NCBI RefSeq assembly: GCF_900101265.1
Contig: NZ_FMZS01000008.1
Coordinates: forward strand, 124,001-188,000
Direction of reading: 5' to 3'
Length of the DNA: 64,000 bases
From: Massilia sp. PDC64
Lineage (GTDB): Bacteria; Pseudomonadota; Gammaproteobacteria; Burkholderiales; Burkholderiaceae_D
Part shown: positions 1-64,000 of the stretch, in pieces
How the letters are laid out: each line of letters starts with the position of its first letter
Position numbering within the stretch: the first letter of the stretch is position 1
The notes under the pieces: generated by a model
Told to the model about the DNA's origin: nothing
Databases searched by the model: none
Seen by the model: the letters and a program-made list of their open reading frames with translations, nothing else
Made by a program: the position numbers and the translations under genes

Positions 1-1107
1 GTAGCCCCGGTAATTGCCGAGGAAATTCCACGTCCCCTTGACGGCCTTGCCGTCGTAATCGCGCACCGGATGCCCGCTGGGCGCGCGCATGCTCACGGTG
101 TTGACGACGCCATCGTTCGGAAACCAGGCACTGTCGATGCGCACCCGGCCGGGCGCGTTCTGCGTGTACGAGCCCATGCCCGGCTGGGCCAGCGAACCGA
201 CGATCCACTCGCCGGCGAAGAGCTTGAAGTACGGGATCATGTCCGCGCGCGGATACTGGAACCGGGCGTCCTGGATGGGCGCGAGCACGCGGTCCGTGCC
301 GTTGCAGCACCAGGCGCCGGCTTCCGTCGCCAGCGTCCCCACCGAAAAGTAATAGACCGATGGTGACGTCAGCGCCCAGCGGTTGAATTCGCGCGCGCCG
401 TCCGGCGCCAGTTCCCAGTGGGCCAGCTCGTTGTCGAGGATGTCGCGCAAGGGGCTGCGCAGGTTGGGCAGCACGTCCAGCACGGCGTCGCGCAGCGTGG
501 TGCCGTCGTGCGGCGCGGAGATCGTCACGACGCTCTTGATCCACCCGACCTTGCCGCCCTTGTAGAGTTCGCCGCCGCCTTCGTCGCCATCGGGCGAGCC
601 GTGTTCCAGCAGCTGGATCAGGGCGCGGATCGTCGTGCCGCCCTGGCTGTGGCCAATCATGTGGATCGGGTGCGCGGCATCCCATTGCGGGTAGAACGCG
701 AGCGGGTAGTTTTCCGGATTGTTGGCCGGATCGGCGGCCCAGCATTTGCCGGCCGGCTTCTGCTGCTGGCCCGGATAGCCGTAGCGCGCCACGTGGCGGG
801 CGCCGTAGTCGACGCAGCCGCCCTTGATCTGGGCGTACAGCTCGGCGGCGCGGTCCCAGTTGGATGCGATCGCGCCCACCTGGGCCGTGAAGATGGTATG
901 CGGGCCGTGGTAGACGGTCAGGTGCGCGGCGATATTGCCGTAGCCGCCCCAGTACAGGAAGCTGCCGAGCGGATGCGATTCCGGCCCGAAGCCGAGGACG
1001 CCGTGCACGAGCACGACGGGATCGTTATTGACGGCGCGCGCGGGCGTGGCCAGCAGCGAGGCAAGCGCGAGCAGCGCGCAGGCGCAGGACTTCGTCAGTC
1101 GCAACAT
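1..1107 (-). CDS. Secreted lipase, family I.5-like (3' end outside window)
   Basis: Exported triacylglycerol lipase, 369 codons visible; the stop lies beyond the left edge. Residues 1-24 form a signal peptide ending in PARA. The nucleophile elbow is G-H-S-Q-G-G with Ser154, and the acid is probably Asp332 in P-N-D-G-V-V-N-T-V-S-M. The catalytic His would be in the missing part. The sequence tracks Geobacillus/Staphylococcus lipases (HGVLGFG, YWGG, SSNWDRA-like, VDYG, PHDGTT), an unusual resemblance for a proteobacterium. The lid/zinc region is shorter, and one of the His zinc ligands known in Geobacillus enzymes seems replaced by Tyr. GGAGGG sits just upstream of the ATG. Substrate specificity cannot be judged. 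Confidence 0.85.
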   Translation of the reverse strand, partial: MLRLTKSCACALLALASLLATPARAVNNDPVVLVHGVLGFGPESHPLGSFLYWGGYGNIAAHLTVYHGPHTIFTAQVGAIASNWDRAAELYAQIKGGCVDYGARHVARYGYPGQQQKPAGKCWAADPANNPENYPLAFYPQWDAAHPIHMIGHSQGGTTIRALIQLLEHGSPDGDEGGGELYKGGKVGWIKSVVTISAPHDGTTLRDAVLDVLPNLRSPLRDILDNELAHWELAPDGAREFNRWALTSPSVYYFSVGTLATEAGAWCCNGTDRVLAPIQDARFQYPRADMIPYFKLFAGEWIVGSLAQPGMGSYTQNAPGRVRIDSAWFPNDGVVNTVSMRAPSGHPVRDYDGKAVKGTWNFLGNYRGY

Positions 1108-1230
1108 GTGACCCTCCATTGGACGTGGCGAGCCCATTGTCGGTTTGATATGCGGCACAGAGTTTGCGCTGCCTCGACCGGGACGATGAAACGGCTGCTG
1201 CGATGCAACAAAATGGTGCCGGTGTCGCTT

Positions 1231-1282
1231 GTGCGCAATCAATTGCGCACATATGCGTAGGGTGGACGGCTATGCCGTCCAC
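1231..1282. repeat. Two adjacent perfect hairpins, REP-like
   Basis: GTGCGCAA-TCAA-TTGCGCAC (1231-1250) is followed by GTGGACGGC-TAT-GCCGTCCAC (1262-1282). The second, with its flanking TAGG and GCG, resembles REP-type palindromes that I recall as dispersed in Oxalobacteraceae genomes; that is memory, not a search. The remainder of the 1108-1331 gap shows nothing else clear. Neither hairpin is followed by a T-tract on the minus strand, on which both neighbouring genes are read, so simple termination is unlikely. Confidence 0.5.
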
Positions 1283-1331
1283 GCGTTCTACCGGATTGTG
1301 CGTTGCCGCGATTCGTTATATTGCCAGGCGA

Positions 1332-2576
1332 TCAGTTCGCAGCCGTCATGCCCGCCGCATTGCCCACCGCGCCATCGCCCGGCGCTGCGGGAGCCGGTGT
1401 GTTGGATGCCGTGACGGCAGCCTTCTCGGCCAGGTCCGGGTTCCACACGACGTGTTCGTCCACCGAGTACAAACGGCACGGCTTGTCGCTCTTGGCCGAG
1501 CAGGTGGCCAGGGCGCGGGCTTCCGGATCCTCGCCTTCCTCGGCCCAGCACCAGGCGCCGCTGGGCGACACGGCGAACGCGCGCGGCGTCATCTTGGTGA
1601 GATACTCGCGGTAGGCGCGCTTGCCGTTCTCGGACAGGAACGGCACGGCATCGACGTCGTCGACGCCGGCGAAGTTCGTCGCCTGCGGTTGCGGCGGTTC
1701 CGGCACCTTGTACAACACCTGGGTCGGCATGCCGATCTGCTGCAGGAATTTCATCGTATCCGCCAGCCATACCTTTTGGCCGTCGCGGCTGGCCAGCATT
1801 CCATGCGAATCTCGCTTGAACGGGGCGTACTCGACGAGCTGGGCGCGGCCGCCGGCCTGTTCGAACGCGTCGTGCATGCGTGCCACGAGTTCCGGCGAGA
1901 ACAGCGAATCGTTCTGGCCGTACATCCACAGGCTCGGCAGCTTGTTCTGCGACCCATATTCGGCGAACGCCGAGACGAGGGCGGAGCGCCAGCCGCAGCC
2001 GTTGCTGTCGTCGCGCAGGCCGCCCGCGAAGTTGATCAGGCCGCGCACGCCCGGCAGGTCCTCGGTGCCGAGCGCCATCGTCGCGAGGCCGCCGTACGAC
2101 TGGCCGGCGACGACGATGTGGTCCGTGTCGACCCATTTCTGCGCGCGCGCGTACTCGAGGGTGTCCTTGATGTCCTCGGCCTGGGTGTAGCCGTTGGCCG
2201 TCATGTCGCAGCCGTGGTCGCGGTAATAGCCCGTCGAGTTGGCGAAGCCCTGGCGCATCGGCACCATCACGGCATAGCCCCGCTCCACGAAGGCGTGGGC
2301 CATGTGGTAGAAGCGGTCGCGCGGCTGCAGGTTCGGGTGACCCGGATCCTTGCCGTGGTTGATGATGATGAGCGGGAAGGGGCCCGGGCCGTTCGGCTGG
2401 AACACGGTCGTCTCCAGGCGGGCCTGGTGGTCCTGGCCGGCCGGAATCAGGATGATGTGCTCGTTGATCCGATAGTCGAGCTGCAGCTCTTGTTCGATGG
2501 CGAGACCCGGCAGCAGGGCCAGGGCGGCGATGAAGGCGGCGGTCAGTTTGCGAACGGAAGGGCGGACTTTAAGCAT
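1332..2576 (-). CDS. Exported alpha/beta hydrolase (dienelactone hydrolase/esterase type)
   Basis: A 414-residue serine hydrolase of unknown substrate. Residues 1-25 look like a signal peptide. The alpha/beta-hydrolase core carries an oxyanion-type N-H-G near residue 73, the nucleophile Ser160 in G-Q-S-Y-G-G, probable acid Asp223 in G-Q-N-D-S and probable base His258 in R-D-S-H-G. An approximately 120-residue C-terminal extension with paired cysteines and an Ala/Pro-rich tail is not part of the catalytic fold. Members are usually annotated as dienelactone hydrolase-family or prolyl oligopeptidase-like proteins. It precedes the lipase on the same strand, 224 bases apart, so shared transcription is possible but not shown. 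Confidence 0.8.
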   Translation of the reverse strand: MLKVRPSVRKLTAAFIAALALLPGLAIEQELQLDYRINEHIILIPAGQDHQARLETTVFQPNGPGPFPLIIINHGKDPGHPNLQPRDRFYHMAHAFVERGYAVMVPMRQGFANSTGYYRDHGCDMTANGYTQAEDIKDTLEYARAQKWVDTDHIVVAGQSYGGLATMALGTEDLPGVRGLINFAGGLRDDSNGCGWRSALVSAFAEYGSQNKLPSLWMYGQNDSLFSPELVARMHDAFEQAGGRAQLVEYAPFKRDSHGMLASRDGQKVWLADTMKFLQQIGMPTQVLYKVPEPPQPQATNFAGVDDVDAVPFLSENGKRAYREYLTKMTPRAFAVSPSGAWCWAEEGEDPEARALATCSAKSDKPCRLYSVDEHVVWNPDLAEKAAVTASNTPAPAAPGDGAVGNAAGMTAAN

Positions 2577-2780
2577 GGAAGACTCTGGAACGACACCGGG
2601 TTTGCGCTTTTCCCCGAGAACTGATTGCCTCGCGGAATGAGTTGATTCTAAGCACGGTGATTTCTCAGAGCAATGTCCAATTAACCAATTCTCGAACTAA
2701 ATCTTCGCGTGTGGCCACATTTGCCATAACAGGCAGATAATCCGGATGGCCAACGATTGGGATACCCATGTTTAACTGAC

Positions 2781-3218
2781 ATGCATACCGACAACCCCGA
2801 CGACCGTTTCCTGCAAGCGTTACAGGGCAGTGCACGCGCCTGGCGTCTCGCGCTCGAACGCCACCTGAAGGCGAACGGGCTGACGATGGCCGGGTGGAAC
2901 GCGCTGACGGCCGTGGCGAACAGTCCCGAACCGCCGTCGCAGCGGGAACTGGCGCGCCGGCTCGGCGTCGATGGCGCCACGCTCGTGACGACCCTCGACC
3001 GCCTCGTCGCGGGCGGCCTCGTGCGGCGCGACTCGGAACCGGGCGACCGCCGCGTCAAGCGCATCGCACTCACGCCGCAGGGCGAGGCCGTGGCGGGCCA
3101 CGTGCATGCGCAAGCGGCCGCGCTGCGGCGCCTGACGGTGGCGCAGCTCGACGCCAATGCGATGGCCGCGGCGGCGGCCGTGCTGGAAGACCTGCAGCGA
3201 CTGCTGGAGAGCACATGA
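2781..3218 (+). CDS. MarR-family regulator of the downstream efflux operon
   Basis: A 145-residue winged-helix regulator. The wing region reads R-R-L-G-V-D-G-A-T-L-V-T-T-L-D-R-L followed by R-R-D-S-E-P-G-D-R-R, typical of MarR. It overlaps the pump gene by four bases (ATGA), so regulator and pump are co-translated, and autorepression with release by a toxic ligand is the usual arrangement. I chose the ATG at 2781; a TTG at 2757 is in frame but would add eight uncharacteristic residues. The 204-base gap upstream, shared with the divergent hydrolase, shows no operator I can point to with confidence. Confidence 0.85.
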   Translation: MHTDNPDDRFLQALQGSARAWRLALERHLKANGLTMAGWNALTAVANSPEPPSQRELARRLGVDGATLVTTLDRLVAGGLVRRDSEPGDRRVKRIALTPQGEAVAGHVHAQAAALRRLTVAQLDANAMAAAAAVLEDLQRLLEST

Positions 3219-4951
3219 GCGACGCCGATTACGCGCCGCGCCAGTGGCACCCGGACGAGCGGCCCACAATGCCGGGCGGCCCGTCGTTTCCCAAGCACTC
3301 GACGCCGCGCCGTATTGCCTATTTCCTGATCGGCACCCTCGTGACCATCACGGGCGGCCTCGGCAATGCACTCGTCACCGTCAACCTCGTCAACCTGCAG
3401 GGCACCTTGGGCGTGTTCTCGGCCGAGGCCAACTGGTTGCCGACGGCCTATGTGATGACCAATGTGTCGATGAACCTGCTGCTGGTGAAATTCCGCCAGC
3501 AATTCGGCCTGCGCGCGTTCACCGAGTTCTTCCTCGTGCTGTATGCCCTGATCACGTTCGCGCACCTGTTCGTCAACGACCTGGGCTCCGCGATCGCCGT
3601 GCGCGCGGCCCACGGCATGGCGGGGGCGGCCCTGTCGACGCTGGGCCTGTACTACAGCCTGCAAGCCTTCAAGAAGGAATGGCGGCCGCGGGGCATCGTG
3701 ATCTCGACGGGCATCTCGCAGCTCGCGCAGCCCATCGCCTACATCTTTTCCCGGAGCCTGCTGCAGATCGCGGAATGGCGCGGGCTGTACCTGTTCGAGC
3801 TGGGGCTCACGCTCGTCACCCTGGCGGCCGTGTTGTGGCTGAAACTGCCGCCGGGCGACCGGTTCAAGGCGTTCCGGCCCACGGATTTCCTCACGTTCTC
3901 GCTGTTCGCGCCGGGCATGGCGCTGCTGTGCGCGGCGCTCACGTTCGGCCGCGTGCTGTGGTGGACGGAGAATGCGTGGGTCGGCATCGCGCTGGCCGCG
4001 TCCATCGTGCTGTTGCTGGCCGCGATCTGCCTGGAGCACAACCGGGACAACCCCCTGCTGAACATCCGCTGGCTGACCAACGGCATGATCCTGCGCCTGG
4101 CCATCGCGCTGATGCTCGTGCGCGTCGTGCTGTCGGAGCAGAGCGTGGGCGCCGTCGGCTTCCTGCGCCTCGTGGGCCTGAACAACGACGAGATGCAGAC
4201 CTTGTTCATCGTCATCCTGTTCGCGACCATCCTCGGCATCGTCGTGTCCGTCCTCGTCATCCGGCCGCCGCACCTGATGGCGCCGCAGGTGGTGGCGCTC
4301 CTGATCATGGCACTGGGCGCGTGGATCGATTCGAACGCGACGAATGCGACCCGGCCGGCCCAGATGTACGTGAGCCAGGGCCTGCTGGCGTTCGGCGGCG
4401 TGATGTTCCTCGGGCCGCTACTGCTGACCCTGCTCGGATCCGTGATCGCGAATCCCGCCAACCTGATCAGCTTTTCCGTGCTGTTCGGCCTGACGCAGAG
4501 CCTGGGCGGCCTGAGCGGCTCGTCGCTGCTGGGCACGTTCCAGGTGATGCGCGAAAAATACCACTCGTCCGTGCTGGCCGAGCAACTGAGTTCGCTCGAC
4601 CCGCTCGTCGCCGCGCGCATCCAGCAGTATGGGGCCGCGTACGCGCGCCAGCTCGCGGACCCGTCCGCGCGTACGCGCCAGGGCATTTCCGTGCTGGCGC
4701 AGACAGCCGCGCGCGAAGCGAACATCCTTGCCTACAACGACGTGTTCCTCCTGATCTCCATCATCGCGACACTGCTGGCCGCGTGGATCTTCGGCCGCTC
4801 GCTGTGGCTGAAATACGTGTCTCCGCCACCGCCGGCCCCGGCGCCGGCACCCGCGCCACCCGATCCGACCGATTCGCCGATCGCCGTCCCGTCCGGCGAC
4901 CGCCGCACGGCGCCGCGCCCGCCCGAGCCGGCGCCGGCCGTTCCAACCTGA
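3215..4951 (+). CDS. DHA2-type MFS drug efflux permease (EmrB-like)
   Basis: A 578-residue inner-membrane proton antiporter with about 14 hydrophobic segments between residues 33 and 520. It starts inside the MarR stop codon and is followed by a membrane fusion protein and an outer-membrane channel, the layout of a complete EmrAB-TolC-type tripartite exporter. A periplasmic-looking loop lies near residues 435-495. The C-terminus is an unusual Pro/Ala-rich cytosolic tail of about 50 residues that is dispensable-looking and outside the family core. The substrate cannot be told from sequence; the MarR partner suggests phenolic or aromatic compounds (inference). Confidence 0.85.
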   Translation: MSDADYAPRQWHPDERPTMPGGPSFPKHSTPRRIAYFLIGTLVTITGGLGNALVTVNLVNLQGTLGVFSAEANWLPTAYVMTNVSMNLLLVKFRQQFGLRAFTEFFLVLYALITFAHLFVNDLGSAIAVRAAHGMAGAALSTLGLYYSLQAFKKEWRPRGIVISTGISQLAQPIAYIFSRSLLQIAEWRGLYLFELGLTLVTLAAVLWLKLPPGDRFKAFRPTDFLTFSLFAPGMALLCAALTFGRVLWWTENAWVGIALAASIVLLLAAICLEHNRDNPLLNIRWLTNGMILRLAIALMLVRVVLSEQSVGAVGFLRLVGLNNDEMQTLFIVILFATILGIVVSVLVIRPPHLMAPQVVALLIMALGAWIDSNATNATRPAQMYVSQGLLAFGGVMFLGPLLLTLLGSVIANPANLISFSVLFGLTQSLGGLSGSSLLGTFQVMREKYHSSVLAEQLSSLDPLVAARIQQYGAAYARQLADPSARTRQGISVLAQTAAREANILAYNDVFLLISIIATLLAAWIFGRSLWLKYVSPPPPAPAPAPAPPDPTDSPIAVPSGDRRTAPRPPEPAPAVPT

Positions 4952-4965
4952 CCCGAACCTCGACC

Positions 4966-6045
4966 ATGCCGGAAACCACAACGACACAACAAAAATCGAA
5001 CCGCAACGTCATCGTGAGCGGCCTGCTGTTCGCGTTCATCGCCCTGATCGGCGTCCTGATCGTGCTGTACGCCTGGAACCTGCCGCCGTTCCACAGCGCC
5101 CTGCAAACGACGGAGAATGCGCTCGTGCGCGGGCAGGTGACGATCATCAGCCCGCAACTGTCCGGCTACATCGTCGAAGTGGACGTGCAGGATTACCAGA
5201 TGGTGCGCCAGGGCCAATTGCTGATGCGCATCGACGACCGCATCTACCAGCAGAGACTGGACCAGGCGAAGGCCCAGCTGGCGACGGCACGCGCGGCCCT
5301 GGCGAACTTCGCGCAGAACCGCAAGACGGCCAGCGCGACCATTCTGCAGAACCAGGCCGCCGTCGCCAGTGCGGCCGCCCAGGCGCAGCGTGCGAATGCC
5401 GACCTGCGCCGCGTGGAAGAACTGGCGGCCGACGGCTCCCTGTCCGCGCGCGAACGGGATGCGGCCCGCGCCACCCGCGCCCAGACCGTCGCTGCGGCGG
5501 AGCAGGCGCGCGCGGCACTGGAAATCTCGCGCCAGAACCTGCGCACCGTGGACGTCAACCGCGCGTCGCTGGAAGCGGCCGTCGCGAACGCGGAGGCGGC
5601 CGTACGCCTGGCCGAGATCGACCTGTCCAACACGAGAATCGTCGCGCCGCGCGACGGCCAGCTGGGGCAGGTGAGCGTGCGCCTGGGCGCGTTCGTCAAC
5701 GCGGGCACGCAGCTGACGGCGCTCGTGCCGCAGACGATGTGGGTCGTCGCCAACATGAAGGAGACGCAGATGGCCGACGTGCGCCTGGGCCAGCCTGTCA
5801 CATTCACCGTCGACGCGCTGAATCACGCGAAGCTGCGCGGCCACGTCGAGCAGATCTCGCCCGCGACCGGGTCCGAGTTTTCCGTGATCGTGCCGGACAA
5901 TGCGACGGGCAACTTCGTCAAGATCGCCCAGCGCATCCCGGTCCGCATCAGCATCGACCCGAACCAGGAGCTCGCGGCGCGGTTGCGGCCGGGGATGTCC
6001 GTCGTGGCCAGCATCGATACCAAAGCGAAAGGACAGGCCCGATGA
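4966..6045 (+). CDS. HlyD/EmrA-type membrane fusion protein
   Basis: A 359-residue periplasmic adaptor linking the inner-membrane pump to the outer-membrane channel. One N-terminal membrane anchor spans residues 17-38, followed by a biotinyl-lipoyl half-motif (G-Y-I-V-E-V-D-V), a long Ala/Gln-rich coiled-coil hairpin at about residues 85-205, and the second half-motif I-V-A-P-R-D-G-Q-L-G. It lies 14 bases after the pump and overlaps the channel gene by four bases (ATGA), so the three genes form one translationally coupled unit. Confidence 0.88.
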   Translation: MPETTTTQQKSNRNVIVSGLLFAFIALIGVLIVLYAWNLPPFHSALQTTENALVRGQVTIISPQLSGYIVEVDVQDYQMVRQGQLLMRIDDRIYQQRLDQAKAQLATARAALANFAQNRKTASATILQNQAAVASAAAQAQRANADLRRVEELAADGSLSARERDAARATRAQTVAAAEQARAALEISRQNLRTVDVNRASLEAAVANAEAAVRLAEIDLSNTRIVAPRDGQLGQVSVRLGAFVNAGTQLTALVPQTMWVVANMKETQMADVRLGQPVTFTVDALNHAKLRGHVEQISPATGSEFSVIVPDNATGNFVKIAQRIPVRISIDPNQELAARLRPGMSVVASIDTKAKGQAR

Positions 6046-7412
6046 AGCGCCGCTTGGTGCTGACCGCCTGCGCGGCGCTGCTGGCCGGCTGCCGCATCCC
6101 CGTGCAGCCCCCGCCGCAGGCGACGCTCGTCGTGCCGCCCGCGTGGAAGAGCCAGGTGGGGCCCGGCGCGCCCGTCGAGCGCGACTGGTGGCGCGCGTTC
6201 GCCGATCCCGCGCTGGACCGCCTCGTCGCCCAGGCGCTCGAACGCAACAACGACGTGCGCACGGCGCAGGCGCGGCTGCAGGAATACCGGGCGCGCGTCC
6301 AGGTCGCGCGCGCGGCCGGGCAGCCGACCCTGTCCGTCGGGTTCACGCCCACGCGGGCGCGCGTGATCGGGCCGTTCGGCACGCCGATCGATACGACGTC
6401 CATCCAGGGCGCGTTCCAGGCTGCCTACGAGCTCGATCCGTTCGGCCGCACGGCCAATCTGACGGAAGCGTCGCGCCTCGACTATGCGGCGCAGCAGGCC
6501 GCGGCGGACGCGACGGCGCTGTCGGTGGCGGCGAACACGGCGTCCGGCTATCTGAACCTGCGCGGCCTCGACGCCCAGCTGGACCTTGCGCGCGCCACGC
6601 TCGCGTCGCGCCAGCGCTCGCTGGACCTGGCGCGGCGACAGTTCGAGGTTGGCTACAGTTCGCGCCTGGAATTGTCGCAGGCGGAGGCCGAGTACCGCGC
6701 GACGGCCGCCGTCGTGCCCCAGCTGGAACGGGCGATCGCGCAGCAGGAGAATGCCCTCGACATCCTCGCCGGCGCGAATCCCGGCCCCGTCGGGCGCGGC
6801 ACGGAACTGGTCCGCCTGAACGCGCCCGCGATCCAGCCCGGGCTGCCGTCCGAACTGCTGCGCCGGCGGCCCGACATCGCGTCGGCCGAACGCGCGCTTG
6901 CGGCGGCCGACGCGAGTCTTGCCGCGGCGCGCGACCAGATGCTGCCGTCGCTGCGCCTGACGGCGTCGCTGGGCGCGTATGCGAACGATTTGCCGACATT
7001 GCTGTCATCCCCGACGAAACTGTGGAGCGTGGGCGGCAGCGTGCTGGCACCCCTGTTCGACGCGGGCCGGCTGCGCGCCCAGGCCGAGATCAGCGCCTCG
7101 CTGCGCGACCGCGCCGTGTTCGCATACGAAGCCGCCGTGCGCAACGCGTTCGCCGACACGGAGAATGCCCTCACGGCCGTGCAGCGCCTGCGCGAGCAGC
7201 TGGACGAAGCGGAGGCGCGCCGCGTGGCTACTGCGGAAGTGCTGCGCATCGCCCACAACCGCTACCGCAACGGCTATTCGTCGTACCTGGAGGAGCTGGA
7301 CGCCCAGCGCAACGCCTTCGCCGCGGAGAACGCCGCGCTGCAGCTGCGCGCCGCCTGGCTGCAGGCGCACGTCGACCTGTATCGCGCGCTGGGCGGGGGC
7401 TGGAACCAATAA
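6042..7412 (+). CDS. Outer-membrane efflux lipoprotein (OprM/NodT family)
   Basis: A 456-residue TolC-like channel subunit, anchored as a lipoprotein: the signal sequence ends in L-A-G-C with Cys17 as the lipidation site. Two outer-membrane efflux repeats follow (about residues 50-250 and 265-450), with the W-W-R-A-F-A-D-P-A-L-D motif typical of the NodT/OprM group near residue 45. It completes the tripartite exporter started by the MFS gene. Length is normal for the family. Confidence 0.88.
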   Translation: MKRRLVLTACAALLAGCRIPVQPPPQATLVVPPAWKSQVGPGAPVERDWWRAFADPALDRLVAQALERNNDVRTAQARLQEYRARVQVARAAGQPTLSVGFTPTRARVIGPFGTPIDTTSIQGAFQAAYELDPFGRTANLTEASRLDYAAQQAAADATALSVAANTASGYLNLRGLDAQLDLARATLASRQRSLDLARRQFEVGYSSRLELSQAEAEYRATAAVVPQLERAIAQQENALDILAGANPGPVGRGTELVRLNAPAIQPGLPSELLRRRPDIASAERALAAADASLAAARDQMLPSLRLTASLGAYANDLPTLLSSPTKLWSVGGSVLAPLFDAGRLRAQAEISASLRDRAVFAYEAAVRNAFADTENALTAVQRLREQLDEAEARRVATAEVLRIAHNRYRNGYSSYLEELDAQRNAFAAENAALQLRAAWLQAHVDLYRALGGGWNQ

Positions 7413-7432
7413 CATCCATGGAGGAGGGGAGC

Positions 7433-8047
7433 ATGATCAAGATCGGAATCATCGTCGGGAGCACGCGGCCGGGCCGCAAGGCGCTGGACGTGGCGCGCTG
7501 GGTACTGGACATCGCGGGCATGCGCGCGGACGCCGTGTTCGAACTGGTCGACATCCAGGATTTCAACCTGCCGCTGCTGGACGAGCCCGTGCCGCCATCG
7601 CTGGGCCAGTATTCGCAGCCGCACACGCAGGCCTGGGCCGCCGCCATCGCCGGCTTCGACGGCTTCGTGTTCGTCACGCCCGAGTACAACCACGGCACGT
7701 CGGGCGCGTTGAAGAACGCCATCGATTTCCTGTACAAGGAATGGAACAACAAGGCCGCGGGCTTCGTCGGCTACGGCAGCGCGGGCGGCGCGCGCGCCAT
7801 CGAGAGCCTGCGTCTCGTGATGGGCGAGCTGATGGTGGCCGACGTGCGCGCGCAGGTGATGCTGTCGCTGCGTACCGATTTTGAAAACTACACGACCTTC
7901 AACCCGGCCGAGCACCACGAGCAGGAAGTGGACGCCATGCTCGACCAGGTCGTGGCGTGGAGCCGGGCGCTCAGGACGTTGCGGCCGGATGCGCCTGTCA
8001 CGGCGCCTGACGCGCCCCAGGCGGGCAAGCGCATGGGCAGCCAGTGA
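7433..8047 (+). CDS. NADPH-dependent FMN reductase
   Basis: A 204-residue flavodoxin-fold reductase. The phosphate-binding loop G-S-T-R-P-G-R is at residues 9-15, and the FMN-contacting T-P-E-Y-N-H-G-T-S-G motif lies near residue 82. It probably reduces FMN or quinone-like substrates with NAD(P)H. It begins 21 bases after the efflux channel gene behind a strong GGAGGGGAGC ribosome-binding site, so it is plausibly the last gene of the efflux operon and could detoxify the same aromatic or quinone compounds before export (inference). Confidence 0.85.
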   Translation: MIKIGIIVGSTRPGRKALDVARWVLDIAGMRADAVFELVDIQDFNLPLLDEPVPPSLGQYSQPHTQAWAAAIAGFDGFVFVTPEYNHGTSGALKNAIDFLYKEWNNKAAGFVGYGSAGGARAIESLRLVMGELMVADVRAQVMLSLRTDFENYTTFNPAEHHEQEVDAMLDQVVAWSRALRTLRPDAPVTAPDAPQAGKRMGSQ

Positions 8048-8077
8048 TCTTCATGGGCGGCGCTACAATCGCCGCCT

Positions 8078-8686
8078 ATGACCAGTTCCCTGTTACCTTC
8101 GCGGCGCGCCACGTGCGGCGCCTGCCTGCGCGCGCAGAGCGCCTGCATCTGCCACTGGGTGCGGCGGATGTCCAGCCGCGTCGACCTGTTGATCCTGCAA
8201 CATCCCCTCGAGGTGCGCAATGCCAAGAACAGCGCGCGCCTGCTGCATCTTTGTCTGCCCGGCAGCCGTCTCGAAGTGGGCGAGGCTTTTCCTGACCTGC
8301 ACGCGCTGCTGTACGCGGATGGGCTGGTGCCGGTGCTGCTGTATCCCGAGACACCCGGCTGCGCGTCGCCTGAGCTCGCGCCGGTGCCGCCTCCGGAGCG
8401 GCTGCGGCTCGTCGTGCTGGACGCCACGTGGCGCAAGAGCCGCAAGATGCTGCACGTAAATCCCGAGCTGCAGCGCTTGCCGCGGCTGGCGCTGCACGAC
8501 GTGCCTGCGTCGACTTATCGGATTCGCAAGGCGCACGCGCCGCACCAGTTGTCGACGCTGGAAGCGGCCGCGTTGGCGCTGGCCCAGATGGAAGGCGACG
8601 GCGACCGATACCGGCCTCTGCTGCAGGCTTTTGACGGTTTTGTGCAACAACAAGCTGCTCTTTTTTTGTGCTTGAACCCATCCTGA
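8078..8686 (+). CDS. tapT: tRNA-uridine aminocarboxypropyltransferase (DTW domain)
   Basis: A 202-residue DTW-domain protein that should transfer the 3-amino-3-carboxypropyl group of SAM to U47 of tRNA (acp3U), as shown for E. coli TapT/YfiP. An N-terminal Cys cluster (C-G-A-C-L-R-A-Q-S-A-C-I-C, about residues 13-25) fits the zinc site, the family motif appears as D-A-T-W near residue 115, and S-T-L-E-A follows near residue 158. TACAAT at 8064-8069 is a possible -10 element only nine bases before the ATG, which would give a very short or no leader. Confidence 0.85.
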   Translation: MTSSLLPSRRATCGACLRAQSACICHWVRRMSSRVDLLILQHPLEVRNAKNSARLLHLCLPGSRLEVGEAFPDLHALLYADGLVPVLLYPETPGCASPELAPVPPPERLRLVVLDATWRKSRKMLHVNPELQRLPRLALHDVPASTYRIRKAHAPHQLSTLEAAALALAQMEGDGDRYRPLLQAFDGFVQQQAALFLCLNPS

Positions 8687-8699
8687 CATCGGCGTACTA

Positions 8700-8719
8700 T
8701 ACTGTATAAACATACAGTA
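8700..8719. promoter_or_regulatory. LexA (SOS) box
   Basis: TACTGTATAAACATACAGTA matches the classical proteobacterial LexA operator, CTGT-N8-ACAG inside TACTG...CAGTA. It overlaps TATA-like promoter elements (TACTATACTGTATAA, from 8695) and ends 15 bases before the GTG start of the radical SAM gene, with AAGGAG at 8723-8728 in between. LexA bound here should block transcription of that gene. Confidence 0.88.
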
Positions 8720-8734
8720 CTTAAGGAGCGCCGT

Positions 8735-9937
8735 GTGAATCGGGTCAACAAAGCAAACGCAAGTCGGGCGGTCAGCCAGGTGATGTTGCCGTTCCCGCAA
8801 AAGTCCGCCGAGGTCGTGCCAATCAATGGTCCGATGAAAGGTCGTGGCGCCGTCACGAATATTCAAGGCCGTTACGAAGTGAACGGTCGCGAGCGGTTCG
8901 ACGACGGCTGGACCGTGCCAGGCGTGAAAGACGAGGCACCGGCGCCCCTGAAGACGACCGTCACGGACGAGATCGCGAAATCGATCCTCAGCCGCAACAC
9001 GTCGCCGGACATTCCGTTCAGCGTCTCGCTGAATCCGTACCGGGGCTGCGAGCACGGCTGCATCTACTGCTTCGCGCGGCCCACGCACGCCTACCTGGGT
9101 CTGTCGCCGGGCCTGGATTTCGAGAGCCGTTTGTACGCCAAGGTGAACGCGGCCGACCTGCTGCGGCGCGAACTGGCGCGGCCGGGCTATGTCCCGGAAA
9201 ACATCGCCATCGGCGTGAACACCGACGCCTATCAACCCTGCGAGCGCGAACGCCGCCTCACGCGCGAGGTGCTGGAAGTGCTGGGCGAGTGCAACCACCC
9301 GTACGGTCTGATCACGAAGTCGTCGCTGATCGAGCGCGACATCGACCTGATCGCGCCCATGGCGGAGAAGGGCCTGGCTTGCGCCGCCATCACGTTGACG
9401 ACGCTGGACGGCGAGATTTCGCGCACGCTCGAACCGCGCGCGGCCGCGCCCGCCCGCCGCCTGCGCGCGATCCGCACCTTGACGGAAGCGGGCATCCCCG
9501 TCAGCGTGAGCGTCGCACCGATCATCCCGTTCATCACGGAACCGGAAATCGAGCGCATCCTGGAAGCCGCGAAGGACGCCGGCGCCGTCGGCGCCCACTA
9601 CACGGTGCTGCGCATGCCGTGGGAAGTGAATCCGCTGTTCCAGCAATGGCTGCACGCCCACTTCCCGGACCGTGCCCAGCGCGTGATGAACCGCATCCGC
9701 GACATGCGCGGCGGCAAGGACTACGACAGCGACTTCAGCAAGCGCATGACGGGCGAGGGAATCTGGGCCGACCTGATCCGCCAGCGCTTCACGAAGGCGA
9801 TCAAGCGCCTGGGCATGGACGGCTACATGGGCCGTTTCCACAAGCTGGACAGCTCGCAATTCCGTCGTCCGCTCGTGGTGCCGAAGACGGTCGTCAAGCC
9901 GACCAGCGCGGCGGCGGCGCAGATGGATCTGTTTTAA
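8735..9937 (+). CDS. SOS-controlled radical SAM protein, PA0069 family
   Basis: A 400-residue radical SAM enzyme. The 4Fe-4S motif is C-X3-C-X2-C with Cys105, Cys109 and Cys112 in G-C-E-H-G-C-I-Y-C-F-A-R-P-T-H; this surrounding sequence is that of the PA0069/Rv2578c group, distantly related to spore photoproduct lyase. The reaction is unknown. Two features point to DNA repair. One is the LexA box immediately upstream. The other is the last five residues, Q-M-D-L-F, which fit the beta sliding clamp-binding consensus QL(S/D)LF and follow an Ala-rich linker. The start is GTG at 8735, six bases after AAGGAG. The 3' end overlaps the convergent acetyltransferase gene by four bases. Confidence 0.88.
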   Translation: MNRVNKANASRAVSQVMLPFPQKSAEVVPINGPMKGRGAVTNIQGRYEVNGRERFDDGWTVPGVKDEAPAPLKTTVTDEIAKSILSRNTSPDIPFSVSLNPYRGCEHGCIYCFARPTHAYLGLSPGLDFESRLYAKVNAADLLRRELARPGYVPENIAIGVNTDAYQPCERERRLTREVLEVLGECNHPYGLITKSSLIERDIDLIAPMAEKGLACAAITLTTLDGEISRTLEPRAAAPARRLRAIRTLTEAGIPVSVSVAPIIPFITEPEIERILEAAKDAGAVGAHYTVLRMPWEVNPLFQQWLHAHFPDRAQRVMNRIRDMRGGKDYDSDFSKRMTGEGIWADLIRQRFTKAIKRLGMDGYMGRFHKLDSSQFRRPLVVPKTVVKPTSAAAAQMDLF

Positions 9938-10473
9938 ACGTCTGGCACCAGCGACAGCACGTGCGCCGCGACAGGGTGCCCGTGCAGGTTGAGGCGGTTG
10001 CGCGCGAGGCATTCATGGACGGCCCCGGCCTTGCGGGCGACGCCGAGACTGGGCAGGTTGCCGTCCGCGACGACGATCTCGACCCGCGACTGGCCCAGGC
10101 GCTCGATCGCATGACGCGACAGCGTCCGGATGGCCGCCAGTGCCGCCCCCTGGCCCTGGGCCGACGTGCGGACCCAGTAGCCGAGGTTGCAGAAGCCGTG
10201 CAGGCGGTTGAACTGGTTCAGGCCGGCCGCGCCGACGTAGTGTCGTCCGTCCGGCCGGAAAATGCCGAACTCGTGCGCGCTGCCGTCGGCACGCGCGGCA
10301 TCGCAGAACGCGATCCACGCCAGCGCATCGGCATCGTCGTAAGCGGCATGGGCCCAGGGCATCCACGGACCGAGGCTCGCCATCGATTCGCGCACGGCGG
10401 CCGCCATCGCCGGCGCGTCCTCGGGGACGAGCGGGCGCAGGATAAAACCGTCGGCGTGGATGGGTTCTGTCAT
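9934..10473 (-). CDS. GNAT acetyltransferase, RimJ/RimL type
   Basis: A 179-residue N-acetyltransferase. The N-terminus F-I-L-R-P-L-V-P-E-D and the acetyl-CoA loop A-Q-G-Q-G-A-A near residue 107 mark the GNAT fold, and L-G-Y-W-V-R-T is typical of the RimJ/RimL branch, which acetylates ribosomal protein N-termini or small amines. The substrate is unknown. The gene is convergent with the radical SAM gene, sharing four bases at the stop codons, and is transcribed separately. Confidence 0.82.
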   Translation of the reverse strand: MTEPIHADGFILRPLVPEDAPAMAAAVRESMASLGPWMPWAHAAYDDADALAWIAFCDAARADGSAHEFGIFRPDGRHYVGAAGLNQFNRLHGFCNLGYWVRTSAQGQGAALAAIRTLSRHAIERLGQSRVEIVVADGNLPSLGVARKAGAVHECLARNRLNLHGHPVAAHVLSLVPDV

Positions 10474-10556
10474 GTCCGCATGATAACCCGCCAGGTTGTG
10501 AGAACGCAGGCTCTCGGCTACGATTGCGCTCTTTATCGACGGATCGGCAGGCGGAT

Positions 10557-11114
10557 ATGGCGGAGCAGGGCAGTACGGTGCAGCGGGTCGTGCAGCGGGT
10601 CGTGTTTGTGGGCGCGGAATCGACGGGCAAGTCGACGTTGTCCGAGTATCTCGCGCGTGCCTACGAGACGGTCGCCGTGCCGGAAATCGGCCGCTTCATC
10701 TGGGAAGAAAAACAGGGCAAACTGGGGCCCGACGACTACGTCGAGATCGCCGTCAGGCACCGCGCCGCCGAGGATGCCGCGATGGCACAGGCGCGGCGCT
10801 GGCTGTTCGTCGACACGAATGCGTTGACGACCCTGTTGTTGGGTATCGAGTTCCACCAGGTCGGCGACCCGCCCCCGGCCGAGCTGCTGCGCTGCGCGGA
10901 CGAGTGCCGTGCGCGCTATGCGCATACGTTCGTCTGCGCGGACGACATCCCGTATGAAGAACAGGAAGTGCGCGAGAACGAGGCGTGGCGCGGGCGCATC
11001 CAGCAACTCGTGCTGAAAGACCTCGACGCGCGCCGCATCCCGTACACGGTCGTGCACGGCAGCGTGGAAGAGCGGGCGCGCCAGGTGCGGCGCGTGCTGG
11101 ATAACGCCGCTTGA
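10557..11114 (+). CDS. NadR-like AAA ATPase/kinase
   Basis: A 185-residue P-loop protein, G-A-E-S-T-G-K-S-T near its N-terminus, resembling the ribosylnicotinamide kinase half of NadR. The adenylyltransferase and repressor domains of E. coli NadR are absent, and no PnuC transporter gene is adjacent, so the NAD-salvage role is inference. I chose ATG 10557 because the P-loop follows closely; an ATG at 10524 is in frame. TACGAT at 10519-10524 could be a -10 element. The stop codon sits in the left arm of a large hairpin. Confidence 0.7.
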   Translation: MAEQGSTVQRVVQRVVFVGAESTGKSTLSEYLARAYETVAVPEIGRFIWEEKQGKLGPDDYVEIAVRHRAAEDAAMAQARRWLFVDTNALTTLLLGIEFHQVGDPPPAELLRCADECRARYAHTFVCADDIPYEEQEVRENEAWRGRIQQLVLKDLDARRIPYTVVHGSVEERARQVRRVLDNAA

Positions 11115-11235
11115 GGGCACCTCGAAAAACCGTCGCGAGCGGCCGCAATGCCGTGGGAGAAGCGCAGCTGTACGAGAGTACAGCGAGCATCGCAGCACGG
11201 CAGTGCAACGCGTAGCAGGTTTTTCGACGTGTCCT
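11114..11235. repeat. Nested inverted-repeat element between convergent genes
   Basis: Three concentric stems share one axis. Outer arms 11114-11131 and 11218-11235 (AGGGCACCTCGAAAAACC versus the complement AGGACACGTCGAAAAACC) differ at two positions. Middle arms 11145-11155 and 11196-11206 match at 10 of 11 positions. The apex is GCTGTAC-GAGA-GTACAGC (11167-11184). The outer arms start at the stop codons of the two convergent genes and place a GTTTTTCG tract at each 3' side, so the element could terminate transcription in both directions. Its symmetry also fits a small mobile palindromic element. Confidence 0.65.
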
Positions 11236-12569
11236 TAAACGATCGTGCCGGGCAACTCAATGCCGTGCAGCCGGCGGAACAGCTTCAGCGCGAAGCCGTC
11301 CGTCATCCCGGAAATATAGTCGGTCGCCCCGAGCAGGCGCGCGTACGGCGTCGTGCCGCGGCTGAACTGCGCCGGGATGATTTGCGCGATCTTGCGGTCG
11401 GCCGCCGACCGGTCCGCTTCCGGCTTGACGAGCGCCGGCACGATCTTGCCCAGCAGGCCACCGAGGATCTCGAAGCCGGCCGCCTCGATCTGCAGCACGG
11501 ACGGCGTCGCATAGATGCGTTCGCGCGACAGCGTGGCGATCGCCTTCAGCTCGGGCGCGAAGCGCGACGCGGCGGCCAGGTCTTGTTCGAAGCGGCCGTC
11601 CATGATGGCGTCGTAGTGCTCACGAAACACCTCCAGCGCGGCGCCGATGAGATGGCCGATGGCGCGGGCGCGCAGGTATTCCACGCGGCCCGTGTCGTCG
11701 GCCAACTGCCGGTAGGACGGGCTCTCGGTCGCGCCGCCCGGAAAGGCGATGGGCCACAGCAGCGCCCGCGCCTCGTCGAAGGACACGCGGCCCAGCCGGT
11801 GGCCGTCTTCCAGGTCGACGATGCCGTAGCAGATGTCGTCCGCGGCTTCCATCACGAACGCGAGCGGGTGGCGCGTCCACGCGCCGGGGCCCTTGCGCAC
11901 CAGGCCGACCTGGGCCGCGACCCGTTCGGCCGTCGCCGCGTCGTCCGCGAAGTAGCCGAATTTCTTCTCGCTGATCTTGTCCTTCGCCGACGGCAGGTCG
12001 GACGCGCGTGGATATTTCATGAACGCCGCGAGGACGGCATACGTGAGCTGGAAGCCGCCATGGTCGACGGCATTCTGCAGGCGCGTGACGAGGCGGAAGC
12101 CCTGCGCATTGCCTTCGAAGCGCAGGAAGTCCTGGCGTTCCCGCTCGGTCAGGTCCGCGAGCCAGCGCTGGGCGTGCTCGGCGAACCATGACTGGATCGC
12201 GGCCTCGCCCGAGTGGCCGAACGGCGGATTGCCGATGTCGTGGGCGAGGCAGGCCGCGGCCACGATGCTGCCGAAATCCTGCGGCGCCATCGACAACTCG
12301 GGTTCGCGCTCCTTGATGAATTCGCCGCACAGCATGCCCAGCGAACGGCCCACCGACGACACTTCGATGCTGTGCGTGAGGCGCGTGCGCACGTAATCGC
12401 TGTCCGACAGCGGGAACACCTGCGTCTTGTCCTGCAGGCGCCGGAACGCGCTCGAATACACGAGCCGGTCCCAGTCGCGCATGTATTCCGTACGGCTGCC
12501 GCCTGCGCGCCGGTCGTCCTCCCGACCGAGGCGCATCGTCGACACAAGCCGTTCCCATTCCATCGACAT
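11235..12569 (-). CDS. dgt: dGTP triphosphohydrolase (dGTPase)
   Basis: A 444-residue HD-domain enzyme that hydrolyses dGTP to deoxyguanosine and triphosphate. The metal-binding HD residues are visible: His66 in R-L-T-H-S-I-E-V, His110-Asp111 in A-H-D-I-G-N-P-P-F-G-H, and Asp in E-A-A-D-D-I-C-Y-G near residue 262. R-D-W-D-R-L-V-Y-S-S-A-F-R-R-L at the N-terminus is diagnostic. I chose ATG 12569, eight bases after GGAG; upstream ATGs in frame would add residues unlike the family. It is divergent from the PadR gene. Confidence 0.9.
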   Translation of the reverse strand: MSMEWERLVSTMRLGREDDRRAGGSRTEYMRDWDRLVYSSAFRRLQDKTQVFPLSDSDYVRTRLTHSIEVSSVGRSLGMLCGEFIKEREPELSMAPQDFGSIVAAACLAHDIGNPPFGHSGEAAIQSWFAEHAQRWLADLTERERQDFLRFEGNAQGFRLVTRLQNAVDHGGFQLTYAVLAAFMKYPRASDLPSAKDKISEKKFGYFADDAATAERVAAQVGLVRKGPGAWTRHPLAFVMEAADDICYGIVDLEDGHRLGRVSFDEARALLWPIAFPGGATESPSYRQLADDTGRVEYLRARAIGHLIGAALEVFREHYDAIMDGRFEQDLAAASRFAPELKAIATLSRERIYATPSVLQIEAAGFEILGGLLGKIVPALVKPEADRSAADRKIAQIIPAQFSRGTTPYARLLGATDYISGMTDGFALKLFRRLHGIELPGTIV

Positions 12570-12625
12570 CTTTTCTCCAGAAATTGTTAGGTGGTCCAGT
12601 GTAGCGCCGCCGTGCGAATAAATGG

Positions 12626-12671
12626 TTGACATGGTCAACTTCGCAGTATATCTTACGATGTATCTTACGAT
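12626..12671. promoter_or_regulatory. Promoter with PadR-type operator repeats
   Basis: A -35 box TTGACA (12626-12631) lies 17 bases before TATCTT (12649-12654). The 11-mer TATCTTACGAT occurs twice, at 12649-12659 and 12661-12671, a spacing of 12 bases, covering the -10 and start region. The -35 also lies in the inverted repeat GTTGAC-ATG-GTCAAC (12625-12639). The arrangement suits autorepression by the regulator encoded 15 bases downstream. Confidence 0.6.
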
Positions 12672-12685
12672 ATAAGGAAGCGATC

Positions 12686-13372
12686 ATGCCCCACCACCAT
12701 CCACATCACCACCACCACCATCATCACCATCATCACGACCACGACCACGAGCACGCCGGATTCGCGCCGCATCACCGGCATGGCCCCGGCGGTCCCGGCG
12801 GCCATCATGGCAGGGGCCGCGGTCCGGGCGGCTTCGGGTTTTCCGACGACGGCGGCCTGCCGCGCGGACGCAAGCTGTCGTCGGACGACCTGCAATTGCT
12901 GCTGCTGGCCCTCATCGCCGAACAGCCCAGCCATGGCTATGAGCTCATCCGCGCACTGGAAACGCGCTCGGGCGGCTTCTACGTGCCGAGTCCCGGCATG
13001 ATGTATCCGGCGCTGGCCGCGATGGAAGATCTCGGCTGGGTGACCATCCAGCTGGAGGGGACGCGCAAGCGCTATGCGCTGTCCGACGAGGGTCGCGCCC
13101 ATCTGGAGGCGAACCGCGAACATGTGGACATGCTGCTCGCGCGGTTGGAGGAGGCCGCGCGCAAGATGGAACTGATGCGCAGCGCGCTCGCGGAAGGGGA
13201 AGCGGGCCCGGGCGGACGTGGTCCGGTCAGCGCCGAGCTGCACGACGCGCGCCACGCCCTCAAGCACGCATTGGCGTCGCGGGCCGGTGCATCCGCCGAG
13301 GAGCAGAAGCGCATCGCCGCGATCCTGGTGCGCGCGGCGGCCGAGATCGAGAAGGGCGGCGCAGGCGGCTGA
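12686..13372 (+). CDS. yqjI: His-rich PadR-family regulator, YqjI-like
   Basis: A 228-residue transcription factor. The first 30 residues are dominated by His with Asp/Glu, then a Gly/His-rich stretch, then a PadR winged helix (L-L-L-L-A-L-I-A-E-Q-P-S-H-G-Y-E-L-I followed by V-P-S-P-G-M-M-Y-P-A-L) and a C-terminal helical dimer region. This is the architecture of E. coli YqjI, which represses the ferric reductase gene yqjH and is inactivated by nickel through its metal-binding N-terminus. No siderophore-interacting reductase gene is adjacent here, so the target is unknown beyond probable autoregulation. AAGGAAG provides the ribosome-binding site. Confidence 0.75.
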   Translation: MPHHHPHHHHHHHHHHHDHDHEHAGFAPHHRHGPGGPGGHHGRGRGPGGFGFSDDGGLPRGRKLSSDDLQLLLLALIAEQPSHGYELIRALETRSGGFYVPSPGMMYPALAAMEDLGWVTIQLEGTRKRYALSDEGRAHLEANREHVDMLLARLEEAARKMELMRSALAEGEAGPGGRGPVSAELHDARHALKHALASRAGASAEEQKRIAAILVRAAAEIEKGGAGG

Positions 13373-13375
13373 CGC

Positions 13376-14527
13376 TCAGCGCGCGAGTGCGCCGGGCAGG
13401 CGTCGGGGCGTGCCTGGACGCATTCGCAGCCCCGGACGCTCGACCGCCACGTACAGCAGCGCGGCCACGGCGAGCGAGACCCCATTGTACAGGACGAACG
13501 CGGCCAGTGGCGCGTTCGCCGTCAAATCCCCCGCCACGTCGTCGAGCCATGCATACACCTGACGGTGCGTCAGGTACAGGCTGAATGCGAGCAGGGCGAG
13601 CGTCCGCACCCCTGGCAGGGCGCGGCGCCCGAGCGGCGTGCGCGGACTGAGCGCACCGAGCAGCAGGCAGGCACAGCCAAGGGCCACGAGCGGAAAGAGA
13701 AGTACCGTCCCGCCATGGCCCAGCGGATCGACCCACGCGGCCGCCACGAGCAGCGCCAGACCCGCGCCCAGCAGCACCCAGCCGTGGGACAGAACGCGCG
13801 TCCACCAGCCTGGACGGAACGCGCGCAAGGCAGCGAGCAGGACGCCGGCCAGCAACCCGTCGAGCCGCGTCCACGTCGGGCTGTAGATGGTGCCCACGTA
13901 GCCGTCGACCGCACGCGCGGCATCGCCGGACGCAAGATGCGGTGCGATCGCATGCCGCCATTCCCAGTCGCGCAGCAGCATGCCGGCACCGAACAGCAGG
14001 GCGGCACCGGCGCTTGTTGCGAAGACGCCCGGCATCCGTCCGCGCCGCGCCAGCAGCCACGCGACCAGCGGAAAGAGCAAGTAAAAGTGTTCTTCGACGC
14101 ACAGCGACCACGCATGGGAATAGGCCCCTTGCGCGACGTGCTCGGGCAAGACGTTCATCGTGAACGTGAGGAATTGCCAGACGGGCGGCATGGCCTCGGC
14201 CTCGCGCCACGCCGGCGCCGCGAGATACAGCGCCAGCACCGCCAGGTAGGCGGGCAGGATGCGCCACGCTCGTCCCACGGCGAAGCCCGCCCAGTCGGGC
14301 ATGCGACCCGCCGCCAGGTCGCGCAGCACGGGCCAGCCGATCAGGTAGCCGCTGAGGACGAAGAACAGGTCGACGCCCATCCAGCCATGCTGCCCCGGGC
14401 CCGGGACGTCGATGCCGTGGCTGGACAGGTGGTACAACATGACGACGGCGATGGCCACGGCGCGCAGCAGGTCGAGGCCGGGCGCGCGGGGCGACGACGG
14501 TGGAGTCTGGACGGGTGAGGGTTGCAT
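13376..14527 (-). CDS. Acyltransferase 3 family membrane protein (OafA-like)
   Basis: A 383-residue integral membrane acyltransferase with about ten hydrophobic segments. Family marks are the L-R-A-V-A-I-x-x-V-M-L-Y-H start, [12 protein letters not shown] near residue 55, and the E-E-H-F-Y-L-L-F-P motif near residue 148. Such proteins acetylate surface sugars or exported glycans. I saw no glycan biosynthesis genes nearby, so the acceptor is unknown. The ATG at 14527 is preferred; one at 14560 is in frame. The stop is four bases from the convergent PadR stop. Confidence 0.82.
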
Positions 14528-14655
14528 GGCGCGCAAGTCTACCCGAGCGCCAGGCGTCAAAGCTCAACAATCATCACCGCGTCGCCGGCGGGCGCGTTGG
14601 CGGCCCCGCCGGGCATGTCGTATGCTGGGGCCGACGCCATTCCTCTGTTCCCACC

Positions 14656-15225
14656 ATGTCCCGTGATGCCGTCGTCGCTACGAGCAAACTATTGAGCTAC
14701 GTCCTGCGCCACCGCCCGGACAGCATCGGCTTGCAACTCGATGCCAACGGCTGGGCCGACGTCGACGTGCTCCTGCAGCGCCTGGCCGAACACGGCAAGC
14801 CCGTCGGGCGTGAGCTGCTGGAACGCGTCGTCGCGGACAACGACAAGCAGCGCTTCGCGTTCGATGCCGCCCGTACCCGCATCCGCGCCAGCCAGGGGCA
14901 CTCGATCCAGGTCGACCTGGACCTGCGGCCGGCGCAACCGCCGGACGTGCTGTACCACGGCACGGCGAGCCGCTTCCTCAAATCCATCCTCGCGTCCGGC
15001 CTGCGCGCGGGTAACCGCCAGCACGTGCACCTGTCGGGCGACATCGACACGGCCCGTCGCGTCGGCGCCCGCCACGGCTTTCCCGTCATCCTCCACGTCG
15101 ACACGGCCCGCATGCGCGCGGACGGCGCCGTGTTCTACCGCTCGGACAACGGCGTGTGGCTGACTGGTCCCGTGGCGCCGCGCTACCTGCGCGTGCTGGA
15201 CGGGAGCGGCCGCGGCATGAGCTGA
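14656..15225 (+). CDS. kptA: RNA 2'-phosphotransferase Tpt1/KptA
   Basis: A 189-residue NAD-dependent enzyme that removes an internal 2'-phosphate from RNA, forming ADP-ribose 1'',2''-cyclic phosphate. The family motifs are present: L-S-Y-V-L-R-H-R-P near the N-terminus, A-S-Q-G-H-S in the middle, L-Y-H-G-T near residue 98 and [11 protein letters not shown] near the C-terminus. The physiological RNA target in bacteria is unknown, because they lack the tRNA splicing pathway that creates such phosphates in fungi. No RNA ligase gene is adjacent. Confidence 0.9.
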
Positions 15226-15250
15226 GCGGCGGGAGCTGAACGGCCGCTCA
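15223..15250. terminator. Hairpin between convergent kptA and ankyrin gene
   Basis: TGAGCGGC (15223-15230) and GCCGCTCA (15243-15250) form an eight-base-pair stem with a 12-base loop. Each arm contains or abuts the stop codon of one convergent gene. There is no T-tract, so it is at best a weak or Rho-assisted end. Confidence 0.35.
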
Positions 15251-15787
15251 GCGCTCGTTGGTCGCGGCGGCCAGCAGTTCGGCCGTGTCGGCCGCGCCCA
15301 TCCTGCGGGCCGCGTCGAGGATGGCGTTGCCGTCCGCGTCCAGGCGGAACGGGTCGGCGCCGCGCGCCAGCAGCAGGCGGACGATGTCCCCGCGGTTGAA
15401 CATGGCGGCGAACATCAGCGCCGTCTTGCCGTTCGGGCCCGCGTTGTCGACCGCCGCGCCGTGGTCCAGCAGCAGGTTCGCGATCGTCAGGTCCCCCTTG
15501 AAGGCGGCGCCGGCCAGCGGGGTCTGGCCGGCGTCGTTCATGATTTCCGGATCCGCGCCGTGTTCCAGCAGCACCCGGGCCGCATCCGCATGGCCGTGGT
15601 AGCAGGCCAGCATCAGGAGACTGTCGCCGCGCTCGTTGCGCAGGTTGGGCGGCAGGCCCTGGCCCAGCAAGGTCGCGAGTTCGCCGGCCTCGCCGGTGCG
15701 CGCGAAGTGGAAGACCTTGCGCACGAAGGCCAGCGTGTCTTCGTCCAGTTCGCTGGCCGATGGCGGATGAGGCGGTGGTTGCTGCAT
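15248..15787 (-). CDS. Ankyrin-repeat protein
   Basis: A 179-residue cytosolic protein made of about four ankyrin repeats (residues 45-170), for example G-D-S-L-L-M-L-A-C-Y-H-G-H-A-D-A followed by L-L-E-H-G-A-D-P, then G-Q-T-P-L-A-G-A-A-F-K-G and G-K-T-A-L-M-F-A-A-M-F-N-R-G. It should act as a protein-binding scaffold; the partner is unknown. The N-terminal 35 residues are Pro-rich. ATG 15787 follows GGAGACC; a longer start at 15871 would overlap the neighbouring ChaC gene's stop. Confidence 0.8.
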   Translation of the reverse strand: MQQPPPHPPSASELDEDTLAFVRKVFHFARTGEAGELATLLGQGLPPNLRNERGDSLLMLACYHGHADAARVLLEHGADPEIMNDAGQTPLAGAAFKGDLTIANLLLDHGAAVDNAGPNGKTALMFAAMFNRGDIVRLLLARGADPFRLDADGNAILDAARRMGAADTAELLAAATNER

Positions 15788-15867
15788 GGGGTCTCCAGTT
15801 CCTGAAAGCTCGACAGGATTAGAACATAAAGCCGCCGCGCGCACGGCAGCGCCGGATTCGCGCCCGA

Positions 15868-16440
15868 TCAAACACGGCGTTGGAACTCCTGCAGGTGCCG
15901 CTCGATCTCAAACACGTGCGGGTCGGGCTTGCCGAGTGCGCGCAGGGCCCTGGCCAGTTCCAGCAGGTATTCGCTGTTCGGTCCGCTAGGGCCGCGCGCA
16001 GTGGCGATTTGTAGCGCAATGTCGCGCTCACTCGCCGGGCCGAGATAGGCCGCGTTCTCGTGCGTGGCGATGTAAACCAGGCCTTCGGTCGTGCCGCCGT
16101 CCTCGAAGCGGATGTCGGTCGCCAGGCGCAGGTAGCCGTTCTTTTCGCGGTAGTCGAGGTGCGCGAATTCCTCGGGCGTGACGAGGTAGGCCATGCCGTG
16201 GCACGTTGCGCCCGGGTCCGGCACGAGGGTCACGACCCGGCCCGGCGCCGTCTCGGTGCCGCGGTGGTCGTGCGAGCCTTGCCAGAAGCGCCGCGTCCAC
16301 CCCGTGATGCTGGCGGGGCGCCGCTCGAGGTACGGGAAGTCGGCCTTGAAGATGAGGGAGCCGTAGCCGAACAGCCAGACGCTCGCATGGTTGTCGAACC
16401 TGTCCATGCGCTGGTTGATCGCGATGGTGTTATGGGACAT
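15868..16440 (-). CDS. chaC: Glutathione-specific gamma-glutamylcyclotransferase (ChaC family)
   Basis: A 190-residue enzyme expected to split glutathione into 5-oxoproline and Cys-Gly. The substrate loop F-G-Y-G-S-L-I-F is at about residues 24-31, and the catalytic glutamate is probably in the conserved region around Y-R-E-K-N-G-Y. The start is uncertain: ATG 16440 gives a normal length, ATG 16407 (just before the catalytic loop) and 16473 are also in frame, and none has a clear ribosome-binding site. Confidence 0.82.
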   Translation of the reverse strand: MSHNTIAINQRMDRFDNHASVWLFGYGSLIFKADFPYLERRPASITGWTRRFWQGSHDHRGTETAPGRVVTLVPDPGATCHGMAYLVTPEEFAHLDYREKNGYLRLATDIRFEDGGTTEGLVYIATHENAAYLGPASERDIALQIATARGPSGPNSEYLLELARALRALGKPDPHVFEIERHLQEFQRRV

Positions 16441-16496
16441 CGATGAAAGGAGGTTGCATGGAGGAAGCTGCATTCTAGCGCGGCCGTTCGGCGGCG

Positions 16497-17528
16497 TCAG
16501 GCGCGTGGCCGCAATGCGCCCGCGGGATTGTCGGCCGCGCCGACCCAGTCGAACAGGAACGCGATGAAGGCGGCCGCGGCCGGCGACAGCGACCGCTGCT
16601 CGCGCGTGTAGACGAAGAAGCGGCGCGTCAACACGGGCGCGTCGAGCGGCAGCATGCGCAGGCCGTGCAGGCGCACGAGCGGCGCGGCGTACGGCATGCA
16701 GACCGTGATGCCCAGGCCGGACGCCACCATGGCCAGCGCAGTGGTCATGTACGTGACTTCGTGGGCCGGCCGCAGCGTCAGCTCGCGCAGCGTGTCGGCG
16801 CTGCCGCTGCGTTTCTCATTGCGACCGCCATCGCTTCCACCGTCCTCGGCGTTCTCCATCCTGTTGCCCGACCTGCCGGGCTTGCCGTCACCGCCGCCAC
16901 TGCCCATGTCCGCCAGCAGCCGCTCCGTGAACTGGCCACGCAATGTGATCAAGGGATGCGCGGCAAGGTCGCCCCAGCCGAGCCGGCGGCGCTTCGCCAG
17001 CGCATGATCGGGCGGCACCACCGCCTCGAACGGCATTTCCATCAGCTCCCGTGCTTCCAGTTGCGGGGCGCTGTCGCGCTCGGGGCCGATGCCGAAGTCC
17101 GTTTCGCCGGACAGCACGCGCGTCGTGACGGCCTCGACAGGCGAGTCGGACAGGCTGATGCGGATGTCCGGGTAGCGCGTGCGCCATGCGGCGATCACCT
17201 GCGGCAGCAGGGTGCAGGCCATCAACTGGGGCACAGCCACGCGCACGATACCCTTCCTGAGTTGCGCCTGGTCCGCAATGTTCGCAAGCGCACGGTCGAG
17301 GTCATCGATCATCTGGCTGAATAGGGGATAGAGTTCGTTCCCCGTTTCGGTCAAGGCGATACGCCGCGTGCTGCGGTCGACGACGCGGACGCCGAGCGTC
17401 TGTTCCAGCTCTTTGATCAAACCGGACAAGGCCGACTGTGTGACGTGCATGTACTGCGCGGCAAGCGTAAAGTTACCGGTCTTTGCCAGGGCAACGAAGG
17501 CGCGCATCTGGCGCAGGGTAGGATTCAT
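16497..17528 (-). CDS. LysR-family regulator with a low-complexity insertion
   Basis: A 343-residue regulator, about 35-40 residues longer than a typical LysR protein. Residues 1-60 form the winged helix (L-R-Q-M-R-A-F-V-A-L-A-K-T-G-N-F-T-L-A-A), followed by the linker helix and a substrate-binding domain. The extra length is a Gly/Ser/Asn/Arg-rich block around residues 207-245, between the two lobes of the effector domain. It is divergent from the fumarylacetoacetase-like and maleylacetoacetate isomerase genes 95 bases away and is the likely regulator of that pair, probably sensing an aromatic breakdown intermediate (inference). Confidence 0.85.
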   Translation of the reverse strand: MNPTLRQMRAFVALAKTGNFTLAAQYMHVTQSALSGLIKELEQTLGVRVVDRSTRRIALTETGNELYPLFSQMIDDLDRALANIADQAQLRKGIVRVAVPQLMACTLLPQVIAAWRTRYPDIRISLSDSPVEAVTTRVLSGETDFGIGPERDSAPQLEARELMEMPFEAVVPPDHALAKRRRLGWGDLAAHPLITLRGQFTERLLADMGSGGGDGKPGRSGNRMENAEDGGSDGGRNEKRSGSADTLRELTLRPAHEVTYMTTALAMVASGLGITVCMPYAAPLVRLHGLRMLPLDAPVLTRRFFVYTREQRSLSPAAAAFIAFLFDWVGAADNPAGALRPRA

Positions 17529-17623
17529 CAGGAAATCCGATAAATAGAGCGGAAAATATTGTTTGTATGATAGTCCGTTTTACTTTTTAATGGCGGAAAC
17601 ACTACATTGTTGAAGGAAACGCC

Positions 17624-18649
17624 ATGAAACTCGCTACCCTGAAGGCGGGCGGCCGCGACGGTACGCTCGTCGTCGTCAGCCGGGACCTGGTCACGTGCCA
17701 GGCCGTCCCGAAGATCGCCCGTACGCTGCAGCAGGCGCTGGACGACTGGGACCACGTGGTGCCGAAGCTGCGTCACGTGTATGGCCAGCTGAATGCCGGC
17801 ACGGCTGCGGGGGCCGAATCCTTCATCGAGGAAGAGTGCGCGTCGCCGCTGCCGCGTGCCTACCAGTGGGCCGACGGCTCCGCCTACATCAACCACGTGG
17901 AACTCGTGCGCAAGGCGCGCGGCGCACAGGTGCCGCCGTCGTTCTATACGGATCCGCTGATGTACCAGGGCGGTTCGGATTCCTTCGTCGGGCCGTGCGA
18001 TCCGATCGCCGTGCTGTCCGAGGAGTGGGGCGTCGACCTGGAGGCAGAAGTGGCGGTCGTGACGGGCGACGTGCCGATGGGCGCCACCGTGGAGCAGGCG
18101 GCCCAGGCCATCCGCCTCGTCATGCTGGTCAACGACGTTTCCCTGCGCAACCTGATACCGAAAGAGCTGGAAAAAGGCTTCGGCTTCTTCCAGTCCAAGC
18201 CGGCCAGCGCGTTCTCTCCGGTGGCCGTGACACCGGACGAGCTCGGCGATGCCTGGCGCGACAGCAAGCTGCACCTCCCGCTGCTGGTGACGTTGAACGA
18301 CCAGCCGTTCGGCCGTCCCAACGCGGGCGACGACATGACGTTCAGCTTCGCGCAACTGGTCGCGCACGCCGCGAAGACGCGCGAACTGGAAGCCGGTTCC
18401 ATCATCGGCTCGGGCACGGTGTCGAACAAGCAGGGCAGCCTGCACGGATCGAGCATCGCCAACGGTGGCGTGGGGTATTGCTGCCTGGCGGAGCTGCGTA
18501 TGTACGAGACGATCGAACAGGGCGCACCCAGCACACCTTTCCTGCGCTTCGGCGATACTGTCCGTATCGAGATGCTCGATGCCGATGGCGCCAGCGTGTT
18601 CGGTGCCATCGACCAGGAGGTTGCACACTATCACGGGAGGAAGGAATGA
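17624..18649 (+). CDS. Fumarylacetoacetate hydrolase family protein
   Basis: A 341-residue FAH-fold hydrolase that should cleave a carbon-carbon bond in fumarylacetoacetate, or in a related diketo acid, to give fumarate plus acetoacetate. Metal-site residues typical of the fold lie in E-A-E-V-A-V-V (about residue 143) and V-N-D-V-S-L-R-N (about 173). It is coupled to the isomerase gene by a four-base ATGA overlap, which indicates consecutive steps of tyrosine/homogentisate catabolism. The homogentisate dioxygenase gene is not in the window, so a gentisate-type substrate remains possible. Confidence 0.82.
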   Translation: MKLATLKAGGRDGTLVVVSRDLVTCQAVPKIARTLQQALDDWDHVVPKLRHVYGQLNAGTAAGAESFIEEECASPLPRAYQWADGSAYINHVELVRKARGAQVPPSFYTDPLMYQGGSDSFVGPCDPIAVLSEEWGVDLEAEVAVVTGDVPMGATVEQAAQAIRLVMLVNDVSLRNLIPKELEKGFGFFQSKPASAFSPVAVTPDELGDAWRDSKLHLPLLVTLNDQPFGRPNAGDDMTFSFAQLVAHAAKTRELEAGSIIGSGTVSNKQGSLHGSSIANGGVGYCCLAELRMYETIEQGAPSTPFLRFGDTVRIEMLDADGASVFGAIDQEVAHYHGRKE

Positions 18650-19290
18650 AGCTCTATACCTATTTCCGCAGTTCGGCCGCATACCGGGTGCGTATCGCGC
18701 TCAACCTGAAGGGGCTGAAGTACGACGCGGTTCCGGTGCACCTTTTGCGCGGCGGCGGCGAGCAGCTGCAAGAGAACTACATCAAGATGAATCCCAGCGG
18801 TCTCGTCCCCACCTTCCAGGACGACTACATCACGCTGACCCAGTCGATGGCCATCCTCGAATACCTCGAGGATGAATACCCGCAGGTGCCGTTGCTGCCG
18901 AAGGATGCTTCCGGCCGCGCGCGCGTGCGCGAGCTCGCGCAGATTATTGCCTGCGACATCCATCCCGTGAACAATCTGCGCGTGCTGCGCTACCTCGTCA
19001 AGGACCTCGGCCTGTCGGAAGAGATCAAGACGCAGTGGTACCGCCACTGGCTCGTGGGCGGCCTCGAGGTGCTGGAGAAGCACCTGGCGCGCGACCCGAG
19101 CGCGGGCCCGCTGTGCCACGGCTACCTGCCGACGATCGCCGACTGCTTCCTCGTGCCGCAGGTGTTCAATGCGCAGCGCCACGGTATCGACATCGCGGCC
19201 TATCCGAACATCGCGCGCATCAACGCGGCGTGCATCGAGTTGCCCGCCTTCGTGGCGGCGCATCCCTCCAACCAGCCGGACGCGGAATAA
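18646..19290 (+). CDS. maiA: Maleylacetoacetate isomerase (zeta-class GST)
   Basis: A 214-residue glutathione-dependent isomerase converting maleylacetoacetate to fumarylacetoacetate, the substrate of the enzyme encoded just upstream. The zeta-class active-site motif is visible as F-R-S-S-A-A-Y-R-V-R-I-A-L at residues 7-19, followed by the thioredoxin-like N-domain (N-P-S-G-L-V-P-T) and an all-helical C-domain. It starts inside the stop codon of the hydrolase gene, so the two are translationally coupled. A GGGAGGAAGG ribosome-binding site lies in the end of the upstream gene. Confidence 0.87.
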   Translation: MKLYTYFRSSAAYRVRIALNLKGLKYDAVPVHLLRGGGEQLQENYIKMNPSGLVPTFQDDYITLTQSMAILEYLEDEYPQVPLLPKDASGRARVRELAQIIACDIHPVNNLRVLRYLVKDLGLSEEIKTQWYRHWLVGGLEVLEKHLARDPSAGPLCHGYLPTIADCFLVPQVFNAQRHGIDIAAYPNIARINAACIELPAFVAAHPSNQPDAE

Positions 19291-19317
19291 TCCGCGTCCG
19301 ATGATTCCTGGACGCGG
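19278..19317. terminator. Alternative hairpins at the maiA stop codon
   Basis: GGACGCGGA-ATAA-TCCGCGTCC (19278-19299) contains the maiA stop codon in its loop. A third copy, GGACGCGG (19310-19317), can pair instead with CCGCGTCC (19292-19299). The two hairpins exclude each other. There is no T-run; the site lies between convergent maiA and the CBS gene. Confidence 0.4.
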
Positions 19318-19323
19318 CGCTGC

Positions 19324-19782
19324 TCAGTGCCGCGTCTCCGACCCGAGGGTCGAGCGATCCGGCTCGGCCGGCGTCGAGATCTCTTCCAGCGTATGGTCGA
19401 TGCCGGCCGAATGCTTGGCCGCCATGTCGCCCAGCGAGACGATGCCAATCACCTCGTGCGAAGCTTCGTCCACGACGGGCACGCGGCGGATCTGCACGTC
19501 GCCCATCTGGCCCAGCACCTCGTCCACCGTCTGGTTCGGCGCACAGGTGCGCACGTCGGTACTCATCACGTCGCCCACGCGCGTCTCGCCCGGGGCCTGC
19601 CCGGCCGCCGTCGAGCGCACCGTGATGTCGCGGTCGGTGATCATGCCGACCAGCTTCTGGCCGTCCAGCACGGGGATCGCGCCCACGTTCAACTCGTCCA
19701 TCATCTGCGCGGCGCGCTGCACGGTTTCCTGCGGCGAAATGCTTTGCACGTCGCGGGTCATCACATCCTGAATGGTCTGCAT
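19324..19782 (-). CDS. CBS-domain pair protein
   Basis: A 152-residue protein formed almost entirely of two CBS domains (residues 8-60 and 73-128), each with the I-S-P-x-E-T-V / I-P-V-x-D-x-x-x-L-V-G-M-I-T-D-R-D-I pattern. Such stand-alone Bateman modules bind adenosine nucleotides and usually act as energy or redox-linked regulators of a partner protein, which cannot be identified here. ATG 19782 follows an excellent AGGAGGAG site; longer in-frame starts extend into non-coding-looking sequence. Confidence 0.85.
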   Translation of the reverse strand: MQTIQDVMTRDVQSISPQETVQRAAQMMDELNVGAIPVLDGQKLVGMITDRDITVRSTAAGQAPGETRVGDVMSTDVRTCAPNQTVDEVLGQMGDVQIRRVPVVDEASHEVIGIVSLGDMAAKHSAGIDHTLEEISTPAEPDRSTLGSETRH

Positions 19783-19935
19783 TTGAAGCTCCTCCTGATG
19801 TTCACACGGCGATGCATGATGCACGTTTTTGCGGAGATCGGACGCTACGTTGAATCGCGGAACAGTCCGTGAATATAGGCCTTGTGGGAACCGGGCTCGG
19901 CTACAATCTGCGCCTCTTTGACTCCCCGTGATGCC

Positions 19936-20697
19936 ATGCCTATCCCCGCGCCCATCGCCGCTGCCCTGGAACGTGCCGACGCCTCCTGGCGCCCCCATCT
20001 GATCAACGGTCTCGACGCCATGATGCAGGCGACGCCGGACTACCTGCCGGATCTCGCCAACGACCACTACCTGCCCACGGGCGGCCGCCTGTTCGCCGCG
20101 TTCGCGCTGCCGCTGCCGGCCGTGCGCTACGTGCTCGTGGGGGAGGGCCCGTATCCGCGCGAAGAGAGCGCGACCGGGGTGTGCTTCATGGACGGGGCCG
20201 TCGGTCCGCTATGGTCGGAGACGGGCCTGTCGAAGCCCGTCAACCGCGCCACGTCGCTGCGCAACTTCATGAAGATGCTGCTGGTGGCCGAAGGCCGCCT
20301 GAGCGAGGACGACACGGGCGGCGCGGCATTGGCGCCCATCGCGAAGGCCGCACGGACGGATGGCTCGATCCAGACCCTGGCCGAGCTGCAGGACAACCTG
20401 CTCGGCCACGGTTTCCTGCTGTTGAATGCGGCCCTCGTGTTCCGCAAGCATGTGCCGCCGGTCCAGGAAGCGCGGGCATGGGTGCCGTTCCAGCGCGCCG
20501 TGTTCGCCGCGCTGGCGGAACGCGCCGACAAGCCGACCCTGGTGTTGTGGGGCAAGATTGCCGAGCAGTTGAACAAGGTGCCGGAGACGGCCGGCTTCCC
20601 GCAGATCCACGCCGAGCACCCGTACAACCTGTCGTTCATCCGTCACGAAGGCATGCAGAAACTGTTCGGGCCGATGCATTTGCTGCACCGCGGCTAA
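19936..20697 (+). CDS. Uracil-DNA glycosylase-like protein with altered catalytic motif
   Basis: A 253-residue protein with the outline of a family-1 uracil-DNA glycosylase: a water-activating loop region V-L-V-G-E-G-P-Y-P-R-E (from residue 66), G-V-C-F near 81, L-L-L-N-A-A-L-V-F-R in the middle and H-P-Y-N-L-S near the C-terminus. In the classic enzyme the first motif is G-Q-D-P-Y-H. Here the catalytic Asp is Gly71 and the His is Pro74, while the C-terminal His is kept. It may therefore be inactive as a uracil glycosylase, or act on another base. TACAAT at 19902-19907 is a possible -10. Confidence 0.7.
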   Translation: MPIPAPIAAALERADASWRPHLINGLDAMMQATPDYLPDLANDHYLPTGGRLFAAFALPLPAVRYVLVGEGPYPREESATGVCFMDGAVGPLWSETGLSKPVNRATSLRNFMKMLLVAEGRLSEDDTGGAALAPIAKAARTDGSIQTLAELQDNLLGHGFLLLNAALVFRKHVPPVQEARAWVPFQRAVFAALAERADKPTLVLWGKIAEQLNKVPETAGFPQIHAEHPYNLSFIRHEGMQKLFGPMHLLHRG

Positions 20698-20734
20698 AAA
20701 AGGGTGGGCCAAGCAAAGGCTGGCGAAATACGCT

Positions 20735-20759
20735 ATACTTGACTAAATCGATCAACTAA
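20735..20759 (+). promoter_or_regulatory. IscR type-1 binding site in the isc promoter
   Basis: The 25 bases read ATACTTGACTAAATC, then GATCAACTAA. They fit the E. coli type-1 IscR consensus (ATA-S-YY-GACT-...-AGTC-RR-S-TAT) at nearly all positions. 2Fe-2S IscR binding here would repress the operon when Fe-S supply is adequate. The site overlaps TTGACT (20739-20744), a likely -35. Confidence 0.75.
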
Positions 20760-20856
20760 TCAGGTTTTCCAAGGTGTCCCAAGAGACAGATGAAAACGTG
20801 ATCGGTTGAAGAGAAGCAAGATTTTAACACTGTCTGGAAAACCAACCGGGGTTGTG

Positions 20857-21354
20857 ATGCGTCTGACCACCAAAGGCCGTTTTGCTGTTACCGCGATGAT
20901 CGACCTCGCCCTGCGCCAGGGCAATGGTCCGGTCACGCTGTCGGGCATCAGCCAGCGCCAGGCCATTTCGCTGTCGTACCTGGAGCAATTGTTCGGCAAG
21001 CTGCGCCGGCACGAGATCGTCGAGTCGGTGCGCGGCCCGGGCGGCGGCTACAGCCTGGCGCGCAGCGCCGACAAGGTGACCGTCGCCGACATCATCATCG
21101 CCGTCGACGAGCCGATCGATGCGACCCAGTGCGGCGGCAAGGAAAACTGTCATGGCGCCGATGCCGCCAGCGGCACCCGCTGCATGACCCACGAACTGTG
21201 GGCCACGCTGAACGCGAAAATGGTCGATTTCCTCGACTCGGTGACCTTGCAGGACCTCGTCGACCAGCAGAAGCAGAAAGAACAGAACGTCGTGGTGATG
21301 CACCGCCACGCGCCGTCGGACAATACTGAAGCTAAGCATATTGGAGTGAACTGA
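20857..21354 (+). CDS. iscR: Fe-S cluster-sensing regulator IscR
   Basis: A 165-residue Rrf2-family regulator that binds a 2Fe-2S cluster and controls the isc operon. Residues 1-80 form the winged helix ([11 protein letters not shown], then [19 protein letters not shown]). The three Cys and one His ligands are present, but the spacing between the second and third Cys is ten residues instead of the five in E. coli. I chose ATG 20857 because M-R-L-T is the invariant start of the family. Its stop overlaps the iscS start by one base. Confidence 0.93.
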
Positions 21355-22610
21355 TGAACGCGCCCTTGGACAAAAAAATCGAGCAGAGCTTCGTGACTGC
21401 GCCGCATTTCCCGATCTACATGGATTACTCGGCCACGACGCCGATCGATCCGCGCGTGGCGGACAAGATGATTCCGTACCTGCGCGAGCAGTTCGGTAAC
21501 CCGGCGTCGCGCAGCCACGCCTACGGCTGGAGCGCCGAGGCGGCCGTCGAAGAGGCGCGCGCACAGGTCGCGGCGCTCGTCGGCGCCGATCCGCGCGAGA
21601 TCATCTGGACCTCGGGCGCGACGGAATCGAACAACCTCGCGCTGAAGGGCGCCGCGCACTTCTACAAGTCGAAAGGCAAGCACATCATCACGGTCAAGAC
21701 CGAGCACAAGGCCGTGCTGGACACCGTGCGCGAGCTGGAACGCCAGGGCTTCGAAGCGACTTACCTGGAACCGCAGGACAATGGCCTGATCACGCTGGAG
21801 CAGCTGGAAGCGGCGATCCGTCCGGACACGATCCTCGTCTCCGTGATGCTCGTGAATAACGAGATTGGCGTGGTCCAGCCGATCAGGGAAATCGGCGAAC
21901 TGTGCCGCAAGAAGGGCATCATCTTCCACAGCGACGCGGCGCAGGCCACGGGCAAGGTCGAGATCAACCTGGAAGAACTGAAGGTCGACCTGATGAGCTT
22001 CTCCGCGCACAAGACCTACGGTCCGAAGGGCATCGGCGCGCTGTACGTGCGCCGCAAGCCGCGCGTGCGCCTGGAAGCGCAGATGCACGGCGGCGGCCAC
22101 GAGCGCGGCCTGCGTTCGGGCACGCTGGCACCGCACCAGATCGTCGGCATGGGCGAAGCCTTCCGCATCGCCAAGGAAGAGATGACCACCGAGCTCGCGC
22201 GCATCAAGGCGCTGCGCGACCGCCTGGCCAAGGGCCTGCTGGAGATCGAAGAGGTCTACATCAACGGCGACATGGAACACCGCGTCCCGCACAACCTGAA
22301 CGTGTCCTTCAACTTCGTCGAAGGCGAATCGCTGATCATGGCCGTCAAGGACATCGCCGTGTCGTCGGGTTCGGCCTGCACGTCGGCCTCGCTGGAACCG
22401 TCGTACGTGCTGCGCGCCCTGGGCCGCAGCGACGAACTGGCGCACAGCTCGATCCGCTTCACCATCGGCCGTTTTACGACCGAGGAAGACATCGACTTCG
22501 CCGTCAAGCTGCTGAAGGAAAAAGTCGGCAAGCTGCGCGAACTGTCGCCGCTGTGGGAAATGCACAAGGATGGCATTGACCTGAACTCGATCCAGTGGGC
22601 CGCCCACTAA
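21354..22610 (+). CDS. iscS: Cysteine desulfurase IscS
   Basis: A 418-residue PLP enzyme that removes sulfur from cysteine and passes it to IscU. Lys220 in S-F-S-A-H-K-T-Y-G binds PLP. Cys342 in [10 protein letters not shown] carries the persulfide. Relative to E. coli IscS both residues are shifted by 14, matching a short N-terminal extension (M-N-A-P-L-D-K...). The start codon overlaps the iscR stop, indicating translational coupling. Confidence 0.95.
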
Positions 22611-22641
22611 TTCACTGAACAGAACACGAAGGAGCACTACC

Positions 22642-23034
22642 ATGGCATATTCCGACAAGGTCCTGGACCACTACGAAAACCCGCGCAACGTCGGCTCGTT
22701 CGACAAGAATGCCGACGACGTCGGCACCGGCATGGTCGGCGCACCGGCCTGCGGCGACGTGATGAAGCTGCAGATCAAGGTGAACGAAGCCGGCGTGATC
22801 GAAGACGCGAAATTCAAGACGTACGGCTGCGGCTCGGCGATCGCTTCGAGCTCGCTCGTGACCGAGTGGGTGAAAGGCAAATCGCTGGACGAGGCACTGG
22901 CCATCAAGAACACGCAGATCGCCGAAGAACTGGCGCTGCCGCCGGTGAAGATCCACTGCTCGATCCTGGCCGAAGACGCCATCAAGGCGGCCGTCGCCGA
23001 CTACAAGACCAAGCACGCGACCGAAAAAGCGTAA
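22642..23034 (+). CDS. iscU: Fe-S scaffold protein IscU
   Basis: A 130-residue scaffold on which 2Fe-2S and 4Fe-4S clusters are built before HscA/HscB-driven transfer. The three ligand cysteines are Cys37, Cys63 and Cys106, with Asp39 and His105 in their canonical positions. The HscA recognition motif L-P-P-V-K is present at residues 99-103. It lies 31 bases after iscS behind AAGGAGC. Confidence 0.95.
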   Translation: MAYSDKVLDHYENPRNVGSFDKNADDVGTGMVGAPACGDVMKLQIKVNEAGVIEDAKFKTYGCGSAIASSSLVTEWVKGKSLDEALAIKNTQIAEELALPPVKIHCSILAEDAIKAAVADYKTKHATEKA

Positions 23035-23061
23035 CGTCGTAACCCCAAGCTGGAGATAGAA

Positions 23062-23385
23062 ATGGCTGTGACCCTGACCGAAAAAGCCGCAAAGCACATC
23101 AACCGTTACCTCGAACGCCGGGGCAAGGGCGTGGGCCTGCGTTTCGGCGTGCGCACGACCGGCTGCTCCGGCCTGGCCTACAAGCTGGAATACGTCGACG
23201 AAGCCGCCGCCGAAGATACGGTCTTCGAATCGCATGGCGTGAAGGTCTTCGTCGATCCGAAGAGCCTGCCGTACATCGACGGCACCGAGCTCGATTTCGC
23301 CCGCGAAGGCCTGAACGAAGGCTTCCGCTTCAACAACCCGAACGTCAAGGACAATTGCGGTTGCGGCGAAAGCTTCCGCGTCTGA
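23062..23385 (+). CDS. iscA: A-type Fe-S carrier IscA
   Basis: A 107-residue A-type carrier. The three conserved cysteines are Cys35 (T-G-C-S-G), Cys99 and Cys101 (N-C-G-C-G-E-S-F), which bind iron or a cluster shared between subunits. It delivers clusters made on IscU to apo-proteins. It follows iscU by 27 bases in the standard operon order. Confidence 0.94.
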
Positions 23386-23401
23386 CCGGGAGCGCCGGAA
23401 C

Positions 23402-23917
23402 GTGCAAAACCACTTCGAGCTGTTCCAGCTGCCGGCCAGGTTCGACGTCGACATGGACGCGCTGGACGCCGCTTACCGCGAAGTCCAGGGCCGCGTCCAT
23501 CCGGACCGCTTCGTGAACGCGAGCGACACGGAAAAGCGCGTCGCGATGCAGTGGGCCACGCGCGCCAACGAGGCCTATCAAACGCTGAAAAGCCCGATGC
23601 TGCGCGCGCGCTACCTGTGCGAGCTGCATGGCGTCGACCTGCAGACCGAGTCGAACACCGCGATGCCGATGGACTTCCTGATGGAGCAGATGGAGCTGCG
23701 CGAAGCCCTGTCCGACGCGCGCGACGCGAAGGATGCCGGCGCCCTCGACGAGCTGGATGCGCGCATCCGCAACGAGCGCAAGCAGCGCCTGGCGCAGGTC
23801 GGCAAGCTGCTCGACGCCGGCGACTACCAGCAGGCGGCGCAGGGCGTGCGGGCGCTGATGTTCCTCGACAAATTCGGCGACGAATTGCATTACGCGTTCG
23901 AGGCGCTGGAGTCTTGA
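23402..23917 (+). CDS. hscB: Fe-S co-chaperone HscB
   Basis: A 171-residue J-domain co-chaperone. The J domain spans residues 1-75 with the catalytic H-P-D at H-P-D-R-F, and the C-terminal helical bundle (about 85-170) binds IscU and hands it to HscA. The start codon is GTG at 23402, behind GGGAG, giving M-Q-N-H-F-E-L-F, the normal family start. Confidence 0.92.
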   Translation: MQNHFELFQLPARFDVDMDALDAAYREVQGRVHPDRFVNASDTEKRVAMQWATRANEAYQTLKSPMLRARYLCELHGVDLQTESNTAMPMDFLMEQMELREALSDARDAKDAGALDELDARIRNERKQRLAQVGKLLDAGDYQQAAQGVRALMFLDKFGDELHYAFEALES

Positions 23918-23934
23918 TTGACCGCGACGCGGTC

Positions 23935-23982
23935 CGTGGGGTGGCGTGATTGATGCCGGCGTGTCAGTCACCCCACCCCACG
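23935..23982. other. Long hairpin between hscB and hscA
   Basis: Arms 23935-23953 (CGTGGGGTGGCGTGATTGA) and 23964-23982 pair over 19 bases with three mismatches, some of them G-T in RNA, around a ten-base loop. It fills the 99-base hscB-hscA gap and has no T-tract, so it may act as an RNA-stability or processing element within the operon. Confidence 0.55.
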
Positions 23983-24016
23983 AACGTATCCAATAATAAA
24001 ACCAGGTAACACGACC

Positions 24017-25906
24017 ATGGCACTATTGCAGATCTCCGAACCCGGCATGTCGACCGCGCCGCACCAGCACCGGCTGGCGGTGGGCATCGACCTGGGCACC
24101 ACCAATTCCCTCGTCGCGACCGTGCGCCACTCGATCCCGGAAGTGCTCACCGACGAGGACGGCCGCTCGCTGCTGCCATCGATCGTGCGCTACCTCCCGA
24201 ACGGCCACGCCAACATCGGCTACAAGGCCATGGCGGCCCGCACCACCGATCCGAAGAACACCATCGTCTCCGTCAAGCGCTTCATGGGCCGCGGCCTGAA
24301 GGACATCGCGCATGCCGAGAACCTGCCGTATGACTTCGTCGACGCGCCCGGCATGGTGCAATTGAAGACCGTCGCCGGCGTGAAGTCGCCCGTCGAAGTC
24401 TCCGCACAGATCCTGGCCACGTTGCGCCAGACCGCGGAAGACGCGCTCGGCGACGAACTGGTCGGCGCCGTCATCACGGTGCCCGCGTACTTCGACGATG
24501 CGCAGCGCCAGGCGACGAAGGACGCCGCGCAGCTGGCCGGCCTGAACGTCCTGCGCCTGCTGTCCGAGCCTACGGCCGCCGCCATCGCGTATGGCCTCGA
24601 CCACGGCAAGGAAGGCGTGTTCGCCGTGTACGACCTGGGCGGCGGCACGTTCGACATCTCGATCCTCAAGCTGTCGAAGGGCGTGTTCGAAGTGCTGTCC
24701 ACGGGCGGCGATTCCGCGCTCGGCGGCGACGACTTCGACCAGCGCCTGTTCTGCCACATCACCCAGCAGGCCGGCCTCGCGCCGCTGTCCGAAGTCGATA
24801 CCGCGACCTTGATGGTCAAGGCGCGCCAGGCCAAGGAACTGCTGTCGACGAACGAAGAGACGACCGTCGAGGCGATCCTGAAATCGGGCGAGGTCGTGCA
24901 GGTGACGATCACTGCGAAGACCTTCGCCGAGATCACGCAGCCGCTCGTCGCGAAGACGATGAACGCCGTGCGCAAGGCGATGCGCGACGCGAACGTGACC
25001 GTGGAAGACGTCGACGGCGTCGTGCTCGTCGGCGGCGCCACGCGCATGCCGCACATCCGCCGCGCCGTCGGCGACTTCTTCAAGACGATCCCGCACGCGA
25101 ACATCGACCCGGACAAGGTCGTCGCGCTGGGCGCCGCCATCCAGGCGAACCTCCTGGCCGGCAACCGCGCGCCGGGCGACGACTGGCTGCTGCTGGACGT
25201 GATCCCGCTGTCGCTCGGCATCGAGACGATGGGCGGCCTGGTCGAGAAGATCATCCCGCGCAACTCGACGATCCCGTGCGCCCGCGCGCAGGAATTCACG
25301 ACGTTCAAGGATGGCCAGACGGCATTGGCCGTGCACGTGGTGCAGGGCGAGCGCGAGCTCGTGTCCGACTGCCGTTCGCTGGCGCGCTTCGAACTGCGCG
25401 GCATCCCGCCGATGGCGGCCGGCGCGGCGCGCATCCGCGTCACGTACCAGGTCGATGCGGACGGGCTGTTGTCCGTGTCGGCACGCGAGACGCGCTCCGG
25501 CGTGGAAGCGTCGATCACCGTGAAGCCGTCGTACGGCCTCGGCGACGACGAGGTCGCGCGCATGCTGCAGGACTCGTACAACTCGGCGCAGGTCGACATG
25601 GTCGCGCGCGCGCTGCGCGAGGAACAGGTCGAGGCCGAGCGCATCCTGCTGGCCACGCAGTCCGCGCTGGACGCCGACGCCGAGCTGCTGACCGAGGAAG
25701 AGCAGGGCGCGATCGCGCAACTGGTGCAGGGCGTGCGCGACGCGATGGCGCGCTCGAACGATGCGGCCATCGACGCGGACTCGCGCCAGAACGTCCTGCA
25801 CGACGCGGTGCAGGCGCTGGCGCGCGGCACCGAGGAATTCGCCGCGCGGCGCATGGACAAGAGCGTGCGCAAGGTGTTGGCCGGCAAGGCGCTGGATCAG
25901 GTATAA
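24017..25906 (+). CDS. hscA: Fe-S chaperone HscA (Hsp70 type)
   Basis: A 629-residue specialised Hsp70. The nucleotide-binding domain occupies about residues 20-390 ([25 protein letters not shown]) and the substrate-binding domain about 400-629. It uses ATP to detach clusters from IscU via the L-P-P-V-K motif. I kept ATG 24017, preceded by CAGGTAA; a second ATG 30 bases later is in frame. Normal family length. Confidence 0.94.
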
Positions 25907-25927
25907 ACAAATCGAAGAGGTCAAGAA

Positions 25928-26266
25928 GTGCCACAAATCGTCATCCTCCCCCATCCCGTCTTCTGCCCCGAAGGCGCCGTGCTCGACGGCCAGAGCGGCA
26001 AGTCGATCTGCGACACGCTGCTCGAGAACGACATCGAGATCGAACACGCCTGCGACCGCGTGTGCGCGTGCACGACGTGCCACGTGATCGTGCGCGAAGG
26101 CTTCGATTCGCTGAACGAGCAGGAGGAAAAGGAAGAGGACATGCTCGACAAGGCCTGGGGCCTGGAGCCGAACTCGCGCCTGTCCTGCCAGGCCATCATC
26201 GCCGACGAAGACCTCGTCGTCGAGATCCCGAAGTACACGATCAACCACGCAGCCGAGAACCACTGA
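25928..26266 (+). CDS. fdx: Adrenodoxin-type 2Fe-2S ferredoxin
   Basis: A 112-residue ferredoxin supplying electrons for cluster assembly on IscU. The cluster ligands are Cys42, Cys48, Cys51 and Cys87, exactly the spacing of E. coli Fdx; Cys46 is the extra conserved cysteine. The start codon is GTG at 25928, 21 bases after hscA and behind AGAGG. Confidence 0.94.
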   Translation: MPQIVILPHPVFCPEGAVLDGQSGKSICDTLLENDIEIEHACDRVCACTTCHVIVREGFDSLNEQEEKEEDMLDKAWGLEPNSRLSCQAIIADEDLVVEIPKYTINHAAENH

Positions 26267-26282
26267 TCACGACGGGGGACAC

Positions 26283-26477
26283 ATGAAGTGGACCGATGTC
26301 ACGGCCATCGCCGAGGCCTTGTACGAACAGCACCCGGACGTCGATCCGGCCACCGTGCGCTTCGTCGACCTGCATAACTGGGTCGTCGCGCTGGACGGCT
26401 TCGACGACGACCGCACGCGCGGCGGCGAGCGCGTTTTGGAAGCCATACAGGCAGCCTGGATAGATGAAGCCCGCTAA
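26283..26477 (+). CDS. iscX: IscX, Fe-S assembly regulator
   Basis: A 64-residue acidic protein with the family signature M-K-W-T-D-V-x-x-I-A-E-A-L and the conserved F-V-D-L-H-N-W-V near the middle. IscX binds IscS and iron and tunes desulfurase activity. It closes the isc operon, and its 3' end overlaps the next gene by 14 bases, so that methyltransferase gene is probably transcribed with it. Confidence 0.93.
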   Translation: MKWTDVTAIAEALYEQHPDVDPATVRFVDLHNWVVALDGFDDDRTRGGERVLEAIQAAWIDEAR

Positions 26478-27339
26478 AAAAGAAGCCCCGACGATTTACC
26501 AGCTGGCCCCGGAAATCAAGCCGGGCCAGTCGATCGAACTGCTGAAGGAACTGCACATCCTCACGCGCGACGGCAAGCTGAACCAGGACAGCCGCCGCAA
26601 GCTGAAGCAGGTCTACCACCTCGTCCAGTTCATCGAACCGCTGCTGAAAGACGTGGGGGAAAACGTCACCGTCGTCGACCACGGCGCCGGCAAGTCCTAC
26701 CTCGGCTTCATCCTGTACGACCTGTTTTTCAAGGGACGGGAGAACGCGGGCCACATCTACGGCATCGAAACGCGCGAAGAACTCGTGCAGAAGTCGACGG
26801 AACTGGCCGCGCGCCTCGGCTTCCCGGGCATGTCGTTCCTGAACCTGTCCGTCGCCGAGTCCACCGAATCCGACAAGTTGCCCGCCACGATCGACGTGGT
26901 GACGGCCCTGCACGCCTGCAACACGGCGACGGACGACGCCATCGATTTCGCGCTGAAGAAGCACGCGAAGCACATCGTGCTCGTGCCGTGCTGCCAGGCG
27001 GAAGTCGCCTCGGTGCTGCGCAAGAACAAGGGCCGCGACCTGGGCCGCAGCGCGCTGACGGAGATCTGGCGCCACCCGATCCACACGCGCGAATTCGGCA
27101 GCCAGATCACGAATGTGCTGCGCTGCCTGCAGCTGGAGGCGCACGGCTACCAGGTCACCGTTACGGAACTGGTGGGCTGGGAGCACTCGATGAAGAACGA
27201 GCTGATCGTCGCCACGTATAAAAACCTGCCGCGCCGCCGGCCGGCCGAGCGCCTGCAGCAGGTGCTCGCCGAAGTCGGCCTCGAAGAACTCTCTTCGCGT
27301 TTCTATACTGAGTCAACGACAAGCGAGCCAACGCCATGA
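26464..27339 (+). CDS. SAM-dependent methyltransferase (Methyltransf_32-like)
   Basis: A 291-residue class-I methyltransferase. The SAM-binding loop is [13 protein letters not shown] (about residues 72-84), followed by Y-G-I-E-T-R-E-E-L, then [12 protein letters not shown] and P-C-C-Q-A-E. These later motifs match a family that also includes the eukaryotic GSTCD/METTL25 proteins. The substrate is unknown. It overlaps iscX and threonine aldolase, so it sits inside one long transcription unit; a link to Fe-S metabolism is only suggested by position. Confidence 0.75.
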
Positions 27340-28373
27340 GCGACCACCACGACCGCTGGATCGACCTGCGCAGCGACACCGTCACCCAACCGTCCGCCGC
27401 GATGCGCGCGGCGATGGCGGAGGCACCCGTCGGCGACGACGTGTATGCCGACGACCCCACCGTCAACCGCCTGCAGGACTATGCGGCCGAGCTGTTCGGT
27501 TTCGAAGCGGGCCTGTTCGCGCCGAGCGGCACGCAGACGAATCTCATCGCGCTGATGACGCATTGCGGCCGTGGCGACGAATACCTCGTCGGCCAGGAAG
27601 CGCACACGTACAAGTACGAAGGCGGCGGCGCCGCCGTGCTGGGTTCGATCCAGCCGCAGCCGATCGCCAACCAGCCGGACGGCTCGATCGCCATCGCCGA
27701 CATCGCCGCGTACATCAAGCCGGACGACATGCACTTCGCGCGCACCCGCGTGCTGGCGCTGGAAAACACGATCGGCGGCCGCGTGCTGCCGCGCGACTAC
27801 GTGAAGGCGGCGACGGATTTCGCGCATGCGAAAGGTCTCGTCACGCACCTGGACGGCGCCCGCGTGTGCAACGCGGCCGTCAAGCAGGGCATCTCGCTGC
27901 GCGAGGCAACGGCAGGTTTCGACACCGTGTCCGTGTGCCTGTCGAAAGGCCTCGGTGCACCGGTCGGTTCCGTGTTGCTGGGCCCCAGGGCCTTCATCGA
28001 GCAGGGCAAGCGCTGGCGCAAGATGCTGGGCGGCGGCATGCGCCAGGCCGGCGTCATCGCGGCCGCGGCGCACTACGCGCTGGAGCACAATGTCGAACGC
28101 CTCGCCGACGATCACCAGAATGCGGCCGACCTGTCCGCCGGCCTCGCGCGCATCGACGCGCTGAAAGTCACGACGCCGCAGACGAACATTTTCTATGTCG
28201 AGATCCCGGAAGCCGCGTGCGCGCCGCTGCGCGAGGCGTTGAGCCGCCAGGGCATCCGCGCCTCGATCGGCCCGCACACGCGCCTCGTGACGCACCTGGA
28301 CGTGACGGCTGCCGACGTGAAGACGACTGTCGCCGCGTTCGAGGCGTTCTTCCGCGACTGGAAAGCGCAATGA
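27336..28373 (+). CDS. ltaE: Low-specificity L-threonine aldolase
   Basis: A 345-residue PLP enzyme cleaving L-threonine and L-allo-threonine to glycine and acetaldehyde. The N-terminal [10 protein letters not shown], the P-S-G-T-Q-T-N near residue 60 and the PLP-lysine in [12 protein letters not shown] near residue 205 are characteristic. It starts four bases inside the methyltransferase gene and ends four bases inside the next, so all three are coupled. Confidence 0.9.
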
Positions 28374-29080
28374 GCGAAGAGGGCATCCGCCTCGCCAAGC
28401 GCGTGGCCGAAACCGTGCCGTGTTCGCGCGGCGAAGCCGAACGCTATATCGCGGGCGGCTGGGTGACGGTCGACGGCGCCGTCGTCGAAGACCCCGCAAC
28501 GCGCGTGACGGCCGCGCAGGCCGTTGCGCTGCTGCCGGGCGCGGAACCCGTGGAGCCGGCGCCGGTGACGATCCTGCTGCACAAGCCGGCCGGCGTCGAC
28601 GCGGCCGGTGCGCTGGCGCTGATCGCACCCGAGACGCTGGCCGCGTCGCCCAATGCGCGCTTTTTGCGCCGGCACCTGGCGCGGCTGACCGTCGTCACGC
28701 CGCTGGAACCGGAAGCGAGCGGTCTGCTCGTGCTGAGCCAGGACTGGCGCGTGACGCGCAAGCTGGTCGAGGACGGCGCCCGCGTCGAACAGGAATATGT
28801 GGCCGAGGTGACGGGCGCCATCGCCGAGGATGGCTTGTCTCGCCTGAACGCGAGCATGCGCGTGCAGGGCAGGACAACCGTGCCGCTGAAGGCCAGCTGG
28901 CAAAGCGAGGCGCGGCTGCGGCTGGCCGGCAAGGATGTCCGGCCGGGGCAGGTCGCCGCGATGTGCGCCGAGGTCGGCTTGAGCGTGAAGTCGCTGCGCC
29001 GGCTGCGCATCGGGCGCGTGGCGCTGGGCCAGCTGCCGGTCGGGCGCTGGCGCTACCTGCACGAGACCGAACGGTTCTGA
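28370..29080 (+). CDS. RsuA/RluF-like pseudouridine synthase with altered catalytic motif
   Basis: A 236-residue protein with an N-terminal S4 RNA-binding domain (residues 5-60) and a C-terminal pseudouridine synthase fold. RsuA-family enzymes carry a catalytic Asp in G-R-L-D-x-x-S/T-x-G-L-L. The equivalent stretch here is T-P-L-E-P-E-A-S-G-L-L-V-L (residues 110-122), so Glu113 replaces the Asp. It may be inactive or an RNA-binding relic of the enzyme. It starts inside the aldolase stop codon (ATGA). Confidence 0.72.
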   Translation: MSEEGIRLAKRVAETVPCSRGEAERYIAGGWVTVDGAVVEDPATRVTAAQAVALLPGAEPVEPAPVTILLHKPAGVDAAGALALIAPETLAASPNARFLRRHLARLTVVTPLEPEASGLLVLSQDWRVTRKLVEDGARVEQEYVAEVTGAIAEDGLSRLNASMRVQGRTTVPLKASWQSEARLRLAGKDVRPGQVAAMCAEVGLSVKSLRRLRIGRVALGQLPVGRWRYLHETERF

Positions 29081-29082
29081 CG

Positions 29083-30033
29083 ATGCGGCGCGCCGGACGA
29101 CTTCTGCCGCTGCTGGCGTTGTGGACGGGCGTCGCCTGTGCGGGCGGCGTCGATCCGCTCACGGCGGACATCAACGCGCGCGACGCGCTGCGTTTCGCCG
29201 CGTTGATGCAGGATGGCGCCGTGCCGACGGCGGACGCGCTGCAGCGGGGCTACCTGGATGGTGCGGGGCCTGGCGTGAAGCTCTTCACCCCCGGACGCAT
29301 CCGCGACGCGCAGCACCTCGCGGCGGTGGTCGCCAAAAAGCCGGACACCTACCGGTACGCGATCCGCGCCTGCCTGCCGCAGTTACCAATCCTGCGCGCC
29401 GACCTGCGCGCAATCTATCTCGCGTTTGCGGGCCTGCTGCCGGAACGTCCGCTGCCCGCCATCGACGTCGTCTTCGGCGCCGGCAATTCCGGCGGCACGG
29501 CCGACAGCGACAGGCAGGCGCTCGGCCTCGAAGTCACCTGTCCACCCGGCACTACGCCCGAGCAGTTTCGCACGACGATGCGCGGCTTCTTCGCGCACGA
29601 GACGGTGCACACGTGGCAGGCCGACGAAACGCCGGCGGCGCTCGCCGATCTGCTGGTGAGCCAGGCATTGCGCGAGGGCGGCGCGGACTATCTCGCGACC
29701 CTGGTCACCGGCGAGATTCCCCATCTCGACCGCGACGCCTGGGCGCGGCCGCGGGAAGCGTGGCTGTGGCAGGAATTCCAGCGCGACCGCGAGGCCATCC
29801 GCGGCGGCGGCGCCGACGTGAACAAACTGATCGCCAGCCCGCACTTCCGCCGCTGGTTCGTGAACTGCGGCTCCGCGCCCGAGGGTTGGCCATGCGAGGC
29901 CGGCTACTGGATCGGCATGCGCATCGCGGAAGCCTACGTGGCGCGCGCATCCGACAAGCGCGCCGCGATCCGCGACCTGCTCGAACTCAAGGATCCGGCG
30001 GCGATCCTGAAGGCCAGCGGCTACGGCCTGTAA
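29083..30033 (+). CDS. Secreted HExxH metallopeptidase-like protein
   Basis: A 316-residue exported protein. A signal peptide ends near residue 20 (A-C-A). The zinc motif is A-H-E-T-V-H-T-W at about residues 170-177, with a probable third ligand Glu in R-E-G-G-A-D-Y about 30 residues later; this pattern occurs in DUF2268-type putative zinc proteases. Four cysteines in the C-terminal half could form disulfides. The substrate is unknown. It starts two bases after the pseudouridine synthase stop. Confidence 0.68.
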   Translation: MRRAGRLLPLLALWTGVACAGGVDPLTADINARDALRFAALMQDGAVPTADALQRGYLDGAGPGVKLFTPGRIRDAQHLAAVVAKKPDTYRYAIRACLPQLPILRADLRAIYLAFAGLLPERPLPAIDVVFGAGNSGGTADSDRQALGLEVTCPPGTTPEQFRTTMRGFFAHETVHTWQADETPAALADLLVSQALREGGADYLATLVTGEIPHLDRDAWARPREAWLWQEFQRDREAIRGGGADVNKLIASPHFRRWFVNCGSAPEGWPCEAGYWIGMRIAEAYVARASDKRAAIRDLLELKDPAAILKASGYGL

Positions 30034-30038
30034 GCCGT

Positions 30039-30761
30039 TCACGCGACGAAGCCCCCGTCGATCGTCAGCGACGCCCCGTTGACGTATCCCGCCTCGTTCC
30101 CGACGAGGTAAGCCACCAGCCCCGCGATTTCGGCATCCTGCCCCATCCGGCCCACAGGGATCTGCGCACGCAAGTAGGCGCGCGTGGCCTCGTCCGCGAC
30201 GATCTCCGTCTCCGTCGGCCCCGGCTGCACATTGTTCACCGTGATGCCGCGCGGCCCCAGGTCGCGCGCGAGCCCGCGCGTGAGGCCGGCGACGGCAGCC
30301 TTGCTCATCGCGTACAACGCCACGCCCGGACTGCCCGCACGGTCCGCCACCATGCTCCCGATGTTGACGATGCGTCCGCCGTCTCCCATGTGCGGCGCGG
30401 CCGCCTGCGTGGCGACGAACAGCGCGCGCACGTTGACGGCGGCGATGCGGTCGTAGTCGTCGAGCGTCGTCTCCGCAAGATCCTTGTGCACGAGGATGCC
30501 CGCGCTGTTGACGAGGATGTCGATGCGGCCGAACTGCGCCACCACGCCCGCGATGGCCTGCTGCAGCGCCTGCGCGTCGGCGCTGTCGACGCGCAGGGGC
30601 AGGGCACGGCCGCCTGCGGCGTCGATGCTTGCCGCCAGTTGCAGCGCGCGGTCGTGCGCGCTGACGTACGTGAACGCGACGGTGGCGCCGTCGGCCGCGA
30701 GGCGGCGGACGATGGCGGCGCCGATGCCGCGCGAGCCGCCGGTGACGAATGCGATTTTCAT
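30039..30761 (-). CDS. Short-chain dehydrogenase/reductase
   Basis: A 240-residue Rossmann-fold oxidoreductase of the FabG type. The cofactor loop is T-G-G-S-R-G-I-G (residues 7-14), the catalytic Tyr and Lys are in Y-A-M-S-K-A-A, and G-G-F-V-A closes the chain. It reduces a carbonyl or oxidises an alcohol with NADP(H); the substrate is unknown. It is divergent from a TetR gene across an 83-base gap packed with paired operators, so that regulator almost certainly controls it. Confidence 0.88.
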   Translation of the reverse strand: MKIAFVTGGSRGIGAAIVRRLAADGATVAFTYVSAHDRALQLAASIDAAGGRALPLRVDSADAQALQQAIAGVVAQFGRIDILVNSAGILVHKDLAETTLDDYDRIAAVNVRALFVATQAAAPHMGDGGRIVNIGSMVADRAGSPGVALYAMSKAAVAGLTRGLARDLGPRGITVNNVQPGPTETEIVADEATRAYLRAQIPVGRMGQDAEIAGLVAYLVGNEAGYVNGASLTIDGGFVA

Positions 30762-30773
30762 GGAGCGTCCTTT

Positions 30774-30835
30774 CTTGACTGATTGGTCCAAAATGGAGAA
30801 TCGATTATACTTTTATTTTGGACTGGCTAGTCAAG
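30774..30835. promoter_or_regulatory. Twin TetR operators between divergent SDR and TetR promoters
   Basis: Two 21-base sites in opposite orientation, 30774-30794 and 30815-30835, share CTTGACT-N5-GTCCAAAAT (16 of 21 identical). Between and across them lie a rightward promoter TTGGTC-N17-TATACT (30783-30788 and 30806-30811) and a leftward TTGACT/TATAAT pair (30834-30829 and 30809-30804, spacer 19). Each operator covers one -35 element, so one repressor can shut both promoters. Confidence 0.75.
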
Positions 30836-30844
30836 ATTAAAAAC

Positions 30845-31450
30845 ATGGCACGAACGAAGGTATTCGATCCGGCCGCGGCGCTCGATGCGGCCGTGCGGGT
30901 GTTCTGGGAACAGGGGTACGAGGCAACGTCCACGGACGACCTGGTGCGCGCGATGGGCATCGGCCGCCAGAGCATGTACGACACGTTCGGCGACAAGAAG
31001 CAGCTGTATCTCGCCGCGCTGGCCCGCTACACGGAGACGGGCGGCGCAGCGCTGCGGCAGCGGCTCGCGGCCGGACCGTCGCCGCTGGGCGCGCTGGAAG
31101 CGTTCCTGGGCGAGATCGCCGGCGCGGACGCGGCCCTGCGCGCGCGCGGCTGCCTCAGCGTCAACGCGGTCGCGGAATTCGGCCAGGCCGAGCCCGACGT
31201 GCAGGCGCACATCGAGCGTTCGCAACAGGTGACGGAAGCGATCTTCGCGGAGCAGCTCCTGCGTGCGCGCCAGGCGGGCGAACTGGCGCCCGGTCTCGAT
31301 CCTGCAGAGGCCGCGCATTTCATCCACACCGCGATCCGCGGCATGCGCATCAGCGCGAAGGCGGGCGCCGGCGCCGCGCAACTCGGCGCGACGGTGGACT
31401 TCGTCATGGCCGCACTGAAGGCACGCGCGACACCCGTCGCGGAAGTCTGA
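30845..31450 (+). CDS. TetR-family repressor
   Basis: A 201-residue regulator. The N-terminal helix-turn-helix (residues 8-55) reads A-A-V-R-V-F-W-E-Q-G-Y-E-A-T-S, then R-Q-S-M-Y-D-T-F-G-D-K, and the C-terminal domain is of the type seen in the AcrR/NemR-like branch. It probably represses itself and the divergent SDR gene, with release by a reactive or electrophilic compound (inference). I chose ATG 30845, which begins M-A-R-T-K, just after the second operator. Confidence 0.87.
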   Translation: MARTKVFDPAAALDAAVRVFWEQGYEATSTDDLVRAMGIGRQSMYDTFGDKKQLYLAALARYTETGGAALRQRLAAGPSPLGALEAFLGEIAGADAALRARGCLSVNAVAEFGQAEPDVQAHIERSQQVTEAIFAEQLLRARQAGELAPGLDPAEAAHFIHTAIRGMRISAKAGAGAAQLGATVDFVMAALKARATPVAEV

Positions 31451-31453
31451 GCG

Positions 31454-31921
31454 TCAGCCTTCCGTCTTGCCGGCCGCGTCGATCAGGTTGTCGCGCAGCC
31501 GCACGATGGCCTTCTGCAGCTGCGGGAATTCTTCCGGACTCAGGCCCGAGGCGGCCACCGTCTGCTTACCGAACCCGAGGCCCTTTTCGCGCAGCGCGCG
31601 GCCCGCGTCCGTGAGGGAGATGCGGACGTTGCGTTCGTCTTCCTTGTCGCGCTCGCGGCGCACATACCCCATCGCTTCCAGCCGCTTGAGCATCGGCGTC
31701 ACCGTGCTCGGTTCCAGGAACAGTTTTTCGCTCAAGGCCTTGACCGTCTGCTGGTCCTCTTCCCACAGCGCGATGATCGCCAGGTATTGCGGATAGGTGA
31801 GGCCCAGCGCGTCCAGCACGGGCTTGTACACGCGCGAATACGCGAGATTCGTCGAGTAGATGGCGAAGCACATGAAGTCCGCCATGCGGGCCGCTTTGGC
31901 ACGGGTGTCGTTGTCAGACAT
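31454..31921 (-). CDS. OhrR-like MarR regulator
   Basis: A 155-residue MarR-family repressor of the organic-peroxide-sensing type. The N-terminal M-C-F-A-I-Y-S-T-N-L-A-Y-S-R-V-Y-K-P stretch is that of OhrR, and the single reactive Cys (about residue 18) is in the sensor position. The usual target, an ohr gene, is absent; instead a glutathione S-transferase gene is divergent across 117 bases with matching operators on both sides. It ends four bases from the convergent TetR gene. Confidence 0.83.
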   Translation of the reverse strand: MSDNDTRAKAARMADFMCFAIYSTNLAYSRVYKPVLDALGLTYPQYLAIIALWEEDQQTVKALSEKLFLEPSTVTPMLKRLEAMGYVRRERDKEDERNVRISLTDAGRALREKGLGFGKQTVAASGLSPEEFPQLQKAIVRLRDNLIDAAGKTEG

Positions 31922-31935
31922 GATTATCCAGGAAA

Positions 31936-32027
31936 TTATCGTGATAACGATTATCGTACTTGAAATTCGCGATCCGCGCTGCTAGACTTCGCAAAAATAC
32001 TTATCTCGATAAACGTTATCTCGATAA
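31936..32027. promoter_or_regulatory. Repeated palindromic operators of the OhrR-like regulator
   Basis: TTATCGTGATAA (31936-31947) lies by the regulator gene, followed by a further TTATCG half at 31951-31956. TTATCTCGATAA occurs twice by the GST gene (32001-32012 and 32016-32027), 15 bases apart. The last copy ends two bases before the GGAG ribosome-binding site of the GST gene. All share TTATC-N2-GATAA. Confidence 0.72.
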
Positions 32028-32038
32028 TGGAGTCCGCC

Positions 32039-32683
32039 ATGAAACTGTACGACGCCGCCATCTCGTCCGCCTCCGCGCGGGTCCGCATCGCGTTCGCGCT
32101 GAAGGGCCTGCACGTCGACCGCATCCCCGTCGGGATCGTGGGCGAGGGTGCGGAGAACCGCCGGCCGGCCTACCTGGACGTGAATCCGCAAGGCCTCGTG
32201 CCGGCGCTGCTGACGGACGACGGCGTGCTGCTGACGCAATCGCTGGCGATCATCGAGTACCTGGACGAGATCCAGCCGCAGGCGCCGCTGCTGCCGGACG
32301 ATCCGGCGACGCGGGCCTGGGTGCGCGCGTTCGTGCTGGCCGTGCTGGCCGAAACGCATGCGCTGGTGACGCCCCGTGTGATCAACCATCTCGCGACGAT
32401 GCCGGGCTTCGACGAGTCGACCGCGCCCGCATGGCGCCGTCACTGGATGGAAGAGGGGATCGATGCGCTGGAGGCGCTGCTGGCGCGCCGCCATGCCGTG
32501 ACGCCGAGCCGCTTCTGTGCGGGCGACACGCCGGGCCTCGCGGACGTCTTCCTGTTCCCGCAGGCGCTGAACGCGGCACGCGCGGGCCTGCCGCTGGCGC
32601 GCTGGTCGCACGTCGAGGCCGTTTTCGCGCGCCTGGCCGACATCCCCGCGTTCAGGGATCACGCACAAGTCACGGCAGGGTAA
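32039..32683 (+). CDS. Glutathione S-transferase, zeta/MAI-like
   Basis: A 214-residue GST with a thioredoxin-like N-domain (S-S-A-S-A-R-V-R-I-A-F-A-L-K-G, N-P-Q-G-L-V-P-A) and helical C-domain. Its N-terminus resembles maleylacetoacetate isomerases, but it is regulated on its own by an OhrR-like repressor, which suggests a role in detoxifying peroxides or electrophiles rather than tyrosine breakdown. ATG 32039 is six bases after GGAG; an ATG at 32027 would overlap the operator. The 3' end overlaps the convergent kinase gene by 14 bases. Confidence 0.82.
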   Translation: MKLYDAAISSASARVRIAFALKGLHVDRIPVGIVGEGAENRRPAYLDVNPQGLVPALLTDDGVLLTQSLAIIEYLDEIQPQAPLLPDDPATRAWVRAFVLAVLAETHALVTPRVINHLATMPGFDESTAPAWRRHWMEEGIDALEALLARRHAVTPSRFCAGDTPGLADVFLFPQALNAARAGLPLARWSHVEAVFARLADIPAFRDHAQVTAG

Positions 32684-33968
32684 GGCGCGCCTCCAGCCCG
32701 CCTTCCGGCCGGTTGTGCAAGGTGAGCGTTCCGCCAAGACTGCCCGCCAGCTGGCGCGCGATGGCGAGGCCGAGGCCCGTGCCGCCCGTGTCGCGGTTGC
32801 GCGAGCCCTCCAGGCGGAAGAACGGTTCGAACACGGCTTCCAGCTGGTCGGCGGGGATGCCCGGGCCGTTGTCCAGCACGCGGACGAGGACCGCGCCCTG
32901 GCTGTCCCGCCCCGCGACGATGTCGGCGCTGCCGCCGTAGCGCAGCGCGTTGTCGACGAGGTTGCCGATGATCCGCCGCAGCGCCTTCGGGCGCGTCTGC
33001 ACCGGAGAACCGATGCGGCCTTCCAGGTGCACGGCGCTGCCCGCGTCGCGGTAGTCCAGCACGAGGCTGTCGAGCTGGGCGTCGAGGTCGATGGCGCGCG
33101 CCGGTTCCCGTTCGCCGTGCATGGCGCGCGCGTAGCCGATGCCGTCCTTGACGAGACCTTGCAGTTCCTCGAGGTCGGCGCGCAGTTTCGGCTGCTGGGC
33201 TTCGTCGTCCATCATGTCCACGCGCAGGCGCATGCGTGTGATCGGCGTCTGCAGGTCGTGCGAGATGGCGGCGAGGATGCGCACGCGCTCGTCGACGTAG
33301 GCGGCGATGCGCTTCTGCATGGCGTTGAACGCGCGCGCGGAACGCAGCACTTCGGACGGGCCGCGTTCCGGCAGTTCGACGGGACGCAGGTCCGGGCCGA
33401 GCGCGTCGGCCGCCTCGGCCAGCGCGCGCAGCGGCCGCACGGCCTGGCGCACCGCGAACCAGCAGCACGCGGCGAGGATCGCCAGCTGCGCGGCCAGCAC
33501 GTACGGCAGCCACGGCGACAGCGGGACGCCGCGCATCGGCTGCACGTCGATGGTCAACGGCGAGCCGTCCGACAGGCGCAGGTGAACCTGCATGCGGCCC
33601 TCGTTCCCGAGACCGTTCACGGACAGCGGATAGCTGCGGCCGATCCCCTGCTCGATCGAGTGCGCGATCTGGGCGGACAGCTTCTCGTCCGGCATCGCGC
33701 CCGCCGTTTCGCCCGGCCCGAGGATGAAGCGGTAGCTGCGCCGCGCGAGACGGGGCAGCCAGGCCGGCCGCTCGGCCGCGGGCAACAGGTCGAGCAGGGC
33801 GACGGAGCTCGCGACCTCGCGTTCCACGTAGCCCATCATCAAATTCGTCGTCGCCTGGTCGCGCTCCGTGAACGTCAGCGCGACGGACAGGCCCTGCGCC
33901 AGCGCGAGGCCCGCGAACAGGATCAATGCCAAACGCGCATACAGGCTGCGCGGCCACCAGGGTTTCAT
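32670..33968 (-). CDS. Sensor histidine kinase, EnvZ-like
   Basis: A 432-residue inner-membrane sensor. Membrane segments at about residues 11-33 and 156-174 enclose a periplasmic domain of roughly 120 residues. A HAMP region (about 175-228) is followed by the phosphoacceptor His237 in A-A-I-S-H-D-L-Q-T-P and the ATP-binding N, G1 and G2 boxes (D-N-A-L-R-Y-G, D-N-G-P-G-I-P, G-T-G-L-G-L-A-I). It is the partner of the response regulator encoded directly upstream with a four-base overlap. The signal is unknown. Confidence 0.9.
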   Translation of the reverse strand: MKPWWPRSLYARLALILFAGLALAQGLSVALTFTERDQATTNLMMGYVEREVASSVALLDLLPAAERPAWLPRLARRSYRFILGPGETAGAMPDEKLSAQIAHSIEQGIGRSYPLSVNGLGNEGRMQVHLRLSDGSPLTIDVQPMRGVPLSPWLPYVLAAQLAILAACCWFAVRQAVRPLRALAEAADALGPDLRPVELPERGPSEVLRSARAFNAMQKRIAAYVDERVRILAAISHDLQTPITRMRLRVDMMDDEAQQPKLRADLEELQGLVKDGIGYARAMHGEREPARAIDLDAQLDSLVLDYRDAGSAVHLEGRIGSPVQTRPKALRRIIGNLVDNALRYGGSADIVAGRDSQGAVLVRVLDNGPGIPADQLEAVFEPFFRLEGSRNRDTGGTGLGLAIARQLAGSLGGTLTLHNRPEGGLEARLTLP

Positions 33969-34705
33969 GTCCGGCCTTCCAGGATCGTCACCTCGGCCGA
34001 GAACACATAGCCTTCGTTGCGCAGCGTCTTGATGTAGCGGGGTTCGCGCGCGCCGTCGCCCAGGCGCTGGCGCAGGCGGCTCACGAGCAGGTCGATCGAG
34101 CGGTCGAAGAATTCCGCGTCGTTGCCGTGCGTGAGGCCCATCAGCTGGTCGCGCGACAGCACGCGCTGCGGATGGTCGAGGAACACGCGCAGCAGGCGGT
34201 ATTCCGCACCGCTCATCGCGACCTCGACGCCATTCTCATCGAGCAGGTGGCGGCCGACCGTGTCGAGGCGCCAGTCGCCGAACGCGATCAGCTTCGCGGC
34301 TTCCGTCACCTGCAGGTTCGGCGGCAGCATGCGCGTGCGGCGCAGGACGGCGCGGATGCGGGCCAGCAGTTCGCGCACGGCGAACGGTTTCGGCACGTAG
34401 TCGTCCGCGCCGAGCTCCAGGCCGACGACGCGGTCCGTCTCGTCGTCGCGTGCCGTCAGCATCACGATCGGGATCGCGCGGTGCTTGCCGGCGCGCAGTT
34501 CGCGGCACAAGGTGAGGCCGTCCTCGCCGGGCATCATGATGTCGAGCAGGATCAGGTCGGGCGTCGCGTGCATCAGCGCGTTGCGCATTTCCCGGCCGTT
34601 CGCGGCCAGCGTGACCCGCAGCCCCTGCTTTTCCAGGTAGGCGCCGACCAGTTCGCGGATGCCGCGGTCGTCGTCGACGACCAGCACGTGATCGGTCTCG
34701 TTCAT
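33965..34705 (-). CDS. OmpR-family response regulator
   Basis: A 246-residue DNA-binding response regulator. The receiver domain has Asp11-Asp12, the phosphoacceptor Asp55 (L-L-D-I-M-M-P-G) and Lys106 in V-P-K-P-F. The C-terminal winged helix ends in L-R-N-E-G-Y-V-F, in which Asn-Glu replaces the more common Gly-Arg/Val. It is cotranscribed with the kinase and divergent from the CcdA-like gene. GACACAT repeats in the shared gap are candidate binding sites. ATG 34705 follows AGGAGAG. Confidence 0.9.
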   Translation of the reverse strand: MNETDHVLVVDDDRGIRELVGAYLEKQGLRVTLAANGREMRNALMHATPDLILLDIMMPGEDGLTLCRELRAGKHRAIPIVMLTARDDETDRVVGLELGADDYVPKPFAVRELLARIRAVLRRTRMLPPNLQVTEAAKLIAFGDWRLDTVGRHLLDENGVEVAMSGAEYRLLRVFLDHPQRVLSRDQLMGLTHGNDAEFFDRSIDLLVSRLRQRLGDGAREPRYIKTLRNEGYVFSAEVTILEGRT

Positions 34706-34768
34706 AAGCTCTCCTTCGGTGGTTGCGGGACGTACTGTAGCGCGACGCTGCGGCGTCATTATGTCCGA

Positions 34769-34827
34769 ATGTGTCGGGGGCTGGACAGGACACATGGCCT
34801 GACAAAAATGGGAGGTTGCGGACACAT
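34769..34827. promoter_or_regulatory. GACACAT repeats between the response regulator and CcdA-like genes
   Basis: GGACACAT occurs at 34788-34795 and 34820-34827, exactly 32 bases (about three helical turns) apart. The complement ATGTGTC lies at 34769-34775, preceded by ATGTCC. The gap between the two divergent start codons is 174 bases. These are plausible binding sites for the adjacent OmpR-type regulator. Confidence 0.45.
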
Positions 34828-34879
34828 CGCGCACATACCGCGGGCGTCCAATGGAGTCTCGCAAACTCAGGAGACTTCC

Positions 34880-35572
34880 ATGACGAATCCGATCGCATCC
34901 CCGCTTGCCCTGCTGGCCGGCCTGGCCACGGTGGCGTCCCCGTGCGTGCTGCCAGTTCTGCCGTTCCTGCTCGGCGCGACGGTCGAGCAATCCAATCGCC
35001 GCCGTCCGTTGCTGATCGTGGCCGGTTTCGTGCTGTCGTTCTCCGCGTTCGCGCTGGCGCTCGGTGCCGTGTCGAGCGCGGCGCAACTGGCGCAGGAGAC
35101 GCTGCGCAATATCGCGATCGTACTGCTGGGGTTATCGGGCCTGCTGCGCATCTGGTCGCGGCCGTGGGATCTGCTCGTCGAGGCCGTGCGTCCGTTATGG
35201 GCGAAGCTGCGCGGCACGGATGCCGTACCGCAGCAGGGCAGTGCGTTCGTGCTGGGCCTGTCGCTGGGCGCCGTGTGGACGCCGTGCGCCGGTCCAGTCC
35301 TCGCGTCGATTCTCGCCCTCGTCGTGCAGGCGCACGATCCCGGTAAAGCCGTGCAGCTCGTCGGCCTGTATGCGCTCGGTGCCGCGCTGCCGATGCTGGC
35401 GCTGATCCACGGCGGCCAGGCCATCGTCCAGCGCGTGCGCGGCGTGGCCCGTCATGCCGTGGCCCTGCAGCGCGCGTTCGGCGTGCTCGTGCTGGCCAGC
35501 GCGGCCGCAATCTGGTTCCAGGTCGATACGCAGATCGCTGCCCACGTCCCTTCCATCTTCCCAACCCTGTAA
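34880..35572 (+). CDS. CcdA/DsbD-like thiol-disulfide transporter
   Basis: A 230-residue protein with six predicted membrane segments. The two redox cysteines are Cys22 (A-S-P-C-V-L-P) and Cys136 (W-T-P-C-A-G-P), the arrangement that carries electrons from cytoplasmic thioredoxin across the inner membrane. The next gene encodes an exported thioredoxin-like protein, so the two together resemble a split DipZ/DsbD. The start follows AGGAGA. The divergent two-component system may regulate the pair. Confidence 0.83.
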   Translation: MTNPIASPLALLAGLATVASPCVLPVLPFLLGATVEQSNRRRPLLIVAGFVLSFSAFALALGAVSSAAQLAQETLRNIAIVLLGLSGLLRIWSRPWDLLVEAVRPLWAKLRGTDAVPQQGSAFVLGLSLGAVWTPCAGPVLASILALVVQAHDPGKAVQLVGLYALGAALPMLALIHGGQAIVQRVRGVARHAVALQRAFGVLVLASAAAIWFQVDTQIAAHVPSIFPTL

Positions 35573-35582
35573 GGAGTTCACC

Positions 35583-36074
35583 ATGAAAATCCGTTCCCTC
35601 ATCGCAGTCGCCGCCGCCTTCGTCGCCGTGGGTGCACAGGCCGCCCCCGCACCGGACTTCGCGGGCATCGACAACTGGATCAACAGCGCGCCGCTCAGCA
35701 TGCAGCAGTTGCGCGGGAAAGTCGTGCTAGTGGACTTCTGGACGTACGACTGCATCAACTGCCAGCACGTGCTGCCGTACGTGAAAGGCTGGCACCAGAA
35801 GTACAAGGACCAGGGACTCGTCGTCGTCGGCGTGCACACGCCGGAATACGGGTTCGAGCGCAACCTGAACAACCTGAAGACGGCCGTGCAGCGCAACGGC
35901 ATCACTTTTCCGGTCGCGCAGGACAACCGGTATGCCACCTGGAGCGCGTACAACAACCAGTTCTGGCCCGCGTTCTACCTCGTCGACAAGAAGGGCGAAG
36001 TCGTCTACTCCCACTTCGGCGAAGGGGATTATGCGCAGACCGAGGCGACGATCCGCAAGCTGCTGGCGCAGTGA
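35583..36074 (+). CDS. Periplasmic thioredoxin-like protein (TlpA/DipZ C-terminal type)
   Basis: A 163-residue exported protein: a signal peptide ends near residue 20 (A-Q-A), then a thioredoxin fold with Cys57 and Cys60 in W-T-Y-D-C-I-N-C-Q. The sequence around the motif (L-V-D-F-W-T-Y-D-C-I-N-C) is that of the extracytoplasmic half of DipZ proteins. It probably receives electrons from the CcdA-like protein encoded ten bases upstream and reduces periplasmic thiols or sulfoxides; the end substrate is unknown. Confidence 0.83.
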   Translation: MKIRSLIAVAAAFVAVGAQAAPAPDFAGIDNWINSAPLSMQQLRGKVVLVDFWTYDCINCQHVLPYVKGWHQKYKDQGLVVVGVHTPEYGFERNLNNLKTAVQRNGITFPVAQDNRYATWSAYNNQFWPAFYLVDKKGEVVYSHFGEGDYAQTEATIRKLLAQ

Positions 36075-36075
36075 C

Positions 36076-36537
36076 TCAGACCTGCGTGTTGCCGGGGAAG
36101 GTCGCCGCGAGCCAGCGCAGCGTGGCGTGCGGATCGGCGACGCCGCCGGCCGCGTCCAGCACCTGGCCGCGCGGCTGGACGGCGCCCTGGCCGGCCCTGA
36201 GTTCGTCGAGGATGCGACGGAGCAGGGCGTCCCGTTCGTTGCCGAACGGGTCAGCGACCGTGTCGGCGAACTCGGTATCGTCGACCTTGCCGTCGCGGTT
36301 CGCGTCCAGTGCCTGCCAGCGGGCGTCCGCATCCCCGCCGCCGGCGCCGGCGATCTGCGCCGCGTACTCCGCCCGGGAAATCTCGCCATCGCCGTCGGCG
36401 TCGACGGCGGTCGCGATCGCGCCGCGGTACATGTCGATGAATTTGGCCGGTGTCACGCTGGGCTTGGCCGGCGTTGCGGCGTCCTGCGCGGCGGTGGGGA
36501 GGGTCGGCGACGAGCGGTGGGTGGAGATCGTGGTCAT
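36076..36537 (-). CDS. EF-hand calcium-binding protein
   Basis: A 153-residue protein with two clear EF-hand loops: D-A-D-G-D-G-E-I-S-R-A-E (about residues 46-57) and D-A-N-R-D-G-K-V-D-D-T-E (about 78-89). The N-terminus is Thr/Ser/Pro-rich without a convincing signal peptide. It may buffer calcium or sense it; the partner is unknown. It is convergent with the thioredoxin-like gene, with stop codons two bases apart. Confidence 0.75.
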   Translation of the reverse strand: MTTISTHRSSPTLPTAAQDAATPAKPSVTPAKFIDMYRGAIATAVDADGDGEISRAEYAAQIAGAGGGDADARWQALDANRDGKVDDTEFADTVADPFGNERDALLRRILDELRAGQGAVQPRGQVLDAAGGVADPHATLRWLAATFPGNTQV

Positions 36538-36615
36538 GGGCGCCCCTTGCGGTTGGATTGGACGCCCATTCTCCGCCCGTTGTTCAGTAATTTCTGTCAG
36601 AAAATTGTATTGCCG

Positions 36616-37140
36616 TCATTCAAGCGCTTCGGATGCGACCGGGGCCGGCGTACGCGCGGTCTTCGGCAGCAGCACGAGACGCGTGCCGGCCAGGCGGTCG
36701 TGCAGGAACTGGCGGTCGCGGTCGAGGAAAGCCGTCAGGCCCCACGCGAGCACGCCCACGGCGACGGCCGCGCCGATCTGGGCCTTGTCCTTCAGGCCCA
36801 GCGCCGTGCAGGCGAGGAGGGCGGGCAGGAACCAGCCCCAGGCCAGCAGATAGCGCACGATGGCCGTCGTCAGCGGCAGGCGCGCGCCGCCGTGCGTGAC
36901 GACCTGCATGCGCCACGTCTTCATGGCCAGGGTGTGGCCGCTGTTGGTCCAGCCCCAGACGAAATACGCGCCGGTGACGACGAACAGCCAGACCTTCATG
37001 GCGAACTGGAACACGGGCGCATGATTGTTGCGCGTGACGACGAGGAACAGCGCCACCGCCAGCATCTCCACCGCCAGCAGCAGGAAGGTCTCGTAGACCA
37101 TCGCGATCAGGCGGCGCTTGATGCTGGGGGTGTCGTGCAT
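36616..37140 (-). CDS. RDD-family membrane protein
   Basis: A 174-residue integral membrane protein with three or four hydrophobic segments (about residues 18-37, 48-64, 95-112 and 118-137). The RDD signature appears as I-K-R-R-L-I-A-M-V-Y-E at the N-terminus and L-H-D-R-L-A-G-T-R-L-V at the C-terminus. The function is unknown; some RDD proteins influence ion exchange. It is the last gene of the sigma-factor operon, 11 bases... from the DUF3106 gene. Confidence 0.8.
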   Translation of the reverse strand: MHDTPSIKRRLIAMVYETFLLLAVEMLAVALFLVVTRNNHAPVFQFAMKVWLFVVTGAYFVWGWTNSGHTLAMKTWRMQVVTHGGARLPLTTAIVRYLLAWGWFLPALLACTALGLKDKAQIGAAVAVGVLAWGLTAFLDRDRQFLHDRLAGTRLVLLPKTARTPAPVASEALE

Positions 37141-37150
37141 GGGAAGAACC

Positions 37151-37927
37151 TCAGGCGTTGTTGGGTGTGATGCCCCAGTTCGCCGGGACCTGCTTTTCCG
37201 GTTCCGGTGCGGGCTGGGGATTCGCGGGCGGCTGCGCGGGCGCGGGCGGGACGGGCGCCGGCGGTGGCGGCGGCGTCACGCACGGCGGCGCGGCCGAGAC
37301 GGTGTTCTTGATCATGCCGGCCGGGCACGACGTGGCGCCCTGGCCCAGCGGGGCGACGACCTTGCCGTTGGCCTGGGACGGCACGACGCGCGGCGTCTTG
37401 CGGGCCGTGGCCGAGGCGGCCAGTTTCTTTTTCTGTTCTTCCGGCAGCTGCAGGTAGCTTTCCCACGTCGCGTTCTTTTGCTCCGGGGCGATCTTGCGGG
37501 TGCGCGTATAGGTTTCGCGCGCCAGTTCGCGCTGCTCGGGTGTCAGCTTGACCCATGCGCGCATGCGGTCGTGCACGCGCTGCTGCTCTTCCGGTTTCAG
37601 GGTCGCGAAGCGGTTCGCGAGTTGCAGCCATTTCTGCTTGCGCACGCCATCCATCTGGTCCCATTCGGCCTGCAGCGGCTGCAGGGCCACCTGCTGGGCC
37701 GGCGTCAGGCTGCGCCACAGGGGCTTGTCGCCGCCCTTGTGGCTGCCGACGGACGGCTTGTCGGACTGGGTTTGCGTGGCGGGTGCCGCGTCGGCCGCCG
37801 CGTCGCGCGTGGCCGGGCCCGATGCGGCGGGAAGGAAGCCGCCTTGCTGATGAAGGGTCAGGGCGGCCGCGCCAACGAGCACGACGGCGGCGGCGGCGCC
37901 GGCAACCTTGAGCTTGTTAGCCGTCAT
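37151..37927 (-). CDS. DUF3106 protein, Pro-rich and membrane-anchored
   Basis: A 258-residue protein. An N-terminal hydrophobic segment (residues 8-25) anchors or exports it. The DUF3106 region (about 68-170) is rich in Trp/Leu/Pro motifs such as L-W-R-S-L-T-P-A-Q-Q and L-T-P-E-Q-R-E-L-A-R. The final 60 residues are Pro/Ala-rich with two cysteines, likely spanning the periplasm. The function is unknown. It is conserved next to an ECF sigma factor and DUF3619 protein in Burkholderiales (from memory). Confidence 0.75.
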   Translation of the reverse strand: MTANKLKVAGAAAAVVLVGAAALTLHQQGGFLPAASGPATRDAAADAAPATQTQSDKPSVGSHKGGDKPLWRSLTPAQQVALQPLQAEWDQMDGVRKQKWLQLANRFATLKPEEQQRVHDRMRAWVKLTPEQRELARETYTRTRKIAPEQKNATWESYLQLPEEQKKKLAASATARKTPRVVPSQANGKVVAPLGQGATSCPAGMIKNTVSAAPPCVTPPPPPAPVPPAPAQPPANPQPAPEPEKQVPANWGITPNNA

Positions 37928-37930
37928 CCT

Positions 37931-38353
37931 TTACTGGGCTCGCTGCGGCTGTTGCTGTGCTTGCTGCTGTTGGGCCAGGTAAGCGTTGAAGCCGTGGTCG
38001 GTGTAGGCGGTCAGGGGCAGGTCGTCGGACAGCACGGCCGCATCCAGCTCGGCCAGCTCGGCGGCACGCTGCTCGCGTTCGTACTGGTACACACCGACCA
38101 TGCCGGCTGCCATCAGCAGCAGCGGCGCGACGACGGCGGCGCGCGCCACCCACTGCATCGAGAACAGCGCGCCCAGGTCGAACGACGCACGCTGCTGCTG
38201 TTTGGCGCGGACCGGCGCATCGGCCTTCTTGCGTGCAAGCGCGGCCGCGCGCGCGGCAGCGAGGCGGTCCGTCACCTCCGCCGGCAGGTTGTCGAGGTTG
38301 TCGTTCAGGGCATGGCGGATCTTGTACGCCAGGTTGATGTCGTCGGTGTTCAT
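37931..38353 (-). CDS. DUF3619 protein, candidate anti-sigma factor
   Basis: A 140-residue protein with a cytosolic N-terminus (residues 1-70), one membrane segment (about 71-89) and a short periplasmic Gln-rich tail. This topology, plus a start codon overlapping the end of the sigma-factor gene by four bases, fits an anti-sigma factor, but that role is inference. Family members are annotated DUF3619. Confidence 0.75.
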   Translation of the reverse strand: MNTDDINLAYKIRHALNDNLDNLPAEVTDRLAAARAAALARKKADAPVRAKQQQRASFDLGALFSMQWVARAAVVAPLLLMAAGMVGVYQYEREQRAAELAELDAAVLSDDLPLTAYTDHGFNAYLAQQQQAQQQPQRAQ

Positions 38354-38919
38354 AATTTAATTCCCTTGGCCTCCAGGGCTTTCTGCAGGGCATGCGTAGC
38401 GCGAGAGCAATGCGTCTTTACACTGCCCTCGGAGCATCCCATCGCTTCGGCCGTCTCGGCCACATCCATGTCCTGCCAGTAACGCATGAGGAACGCTTCC
38501 CGTTGACGCGCCGGGAGCTTTTGTATCTCTTCCTCGATCAGGCGCAGGGTTTCCGCCCGTTCGACCTGATCCGCGCTCGACTCCGCGGCGGACGTCCCTT
38601 CCTCGGCCTCATAAGATGCCAGTATATCAAATTCCTCGTCGTCTTCGTCCCGGCGGCCGAGGCCTCCGAAGAGGCTGACCCACGTGTTCCGGACCTTTTC
38701 GCGACGGAAGTAATCGAGGATGGTGTTCTGCAGGATGCGCTGGAAAAGCATCGGCAATTCGGCCAGGGGCTTGTCGCCGTATTTCTCCGCGAGCTTGATC
38801 ATGGCGTCCTGAACGATGTCGAGCGCTGCCTCGTCCTTGCGGACCGCGTACGCCGCCTGCTTGAAGGCGCGCCGCTCGACACTCTCGAGGAAGTCGTTGA
38901 GTTCTTTATCAGTGGCCAT
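38350..38919 (-). CDS. ECF-type RNA polymerase sigma factor
   Basis: A 189-residue sigma-70 family protein with regions 2 (about residues 20-90, D-I-V-Q-D-A-M-I-K-L-A-E then F-Q-R-I-L-Q-N-T-I-L-D) and 4 (about 130-182, L-P-A-R-Q-R-E-A-F-L-M-R-Y, then A-E-A-M-G-C-S-E-G-S-V-K-T-H). An acidic linker rich in Asp/Glu separates them. It heads an operon with DUF3619, DUF3106 and RDD genes. I chose ATG 38919 over 38940 because region 2 then has the usual offset. Confidence 0.87.
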   Translation of the reverse strand: MATDKELNDFLESVERRAFKQAAYAVRKDEAALDIVQDAMIKLAEKYGDKPLAELPMLFQRILQNTILDYFRREKVRNTWVSLFGGLGRRDEDDEEFDILASYEAEEGTSAAESSADQVERAETLRLIEEEIQKLPARQREAFLMRYWQDMDVAETAEAMGCSEGSVKTHCSRATHALQKALEAKGIKL

Positions 38920-39060
38920 GCGATATGTGGTGGACGCCACCGGTACGTTGCCTGTGGCTTTTCGGAAAACTTTCGAATGCTAGCAAAAATTATGGATGAC
39001 CGCACCCGAAACAGGCAGGGCGCGCATACGTAGTTTCCGGGGTGCTTGCAAGCAAGATTG

Positions 39061-39080
39061 TCATTCTGGCTTTAGAATGA
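39061..39080. promoter_or_regulatory. Inverted repeat upstream of GST gene
   Basis: TCATTCTGGCTTTAGAATGA: a perfect seven-base arm pair TCATTCT/AGAATGA around GGCTTT, 31 bases before the GST start. It could be an operator for an unidentified regulator. Confidence 0.4.
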
Positions 39081-39111
39081 ATGAATCGACATGGTGACGG
39101 AGGCAATAAAA

Positions 39112-39738
39112 ATGATGCGCATCCTCGGCAAGGCAAGCTCGATCAACGTCCGCAAGGCCTTGTGGACCGCTGCCGAACTCGGCATCCCGTTCGAACGGGA
39201 AGACTGGGGCAGCGGCTTCCGCTCCACGCAGGAACCGGAATTCCTCGCGCTGAACCCGAACGCGATGGTGCCGGTGCTGGTCGATGGCGATACCGTGCTG
39301 TGGGAATCGAACACGATCAGCCGCTACCTGGCCACGCGCTACGGCGATGGTCGCCTGCTGCCGGTCGACGCAGTCGCCCGCGCGAAGGTCGAGCAGTGGA
39401 TGGACTGGCAGGCGACGGAATTGAACAATGCGTGGCGCTACGCCTTCATGGGCTTGCTGCGCAACAGTCCCGCGCACCAGGATCCGGTCCAGATCGCCGC
39501 CAGCATCGCGGCCTGGAACCGCCAGATGGGCCTGCTCGAGCGGCACCTGGCGTCATCCGGCGACTACGTGGCGGGCGGGGCGTTCTCGCTGGCCGACATC
39601 GTGCTGGGCCTGTCCGCGCACCGCTGGCGCAAGACCCCGATGAACGAGCGGCCCGACTATCCCGCCATCGCCGCGTGGATGGCGCGCCTGGAAGCCCGGC
39701 CCGCCGCCCGCGCGTGGCTCCCGGACGATATCGCTTGA
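39112..39738 (+). CDS. Glutathione S-transferase family protein
   Basis: A 208-residue GST with N-terminal thioredoxin-like domain (K-A-S-S-I-N-V-R-K-A-L-W at residues 6-17, N-P-N-A-M-V-P-V near 50, W-E-S-N-T-I-S-R-Y-L) and a helical C-domain. The Ser-Ser-Ile-Asn-Val pattern is common in bacterial GSTs of theta/beta-like type. The substrate is unknown. ATG 39112 is eight bases after GGAGG; ATG 39115 follows immediately. Confidence 0.85.
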   Translation: MMRILGKASSINVRKALWTAAELGIPFEREDWGSGFRSTQEPEFLALNPNAMVPVLVDGDTVLWESNTISRYLATRYGDGRLLPVDAVARAKVEQWMDWQATELNNAWRYAFMGLLRNSPAHQDPVQIAASIAAWNRQMGLLERHLASSGDYVAGGAFSLADIVLGLSAHRWRKTPMNERPDYPAIAAWMARLEARPAARAWLPDDIA

Positions 39739-40097
39739 AAAAATCATTATTTATCTTGACCAGAATGGTGCAACGCAGTAAGGTATAGAACGCTTTGCAC
39801 CCCCGAAGCTTATTGTCAAGCCAGCTTGTCACACAACGTCAACCTCGGCATGACGCGCTTTCACAATGTAGGCAGTTTGCTCCAACCCGTGCCACAAGCG
39901 CGAGAGATTCGCATTCCGCTACAGTAACTCAAGCTGAACGAGTTGCGTCCAGCGCCGGTTCGTAAGGATCCTACGGCATCCTGAAAGATCGACGTGACCG
40001 CAGAAAGAAGGGAAGCATGAGCACTGTTGCGTGACACGTATCTCGTCAGGGACGAGCATCCGATCAATCTCCCTATGGGTTTTGAAAGGAACGTATC
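39739..40097 (+). other. Long ilvBHC leader region with a possible five-codon leader peptide
   Basis: This 359-base gap before ilvB holds no gene of normal size. At 40017-40034 lies ATG-AGC-ACT-GTT-GCG-TGA (M-S-T-V-A), preceded by AAGAAGGGAAGC, a fair ribosome-binding site. A hairpin CTCGTC-AGG-GACGAG follows at 40042-40056. Thr, Val and Ala codons would suit amino-acid-sensing translation control of an ilv operon, but five codons is very short and no classic terminator/antiterminator pair is visible. A TTGACC at 39756-39761 is a possible -35 without a clear partner. Confidence 0.3.
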
Positions 40098-41822
40098 ATG
40101 AGTAACGACGCAGCAGCTCCCATCACGGGCGCTGAGATCGTAGTCCGTTGCCTGGCGGAAGAGGGCGTGAAGCACGTCTTCGGTTATCCCGGCGGTGCGG
40201 TTCTCTACATCTACGACGCCATCTTCAAGCAGGACAAATTCCAGCACATCCTGGTACGCCACGAGCAGGCAGCCGTGCATGCGGCCGACGCGTATTCGCG
40301 CAGCTCGAACGAAGTGGGCGTATGCCTGGTCACGTCCGGTCCGGGCGTCACCAATGCCGTCACCGGCCTCTCCACCGCATACATGGATTCGATTCCGATG
40401 GTCGTGATTTCCGGCCAGGTTCCGACCAATGCGATCGGCCAGGACGCATTCCAGGAATGCGACACCGTGGGCATCACGCGCCCGGTGGTGAAGCACAATT
40501 TCCTCGTCAAGGACGTCAAGGACCTTGCCGATACCATCAAGAAAGCCTTCTATATCGCACGCACCGGCCGTCCGGGCCCGGTCCTCGTCGATATCCCGAA
40601 GGACGTGAGCATGCAGAAGGCGACGTTCTCGTACCCGAAAGAGGTCGAGATGCGTTCCTACCGCCCCGTCGACAAGGGCCACGCCGGCCAGATCCGCAAG
40701 GCGGTGCAACTGCTGCTGGCGGCCGAGCGTCCGATGATCTACACGGGCGGCGGCGTCATCCTCGCCAATGCATCGAACGAACTGAACAAGCTGGTCGACA
40801 AGCTCGGCTTCCCGGTCACGAACACGCTGATGGGCCTGGGTGCCTACCGCGCCACCGACAAGAAATTCGTCGGCATGCCGGGCATGCACGGCACCTACGA
40901 AGCGAACATGGCCATGCAGCACTGCGACGTCCTGATCGCCATCGGCGCCCGCTTCGACGACCGCGTGATCGGCAACCCGAAGCACTTCGCGACCAATCCG
41001 CGCAAGATCATCCACATCGACATCGACCCGTCGTCGATCTCGAAGCGCGTGAAAGTGGACATCCCCATCGTCGGCAACGTCAAGGACGTGCTCGTCGAAT
41101 TGCTGTCGCAGCTGGATGCCGCCGAGCAGCGTCCGAACCCGGCCGTGCAGAAATGGTGGCAGCAGATCGAGGACTGGCGCGGCCGCGAGTGCCTGCGCTA
41201 TGCGACCTCGGATGAACTCATCAAGCCGCAGTCCGTCGTCGAGAAGCTGTGGGAAGTGACCGGCGGCGACGCGTACGTCACGTCGGACGTGGGCCAGCAC
41301 CAGATGTGGGCCGCGCAGTACTACCCGTTCGACAAGCCGCGCCGCTGGATCAACTCCGGTGGCCTGGGCACGATGGGCGTGGGCCTGCCGTACGCCATGG
41401 GCGTGCAGATGGCGAACCCGGGCGCGACCGTGGCCTGCATCACGGGCGAGGGTTCGATCCAGATGAACATCCAGGAACTCGCGACCTGCAAGCAGTATCA
41501 CCTGACGCCGAAGATCATCCTCCTGAACAACCGCTTCCTGGGCATGGTGCGCCAGTGGCAGGAACTCGACTACGGTTCGCGCTATTCCGAGTCGTACATG
41601 GATTCCCTGCCGGACTTCGAGAAGCTGGCCGAGGCCTATGGCCACGTCGGCATGCGCATCGAAAAACCGGGCGACGTCGAGGGCGCGCTGCGCGATGCCT
41701 TCGCCATGAAGGACCGCCTGGTGTTCATGAACTTCATTACCGACCGCAGCGAAAACGTCTGGCCGATGGTCAAGACGGGTAAGGGCCTGTCGGAAATGCT
41801 GCTCGGATCGGAGGACCTGTAA
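40098..41822 (+). CDS. ilvB: Acetolactate synthase large subunit
   Basis: A 574-residue thiamine-diphosphate and FAD enzyme joining two pyruvates (or pyruvate plus 2-ketobutyrate), the first common step to valine, leucine and isoleucine. The catalytic Glu is in V-R-H-E-Q-A-A-V-H-A-A-D near residue 56, and the ThDP motif spans G-E-G-S-I-Q-M-N to N-N-R-F-L-G-M-V. It shares one base with ilvH and heads the ilvBHC operon. Confidence 0.95.
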   Translation: MSNDAAAPITGAEIVVRCLAEEGVKHVFGYPGGAVLYIYDAIFKQDKFQHILVRHEQAAVHAADAYSRSSNEVGVCLVTSGPGVTNAVTGLSTAYMDSIPMVVISGQVPTNAIGQDAFQECDTVGITRPVVKHNFLVKDVKDLADTIKKAFYIARTGRPGPVLVDIPKDVSMQKATFSYPKEVEMRSYRPVDKGHAGQIRKAVQLLLAAERPMIYTGGGVILANASNELNKLVDKLGFPVTNTLMGLGAYRATDKKFVGMPGMHGTYEANMAMQHCDVLIAIGARFDDRVIGNPKHFATNPRKIIHIDIDPSSISKRVKVDIPIVGNVKDVLVELLSQLDAAEQRPNPAVQKWWQQIEDWRGRECLRYATSDELIKPQSVVEKLWEVTGGDAYVTSDVGQHQMWAAQYYPFDKPRRWINSGGLGTMGVGLPYAMGVQMANPGATVACITGEGSIQMNIQELATCKQYHLTPKIILLNNRFLGMVRQWQELDYGSRYSESYMDSLPDFEKLAEAYGHVGMRIEKPGDVEGALRDAFAMKDRLVFMNFITDRSENVWPMVKTGKGLSEMLLGSEDL

Positions 41823-42313
41823 TGCGACACATCATCTCCGTCCTGCTGGAAAACGAAGCCGGCGCGCTGTCGCGCGTGGTGGGCCTGTTCTCGGCACGCG
41901 GCTACAACATCGAGACGCTGACCGTGGCGCCGACCGAAGATTCCACCCTGTCGCGCATGACCATCGTGACGACGGGTTCGGACGACATCATCGAGCAGAT
42001 CACCAAGCACCTGAACCGCCTCATCGAAGTGGTGAAGGTGGTCGACCTGACCGAAGGCCAGCACATCGAGCGCGAGCTCATGCTGATCAAGGTGAGGGCA
42101 GTCGGCAAGGAGCGCGAAGAAATGAAGCGCACCGCCGACATCTTCCGCGGCCGCATCATCGACGTGACGGAAAAAACGTACACGATCGAGCTGACGGGCG
42201 CGAAGAGCAAGCTGGACGCCTTCATCGACGCCATCGACCGCGCCTCGATCCTCGAAACCGTCCGCACGGGCGGTTCCGGCATCGGCCGCGGCGAGCGCAT
42301 CCTCAAGGTTTGA
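41822..42313 (+). CDS. ilvH: Acetolactate synthase small regulatory subunit
   Basis: A 163-residue regulatory subunit. An N-terminal ACT domain (residues 1-75, R-H-I-I-S-V-L-L-E-N-E-A-G-A-L-S-R-V-V-G-L-F) binds valine for feedback inhibition; the C-terminal half (80-163) activates the catalytic subunit. It starts at the last base of the ilvB stop codon. Confidence 0.95.
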   Translation: MRHIISVLLENEAGALSRVVGLFSARGYNIETLTVAPTEDSTLSRMTIVTTGSDDIIEQITKHLNRLIEVVKVVDLTEGQHIERELMLIKVRAVGKEREEMKRTADIFRGRIIDVTEKTYTIELTGAKSKLDAFIDAIDRASILETVRTGGSGIGRGERILKV

Positions 42314-42330
42314 CGCTGGCGATTCATTCG

Positions 42331-42349
42331 GCGGACCCTGCGTCCGCCA
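42331..42349 (+). other. Hairpin between ilvH and ilvC
   Basis: GGCGGAC-CCTGC-GTCCGCC forms a seven-base-pair stem in the 74-base gap between ilvH and ilvC. It is not followed by a T-tract, so it is more likely an RNA-processing or stability element than a terminator. Confidence 0.4.
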
Positions 42350-42384
42350 CACAAAATAACGAAACACGAAAAGCACAGGATTAA

Positions 42385-43404
<1,020 letters not shown>

Positions 43405-43424
43405 TCGTCTTCAGCTGACCGGAA

Positions 43425-43455
43425 AATCGCCCCGCATGCCGGGGCGATTTTTTTT
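43425..43455 (+). terminator. Intrinsic terminator of ilvBHC
   Basis: AATCGCCCCG-CATGC-CGGGGCGATT is a perfect ten-base-pair stem followed by T(8). It is the clearest Rho-independent terminator in the window. Confidence 0.92.
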
Positions 43456-43574
43456 GTGTCCTTGCTTTGCAATCATTTGCAACTTTCCATTACATAATCT
43501 CGACTTTCGCGCCAAACCGGTTATCGTTCTCCTGCCGCGGCAGTACGCCGCGATTGGAATCAAGGAGAACAACA

Positions 43575-44336
43575 ATGTCCATCAAAAAACTCGTCCTGTT
43601 GACCGCGCTGAGTGCCGCGCTGTCCGCACAAGCCCAGAGCGCACCGACCACGAGCGGCACCCTCGTCATCGTGCCCGCGTTCGGCGAAGTGAAGCATGCG
43701 AACGACGAGGCGACCGTCACCTTCGCCGTCGAGGAGCAGGACAAGGACCGCGCGGCGGCCACCGCCCGCGTCAACCAGAAGATGAAGCAGGGCACGGACA
43801 TCGTGCGCCGCGAGGACCCGCAGGCGGAACTCAAGACCGTCGGCTATTACACGTACCCCGTCTATCCGGAAGTGCCGGACGGCCCGCGTCCGCTGGCGAA
43901 TCCCGCCGCGCGCCGCATCCCGATCGGCTGGCGCGTGGGCCAGTACCTCGAAGTGAAGACCCGCAACCTGCAGGCGCTGCCGAAGACGGCCGCCGCCGCA
44001 CAGAAGGTCGTCAACCTGAACGGCATCGACTACCACCTGAGCCCGGAGCTGCAGAAACGTCTCGATGACGAGCGCATCGCCGCCACGTACCGCAACCTGA
44101 ACGAGCGCATCGCTTCGATCGCGCGTGCGATGGGCCGCAACGTGAACGATGCCGTCATCGACACGGTCGACTTCGAAGGCAGCGGCAATTACGCGGGCGG
44201 CCAGGCCGAGGCGGCGCCGGCGATGATGCGCATGTCGGCCAAGCGCGCGGACATGGCCGAGATGCCGGAACCGAGCTTCGAGCCGGGCGAGACGACGTTG
44301 CAGATGCGCCTGGTCGGCAAGGTGAAGTTCCGCTGA
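43575..44336 (+). CDS. SIMPL-domain (DUF541) exported protein
   Basis: A 253-residue periplasmic protein: a signal peptide ends near residue 20 (A-Q-A), then a SIMPL domain (about 28-230), with the family start G-T-L-V-I-V-P-A-F-G-E-V. Members of this family (E. coli YggE and relatives) have been tied to oxidative or other stress, but no biochemical activity is established. The tail is rich in Met. It lies between ilvC and pssA on the same strand. The start follows AAGGAGAAC. Confidence 0.82.
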   Translation: MSIKKLVLLTALSAALSAQAQSAPTTSGTLVIVPAFGEVKHANDEATVTFAVEEQDKDRAAATARVNQKMKQGTDIVRREDPQAELKTVGYYTYPVYPEVPDGPRPLANPAARRIPIGWRVGQYLEVKTRNLQALPKTAAAAQKVVNLNGIDYHLSPELQKRLDDERIAATYRNLNERIASIARAMGRNVNDAVIDTVDFEGSGNYAGGQAEAAPAMMRMSAKRADMAEMPEPSFEPGETTLQMRLVGKVKFR

Positions 44337-44422
44337 CGGTAGCCGTTCGCTAACAGAGGGGCGCGGACACTATAATGGCGGGGTCCGCGCCACCTCGGTG
44401 CATTGTTGAGAAAAAGAAACCT

Positions 44423-45283
44423 ATGCCGACACTCCCCCGACGCCGCAAACCCGGCGCCATCAAGGCGCCCCGCTTCGCCCGCTTCAGCCGCGTCCGCAAG
44501 ACGGACGCCGCCGGGACCCGCCCGCGCCGGGGCATCTACCTGTTGCCGAACGCCTTCACGACGGCCGCGCTGTTCGGCGGCTTCTACGCGATCGTGATGG
44601 CGATGAACCAGCGCTTCGACCACGCCTGCTGGGCCGTGTTCATCGCGATGGTGCTGGACAGCCTGGACGGCCGCGTCGCGCGCCTGACGAACACGCAGTC
44701 CGAATTCGGCGCGCAGTACGACAGCCTGTCCGACATGGTCTCGTTCGGCGCCGCGCCGGCCCTCGTCATCTACGAATGGTCGCTGCGCGGCCTGGGCAAG
44801 CTGGGCTGGATCGCCGCGTTCGTCTACTGCGCCGGCGCCGCGCTGCGCCTGGCCCGCTTCAACACGAACATCGAAGTCGTCGACAAGCGCTTCTTCCAGG
44901 GCTTGCCGAGCCCGGCCGCGGCAGCGCTGGTCGTCGGCTTCGTGATGATGATGACGGACCCGGACATCAACGTCAGCGCGCGCAAGGTCGACTGGATCTC
45001 GTGGGGCATCGCATTGTTTGCCGGTTTGACGATGGTGACCAACGTGCCGTTCTACAGCTTCAAGGACGTCAATTTCCGCAAGTCGGTGCCGTTCATCGTC
45101 GTGTTCCTGATCGCGCTCGCGCTGGCGCTGCTGGCGATCGATCCGCCCAAGGTGTTGTGGCCGCTGTTCGTCGTGTACGGCCTGTCCGGCTATGCCGTGT
45201 ACCTGTACCGGCTCGCGAAGGGCAAGCCCGTCAGCATCATCCAGACGGAGGAAGAGACGCTCGATCCGAGCGAGCGCCGCTGA
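44423..45283 (+). CDS. pssA: CDP-diacylglycerol-serine O-phosphatidyltransferase
   Basis: A 286-residue membrane enzyme making phosphatidylserine, the precursor of phosphatidylethanolamine. The CDP-alcohol phosphatidyltransferase motif is complete: Asp79, Asp82-Gly83, Ala86-Arg87, Gly96, Asp100 and Asp104. About eight membrane segments follow residue 37; the first 35 residues are basic and cytosolic. The gene is 86 bases after the SIMPL gene. The ribosome-binding site is weak (AGAAAC). Confidence 0.92.
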   Translation: MPTLPRRRKPGAIKAPRFARFSRVRKTDAAGTRPRRGIYLLPNAFTTAALFGGFYAIVMAMNQRFDHACWAVFIAMVLDSLDGRVARLTNTQSEFGAQYDSLSDMVSFGAAPALVIYEWSLRGLGKLGWIAAFVYCAGAALRLARFNTNIEVVDKRFFQGLPSPAAAALVVGFVMMMTDPDINVSARKVDWISWGIALFAGLTMVTNVPFYSFKDVNFRKSVPFIVVFLIALALALLAIDPPKVLWPLFVVYGLSGYAVYLYRLAKGKPVSIIQTEEETLDPSERR

Positions 45284-45290
45284 CGAAAAA

Positions 45291-45310
45291 AACGCCCCTG
45301 CCGGGGCGTT
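45291..45310 (-). terminator. Terminator between convergent pssA and phasin genes
   Basis: AACGCCCC-TGCC-GGGGCGTT forms an eight-base-pair stem. Read on the minus strand it is followed by T(7), so it is a good terminator for the phasin gene; the plus-strand side lacks a long T-run and may only partly end pssA transcription. Confidence 0.8.
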
Positions 45311-45332
45311 GTCGTTTCCGGGAATGGCGGCG

Positions 45333-45938
45333 TCAGCCCGCCTTGGCTGCCTTGCTCTGCGCACCACCTTGCACGCTGCCGCGGAAGGTGCCGTCATGCG
45401 TGTCCGCTTCGGCATGCACGCCGCCGTCGGCCCCGTTGGCACCGCTTTGCAGGTTGCCGCGATGGACGCTGCCGTTGGCGCGGCCGTCCTGGAACGGGTC
45501 GCGGAAATTCTTCAGCGTGTCCTGCTGCGCGCGCAGGCTGTTCTGCGTTTCTTCGGAGGCGACGCGTGCCACCTCGTCGGCCAGCGTGCGGGCGGTGCGC
45601 GACGTCTCCTGCACGTGTTGCTCGGCCACGCGGGCCAGGTCGACCTGCGAGTCGGCCACGACGCGCGACAGGTGCTGCTGGTAGGCGCGCAGCTTTTCCG
45701 CGGCCGGCTGGGCGCGCGACGCGGCGGCCGAGATGGCGTCGGTCGGGTGGCTCGTCGTCAGCAGCTGCTGGCCGGCGATGTTGCTTTCTTCGAGCAGCGT
45801 CTGGCTCAGCTGGATGTTGGCGTCGATGAGGTGCTGCAGGGAGCGCGACATCGATTTCGACATGTCGTTGAGGAAGGCGACCTGGGCGTCCAGGTGCGAG
45901 CGAACGGCAGGCGTGACGGATTGCGAGAACAGGAACAT
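45333..45938 (-). CDS. Phasin-family protein
   Basis: A 201-residue amphipathic helical protein. The N-terminal 130 residues (F-S-Q-S-V-T-P-A-V-R-S-H-L-D-A-Q-V, then repeated Ala/Gln/Leu heptads) match the phasin group that coats polyhydroxyalkanoate granules. The C-terminal 60 residues are a low-complexity Gly/Asn/Ala tail. No PHA synthase gene is in the window. ATG 45938 is preferred, with GAGG nine bases upstream. Confidence 0.82.
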   Translation of the reverse strand: MFLFSQSVTPAVRSHLDAQVAFLNDMSKSMSRSLQHLIDANIQLSQTLLEESNIAGQQLLTTSHPTDAISAAASRAQPAAEKLRAYQQHLSRVVADSQVDLARVAEQHVQETSRTARTLADEVARVASEETQNSLRAQQDTLKNFRDPFQDGRANGSVHRGNLQSGANGADGGVHAEADTHDGTFRGSVQGGAQSKAAKAG

Positions 45939-46060
45939 GGATGACCTCGTGAAAGTGGATCCGCTTGGGAAAGTGCGCTTCGGGAGCGCGACGTCAGGCT
46001 CGCCGATTTCGATGACATTCCGATGACAGATCCAATCGTGCGCGTGGCGCGCAGGCGACG

Positions 46061-46822
46061 TCAGTCGCGTGCCGTGCGCCATTCCTGCGAGCTGGCCGTC
46101 GATTCATGCTCCGGGCAATTTGTGATCCTCGTCTTGCCGTGTTTCTCGATCATGTCGATGCTCGTCGTGGGCGAGCGCTCCGTGACGCAGTATGTGCCGC
46201 CGCCCGAGATCACACGGTTGCGGCGCGCGCCGTCGCCCGTGTTGTTGACGAGTTCCGCCACCTTCGGCGCTTCGTACCACGCGTTGGGCGCCATGTCGGC
46301 GGCGGCCTGGATGCCTTTGCGCAGGCGGATCTGCGGGCTGTCCGGCGGCGCCACGATGTAGGGATGGTTTTCCTTGCGCAGCGCGCGGTCGATCGCGCCC
46401 ACGTCGCGGCGTGCGCGTTCCAGCAGCGCAGCGCCGGTGGGCGGCGCCGTGGGCGTCGCGGGGACGTTCGCGCTCGCGGCGGGCGTGTCGGCCGCCGGCG
46501 GCGTCGCGGCGGGCGCGGCCGGCACGGTCACGCGGGGCAGGGTGATCGCGCCCATGGGCGGGGGCACAAGCGGGGCCACAAGCGGGGCCACGCGCGGGCG
46601 TGCGGGTTCGCTGTCTTCTTTCTCGCGTCGCGGTTGCGGCACGGCGGGTGCCGGCAGCCGGATCCACTGGATCGTCGAGCGCGGCGGATCGGGCGCGACG
46701 GCGGGCGGCCGGCGCGTCATCTGCCAGCCCAGGATCAGGACGACATGCAGGAGAACGGTGGCCGCGATGCCGATGGGGCGGCGGTCGCGCGGCGCAAGCA
46801 ATGTGGGAGCGGTGGCGATCAT
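46061..46822 (-). CDS. Hypothetical TonB-like anchored protein
   Basis: A 253-residue protein that I do not recognise. It has a membrane anchor at about residues 17-35, then a Pro/Ala/Val-rich stretch (about 40-125) resembling the periplasmic spacer of TonB, then a compact C-terminal domain (about 130-240) with two cysteines. There is no recognisable TonB C-terminal fold, so the likeness is only in architecture. No ExbB/ExbD genes are adjacent. Confidence 0.65.
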   Translation of the reverse strand: MIATAPTLLAPRDRRPIGIAATVLLHVVLILGWQMTRRPPAVAPDPPRSTIQWIRLPAPAVPQPRREKEDSEPARPRVAPLVAPLVPPPMGAITLPRVTVPAAPAATPPAADTPAASANVPATPTAPPTGAALLERARRDVGAIDRALRKENHPYIVAPPDSPQIRLRKGIQAAADMAPNAWYEAPKVAELVNNTGDGARRNRVISGGGTYCVTERSPTTSIDMIEKHGKTRITNCPEHESTASSQEWRTARD

Positions 46823-46887
46823 GTCGGGCCAGTATAGCCAGCGCCGGTCGCCACATCCTCACACATTGTTGCGCCTACCGGCGAGGA

Positions 46888-47394
46888 TCAGCGGCGGCGG
46901 AAGCGCTCGTCGTACAGCGGGTCGGGGCCGTTGAGCATCTGGCGCACGACGCCCTGCGCGTCGAAGTGCACGTTCATCATCGAGTTCCACACGCCCGCTT
47001 CCTTGTAGCGGTACGACCAGACTTCGTAGTCGTGCGCATACACGCGCGAGACCTCGGCGGGGCGGCCGAAGTTGCGCAGGATGTCGTCCTTGGTCCACCG
47101 GTCGACCTTCACCTTCGCGAAGTTCTCGCTCGTGAGCACCTGGTCGTACGCTACGAGGCGGCCGTCCGGGCCGATGCGGGCCATGTACTGGAACTGGCCC
47201 ATCGGCTGGCCGCGGTATTCCAGCACCTGGCCGCCGCCCGGCTCCGGATAGACGGCGTTCGGTTGCCCGAGTTGCGCGGTCACCTGGGCCAGCGGCGCGC
47301 CCAGCGGCGGCGGCTGGCGCAAGATCGTCGTGCAGCCCGCCAGGGTCAGCGCGACGGCGGCCGCGCACAGCATCGATTGGATCCGTGCATTCAT
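46888..47394 (-). CDS. Outer-membrane lipoprotein, BamE/SmpA-like (copy 2)
   Basis: A 168-residue lipoprotein. The signal sequence ends in L-A-G-C with Cys21 as the probable lipidation site. The rest contains two SmpA/BamE-like repeats with G[23 protein letters not shown] and [11 protein letters not shown]. It is a close paralogue of the next gene upstream, so the pair arose by tandem duplication. The role (perhaps outer-membrane assembly) is inference. Confidence 0.78.
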
Positions 47395-47407
47395 CGCGAT
47401 CTCCTGG

Positions 47408-47911
47408 TTACAGGCCCTTCGAACGGTCGTCGAGCAGCGGATCGGGGGTGTTGTCCGTGCGCCGGACTTCGCCCCTGACGTTGAAATAAATGTTCATGTA
47501 CGAGTTCCAGATGCCGTCCTGCTTGTAGCGATAGGACCAGACTTCGTCGCCCGTGGCACGGTCGCGCGAGACCTCGGCGGGGCGGCCGAAGCTGCGCAGC
47601 ACGTCGTCCTTCGTCCAGCGCGCCGGCTGCACCTTGGCGAAGTTTTCGCTGGTCAGCGCCTGCTCGTACGAGACGAGACGGCCGTCCACGCCGATGCGTG
47701 CCATGTGGTTGTACTGGCCCATCGGCTGGCCGCGGTATTCGAGCACCTGGCCGCCGGCGGGATCGGGGTAGACGGCGTCCGGCTTGCCCAGCTTCGCCGT
47801 CACGTCGGCCAGCGGCGTGCCGGCCGGCGGCGTGCGGTTGAAGGTCGAGCAGGCGGACAGGGACAGGGCGACGCCCAGGACGGCGGCGGTGGTAATGAGA
47901 GTTTTTTTCAT
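47408..47911 (-). CDS. Outer-membrane lipoprotein, BamE/SmpA-like (copy 1)
   Basis: A 167-residue lipoprotein with the signal ending in L-S-A-C (Cys21). It shares with its neighbour the blocks [12 protein letters not shown]-x-D-G-R-L-V, L-T-S-E-N-F-A-K-V and F-G-R-P-A-E-V-S-R. It ends 13 bases before the second copy, so both are in one operon. ATG 47911 starts M-K-K-T-L-I-T-T, a typical signal peptide; upstream starts are less likely. Confidence 0.8.
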
Positions 47912-48007
47912 GGTTGTACGGTTGAGCGGGCATGCCATTGTGGCATCGCCAACCCGCCGATTTTAACGGAAGCGGCGGAAAAACTGGCTTCCCCTGCCGT
48001 TTTCACA

Positions 48008-48044
48008 TATACTTCCCGGTCTTGGCCTTCGGGCCAGGTTTTTT
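48008..48044 (+). promoter_or_regulatory. rpsO promoter element and terminator-like UUCG hairpin in the leader
   Basis: TATACT (48008-48013) is a likely -10. It is followed directly by CTTGGCC-TTCG-GGCCAGG-T(6) (48021-48044), a stem capped by a C-UUCG-G loop with a U-run, 57 bases before rpsO. No plus-strand gene ends here, so it cannot be an ordinary operon terminator. It may be an attenuator or a stable 5' hairpin. Confidence 0.6.
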
Positions 48045-48100
48045 ATCAATTCACGGTGCGCTGGGTTCCGACTCTTGCACCGCATGTGAAAGGCAACATC

Positions 48101-48370
48101 ATGACCGTAGAAAACATCAACAAGGCCGCGATCATCGCGGACAACGCACGTGGCCAGAACGACACCGGCTCGCCGGAAGTCCAGGTTGCACTGCTGACCG
48201 CCCGCATCAACGAACTGAACGGCCACTTCAAGGAACACCAGAAGGATCACCACTCCCGTCGTGGCCTGATCATGATGGTTAACCGTCGTAAGAGCCTGCT
48301 GGCTTACCTGAAGCGCAAGGACCTGAACCGTTACCGCGACCTGATCGCCAAACTCGGCCTGCGTAAGTAA
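48101..48370 (+). CDS. rpsO: 30S ribosomal protein S15
   Basis: An 89-residue primary 16S rRNA-binding protein. [13 protein letters not shown]-x-R-I and H[10 protein letters not shown] are universal S15 signatures. S15 usually represses its own translation by binding its leader. It is followed by a terminator and pnp, the same pairing as in E. coli. AAAGGCAAC is the likely ribosome-binding site. Confidence 0.97.
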
Positions 48371-48411
48371 TCAGCAGTTCCCGAGCATTGCGCCAGACGG
48401 CTCAAGCTTCG

Positions 48412-48450
48412 AAATGCCTGCGTCAGTTTCACTGTCGCGGGCATTTTTCG
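48412..48450 (+). terminator. Terminator after rpsO
   Basis: AAATGCCTGCG (48412-48422) pairs with CGCGGGCATTT (48436-48446), with one G-T pair and a 13-base loop, followed by TTTTTCGTTTTT. It should partly or fully separate rpsO from pnp transcription. Confidence 0.75.
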
Positions 48451-48485
48451 TTTTTGCCGTCGTTGAGTTTTACCCTGTGGGAAGT

Positions 48486-48534
48486 CATTCGGGGTCAGAG
48501 CACAACCGTGAACACCGTGCTCTGACCCCGAATG
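48486..48534. repeat. 18-bp perfect inverted repeat in the rpsO-pnp gap
   Basis: CATTCGGGGTCAGAGCAC (48486-48503) is exactly complementary to 48517-48534 around a 13-base loop. It lies 62 bases before the pnp start, after the rpsO terminator. The core GGGGTCAG resembles REP-type palindromes that I recall in many proteobacteria next to RAYT transposases. No RAYT gene is in the window. Confidence 0.75.
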
Positions 48535-48596
48535 AAATGTAGTTGAGGTGAACGACAGCGCCTGAAAATCTGTCGGCAAATAGAAAGGGATTACCC

Positions 48597-50696
48597 ATGT
48601 TTAACAAAGTTACGAAAACCTTCCAGTACGGCCAGCACACGGTCACCCTGGAGACCGGCGAGATCGCCCGTCAAGCCAGCGGCGCCGTCCTCGTGTCGGT
48701 CGAAGACACCGTCGTCCTCGCGACCGTGGTGGCCAAGAAGGATGCCAAGCCAGGCCAGGACTTCTTCCCGCTGACCGTCGACTACATCGAGAAGAGCTAT
48801 GCCGCGGGCAAGATCCCGGGGGGCTTCTTCAAGCGTGAAGGCCGTCCGTCGGAGAAGGAGACGCTGACGTCGCGCCTGATCGACCGCCCGATCCGCCCGC
48901 TGTTCCCGGAAGGCTACCTGAATGAAGTGCAGGTGATCGTACACGTCCTGTCGGTCAATCCCGAGATCGATCCGGACATCCCGTCGATGATCGGTGCCTC
49001 GGCCGCCCTGTGCGTCGCCGGCATCCCGTTCAACGGCCCGATCGGCGCCGCGCGCGTCGGCTACGCGAACGGCCAGTACATCCTGAACCCGACCGTCGCC
49101 CAGCTGAAGACCTCGCAGATGGACCTCGTGGTCGCCGGTACCGAACACGCCGTGCTGATGGTCGAATCCGAAGCGCAGCAACTGTCCGAAGAAGTCATGC
49201 TGGGCGCGGTCGTCTACGGCCACGAGCAGATGAAAGTCGTCATCGACGCCATCCACGCGCTGGTGGAAGAGGGCGGCAAGCCGGAAGTCGAATGGTCGCC
49301 GGCACCGAAGAACGAAGAACTGATCGCCCGCGTCAAGGAACTGGCTGAAGGCAAGATCCGCGAAGCCTACCAGATCCGCGACAAGCAGGCCCGTACGCAG
49401 AAGCTGAAGGACACGACCGCGCAGGTGCTGGCCGAGCTGGGCGAAGGCGTGGACGCCGTCGAAGTCGGCAACATCCTGTTCGACATGGAAGCCAAGGTCG
49501 TGCGTTCGCAGATCCTGGAAGGCGAGCCGCGCATCGACGGCCGCGACACCCGCACCGTGCGTCCGATCTCGATCCGCACGAGCGTCCTGCCGCGCACCCA
49601 CGGTTCCGCGCTGTTCACCCGCGGCGAAACCCAGGCCCTCGTGATCGCCACGCTGGGCACCGGCCGCGACAGCCAGAAGATCGACGCGCTGATGGGCGAG
49701 TACACCGAAGACTTCATGATGCACTACAACATGCCGCCGTTCGCCACGGGCGAAACGGGCCGCGTGGGCACGCCGAAGCGCCGCGAAATCGGCCACGGCC
49801 GCCTGGCCAAGCGTGCACTGGTCGCCGCGCTGCCGTCGCAGGACGAGTTCAGCTACTCGATCCGCCTGGTGTCGGAAATCACCGAGTCGAACGGTTCCTC
49901 GTCGATGGCCTCCGTCTGCGGCGGCTGCCTGGCACTGATGGACGCCGGCGTCCCGATGAAGGCCCACGTGGCCGGTATCGCGATGGGCCTGATCAAGGAA
50001 GGCGGCAAGTTCGCCGTCCTGACCGACATCCTGGGCGATGAAGACCACCTGGGCGACATGGACTTCAAGGTCGCCGGTACCACCGCGGGCATCACCGCGC
50101 TGCAGATGGACATCAAGATCCAGGGCATCACGAAGGAAATCATGCAGGTGGCCCTGGCGCAAGCCAAGGAAGCCCGCCAGCACATCCTGGTCGAGATGCA
50201 GAAGGCCGTGCCGACCGTGAAGACCGAGCTGTCGGACTTCGCACCGCGCCTGATCACCATCAAGATCAACCCGGAGAAGATTCGTGACGTGATCGGCAAG
50301 GGCGGCGCCGTCATCCGCGCGCTGACCGAAGAAACGGGCACGCAGATCGACATCACCGACGAAGGCATCGTGACCATCGCGTCGGTCGACGCCGCCGCCG
50401 GCCAGGAAGCCAAGCGCCGCATCGAAGAGCTGACCGCATCGGTCGAAGTGGGCAAGACCTACGACGGCACCGTGCTGAAGCTGCTGGACTTCGGCGCCAT
50501 CGTCCAGGTCATGCCGGGCAAGGACGGCCTGCTGCACATCTCGCAGATCGCCAACGAGCGTGTCAACGCCGTGGCCGACTACCTGAAAGAAGGCCAGCAG
50601 GTGCGCGTGAAGGTCCTCGAGACCGACGAGCGCGGCCGTCTGAAGCTGTCGATGAAGGCAGCGGCTGCGGATGACGCGGCGGCAACGGCGCAGTAA
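48597..50696 (+). CDS. pnp: Polynucleotide phosphorylase
   Basis: A 699-residue 3'-5' exoribonuclease of the degradosome. Two RNase PH domains (about residues 10-140 and 310-540) flank a helical linker, followed by KH (about 555-610, [13 protein letters not shown]) and S1 (about 622-690, [10 protein letters not shown]). The active-site region includes the [11 protein letters not shown] segment. The first codons follow AAAGGGA. A strong inverted repeat lies in its leader. Confidence 0.97.
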
Positions 50697-50730
50697 GCCT
50701 CTGATTGGACGCTGCGGCGTCCAGCCGACG

Positions 50731-50762
50731 AAACCGCCAGTGCGTGAGCCTGGCGGTTTTTT
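50731..50762 (+). terminator. Terminator of pnp (copy 1)
   Basis: AAACCGCCAG-TGCGTGAGC-CTGGCGGTTT, a ten-base-pair stem with a six-base T-run. An identical 32-base sequence recurs 1,073 bases downstream at 51804. Confidence 0.9.
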
Positions 50763-50852
50763 ATTGTCCAGACGATGCATTCCTTAGTGCTAAATTTGGT
50801 ATTGAATTTGGATGTGCCGTGGTAGGGTGCTGCCACCGACCGTGGAGGCGCC

Positions 50853-51128
50853 ATGAACTTCGTGCAGAACATTCAACCCATCAGCTACCTGAAAACGAAC
50901 ACCAGCGATGTGGTCAGGCAGGTTAAGGAGACGCGCGAGCCTGTGATGATCACCGTGAACGGCAAGGTTCAGGCTGTCATCCAGGATCCCTTGAGCTATC
51001 AGAAAATGCAGGACCAGCTGACGATGCTCCGCATTCTCGCGCATGGCCAGAAGCAAATCGAACAAGGCAAAGTGACCGATCATGATGATCTGTTCGCGCA
51101 GTTCGAAGCGGAAGACAGGGAAAGCTGA
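50853..51128 (+). CDS. Phd/YefM-type antitoxin
   Basis: A 91-residue antitoxin. Residues 1-55 form the Phd/YefM dimer fold (Q-P-I-S-Y-L-K-T-N-T-S-D-V-V-R-Q-V, E-P-V-M-I-T-V-N-G-K-V-Q-A-V-I); the acidic C-terminus would neutralise a ParE/RelE toxin and regulate the promoter. AATTTGG occurs twice upstream (50793-50799 and 50805-50811), a candidate operator. The partner toxin, eight bases downstream, appears broken. GGAGGCGCC precedes the ATG. Confidence 0.85.
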   Translation: MNFVQNIQPISYLKTNTSDVVRQVKETREPVMITVNGKVQAVIQDPLSYQKMQDQLTMLRILAHGQKQIEQGKVTDHDDLFAQFEAEDRES

Positions 51129-51136
51129 ACGACATC

Positions 51137-51349
51137 ATGCTGATCATATGGACCGATGCCGCGCGCGACGATCTTCTTGAGATCCGCGACTACCTGAAGC
51201 GTTCCCTGTCAGGAATTTACGTGCCGGAGCTGGAGGAGCTCCAGCTGGATCAGTACCGTGAACGCCTCGCAGGCCGGCATCGTCTGCCACACGAGTCGCG
51301 ATCTCGAAGTGCTATTGCGCCGCCGGCTGTTGGCGGCCGGCTAATGTAA
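51137..51349 (+). pseudogene. Degenerate ParE/RelE-type toxin
   Basis: The first 22-24 residues (M-L-I-I-W-T-D-A-A-R-D-D-L-L-E-I-R-D-Y-L) match the start of ParE toxins, but the following sequence loses all resemblance and the frame ends at 70 residues, against about 95 in intact toxins. The +1 frame from about 51250 has a more protein-like end (H-T-S-R-D-L-E-V-L-L-R-R-R-L). An internal deletion plus frameshift is the simplest reading, leaving an antitoxin without its toxin. Confidence 0.6.
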
Positions 51350-51446
51350 ACCTGGCATTTCCGCCATCTCATTCATGACTTTCGATCGACCTATTCACTG
51401 ATGTGATAACTCAGCCGTCGCTCGCTGCCGAGTTATTCGCCGAAGA

Positions 51447-51467
51447 CATGTTCAGTATTTGAACATG
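51447..51467. promoter_or_regulatory. Perfect inverted repeat upstream of a small exported protein
   Basis: CATGTTCA-GTATT-TGAACATG (eight-base arms, five-base centre) is operator-like and lies 64 bases before the small gene. A second pair, ATAACTC/GAGTTAT, brackets the bases just before it (about 51403-51435). No regulator gene is adjacent. Confidence 0.5.
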
Positions 51468-51531
51468 AAATTGGATTTATATCTCATCCGTTCGCATAAT
51501 GTCCTTACACCAAACGAAACGGAGAAGAGAA

Positions 51532-51741
51532 ATGAACATCGCTAAGAATATGGAATCGATCTTTGTCGCAGCCGTCGTCGTCGCCGTCAGCGTCGCGAAC
51601 GCCATCGCAGCACCCGCCGCGCCACTGGAAGTCGCTGCCCGCACCGTCGTGGAAAAAGCGCCGGTGAAGGAGTCGCCGCCGATCACCATCGTCGTCGTCG
51701 GCAAGCGCCTGTCAGCCGAACAGAAAGCAAAGCGTGCCTGA
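51532..51741 (+). CDS. Small exported protein of unknown function
   Basis: A 69-residue protein starting M-N-I-A-K-N-M-E-S-I. A hydrophobic segment at about residues 8-26 ends in an A-I-A-A-P-A-A-P region, probably a cleaved signal peptide, leaving about 43 residues with T-I-V-V-V-G-K-R-L near the end. I recognise no family. ATG 51532 follows GGAGAAGAG at good spacing. It lies between two identical terminators and behind an operator-like inverted repeat. Confidence 0.65.
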   Translation: MNIAKNMESIFVAAVVVAVSVANAIAAPAAPLEVAARTVVEKAPVKESPPITIVVVGKRLSAEQKAKRA

Positions 51742-51803
51742 GCCGGCGTCATGCAGCACTGTCGCTTGTTACCGCATGTAGTACCCCTGTTCATCAGCCA
51801 TTA

Positions 51804-51836
51804 AAACCGCCAGTGCGTGAGCCTGGCGGTTTTTTT
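51804..51836 (+). terminator. Terminator (copy 2, identical to the pnp terminator)
   Basis: AAACCGCCAG-TGCGTGAGC-CTGGCGGTTT followed by T(7) in all. The 32 bases are identical to 50731-50762. The rest of the 51742-52034 gap contains only a TATAGT (51953-51958) that could be a -10 for the stressosome operon. Confidence 0.88.
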
Positions 51837-52034
51837 ATGCATCTCTCTCCAAGTTACCACCCCGGTAAATCTGTGACGCTGCACGTCGAAAATATGCGAA
51901 ATTAATTCAGCTTTCCCCGCCTATCGTGTCGTGTTGTGTGGGAAATGGATGGTATAGTTGGTCATTTGACAGAATTGCCGGGGCCGCAAACTGGTCCGAA
52001 CGGCACAACTTTTCACTCCAAAAAAGGAAAACAG

Positions 52035-52904
52035 ATGACGACCCAGGACTACGCGAACCGCATCAGCCAGCTCATCCAGGACCAGGAAGCCGACATCGGC
52101 GCGGAATGGATCGAGCAGCTGGAAGCGTTGACGGTGCGGTCGAACGTCGTCTCGAAAGAACAGCTGCGCAAGCACTGCCAGCAATTCCTCGCAGCGTTTG
52201 CGCAGGCCACGCGCGGCGGCGAGCTGCACAACATCGACCATCGCTCGTGGGACGAAGTCCGCGACCTGCTGAGCGAGATCTCGTCGACCCGCGCCAAGAA
52301 CGGTTCCACGCCGAGCGAGACGGCGACCTTCGTGTTTTCGCTGAAGCAGCCCCTGTTCAAGCACCTGAACCAGGGCTTCGCGGGCGACCCGGCCGCGCTG
52401 GCGTCGGCCTCGTGGACCATCGGCACGCTGCTCGACAAGATGGGCCTTTACACGATCGAAGTGTTCCAGCGTGCGCGCGACCAGATCATCGTGCGCCAGC
52501 AGCAGGAATTGCTGGAATTGTCGACCCCGGTAGTCAAACTGTGGGAAGGCATCCTCGCGCTGCCGCTGATCGGTACGCTGGATTCGGCGCGTACGCAGGT
52601 GGTGATGGAGAACATCCTGCAGAAGATCGTCGACACGGGCGCCGCGATCGCCATCATCGACATCACCGGCGTGCCGACCGTCGACACGCTCGTCGCGCAG
52701 CACCTCATGAAGACCATCGCGGCCGCGCGCCTGATGGGTGCAGACTGCATCATCAGCGGCATCCGTCCTCAGATCGCGCAAACCATCGTGCACCTGGGCG
52801 TGAACCTCGAGGACGTCGTGACCAAGGCCACGCTGGCGGACGCGTTCCTCGTCGCGCTCGAGCGCACCGGCACGTCCGTCGTCAAGCGCACCGCCAAGGC
52901 ATAA
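52035..52904 (+). CDS. rsbR: RsbR-type stressosome sensor
   Basis: A 289-residue stressosome core protein. The N-terminal helical sensor half (residues 1-155) resembles RsbR/RsbRD sensor domains. The C-terminal STAS domain (about 162-280) contains L-I-G-T-L-D-S-A-R-T (181-187) and D-I-T-G-V-P-T-V-D-T (209-218), which hold the threonines phosphorylated by RsbT in Bacillus. It begins the six-gene operon, nine bases from rsbS. ATG 52035 follows AAAAGGAAAAC. What it senses is unknown. Confidence 0.87.
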   Translation: MTTQDYANRISQLIQDQEADIGAEWIEQLEALTVRSNVVSKEQLRKHCQQFLAAFAQATRGGELHNIDHRSWDEVRDLLSEISSTRAKNGSTPSETATFVFSLKQPLFKHLNQGFAGDPAALASASWTIGTLLDKMGLYTIEVFQRARDQIIVRQQQELLELSTPVVKLWEGILALPLIGTLDSARTQVVMENILQKIVDTGAAIAIIDITGVPTVDTLVAQHLMKTIAAARLMGADCIISGIRPQIAQTIVHLGVNLEDVVTKATLADAFLVALERTGTSVVKRTAKA

Positions 52905-52913
52905 GGACCGCGC

Positions 52914-53270
52914 ATGGAACGCATCCCGATTCTCCGCATGGGCGACCTGCTGCTGGTGACGATCCAGGTCGACATGCACGACCGGCTGGCGATGACCCTG
53001 CAGGACGACCTCACCGAACGCATCGTGCGCGACCGCGCCAAGGGCGTCCTGATCGACATCTCGGCGCTCGACCTGGTGGACTCGTTCATCGGTCGCATGA
53101 TCAGCAACACGGCCGCGATGGCGCGCGTGCTCGATGCGCAGACGGTGGTGGTCGGCATGCAGCCGGCCGTCGCGATCACGCTGGTCGAACTGGGTCTCAC
53201 GCTGCACGGCGTGAAGACGGCACTCAACGTCGAAAAGGGCATGGCCCTGTTGGGAAAGACTGATTTTTGA
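52914..53270 (+). CDS. rsbS: RsbS-type stressosome scaffold
   Basis: A 118-residue single STAS domain. The phosphorylation site is Ser57 in D-L-V-D-S-F-I-G-R, matching RsbS Ser59 of Bacillus. With RsbR it forms the stressosome shell that holds RsbT until stress-induced phosphorylation. It overlaps rsbT by one base. Confidence 0.9.
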   Translation: MERIPILRMGDLLLVTIQVDMHDRLAMTLQDDLTERIVRDRAKGVLIDISALDLVDSFIGRMISNTAAMARVLDAQTVVVGMQPAVAITLVELGLTLHGVKTALNVEKGMALLGKTDF

Positions 53271-53737
53271 TGAGCGCAGCTCTCAACAACGCGGTGGTCT
53301 TCGAGTCCGAACTGCTCGAGCGGCACCGCCAGGACCGCCTTGACCGCATCGCACTGCCGCTGCGTTCGGACGAGGACGTCGTCGCCCTGCGCAAGCACGT
53401 GCGCGAGCGGGCGGTCGCGATCGCGCTGTCCCTCGTCGACCAGACCAAGCTGGTGACGGCGGCCAGCGAACTGGCGCGCAACACGCTCAAGTACGGCGGC
53501 GGCGGCGTGGTCTACCTCGATGCGCTGGCGGACGGTTTCCGCAAGGGCGTCGGCCTGATCTTCGTCGATAACGGCCCCGGCATCCCCGACCTCGACATGG
53601 CGCTGCGCGACGGCTACACGACGGGCGGCGGCCTGGGGCTCGGCCTCGGCGGTTCGAAGCGCCTCGTCGACGAATTCGACATCGATTCCCGCGCGGGAGA
53701 GGGCACTGCGGTGTCGGTCGTCAAATGGAAACGCTGA
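53270..53737 (+). CDS. rsbT: RsbT-type serine/threonine kinase
   Basis: A 155-residue GHKL kinase, somewhat longer than Bacillus RsbT because of about 25 extra N-terminal residues. N-box S-E-L-A-R-N-T-L-K-Y-G, G1 D-N-G-P-G-I-P-D and G2 G-L-G-L-G-L-G-G-S-K-R-L-V-D-E-F are intact. It phosphorylates RsbR and RsbS and, once released, activates a downstream partner; here that partner is probably one of the next three products, not RsbU. ATG 53270 shares its first base with the rsbS stop. Confidence 0.9.
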   Translation: MSAALNNAVVFESELLERHRQDRLDRIALPLRSDEDVVALRKHVRERAVAIALSLVDQTKLVTAASELARNTLKYGGGGVVYLDALADGFRKGVGLIFVDNGPGIPDLDMALRDGYTTGGGLGLGLGGSKRLVDEFDIDSRAGEGTAVSVVKWKR

Positions 53738-54753
53738 TCAGTTCGCTGTCTCCGCAGCTCAACTTCGCCATCACCCACGCCAGCGACGTCGCCGCCGCGC
53801 GCCGCGCCGGGCAGAAGCTGGCGGATGCGCTCGGCTTCGACGACGTCAAGGCCGGCCGCCTCGCGATCGTCATCACGGAAGCCGCCACGAACATCCTCAA
53901 GCACGCGGGCGAGGGTACCGTCACGATCATGCGCACGCAGTCCGGCGTGACCATGCCGGGCGTGGACGTCGTCGCCGTCGACAACGGGCCCGGCATCGCC
54001 GACCTCGAATTCTCGCTGCGCGACGGCGTCTCGACGGCCGGCACGTCCGGCACGGGCCTCGGCGCGCTGCGCCGCCAGGCCGACGAATTCGACGCGTGGA
54101 CGCAGCACGGCCGCGGCAGCGCGTTCTTCATGCGCCTCTGGCAGGGCGCGACGCCGCCGGAGCCGTGCGGCATCGAAGTGGGCGCGCTGTGTACGCCCCT
54201 GGCTGGCGAGGACGAGTGCGGCGACGGCTGGGGCGTCACCTGCAACCTCGATGGCGCGACCCTCATCGGCGTGGACGGCCTCGGTCACGGACCGGAAGCG
54301 GCGAAGGCCGCCCGGGGGGCGATCCAGGCGCTGGAAAAGCGTCCGGCTGCCCTGCCTTCCGAGGTGCTGCACACGGCGCACGAGCTGCTGCGCATCACGC
54401 GCGGCGCCGCCATGTCCGTGGCGCGGGTCGACTACAGCGGCGACGACTTGCGCTTCGCCGGCATCGGCAACGTGGCCGCCGTCGTGTACGACGGCACGGC
54501 GCGCCGCGCGCTCGTCTCGCACAACGGCATCGTCGGCCACAACATGCGCAAGGTGCAGGAATTCGCGGCGCCGTTCCCGCCCGGCGCGCTGTGCGTGCTG
54601 TCCTCGGACGGCATCCAGACCCAGTGGGACCTGTCCGCGTATCCTGGGCTGCATCTGCATGCGCCCGCGCTCGTGGCGGCCGTGCTGATGCGTGACTTCA
54701 TCCGCCGCCGCGACGACGCGATGGTGCTGGTCGCGCGCCGGAGAACATCATGA
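53725..54753 (+). CDS. Fused RsbT/RsbW-like kinase and PP2C phosphatase (RsbX-like)
   Basis: A 342-residue two-domain protein. Residues 1-135 are a GHKL ATPase (E-A-A-T-N-I-L-K-H-A-G, D-N-G-P-G-I-A-D, S-G-T-G-L-G-A-L-R-R). Residues about 150-340 are a PP2C/SpoIIE phosphatase (G-V-D-G-L-G-H-G, F-A-G-I-G-N-V, L-S-S-D-G-I). The phosphatase half is RsbX-like and should dephosphorylate RsbR/RsbS, resetting the stressosome. It overlaps rsbT by 13 bases and the next gene by four. Confidence 0.85.
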   Translation: METLISSLSPQLNFAITHASDVAAARRAGQKLADALGFDDVKAGRLAIVITEAATNILKHAGEGTVTIMRTQSGVTMPGVDVVAVDNGPGIADLEFSLRDGVSTAGTSGTGLGALRRQADEFDAWTQHGRGSAFFMRLWQGATPPEPCGIEVGALCTPLAGEDECGDGWGVTCNLDGATLIGVDGLGHGPEAAKAARGAIQALEKRPAALPSEVLHTAHELLRITRGAAMSVARVDYSGDDLRFAGIGNVAAVVYDGTARRALVSHNGIVGHNMRKVQEFAAPFPPGALCVLSSDGIQTQWDLSAYPGLHLHAPALVAAVLMRDFIRRRDDAMVLVARRRTS

Positions 54754-56087
54754 GTGTCCAGCGCATCCTCGCCGTGGGTCTCGACGACGAGCAGGACGTC
54801 GTGCTCGTGCGCCAGCGCGCGCGCCAGGTCTCGCACCTGCTCGGGTTTTCGCAGCAGGACCAGGTGCGCGTCGCGACCGCCGTGTCGGAAGTGGCGCGCG
54901 GCGCGAGCCAGGCAGGTTTCGGCGGCCGTGCCGCGTTCCTGATCCGCGAAGCGGGCCGGCGCCAGTCGCTCGAGGTGACGATCAGCGGCGGCCAGGGCGC
55001 GCAAGGGGCGCTGCCGGATGATGCCGTCGTCACGGCGCACCGCCTGATGGACGAGTGCGACGTCGCGCAGGATGCGCAGGGCGCCGGCGTGATCACGATG
55101 CGCAAGGCGCTGCCGCCGCAGACGTGGGTCGACAACGCGCGTCTCGCGGAGATCGCGGCGCAGCTGGCGAAGGACAGCCCCGTCGCCAACACGTACAACG
55201 AACTGCAGCTGCAGAACCGCGAACTGGTCGCCACGCTGGCGGAACTGCGCGAGCGTCAGGAAGACCTGCTGTCGCTGACGCGCGAGCTGGAAGACACGAA
55301 CCGCGGCATCGTCGCGCTGTATGCCGAGATCGAGGACAAGGCCGAGCGTTTGCGCCGCGCCGACGAGATGAAGTCGCGCTTCCTGTCGAACACGAGCCAC
55401 GAGCTGCGCACGCCGCTGTCGTCGATCCGCGCGCTCGCGAAGCTGCTGCTGGACCGCATGGACGGCGACCTGACGCCGGAACAGGAGCGTCAGGTGCGCT
55501 ACATCGAGGCCGCCGCGGCCGACCTGTCGGAACTCGTCAACGACCTGCTCGACCTGGCCAAGATCGAGGCGGGCCGCGTCGAGGTCGTGGTGGCGCCCAT
55601 CGTCGTGGACAATCTGTTCCGCGCGCTCAAGGGCATGCTCCGTCCCCTCGTCGACGATGCGCGGGTCGACCTGATCTTCGAACCGTGCGACTATACGGAG
55701 GCATTCGATTCGGACGAGGGCAAGATCTCGCAGGTGCTGCGCAACTTCATTTCGAACGCCCTGAAATTCACCGAACAGGGCGCGGTACACGTGTCGGCCT
55801 TCCATGACCCGGAGGCCGATACGATCACGTTCGCGGTGGCCGACACCGGGATCGGCATCAGCCCGGAGAACCTGCAGTTGATCTTCGAAGAGTTCAGCCA
55901 GATCGAACACCCGCTGCAGCGGCGCAGCAAAGGCACGGGTCTCGGCCTGCCCCTGTGCCGCAAGCTGGCGAAACTTCTCGGCGGCCGCGTGGACGTGGTC
56001 AGCCAGCCCGGCGTCGGCTCCACCTTCAGCCTCGTGCTGCCGCGCCTCTTCCCGGCCAAGTCTTCGCCGCGCAACGATGGAACCTGA
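54750..56087 (+). CDS. Histidine kinase with a degenerate RsbT-like N-terminal domain
   Basis: A 445-residue soluble kinase. Residues 1-130 resemble a GHKL domain, but the N-box reads S-E-V-A-R-G-A with Gly for the ATP-coordinating Asn, so this part is probably a docking module. A coiled coil (about 145-205) leads to the phosphoacceptor His in S-N-T-S-H-E-L-R-T-P-L and a complete ATPase domain (N-A-L-K-F, D-T-G-I-G-I, G-T-G-L-G-L-P). It has no membrane segment. It overlaps the upstream gene and is the likely bridge between stressosome and phosphorelay. Confidence 0.85.
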   Translation: MSVQRILAVGLDDEQDVVLVRQRARQVSHLLGFSQQDQVRVATAVSEVARGASQAGFGGRAAFLIREAGRRQSLEVTISGGQGAQGALPDDAVVTAHRLMDECDVAQDAQGAGVITMRKALPPQTWVDNARLAEIAAQLAKDSPVANTYNELQLQNRELVATLAELRERQEDLLSLTRELEDTNRGIVALYAEIEDKAERLRRADEMKSRFLSNTSHELRTPLSSIRALAKLLLDRMDGDLTPEQERQVRYIEAAAADLSELVNDLLDLAKIEAGRVEVVVAPIVVDNLFRALKGMLRPLVDDARVDLIFEPCDYTEAFDSDEGKISQVLRNFISNALKFTEQGAVHVSAFHDPEADTITFAVADTGIGISPENLQLIFEEFSQIEHPLQRRSKGTGLGLPLCRKLAKLLGGRVDVVSQPGVGSTFSLVLPRLFPAKSSPRNDGT

Positions 56088-56097
56088 GGAACGCAAC

Positions 56098-57990
56098 ATG
56101 ACTACCCCGACTTTGATCCTCAACGTCGACGACAACGACGGTGCCCGCTACGCCAAGACGCGCATCCTGCAGAGCGCCGGCTTCGACGTGGTCGAGGCGA
56201 GCAACGGCACCGACGCGATCGCCGTCGTCAAGCGCGGCGGCGTCGCACTCGTGCTGCTCGACGTGAAGCTCCCGGACATCAACGGCATCGAGGTGTGCCG
56301 CCGCATCAAGGCCGACCCGGACAGCGCGATGGTGCTCGTGCTGCAGACGTCGGCCGCGCTGACGGGCCGCGCGGACAAGATCCGCGGCCTGGAGGGCGGT
56401 GCCGACAATTATCTCGCCGCGCCGATCGAGGCCGACGAGCTGATCGCCAACGTCAACGCGCTGCTGCGCATGCGCCAGACCCAGAGCGCGCTGCGCGACA
56501 GCGAGGAACGCTTCCGCCAGCTGACCGACAACATCGAGGACGTGTTCTGGATGTTCTCCGTGCCGGCGCGCGCGCTCGAATACGTGAGCCCCGCGTATGC
56601 GACGATCTGGGGCCGCCCCATCGATACGCTGGAGCGCGAGCCGGGCAGCTGGCTGTCGGCCGTGCATCCGGACGACCGCGCCTACGTCGCGTCGCTGTGG
56701 GATGCGGTGCAGGCCGCGCCGCACTACGATGCCGAATTCCGTGTGACGATGCCGGACGGTTCGCTGCGCTGGGTGCGCGACCGCCTGTTCCCCGTGCGCG
56801 ACCGGCGCGACGAGGTGTACCGCGTGGCGCGCGTCACGAGCGACATCACGCGGCGCAAGGAAATGGAAGCGCTGCTGCGCGCGGCCGACGCCAACAAGAA
56901 CGAATTCCTCGCGACGCTCGCGCACGAGCTGCGCAATCCGCTGTCGCCGATCCGCAATGCGGCGGCGCTGCTGGGCGCCTCCGGCAGTGGCGCCATCGAG
57001 CGCCAGGCGCGCGCGCGCGACGTCATCACGCGCCAGGTCGACCATCTCGCGCACCTCGTCGACGACCTGCTCGACGTGGCGCGCATCTCCGAGGGCAAGA
57101 TCGTGCTGCGCGAGGAAGAGGTCGAACTGAAGGGCGTGATCGCGCAGGCGGTAGAGACGGCCGGCCCGCTGATCGCGGCGCGCGAACACAAGCTGGAAGT
57201 GATCCAGCCGGACCGCGCGATCTGGCTCAAGGGCGACCCCGTGCGCCTCGCGCAATCGATGGGCAACCTGCTGCACAACGCGGCCAAGTTCACGCCCAAG
57301 GGCGGCCGCATCAAGGTCGAGGTGACGCTGCAGGATACGGTCGTGCGCATCGCCGTGCAGGACAACGGCATCGGCATCGCCGAGGACAACCTGTCGCGCA
57401 TCTTCGGCATGTTCGCCCAGGCCGCCGTGCCGCCGGACCGCGCGCCGGAAGGCCTCGGCATCGGCCTGTCGCTCGTCTCGCGCCTGCTCGAGATGCACGG
57501 CGGCCGGCTGTCCGCCACGAGCCCCGGCATCGGCCTCGGCTCCACGTTCACCGTCGAGCTGCCGGTACTGCGCACGGCGGAGCAGGGCGCGCAGGCGGCC
57601 CAGGCGCAGTCCGGCGAGCCGGCCCCCGCATCGGGCGGCCGCAAGATCCTGCTCGTCGACGACAACGTCGATGCGATGGAGATGATGGCCTTCCTGCTGG
57701 CCGAGATGGGCTACGAGGCGCATACGACGGCGGACGCGGGCAATCTCGTGCAGATGGCGCTGGAACTGCGCCCGGACGTGATCGTGCTGGACATCGGCCT
57801 GCCGGGCGTGGACGGCTACGAGCTGGCGCGCATGCTCAAGCGGCATCCGCAGCTGGCGTCGACCCGTCTCGTCGCCCATACGGGCTACGGTTCGCCGGAG
57901 GACCGGCGCAAGGCGCTGGAGGCGGGGTTCGATGCGCACCTCGTCAAGCCGGCGGAGCTGGAGGATCTCGAGAAAGCCCTGCAGGGCTGA
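56098..57990 (+). CDS. Hybrid kinase REC-PAS-HisKA-HATPase-REC
   Basis: A 630-residue cytosolic protein. The first receiver spans about residues 5-120 (acceptor Asp in L-L-D-V-K-L-P), then a PAS/PAC domain (about 135-260), HisKA with His in L-A-H-E-L-R-N-P-L-S-P, an ATPase domain (N-A-A-K-F, D-N-G-I-G-I, L-G-I-G-L-S-L-V), and a second receiver (about 515-630, acceptor Asp in V-L-D-I-G-L-P-G). It could accept phosphate from the preceding kinase and pass it on. No DNA-binding output is encoded in the operon. ATG 56098 follows GAGGAACGCAAC. Confidence 0.88.
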   Translation: MTTPTLILNVDDNDGARYAKTRILQSAGFDVVEASNGTDAIAVVKRGGVALVLLDVKLPDINGIEVCRRIKADPDSAMVLVLQTSAALTGRADKIRGLEGGADNYLAAPIEADELIANVNALLRMRQTQSALRDSEERFRQLTDNIEDVFWMFSVPARALEYVSPAYATIWGRPIDTLEREPGSWLSAVHPDDRAYVASLWDAVQAAPHYDAEFRVTMPDGSLRWVRDRLFPVRDRRDEVYRVARVTSDITRRKEMEALLRAADANKNEFLATLAHELRNPLSPIRNAAALLGASGSGAIERQARARDVITRQVDHLAHLVDDLLDVARISEGKIVLREEEVELKGVIAQAVETAGPLIAAREHKLEVIQPDRAIWLKGDPVRLAQSMGNLLHNAAKFTPKGGRIKVEVTLQDTVVRIAVQDNGIGIAEDNLSRIFGMFAQAAVPPDRAPEGLGIGLSLVSRLLEMHGGRLSATSPGIGLGSTFTVELPVLRTAEQGAQAAQAQSGEPAPASGGRKILLVDDNVDAMEMMAFLLAEMGYEAHTTADAGNLVQMALELRPDVIVLDIGLPGVDGYELARMLKRHPQLASTRLVAHTGYGSPEDRRKALEAGFDAHLVKPAELEDLEKALQG

Positions 57991-58072
57991 TCGGTCAACG
58001 TGCGTCACCGCACGTACAACCGCACGTCATCGGCCTAATCTGGCGCCATCATTACCACCGATGGAGGCCATC

Positions 58073-58261
58073 ATGCCCAAGGGAGCCAGCCCGAAACGCG
58101 AGCGCGAGTACAAGAAGCTCGAGACGGAATTCAAGAAGGAACACCGCTATCCCGGCCGCGAGGAAGAAGTCGCGTCGCGCATCGTGAACAAGCAGCGCGC
58201 GGAGCACGGCGAGACGAAGCAGTCGTCAGGCGGCGGTTCGAAACAGTCCGCGAAAAAATAA
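58073..58261 (+). CDS. Small basic stress-associated protein
   Basis: A 62-residue very hydrophilic protein rich in Lys, Glu and Ser (P-K-G-A-S-P-K-R-E-R-E-Y-K-K-L, then R-E-E-E-V-A-S-R-I-V-N-K-Q-R). Similar small proteins are common in proteobacteria, sometimes misnamed plasmid stabilisation proteins; the function is unknown. GGAGG sits nine bases before the ATG. It follows the stressosome operon by 82 bases and may share its stress control (inference). Confidence 0.75.
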   Translation: MPKGASPKREREYKKLETEFKKEHRYPGREEEVASRIVNKQRAEHGETKQSSGGGSKQSAKK

Positions 58262-58289
58262 AGCCCCCGGGCCGGTGCCCGGGAGGCTT
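58261..58289 (-). terminator. Terminator between small stress gene and M16 operon
   Basis: AAGCC-CCCGGGC, loop CGGT, GCCCGGG-A-GGCTT: a 12-base-pair stem with one bulged A. On the minus strand it is followed by a T-rich run (TTTATTTTTTC), which suits the end of the M16 operon. Confidence 0.7.
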
Positions 58290-58305
58290 CCACGCGCGGA
58301 CGAGG

Positions 58306-59736
58306 TTACTTGTCGGTGACCGTAAAGTCCCCGAACGCCTTCAGCTGCTCGCCGACGGCCTTCGAATCGCCCACCACGACGATGGACTGGTTCTCCGGCG
58401 CGAAGTATTTCTTCGCCACGTCGCGCACCTGTTCCGGCGTGACCTTTTCGATCAGCGGCACGTACTGGCCCAGGAACTCGGCCGGCAGGCCCACGAGCCA
58501 GTTGGAGGCGAGCGTGCCGGCGACGGCGCGCTGCATCTGGTTGCTCAGCAGGTAGCCGCCCGCCACGTAGCGCTTGTGCATCTTCATCTCGTCCGCCGTG
58601 ACGAGGTCCGCGCCGATGCGCTTGTACTCGTTGAAGTACTCGGTCAGCGCGGCACCCGTCACTTCGTTGCGCACGTCCGCGCCGCCGACGATGCTGCCGC
58701 CTTCGCGCAGCAGGCGCGCACCGGCGGAGGCGCCGTAGGTATAACCCTTTTCTTCGCGCAGCTTGATGTTCACGCGGCTCGAAAAGCCGCCACCCAGGAT
58801 CGTGCTGGCCAGGCGCAGCGGGATCTGGTCGGAGGCCGTTGCGGCGATGCCGGGGCTGCCCAGGCGGATCGTCGACTGCACGCTGCCGCCCCGTTCCAGC
58901 AGCAGGTGCACGGGCTTCGCCGTGGCCGGGGCCTTCGGGACGTCGGCCGTCGCCGGGCCGCTCGCCTTCCAGTCGCCGAACGCCTTTTGCGCGAGCTTCA
59001 GCGCATCCGCTTCCTTGATGCGGCCCGTGATCACGAGCAGCGCGCGCTCCGGACGGAAGCGTTTCGCGTGCTCGCCGCGCAGCAGGTCGCGGGTGGTCGA
59101 TTCGATGGCCTCGGCCGTCGGCGTCATGTGGCCGTACGGATGGTCGCCGTAGATCGCGCGGCTGATGGCGCGCTCGGCACGGAAGCGCGGCTGCGTCTCC
59201 GAGACGCGCAGGCTTTGCAGCGCGTTCGCCTTCGCCAGCGCCACTTCATTTTCGGGGAAGGACGGCGTGCGCGCGACTTCGGCCAGCAGCTGCATCATCG
59301 GGCCGGCCTGCGACGCGAGCGCGCTGGCCTGCACCGAAATGCCGTCCGCGCTGACGCTCGCTCCCACGGAGCCGCCCATGCCCTGGGCTGCTTCCGCGAT
59401 CGCGCGCGAGTCGCGCCTGGCCGTGCCTTCGTTGAGCAGGCCGGCCAGCAGTTCGGCGAAGCCCGGGTGCTTCGCATCGTCGGCGGCGAAGCCGGCGTCG
59501 CGCACGGCCAGCACCATGTCCACGCGCGGGATGCCGGTGCGCGGCACGATCCACACCTGCAGGCCGTTCGCCAGGGTCTTCTTGGAGATGTGCGGGACGG
59601 GCAGCGGTTTGTCTTTCGCATACGCCGGCATCGCGGCCGGCATCGGCGCTACGGCTGCCGCGGCGGGTTCGTCGGCGGCAAAGGCCGGGTGGGCGAACAG
59701 CGCGCCCACGATCATCGTCAGCATCAGTTTGTTCAT
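58306..59736 (-). CDS. Periplasmic M16 peptidase homologue, inactive-type subunit
   Basis: A 476-residue exported M16 protein. A signal peptide ends near residue 20 (A-F-A-A), then two M16 halves (about 50-260 and 265-470) including the C-terminal F-S-S-R-V-N-I-K-L-R-E-E-K-G-Y-T-Y-G motif used for substrate binding. The zinc motif HxxEH is missing: the position reads G-F-A-E-L-L-A-G. It should pair with the active subunit encoded 11 bases upstream, as in other two-gene M16B systems. Confidence 0.88.
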   Translation of the reverse strand: MNKLMLTMIVGALFAHPAFAADEPAAAAVAPMPAAMPAYAKDKPLPVPHISKKTLANGLQVWIVPRTGIPRVDMVLAVRDAGFAADDAKHPGFAELLAGLLNEGTARRDSRAIAEAAQGMGGSVGASVSADGISVQASALASQAGPMMQLLAEVARTPSFPENEVALAKANALQSLRVSETQPRFRAERAISRAIYGDHPYGHMTPTAEAIESTTRDLLRGEHAKRFRPERALLVITGRIKEADALKLAQKAFGDWKASGPATADVPKAPATAKPVHLLLERGGSVQSTIRLGSPGIAATASDQIPLRLASTILGGGFSSRVNIKLREEKGYTYGASAGARLLREGGSIVGGADVRNEVTGAALTEYFNEYKRIGADLVTADEMKMHKRYVAGGYLLSNQMQRAVAGTLASNWLVGLPAEFLGQYVPLIEKVTPEQVRDVAKKYFAPENQSIVVVGDSKAVGEQLKAFGDFTVTDK

Positions 59737-59747
59737 CGATGCGCTCC

Positions 59748-61112
59748 TCATTTCTTCTCGGTCGGCTTGACTGCAGGCTTACGGTCGATGACGGTGCGGT
59801 TCGCCTTCGTCAAATACGTGGCGGCCACGCGCTGCAGGTCGGCCGACGTCACGCCCTCGATCCAGCCGGGCACCTTGTTGACGACGTTGGCGTCGCCCCA
59901 CAGCGTCTGCAGCTTGGCGAGCGTGTCGGCGCGCGACAGGATGTTTTCCAGGTCGTTGTTCCAGTCGGCCAGCATGCGGGTCTTCACGCGCTTCAGGGTG
60001 GCGGCGTCGACGCCGTCCTTGACGACTTTCGCGATCTGCTCGTCCATCGCGGCCAGCATCGCGTCGGCGCTGCTGTTCGGCTTGTACAGGCCGAACACGG
60101 TGAACAGGGTGGGACCGCCGTATTCGAACGGGCCGGTGAGACCGAAGCCGCCCTGGATGTTCAGCGCGATCTCGCGGCCCTTGACCATGCTCTGGTAGAA
60201 CAGCGACGCGTCGCCGCCGGCCAGCAGCTCGGACAGCACGGCCATCGGGGCCTGGTCGGTGCTGCCCTGCGCCGGCACTTTCCACCCGACGGCGACGGCC
60301 GGCACCTGGGCCAGCGCGTCGCTCTGCTCGATGCGTTTTTCCTGCGTGTTCAGGCCTTCCGAGAAGTCGGAGCCTTTCGGCACGGGCCGGGCCGGGATGC
60401 CGCCGAAGTACTTCTGCGCCAGCGCGAAGCCCTGCGCGGGCGTGACGTCGCCGGCGATCGCCAGCACGGCGTTGTTCGGGCCGTAGTAGTCGCGGTGGAA
60501 GGCGCGCACGTCGTCCAGGCTCGCGCCTTCGAGGTCTTCGAAGCTGCCGTAGCCGTCGTGGTTGTTCTCCCATTTCTGGAACGCGAGCTGGCTGATGTCG
60601 AGCCAGAAGAAACCGCCGTACGGCTGGTTCTTGACGTTCACGCGGATCTCTTCCTTGACCACGTCCTGCTGGTTCTTCAGGGTGGCCGGGTTGAAGTCGA
60701 GCGTCTTCATGCGGTCCGCCTCGAGCCACAGGATCGGCTCCAGCGACGACACGGGCGCGGTCTCGATGTAGTTGGTGAAGTCGGGACGCGTGGAACCGTT
60801 GTTGCGGCCGCCGCCGCCCGTGATGGCGCGGTCGAACACGCCCTTCGGCGCGTTCGGCGTGCCCTGGAACATCAGGTGCTCGAAGAGGTGGGCGAAGCCG
60901 GTGCGGTTACGCGGCTCGAGGCGCATGCCGACGTGGTACACGACGGAGACGCCCACGGTCGGCGAGCTGTGGTCTTCGGAGACGACGACCGTCAGGCCGT
61001 TGTCGAGCTTCTTGACGTTGACCGGCAGGGTCCATTGGTCGCTGGTCGCGGCAGCCGCGGCCAGCGAGAGCGACAGGCCGGCAAACAGGGCAGGCAAATG
61101 GCGCAAGCGCAT
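59748..61112 (-). CDS. Periplasmic M16 zinc peptidase, active subunit
   Basis: A 454-residue zinc protease of the inverzincin family. The signal peptide ends near residue 22. The inverted zinc motif is His75-L-F-Glu78-His79 in G-F-A-H-L-F-E-H-L-M-F, and the downstream Glu ligand is likely in V-V-K-E-E-I-R. It degrades or processes periplasmic peptides in complex with the inactive partner. It is first in a two-gene operon. Confidence 0.9.
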   Translation of the reverse strand: MRLRHLPALFAGLSLSLAAAAATSDQWTLPVNVKKLDNGLTVVVSEDHSSPTVGVSVVYHVGMRLEPRNRTGFAHLFEHLMFQGTPNAPKGVFDRAITGGGGRNNGSTRPDFTNYIETAPVSSLEPILWLEADRMKTLDFNPATLKNQQDVVKEEIRVNVKNQPYGGFFWLDISQLAFQKWENNHDGYGSFEDLEGASLDDVRAFHRDYYGPNNAVLAIAGDVTPAQGFALAQKYFGGIPARPVPKGSDFSEGLNTQEKRIEQSDALAQVPAVAVGWKVPAQGSTDQAPMAVLSELLAGGDASLFYQSMVKGREIALNIQGGFGLTGPFEYGGPTLFTVFGLYKPNSSADAMLAAMDEQIAKVVKDGVDAATLKRVKTRMLADWNNDLENILSRADTLAKLQTLWGDANVVNKVPGWIEGVTSADLQRVAATYLTKANRTVIDRKPAVKPTEKK

Positions 61113-61203
61113 TGATCACCTTTATGGTTATGGGTTAGGGGCATCGAATTTATCTTAACGCAACAAATGCATGGATGGCATGAATTGTTGATACATACAT
61201 CGA

Positions 61204-61228
61204 TGACAAACGGTGACAAACGGTGACA
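61204..61228 (+). promoter_or_regulatory. Three TGACA repeats at ten-base spacing
   Basis: TGACA starts at 61204, 61214 and 61224, the first two as TGACAAACGG. GATAAT at 61250-61255 could be a -10 for the DUF2807 gene. Exact one-turn spacing of three direct repeats is typical of a site for an OmpR-type regulator. This lies in the 301-base gap between divergent genes (61113-61413), which otherwise shows nothing clear. Confidence 0.5.
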
Positions 61229-61413
61229 TTTGAAGGCGGCCCGACGCGCGATAATGACCGGCTCGCCTATGCGTGCCAGCCCGTCCCTATGTCGCTCAGG
61301 TGGTCATTTTTGCAGTTCGTCGCAATCCGCTGGGCCGGGGCGGGCCGTCCGGTTATCCTGTTTTCCAACAACACCAATCCTTGCAAAACAAAAACAGGAA
61401 TTCGGAGAATCGG

Positions 61414-62187
61414 ATGAACAAGATTTTCTCGCTCGCCCCCGTCGGTGCCGCCCTGTCGTTCGCGCTGTGGTGCGTCGCCGGGCTCGCGCATGCCGCCCCC
61501 GACGTCACGACCGAGACGCGGCCCGTCGACGCCCGCGTCGTGCGGGTCAAGGTCGACGGCGCCGTCGACCTGAAGATCCGCCAGGGCGCCACGCCGGCCC
61601 TGACGCTGACGGGCGAGTCGCGCTACCTGCAGCGCACGATGACGTCGCAGAGCGGCGACACGCTGAACATCGACACGGACATCCACGGCCACGTGCGCAC
61701 CGGGGCGCTCCATGCGGAACTCGTGCTGCCGGCGCTGCGCGCGGTGACGTCCGAGAGCCTCGGCACGACGGAGATCACCGGTTTTTCCGGCGACGAGCTG
61801 GAACTGACGCTGGACGGCGCGGGCTCGATGAAGATCGCGTGCAATTACCGCCTCGTGCGGGCGAGCCTGGGCGGCATCGGCAGCATGCAGATGCAGGGCC
61901 TGAACGGGGAAGGCGTGGAACTGAACCTGCAGGGCGCCGGCTATATCTCGCTGGCGGGGCGCGCGAAATGGCTGAAGGCCGACCTCGGCGGCCTGGGCAA
62001 CCTGGACGCGCAGCAGTGTAACGCCGACTCCGTCGACATCGACCTGTCCGGCCTCGGCAATGCGCGCGTGACGGCGCGCCAGAACGCGAACCTGAATCTG
62101 TCCGGCATGGGTTCCGTCACGGTGTACGGCAAGCCCCAGAACCGCAAGGTCGCGGTCGACGGGTTGGGGAAAGTGAGCTGGAAGTAA
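61414..62187 (+). CDS. DUF2807 (GIN domain) exported beta-helix protein
   Basis: A 257-residue exported protein. A signal peptide ends near residue 28 (A-H-A). The remainder is a repetitive parallel-beta-helix-like domain with short repeats such as L-D-G-A-G-S-M-K, L-G-G-I-G-S-M, L-Q-G-A-G-Y-I, L-G-G-L-G-N-L and L-S-G-L-G-N-A, characteristic of DUF2807/putative auto-transporter adhesin head GIN domains. The function is unknown, perhaps surface or polysaccharide interaction. The start follows CGGAGAATCGG. Confidence 0.82.
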   Translation: MNKIFSLAPVGAALSFALWCVAGLAHAAPDVTTETRPVDARVVRVKVDGAVDLKIRQGATPALTLTGESRYLQRTMTSQSGDTLNIDTDIHGHVRTGALHAELVLPALRAVTSESLGTTEITGFSGDELELTLDGAGSMKIACNYRLVRASLGGIGSMQMQGLNGEGVELNLQGAGYISLAGRAKWLKADLGGLGNLDAQQCNADSVDIDLSGLGNARVTARQNANLNLSGMGSVTVYGKPQNRKVAVDGLGKVSWK

Positions 62188-62249
62188 AAGAAGATTTATC
62201 TCGAAGTAAAAGAACAAAGAGGCGAAGCCTCACGAATCCGAACGAGACG

Positions 62250-62864
62250 ATGAGAAAACTGACCGTTGCGATCCTGTTCGCGCTGGGCCTGCACGGTAGT
62301 GCGATGGCGGGCCTCGCGGAGGGCGCCAATGCCTACAATGCCCGCAATTACGCGCTGGCCCTGAAGGAAATCACACCGCTTGCCAAGGCCGGCAACGCGG
62401 ACGCGGAACATTTGCTGGGCCTGATGTATTACATGGGCCGCGGCGTGCCGCGCGACTACAAGCAGGCGTTCGCCTGGCACTACAAGGCGGCCGTGCAGGG
62501 CAAGGCCGACGCGCAATACGTGATCGGCGCCATGTACTACACAGGCAATTCCGTGCCCCAGGACCAGAAGCTGGCCGTGCAATGGTTCCGCAAGGCCGCC
62601 GAGCAGGGCCATCCGGACGCCCAGCATGCGCTCGCCCTGATGTACCGCTACCACGTGGCGGGGATGCCGCAAGACCTCGTCATTGCCTACATGCTGTGCA
62701 ACCTGGCGGCCGCCAACGGCCACCGCAATGCGATCGAGCAGCGTGCCTCGCTCGTCAAGCAGATGAGCCAGGAACAGATCGACGAAGCGCAGGCGTTGTC
62801 GCGCAACTGGAAGCCGGGCACGCCGCTGCCGACCCAATCGCACACGGGCGGCGGCGGTTCCTAA
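62250..62864 (+). CDS. Sel1-repeat exported protein
   Basis: A 204-residue periplasmic protein: a signal peptide ends near residue 20 (A-M-A), then three to four Sel1-like repeats (about 45-155), for example A-D-A-E-H-L-L-G-L-M-Y-Y-M-G-R-G-V and A-D-A-Q-Y-V-I-G-A-M-Y-Y-T-G. Such TPR-like solenoids bind proteins. The tail is Gly/Ser-rich. It follows the DUF2807 gene by 62 bases and may be cotranscribed. Confidence 0.84.
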   Translation: MRKLTVAILFALGLHGSAMAGLAEGANAYNARNYALALKEITPLAKAGNADAEHLLGLMYYMGRGVPRDYKQAFAWHYKAAVQGKADAQYVIGAMYYTGNSVPQDQKLAVQWFRKAAEQGHPDAQHALALMYRYHVAGMPQDLVIAYMLCNLAAANGHRNAIEQRASLVKQMSQEQIDEAQALSRNWKPGTPLPTQSHTGGGGS

Positions 62865-62947
62865 ACGGTTCTGTTACCTTCAAATGCAAGGACCACGCCG
62901 ACGGCGGTATGGGGCATCGTCCTACACGCGTATGGCCAAACCTTGGT

Positions 62948-62969
62948 GTCCCGTTCGCTTTGACGGGAC
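62948..62969. other. Hairpin upstream of the KGG protein gene
   Basis: GTCCCGT-TCGCTTTG-ACGGGAC is a perfect seven-base-pair stem, 64 bases before the start codon. It may lie in the leader of the stress protein mRNA or close the Sel1 transcript; there is no T-tract. Confidence 0.4.
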
Positions 62970-63033
62970 TACGATGAGAACCCCTGAAGCAGTTTTCATG
63001 AGCTGAACGACAACTCATCTATTGGAGGCAATC

Positions 63034-63360
63034 ATGGCAAACCAAGGCAATAATCAAGGCGGCAACAAGGGCAACAACCAGAGCGGCGATACCAGCAACC
63101 GCGGTTTCGCATCGATGGACCCGCAAAAGCAGCGTGAAATCGCCTCGGAAGGCGGCAAGGCTGCACACGCCTCGGGCAACGCCCACGAGTTCACGTCGGA
63201 AGAGGCACGCCGTGCCGGCTCGATGAGCCACAAGAACGACGGCGGCAGCCAGCAAAGCCAGGGTGGCGGCAGCCAGCAAAGCGGCAACAGCACCCGCGGC
63301 GGCACGCCGGAGCAGCACGCCAAGGCCGGCTCGCAGAGCCACAAGAACGACAAGAAGTAA
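63034..63360 (+). CDS. KGG-motif general stress protein
   Basis: A 108-residue hydrophilic protein rich in Gly, Gln, Asn and Ser. It has KGG/YciG-type motifs: G-F-A-S-M-D-P-Q-K-Q-R-E-I-A-S-E-G-G-K-A-A-H, then R-R-A-G-S-M-S-H-K-N-D and a third partial copy H-A-K-A-G-S-Q-S-H-K-N-D. These resemble GsiB-like hydrophilins made in stationary phase or desiccation. The exact role is unknown. GGAGG precedes the ATG by eight bases. Confidence 0.85.
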   Translation: MANQGNNQGGNKGNNQSGDTSNRGFASMDPQKQREIASEGGKAAHASGNAHEFTSEEARRAGSMSHKNDGGSQQSQGGGSQQSGNSTRGGTPEQHAKAGSQSHKNDKK

Positions 63361-63463
63361 TGTGATGCGCGAGCACTGAACGCGGCAGGCAGGCCGCGTG
63401 CGCCGGCGCCGCCGGTGAGTTCGCATACTGTCCTGCCGTTCTGTCTCGCACACACACCGTTCC

Positions 63464-63497
63464 CGACACCGCCAGCCCTTCGAGGCTGGCGGTGTCG
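63464..63497 (+). terminator. Strong hairpin after the KGG gene
   Basis: CGACACCGCCAGCC (63464-63477) pairs perfectly with GGCTGGCGGTGTCG (63484-63497) around CTTCGA, followed by TTTCG. It probably ends the KGG transcript 104 bases after the stop codon. Confidence 0.7.
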
Positions 63498-63540
63498 TTT
63501 CGTGCGTCCGGCCGGCTACTACATGATCCGTGAGCTCGGC

Positions 63541-63592
63541 AGTAAATTTACTACATTTTCCCGATAACTGAGCATTTTCTTGCTCATTGTTA
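63541..63592. promoter_or_regulatory. Palindromes upstream of the quinone oxidoreductase gene
   Basis: AGTAAATTTACT (63541-63552) is a perfect 12-base palindrome. TGAGCA-TTTTCT-TGCTCA (63569-63586) follows, flanked by TAAC and GTTA. Both are operator-like in an AT-rich pocket within the 318-base gap 63361-63678; no regulator is identifiable. Confidence 0.4.
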
Positions 63593-63678
63593 GCGATAGC
63601 AGCCATTTTCTGGCGCGGCATGCTTGGGCGATCCGGCTCGATGGAGTACCATTGCTCATCATTTAACTAGGGTATGCC

Positions 63679-64000
63679 ATGCGTGCTATAGAAATTGTCC
63701 AACCTGGCGGACCGGAGGTGCTCAAGCTGTGCGAGCGTCCCGTTCCCCAATTGAAACCGGGTGAAGTCCTCATCCGCGTCCACGCGGCCGGCGTCAACCG
63801 GCCCGACGTGTTCCAGCGGCTGGGCCAGTATCCCGTCCCGCCCGGCGCGTCCGACCTGCCGGGCCTCGAAGTGGCCGGCGAGATCGTCGACGGCGACCTC
63901 GGCGACAGCGGATTCCAGAAAGGCGACCTCGTCTGCGCCCTCGTGCAGGGCGGCGGCTATGCCGAGTACTGCGCGGCGCCGCTCGCGCAATGCCTGCCAG
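63679..64000 (+). CDS. NADPH:quinone oxidoreductase (PIG3/QorA type), 5' part
   Basis: The first 107 codons of a zinc-free medium-chain reductase; the gene runs off the right edge. M-R-A-I-E-I, then G-G-P-E-V-L-K-L, G-E-V-L-I-R-V-H-A-A-G-V-N-R-P-D-V and G-L-E-V-A-G-E-I-V match the GroES-like N-domain of PIG3/quinone oxidoreductases. The NADPH-binding half lies outside the window. It should reduce quinones with one or two electrons from NADPH. The ribosome-binding site is weak (TAGGG). Confidence 0.85.
   Translation, partial: MRAIEIVQPGGPEVLKLCERPVPQLKPGEVLIRVHAAGVNRPDVFQRLGQYPVPPGASDLPGLEVAGEIVDGDLGDSGFQKGDLVCALVQGGGYAEYCAAPLAQCLP

Follow-up and report, generated by a model that had tools for sequence, protein, structure and literature searches.

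A predicted RsbT-type pseudokinase domain at the head of the histidine kinase in a Massilia stressosome-phosphorelay operon

Operons that join a stressosome to a phosphorelay are already known, and the claim of the first-pass annotation that stressosome-two-component clusters occur in other proteobacteria agrees with what is in print. In Vibrio vulnificus and V. brasiliensis, RsbR, RsbS, RsbT and a PP2C phosphatase are followed by a two-component pair with no SigB (RSTX-D1-D2), and the presumed output module is transcribed with the same kinetics, according to the available portions of PMC9237108 and PMC10014275. These portions also describe a globin-sensor RsbR, a single-domain PP2C (RsbX) and D1/D2 proteins with a predicted link to c-di-GMP, whereas the operon discussed here has an RsbRD_N sensor, an RsbT-PP2C fusion, a fusion of RsbT to a histidine kinase (HK) and a REC-PAS-HK-REC hybrid. 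In globin-type operons most of the downstream signalling proteins that were looked at lack RsbU_N, the domain that binds RsbT, as stated in the available part of PMC9237108. A second group of systems comprises RsbU, the Moorella GGDEF protein MtG and proteobacterial RsbU_N-HKs. Here, too, the coupling element is the N-terminus of the effector, followed by a helical linker (available text of PMC12143880); these effectors carry an RsbT-binding domain, whereas the kinase of our operon carries an RsbT-type domain itself. Neither an RsbT-HK fusion nor a pseudokinase form of it was found in searches of the open-access literature.

The operon lies in a window of 64,000 nucleotides from Massilia sp. 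PDC64, with all six genes on the plus strand: RsbR (52035..52904), RsbS (52914..53270), RsbT (53270..53737), P4 (53725..54753; HATPase_c_2 and SpoIIE in Pfam), the histidine kinase P5 (54750..56087; HisKA and HATPase_c) and P6 (56098..57990; two Response_reg domains, PAS_3, HisKA and HATPase_c). The spacings are, in order, +9, -1, -13, -4 and +10 bases; the genes are thus found at the positions first given for them and are tightly packed, although the overlap between RsbT and P4 exceeds the limit of ten bases that had been stated. The identical order, with spacings of -13 to +17 bases, recurs in 11 of 11 other fully read loci of the genus, all of which encode RsbR, RsbS and RsbT together, and P5 is carried by 59 of the 62 genomes of the genus. 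This confirms that the six-gene stressosome/His-Asp operon is real and not a chance pairing.

The stressosome core has its expected parts. RsbR combines a sensor domain (RsbRD_N, PF14361, 5.3e-25) with a STAS domain (PF01740, 2.3e-13), while RsbS is a single STAS domain (PF01740, 3.1e-8) with a dN/dS of 0.09 across 12 operons of the genus. The phosphosites had been called intact, and the candidate residues are indeed present in all 12: Ser57 of RsbS (codon 53082-53084) as well as Thr218 (codon 52686-52688) and Thr250 (codon 52782-52784) of RsbR, within the motifs DITGVPxVDT and RPQIAQT. From their B. subtilis counterparts we take these to be the sites phosphorylated by RsbT. The stand-alone switch kinase RsbT has intact ATP-binding boxes (PF02518, 3.2e-11; PF13581, 3.6e-6). 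A feedback phosphatase of the RsbX type is present as P4, in which the operon's second RsbT-type domain (about 53782-54132, residues 20-136; PF13581, 1.8e-10), also with intact boxes and with a Gln at the +9 place of helix 1, is fused to a SpoIIE/RsbX-type PP2C domain (54268-54741, residues 182-339; PF07228, 1.7e-10) whose acidic motifs occur in 12/12 genus operons. The sigma B branch is absent, as had been expected: none of 11 matches to TIGR02980 (SigBFG) in the organism's own genome passes the curated cut-off, and an output via SigB is rejected on this ground.

The first 125 residues of P5 (54750..55124), which we call P5N, escaped the first-pass annotation and are, as judged from profile comparison and structure prediction, a further RsbT-type domain. 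An alignment of profiles with hhalign matches P5N to RsbT at 99.3% (E=4e-20), against 0.35% for the control, P5N versus RsbS. The AlphaFold2 (AF2) model of P5N reaches a pLDDT of 88.3, and a Foldseek search with it returned 19 matches at E<=1e-3, every one of them an RsbW, UsfX or SpoIIAB entry. An RsbU_N domain as N-terminus of P5 is rejected, since a Pfam scan for PF08673 gave no match in P5 or in P6.

While P5N shares fold and sequence profile with the GHKL serine kinases RsbT, RsbW and SpoIIAB, it lacks their N-box Asn, G1 Asp and G2 glycines. For this reason we call it a pseudokinase, not an RsbT kinase, and P5N should not bind ATP as these kinases do, as far as its residues tell. The census covers 58 aligned copies from 58 genomes plus a 59th (G694), and these boxes are gone in 58 of the 59 copies. 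The N-box position holds Gly in 30, Ala in 18, Val in 4, Ser in 3 and a gap in 3 copies, and neither the G1 Asp (0/58) nor a GxG at the G2 place (0/58) is found. G694 has all boxes and also a C-terminal REC. Helices 1 and 2 of RsbT are retained: the helix-1 motif RQRAR is kept in 57 of the 58 box-less copies and is absent, as read, from G714 (L308). Helix 1 has a conserved Asp, and the two arginines that follow it at +5 and +9 occur both in P5 and in the RsbT of the window; they presumably correspond to R19 and R23 of B. subtilis RsbT. The equivalent of RsbT Asp92 would presumably fall in the part that is deleted from P5N. In the available text of PMC12143880, R19 and R23 sit in the RsbU interface, and Asp92 pairs with the RsbU linker residue R91.

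Behind P5N, one continuous predicted helix (55191..55451, residues 148-234; AF2) runs into the DHp helix. The AF2 model of the full-length P5 monomer has a mean pLDDT of 79.8 and a pTM of 0.47, and the linker (residues 126-205) shows a column identity of 0.84 in 55 sequences of the genus. The kinase core (55368..56045; PF00512, 3.5e-20; PF02518, 1.7e-27) carries the phospho-acceptor His217 (codon 55398-55400), and 12/12 copies retain its H, N and G boxes; most relatives, unlike P5, have a C-terminal REC. P6 contains a first receiver with Asp55 and Ala108 (YLAAP), a histidine kinase with His276 and a second receiver with Asp565 and its Lys, motifs that are kept in 12/12 genus operons. Receivers usually have a Lys at the place of Ala108. 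The earlier description of all kinase boxes as intact is right for RsbT and P4 (N-box Asn in 12/12 for each) and for the core of P5, but not for the N-terminal GHKL domain of P5, and the first receiver of P6 also departs from it. The parts of a phosphorelay, HisKA/HATPase modules with a phospho-His and receivers with a phospho-Asp, are thus in place, and transfer between them is predicted.

Taken together, these features lead us to favour, with modest confidence, a stressosome with a two-kinase phosphorelay output, whose coupling relies on RsbT-type domains that form part of the effectors and in which P5N is a docking module whose catalysis is dispensable. RsbR and RsbS would form the sensor shell, RsbT, as its family suggests, would be their kinase, and P4 would act as the reset phosphatase, bringing itself to the shell via its own RsbT-type domain. 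P5N might compete with RsbT for a docking place on the shell; alternatively, it might pack against the linker helix of P5 in the way that RsbT packs on RsbU. Phosphorylation of RsbS and RsbR would then change the P5 linker and switch autophosphorylation of His217, and the gene order suggests that P6 would take over the phosphate from P5 and hand it to an unlinked regulator. The title of Kang et al. 1998 states that the kinase activity of RsbT is not needed for activating its PP2C target. The Gln in helix 1 of P4, the lack of RQRAR in G714 and the presumed absence of an Asp92 equivalent from P5N count against this reading. Since P5 has its own RsbT-like part, through which it may dock on RsbS/RsbR directly, contact between RsbT and the kinase may be lacking even in a working module. 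The proposal of a probable His-Asp output thus survives in that the gene order wires a SigB-less stressosome to His-Asp proteins, but the overlooked RsbT-derived domain alters the expected wiring. That the output was called unknown still holds, with no DNA-binding or second-messenger domain among Pfam matches in the six proteins.

The same operon is found in cyanobacteria, Bradyrhizobium and soil betaproteobacteria, and the operon type extends to Planctomycetota, Nitrospirota and Rokubacteria as well as cyanobacteria. From outside the genus we kept the 80 top-ranked loci out of at least 559, with an intact sequence from Bradyrhizobium as the reference for the ranking. This biases the counts of intact domains, and pseudokinases elsewhere may for this reason be under-sampled. 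Among these best 80, the fused RsbT domain has its N-box Asn in 80/80, and the helix-1 arginines are present in 80/80 (+5) and 73/80 (+9). RsbR-RsbS-RsbT, RsbT-PP2C and RsbT-HK cluster in 71 of these 80 loci, which together with the order kept in 11/11 genus loci rules out that P5 stands beside the stressosome by accident. Six of the nine exceptions start near a contig edge (L174, L175, L176, L182, L186 and L204); the other three, from cyanobacteria (L152, L155 and L162), have no R-S-T genes at the expected place. A REC/HK-type gene follows P5 in 65 of the best 80 under a loose rule, which asks for a start fewer than 300 bases past the end of P5 or for an overlap, and in 52 under a tight one; contig ends account for part of the misses. 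Beyond P6, no common gene was found in the outside loci among the ORFs scanned, a set with only a minority of the unnamed ones. That the boxes are kept in these related operons and decayed in the genus suggests that the essential role of P5N may be binding, not catalysis.

Could the stand-alone RsbT instead act in trans, as it does in B. subtilis? Once set free by the shell, RsbT would then bind the P5 linker or P5N and activate the kinase, with P5N a mere platform for it. RsbT does activate RsbU through its N-domain and linker (available text of PMC12143880), and 8 of the 38 genomes with an RsbS hit in the phylum sample have the same operon with a kinase that lacks an N-terminal domain, so that a P5-type domain is not needed everywhere. 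These kinases share the same linker, on which RsbT may act directly. In other stressosome operons (L060, L063, L064 and L127) the kinase is headed by an RsbU_N above the Pfam cut-off, and this functional alternation between two types of domain at the head of the kinase speaks for the favoured reading. P5, however, has no detectable RsbU_N, and in Vibrio vulnificus RsbT and VvD1 gave no positive interaction, for which the authors suggest a transient contact (available part of PMC9237108). Coupling in trans, which we regard as unlikely, also fails to account for kinases of several phyla being fused to an RsbT-type domain.

The history of P5N bears on a second alternative. Ratios of dN/dS, calculated as ratios of sums over 66 non-independent pairs from the 12 genus operons, amount to 0.32 for helices 1-2 of P5 and 0.77 (median 0.82) for its ATP half; the matching halves give 0.18 and 0.26 in RsbT and 0.33 and 0.35 in P4. 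With its ATP half evolving near relaxation, P5N could be partly vestigial. In a tree of linker and kinase, all 24 pseudokinase copies sampled fall into a single clade (100/100), with one change of state; the bootstrap is not settled, G694 is placed without starred support, and three orphan rows (L312, L317 and L319) were left out. The named relatives of G694 in this tree suggest that the genus belongs to the Oxalobacteraceae, near Massilia/Pseudoduganella. Most simply, the boxes would have decayed within the genus once. That the whole domain is a decaying relic, P5 now being an ordinary cytoplasmic kinase driven by P6 or other inputs, would fit this near-relaxed half and the accompanying loss of the C-terminal REC but is improbable, as helices 1-2 are more constrained than the PAS of P6 (0.46) or the PP2C of P4 (0.45), RQRAR is kept almost throughout, P5N is retained and predicted to fold, and elsewhere GGDEF effectors, too, begin with a degenerate RsbT domain.

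These effectors are four GGDEF proteins (diguanylate cyclases) from four other genomes, whose N-domains match P5N at 2.1e-9 and RsbT at 2.2e-7, with a control at 0.2%; the N-box Asn is missing in 4/4. For the GGDEF N-domains of L273/L274 and L345, with a profile match of just 44.6%, no such assignment is made. Like P5N, the degenerate GGDEF heads have no Pfam match, so standard annotation would not show them.

We give an even chance to a broader picture, in which stressosomes in several phyla signal via RsbT fused to effectors (phosphatase, histidine kinase, diguanylate cyclase) as a cis counterpart of RsbT-RsbU, and in which the fused RsbT of at least two genome groups would be a catalytically dead docking domain that acts by binding alone. 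Fused RsbT domains offer a concrete, testable link for how SigB-less stressosomes reach their outputs, and the genus presents a natural catalytic knock-out of such a domain, which 58 of the 59 P5-bearing genomes retain. The wide spread of the operon suggests a widespread circuit from stress to phosphorelay.

The six genes that the first-pass annotation had described are all found at window positions 52035-57990 on the forward strand, on contig C13 of the 7.5-Mb genome of Massilia sp. PDC64. They encode RsbR (RsbRD_N-STAS in Pfam), RsbS (STAS), RsbT (HATPase_c), an RsbT-PP2C protein termed P4 (HATPase_c_2-SpoIIE), the histidine kinase P5 (HisKA-HATPase_c) and the hybrid kinase P6 (REC-PAS-HisKA-HATPase_c-REC). 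The spacings in gene order are +9, -1, -13, -4 and +10 bases, the 13-base overlap being the only one beyond the proposed limit of ten. The complete order is seen in 11 more genus loci; RsbS was detected in 24 of 25 genus genomes (first sample, E≤1e-60) and P5 in 59 of 62 (E≤1e-20). Ser57 of RsbS and Thr218 and Thr250 of RsbR, the phosphosites described as intact, are present in 12/12 genus operons. The kinase boxes had likewise been called intact, which holds for RsbT and P4, each with its N-box Asn in 12/12, but not for the N-terminal domain of P5 (P5N), whose ATP boxes are lost. Upstream of rsbR, a 69-residue small protein (51532-51741) whose start resembles a signal peptide by eye has a match in two of the 11 genus loci.

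What is P5N? Pfam gives no match on the first 122 residues of P5. Comparing a P5N profile from eight genus sequences with an RsbT profile from 11 nevertheless identifies an RsbT-type domain (probability 99.3%, E=4e-20, 118 columns; 0.35% for the RsbS control). The AlphaFold2 model is confident (pLDDT 88.3), and all 19 matches at E≤1e-3 in a PDB fold search with it are RsbW, UsfX or SpoIIAB, followed by SiaB (0.013) and, from 0.02, by histidine-kinase domains among other folds.

Among 58 genus copies from as many genomes, the N-box Asn is replaced by Gly in 30, Ala in 18, Val in four, Ser in three and a gap in three, and neither the G1 Asp nor a GxG at the G2 place occurs in any, while the helix-1 motif RQRAR is kept in 57 (the exception being G714, locus L308). 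Selection follows the same division: by NG86 (ratio of sums, 12 genus operons), dN/dS is 0.32 for helices 1-2 of P5N, 0.77 for its ATP half, 0.36 for the linker and 0.16 for DHp, compared with 0.18 and 0.26 for the corresponding halves of RsbT and 0.33 and 0.35 for those of P4. Across 55 genus sequences, the two halves of P5N give 0.30 and 0.74. Helices 1-2 are under constraint, and the one-time catalytic half is nearly free.

A 59th genus copy, in genome G694, has all three boxes and a C-terminal REC, unlike the window's P5, which has no such REC. A 67-row tree built on linker and kinase, whose bootstrap had not settled, unites the 24 pseudokinase copies sampled in a single clade (100/100), for which one state change suffices; G694 falls beside Pseudoduganella flava and Noviherbaspirillum, a position that has no starred support. 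In 15 of 62 genus genomes there is a second RsbT-HK paralog, an orphan (L117, L312, L315, L316 and others). The four examined keep the N-box Asn; their genes are divergent and adjoin an RsbR paralog, with RsbS and RsbT absent there.

In a phylum sample, 22 of 398 genomes match P5N plus linker (E≤1e-6), part of these matches spanning the linker alone or an RsbT alone. Scanning the GTDB species genomes yielded at least 559 relatives. The best 80 of these include Bradyrhizobium and other alphaproteobacteria, Janthinobacterium, Herbaspirillum and Pseudoduganella, as well as many cyanobacteria, Planctomycetota, Bryobacteraceae, Rokubacteria, Nitrospira and others. Home-made HMMs place RsbR, RsbS, RsbT, RsbT-PP2C and RsbT-linker-HK in a single cluster in 71 of these best 80 loci; a REC/HK gene follows RsbT-HK in 65 of the 80 by a loose rule and in 52 of the 80 by a tight one. 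All 80 retain the N-box Glu and Asn in their fused RsbT, and 79 the G1 Asp; since the ranking favours intact copies, this set is no census of pseudokinases.

Which effectors do stressosome loci carry? An RsbS profile, which also picks up other STAS proteins, matched 38 of the 398 phylum genomes at E≤1e-12. Locus annotation covered every one of these, using home-made HMMs except in G000 and G012, where matches to proteins of the window served instead; in G424 it took in one of two contigs. The effector is an RsbT-fused histidine kinase in 10 genomes (two pseudokinase, eight with the N-box Asn). In eight it is a kinase with the same linker that lacks the N-domain and begins at the coiled coil, in the same operon (L118-L124, L279); the six of these that were placed on the linker-kinase tree form one clade. 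RsbU_N-like effectors occur in three (above the Pfam cut-off in G635, just above in G440, on its GGDEF protein, and below in G335), long hybrid kinases without a recognised docking domain in six (Pfam scan of three) and GGDEF proteins in eight; three have none recognised or a contig end. Four of the eight GGDEF proteins, all in stressosome operons (L346 6290-7213, L347 3007-3987, L348 7115-8038, L349 5510-6451), are diguanylate cyclases whose N-domains have no Pfam match; a profile built from them scores 2.2e-7 against RsbT and 2.1e-9 against P5N (control 0.2%), and the N-box Asn is missing in 4/4. Effectors headed by a degenerate RsbT are thus not limited to this genus.

The PDC64 genome uses the RsbRD_N sensor domain both in RsbR and in a kinase, the latter in a 534-residue open frame whose histidine-kinase part resembles P6 (C13:322238; L068, about 9240-10840). 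An orphan RsbR paralog with 61% identity to the operon's RsbR lies on contig C29 (L067, 9948-10760), where no further stressosome gene of the operon was matched in a 20-kb stretch; it suggests a mixed-sensor shell.

As had been claimed for other proteobacteria, stressosome-phosphorelay operons are already published. Neither the RsbT-HK fusion nor its pseudokinase form was found in the open-access literature searched; articles by Pane-Farre and colleagues (2005, 2017) may mention such fusions.

Could a domain without ATP boxes still signal? To go by the title of Kang et al. 1998, the kinase activity of RsbT is reportedly unnecessary for activating its PP2C target. PMC12143880 describes how RsbT activates RsbU: it binds the N-domain of RsbU and makes a coiled-coil linker rigid. 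Histidine kinases and GGDEF proteins headed by RsbU_N are known effectors (PMC12143880, PMC9237108). P5 has an RsbT-type domain where those effectors have RsbU_N, followed in the model by a single continuous predicted helix running into DHp. In the simplest model, P5N would dock either on the RsbR/RsbS shell or on the linker of P5 itself, under the control of RsbS and RsbR phosphorylation, which RsbT would set and P4 reset. P5 would then feed P6 by phosphotransfer, and any of the 18 Hpt matches in the genome may carry the output onward.
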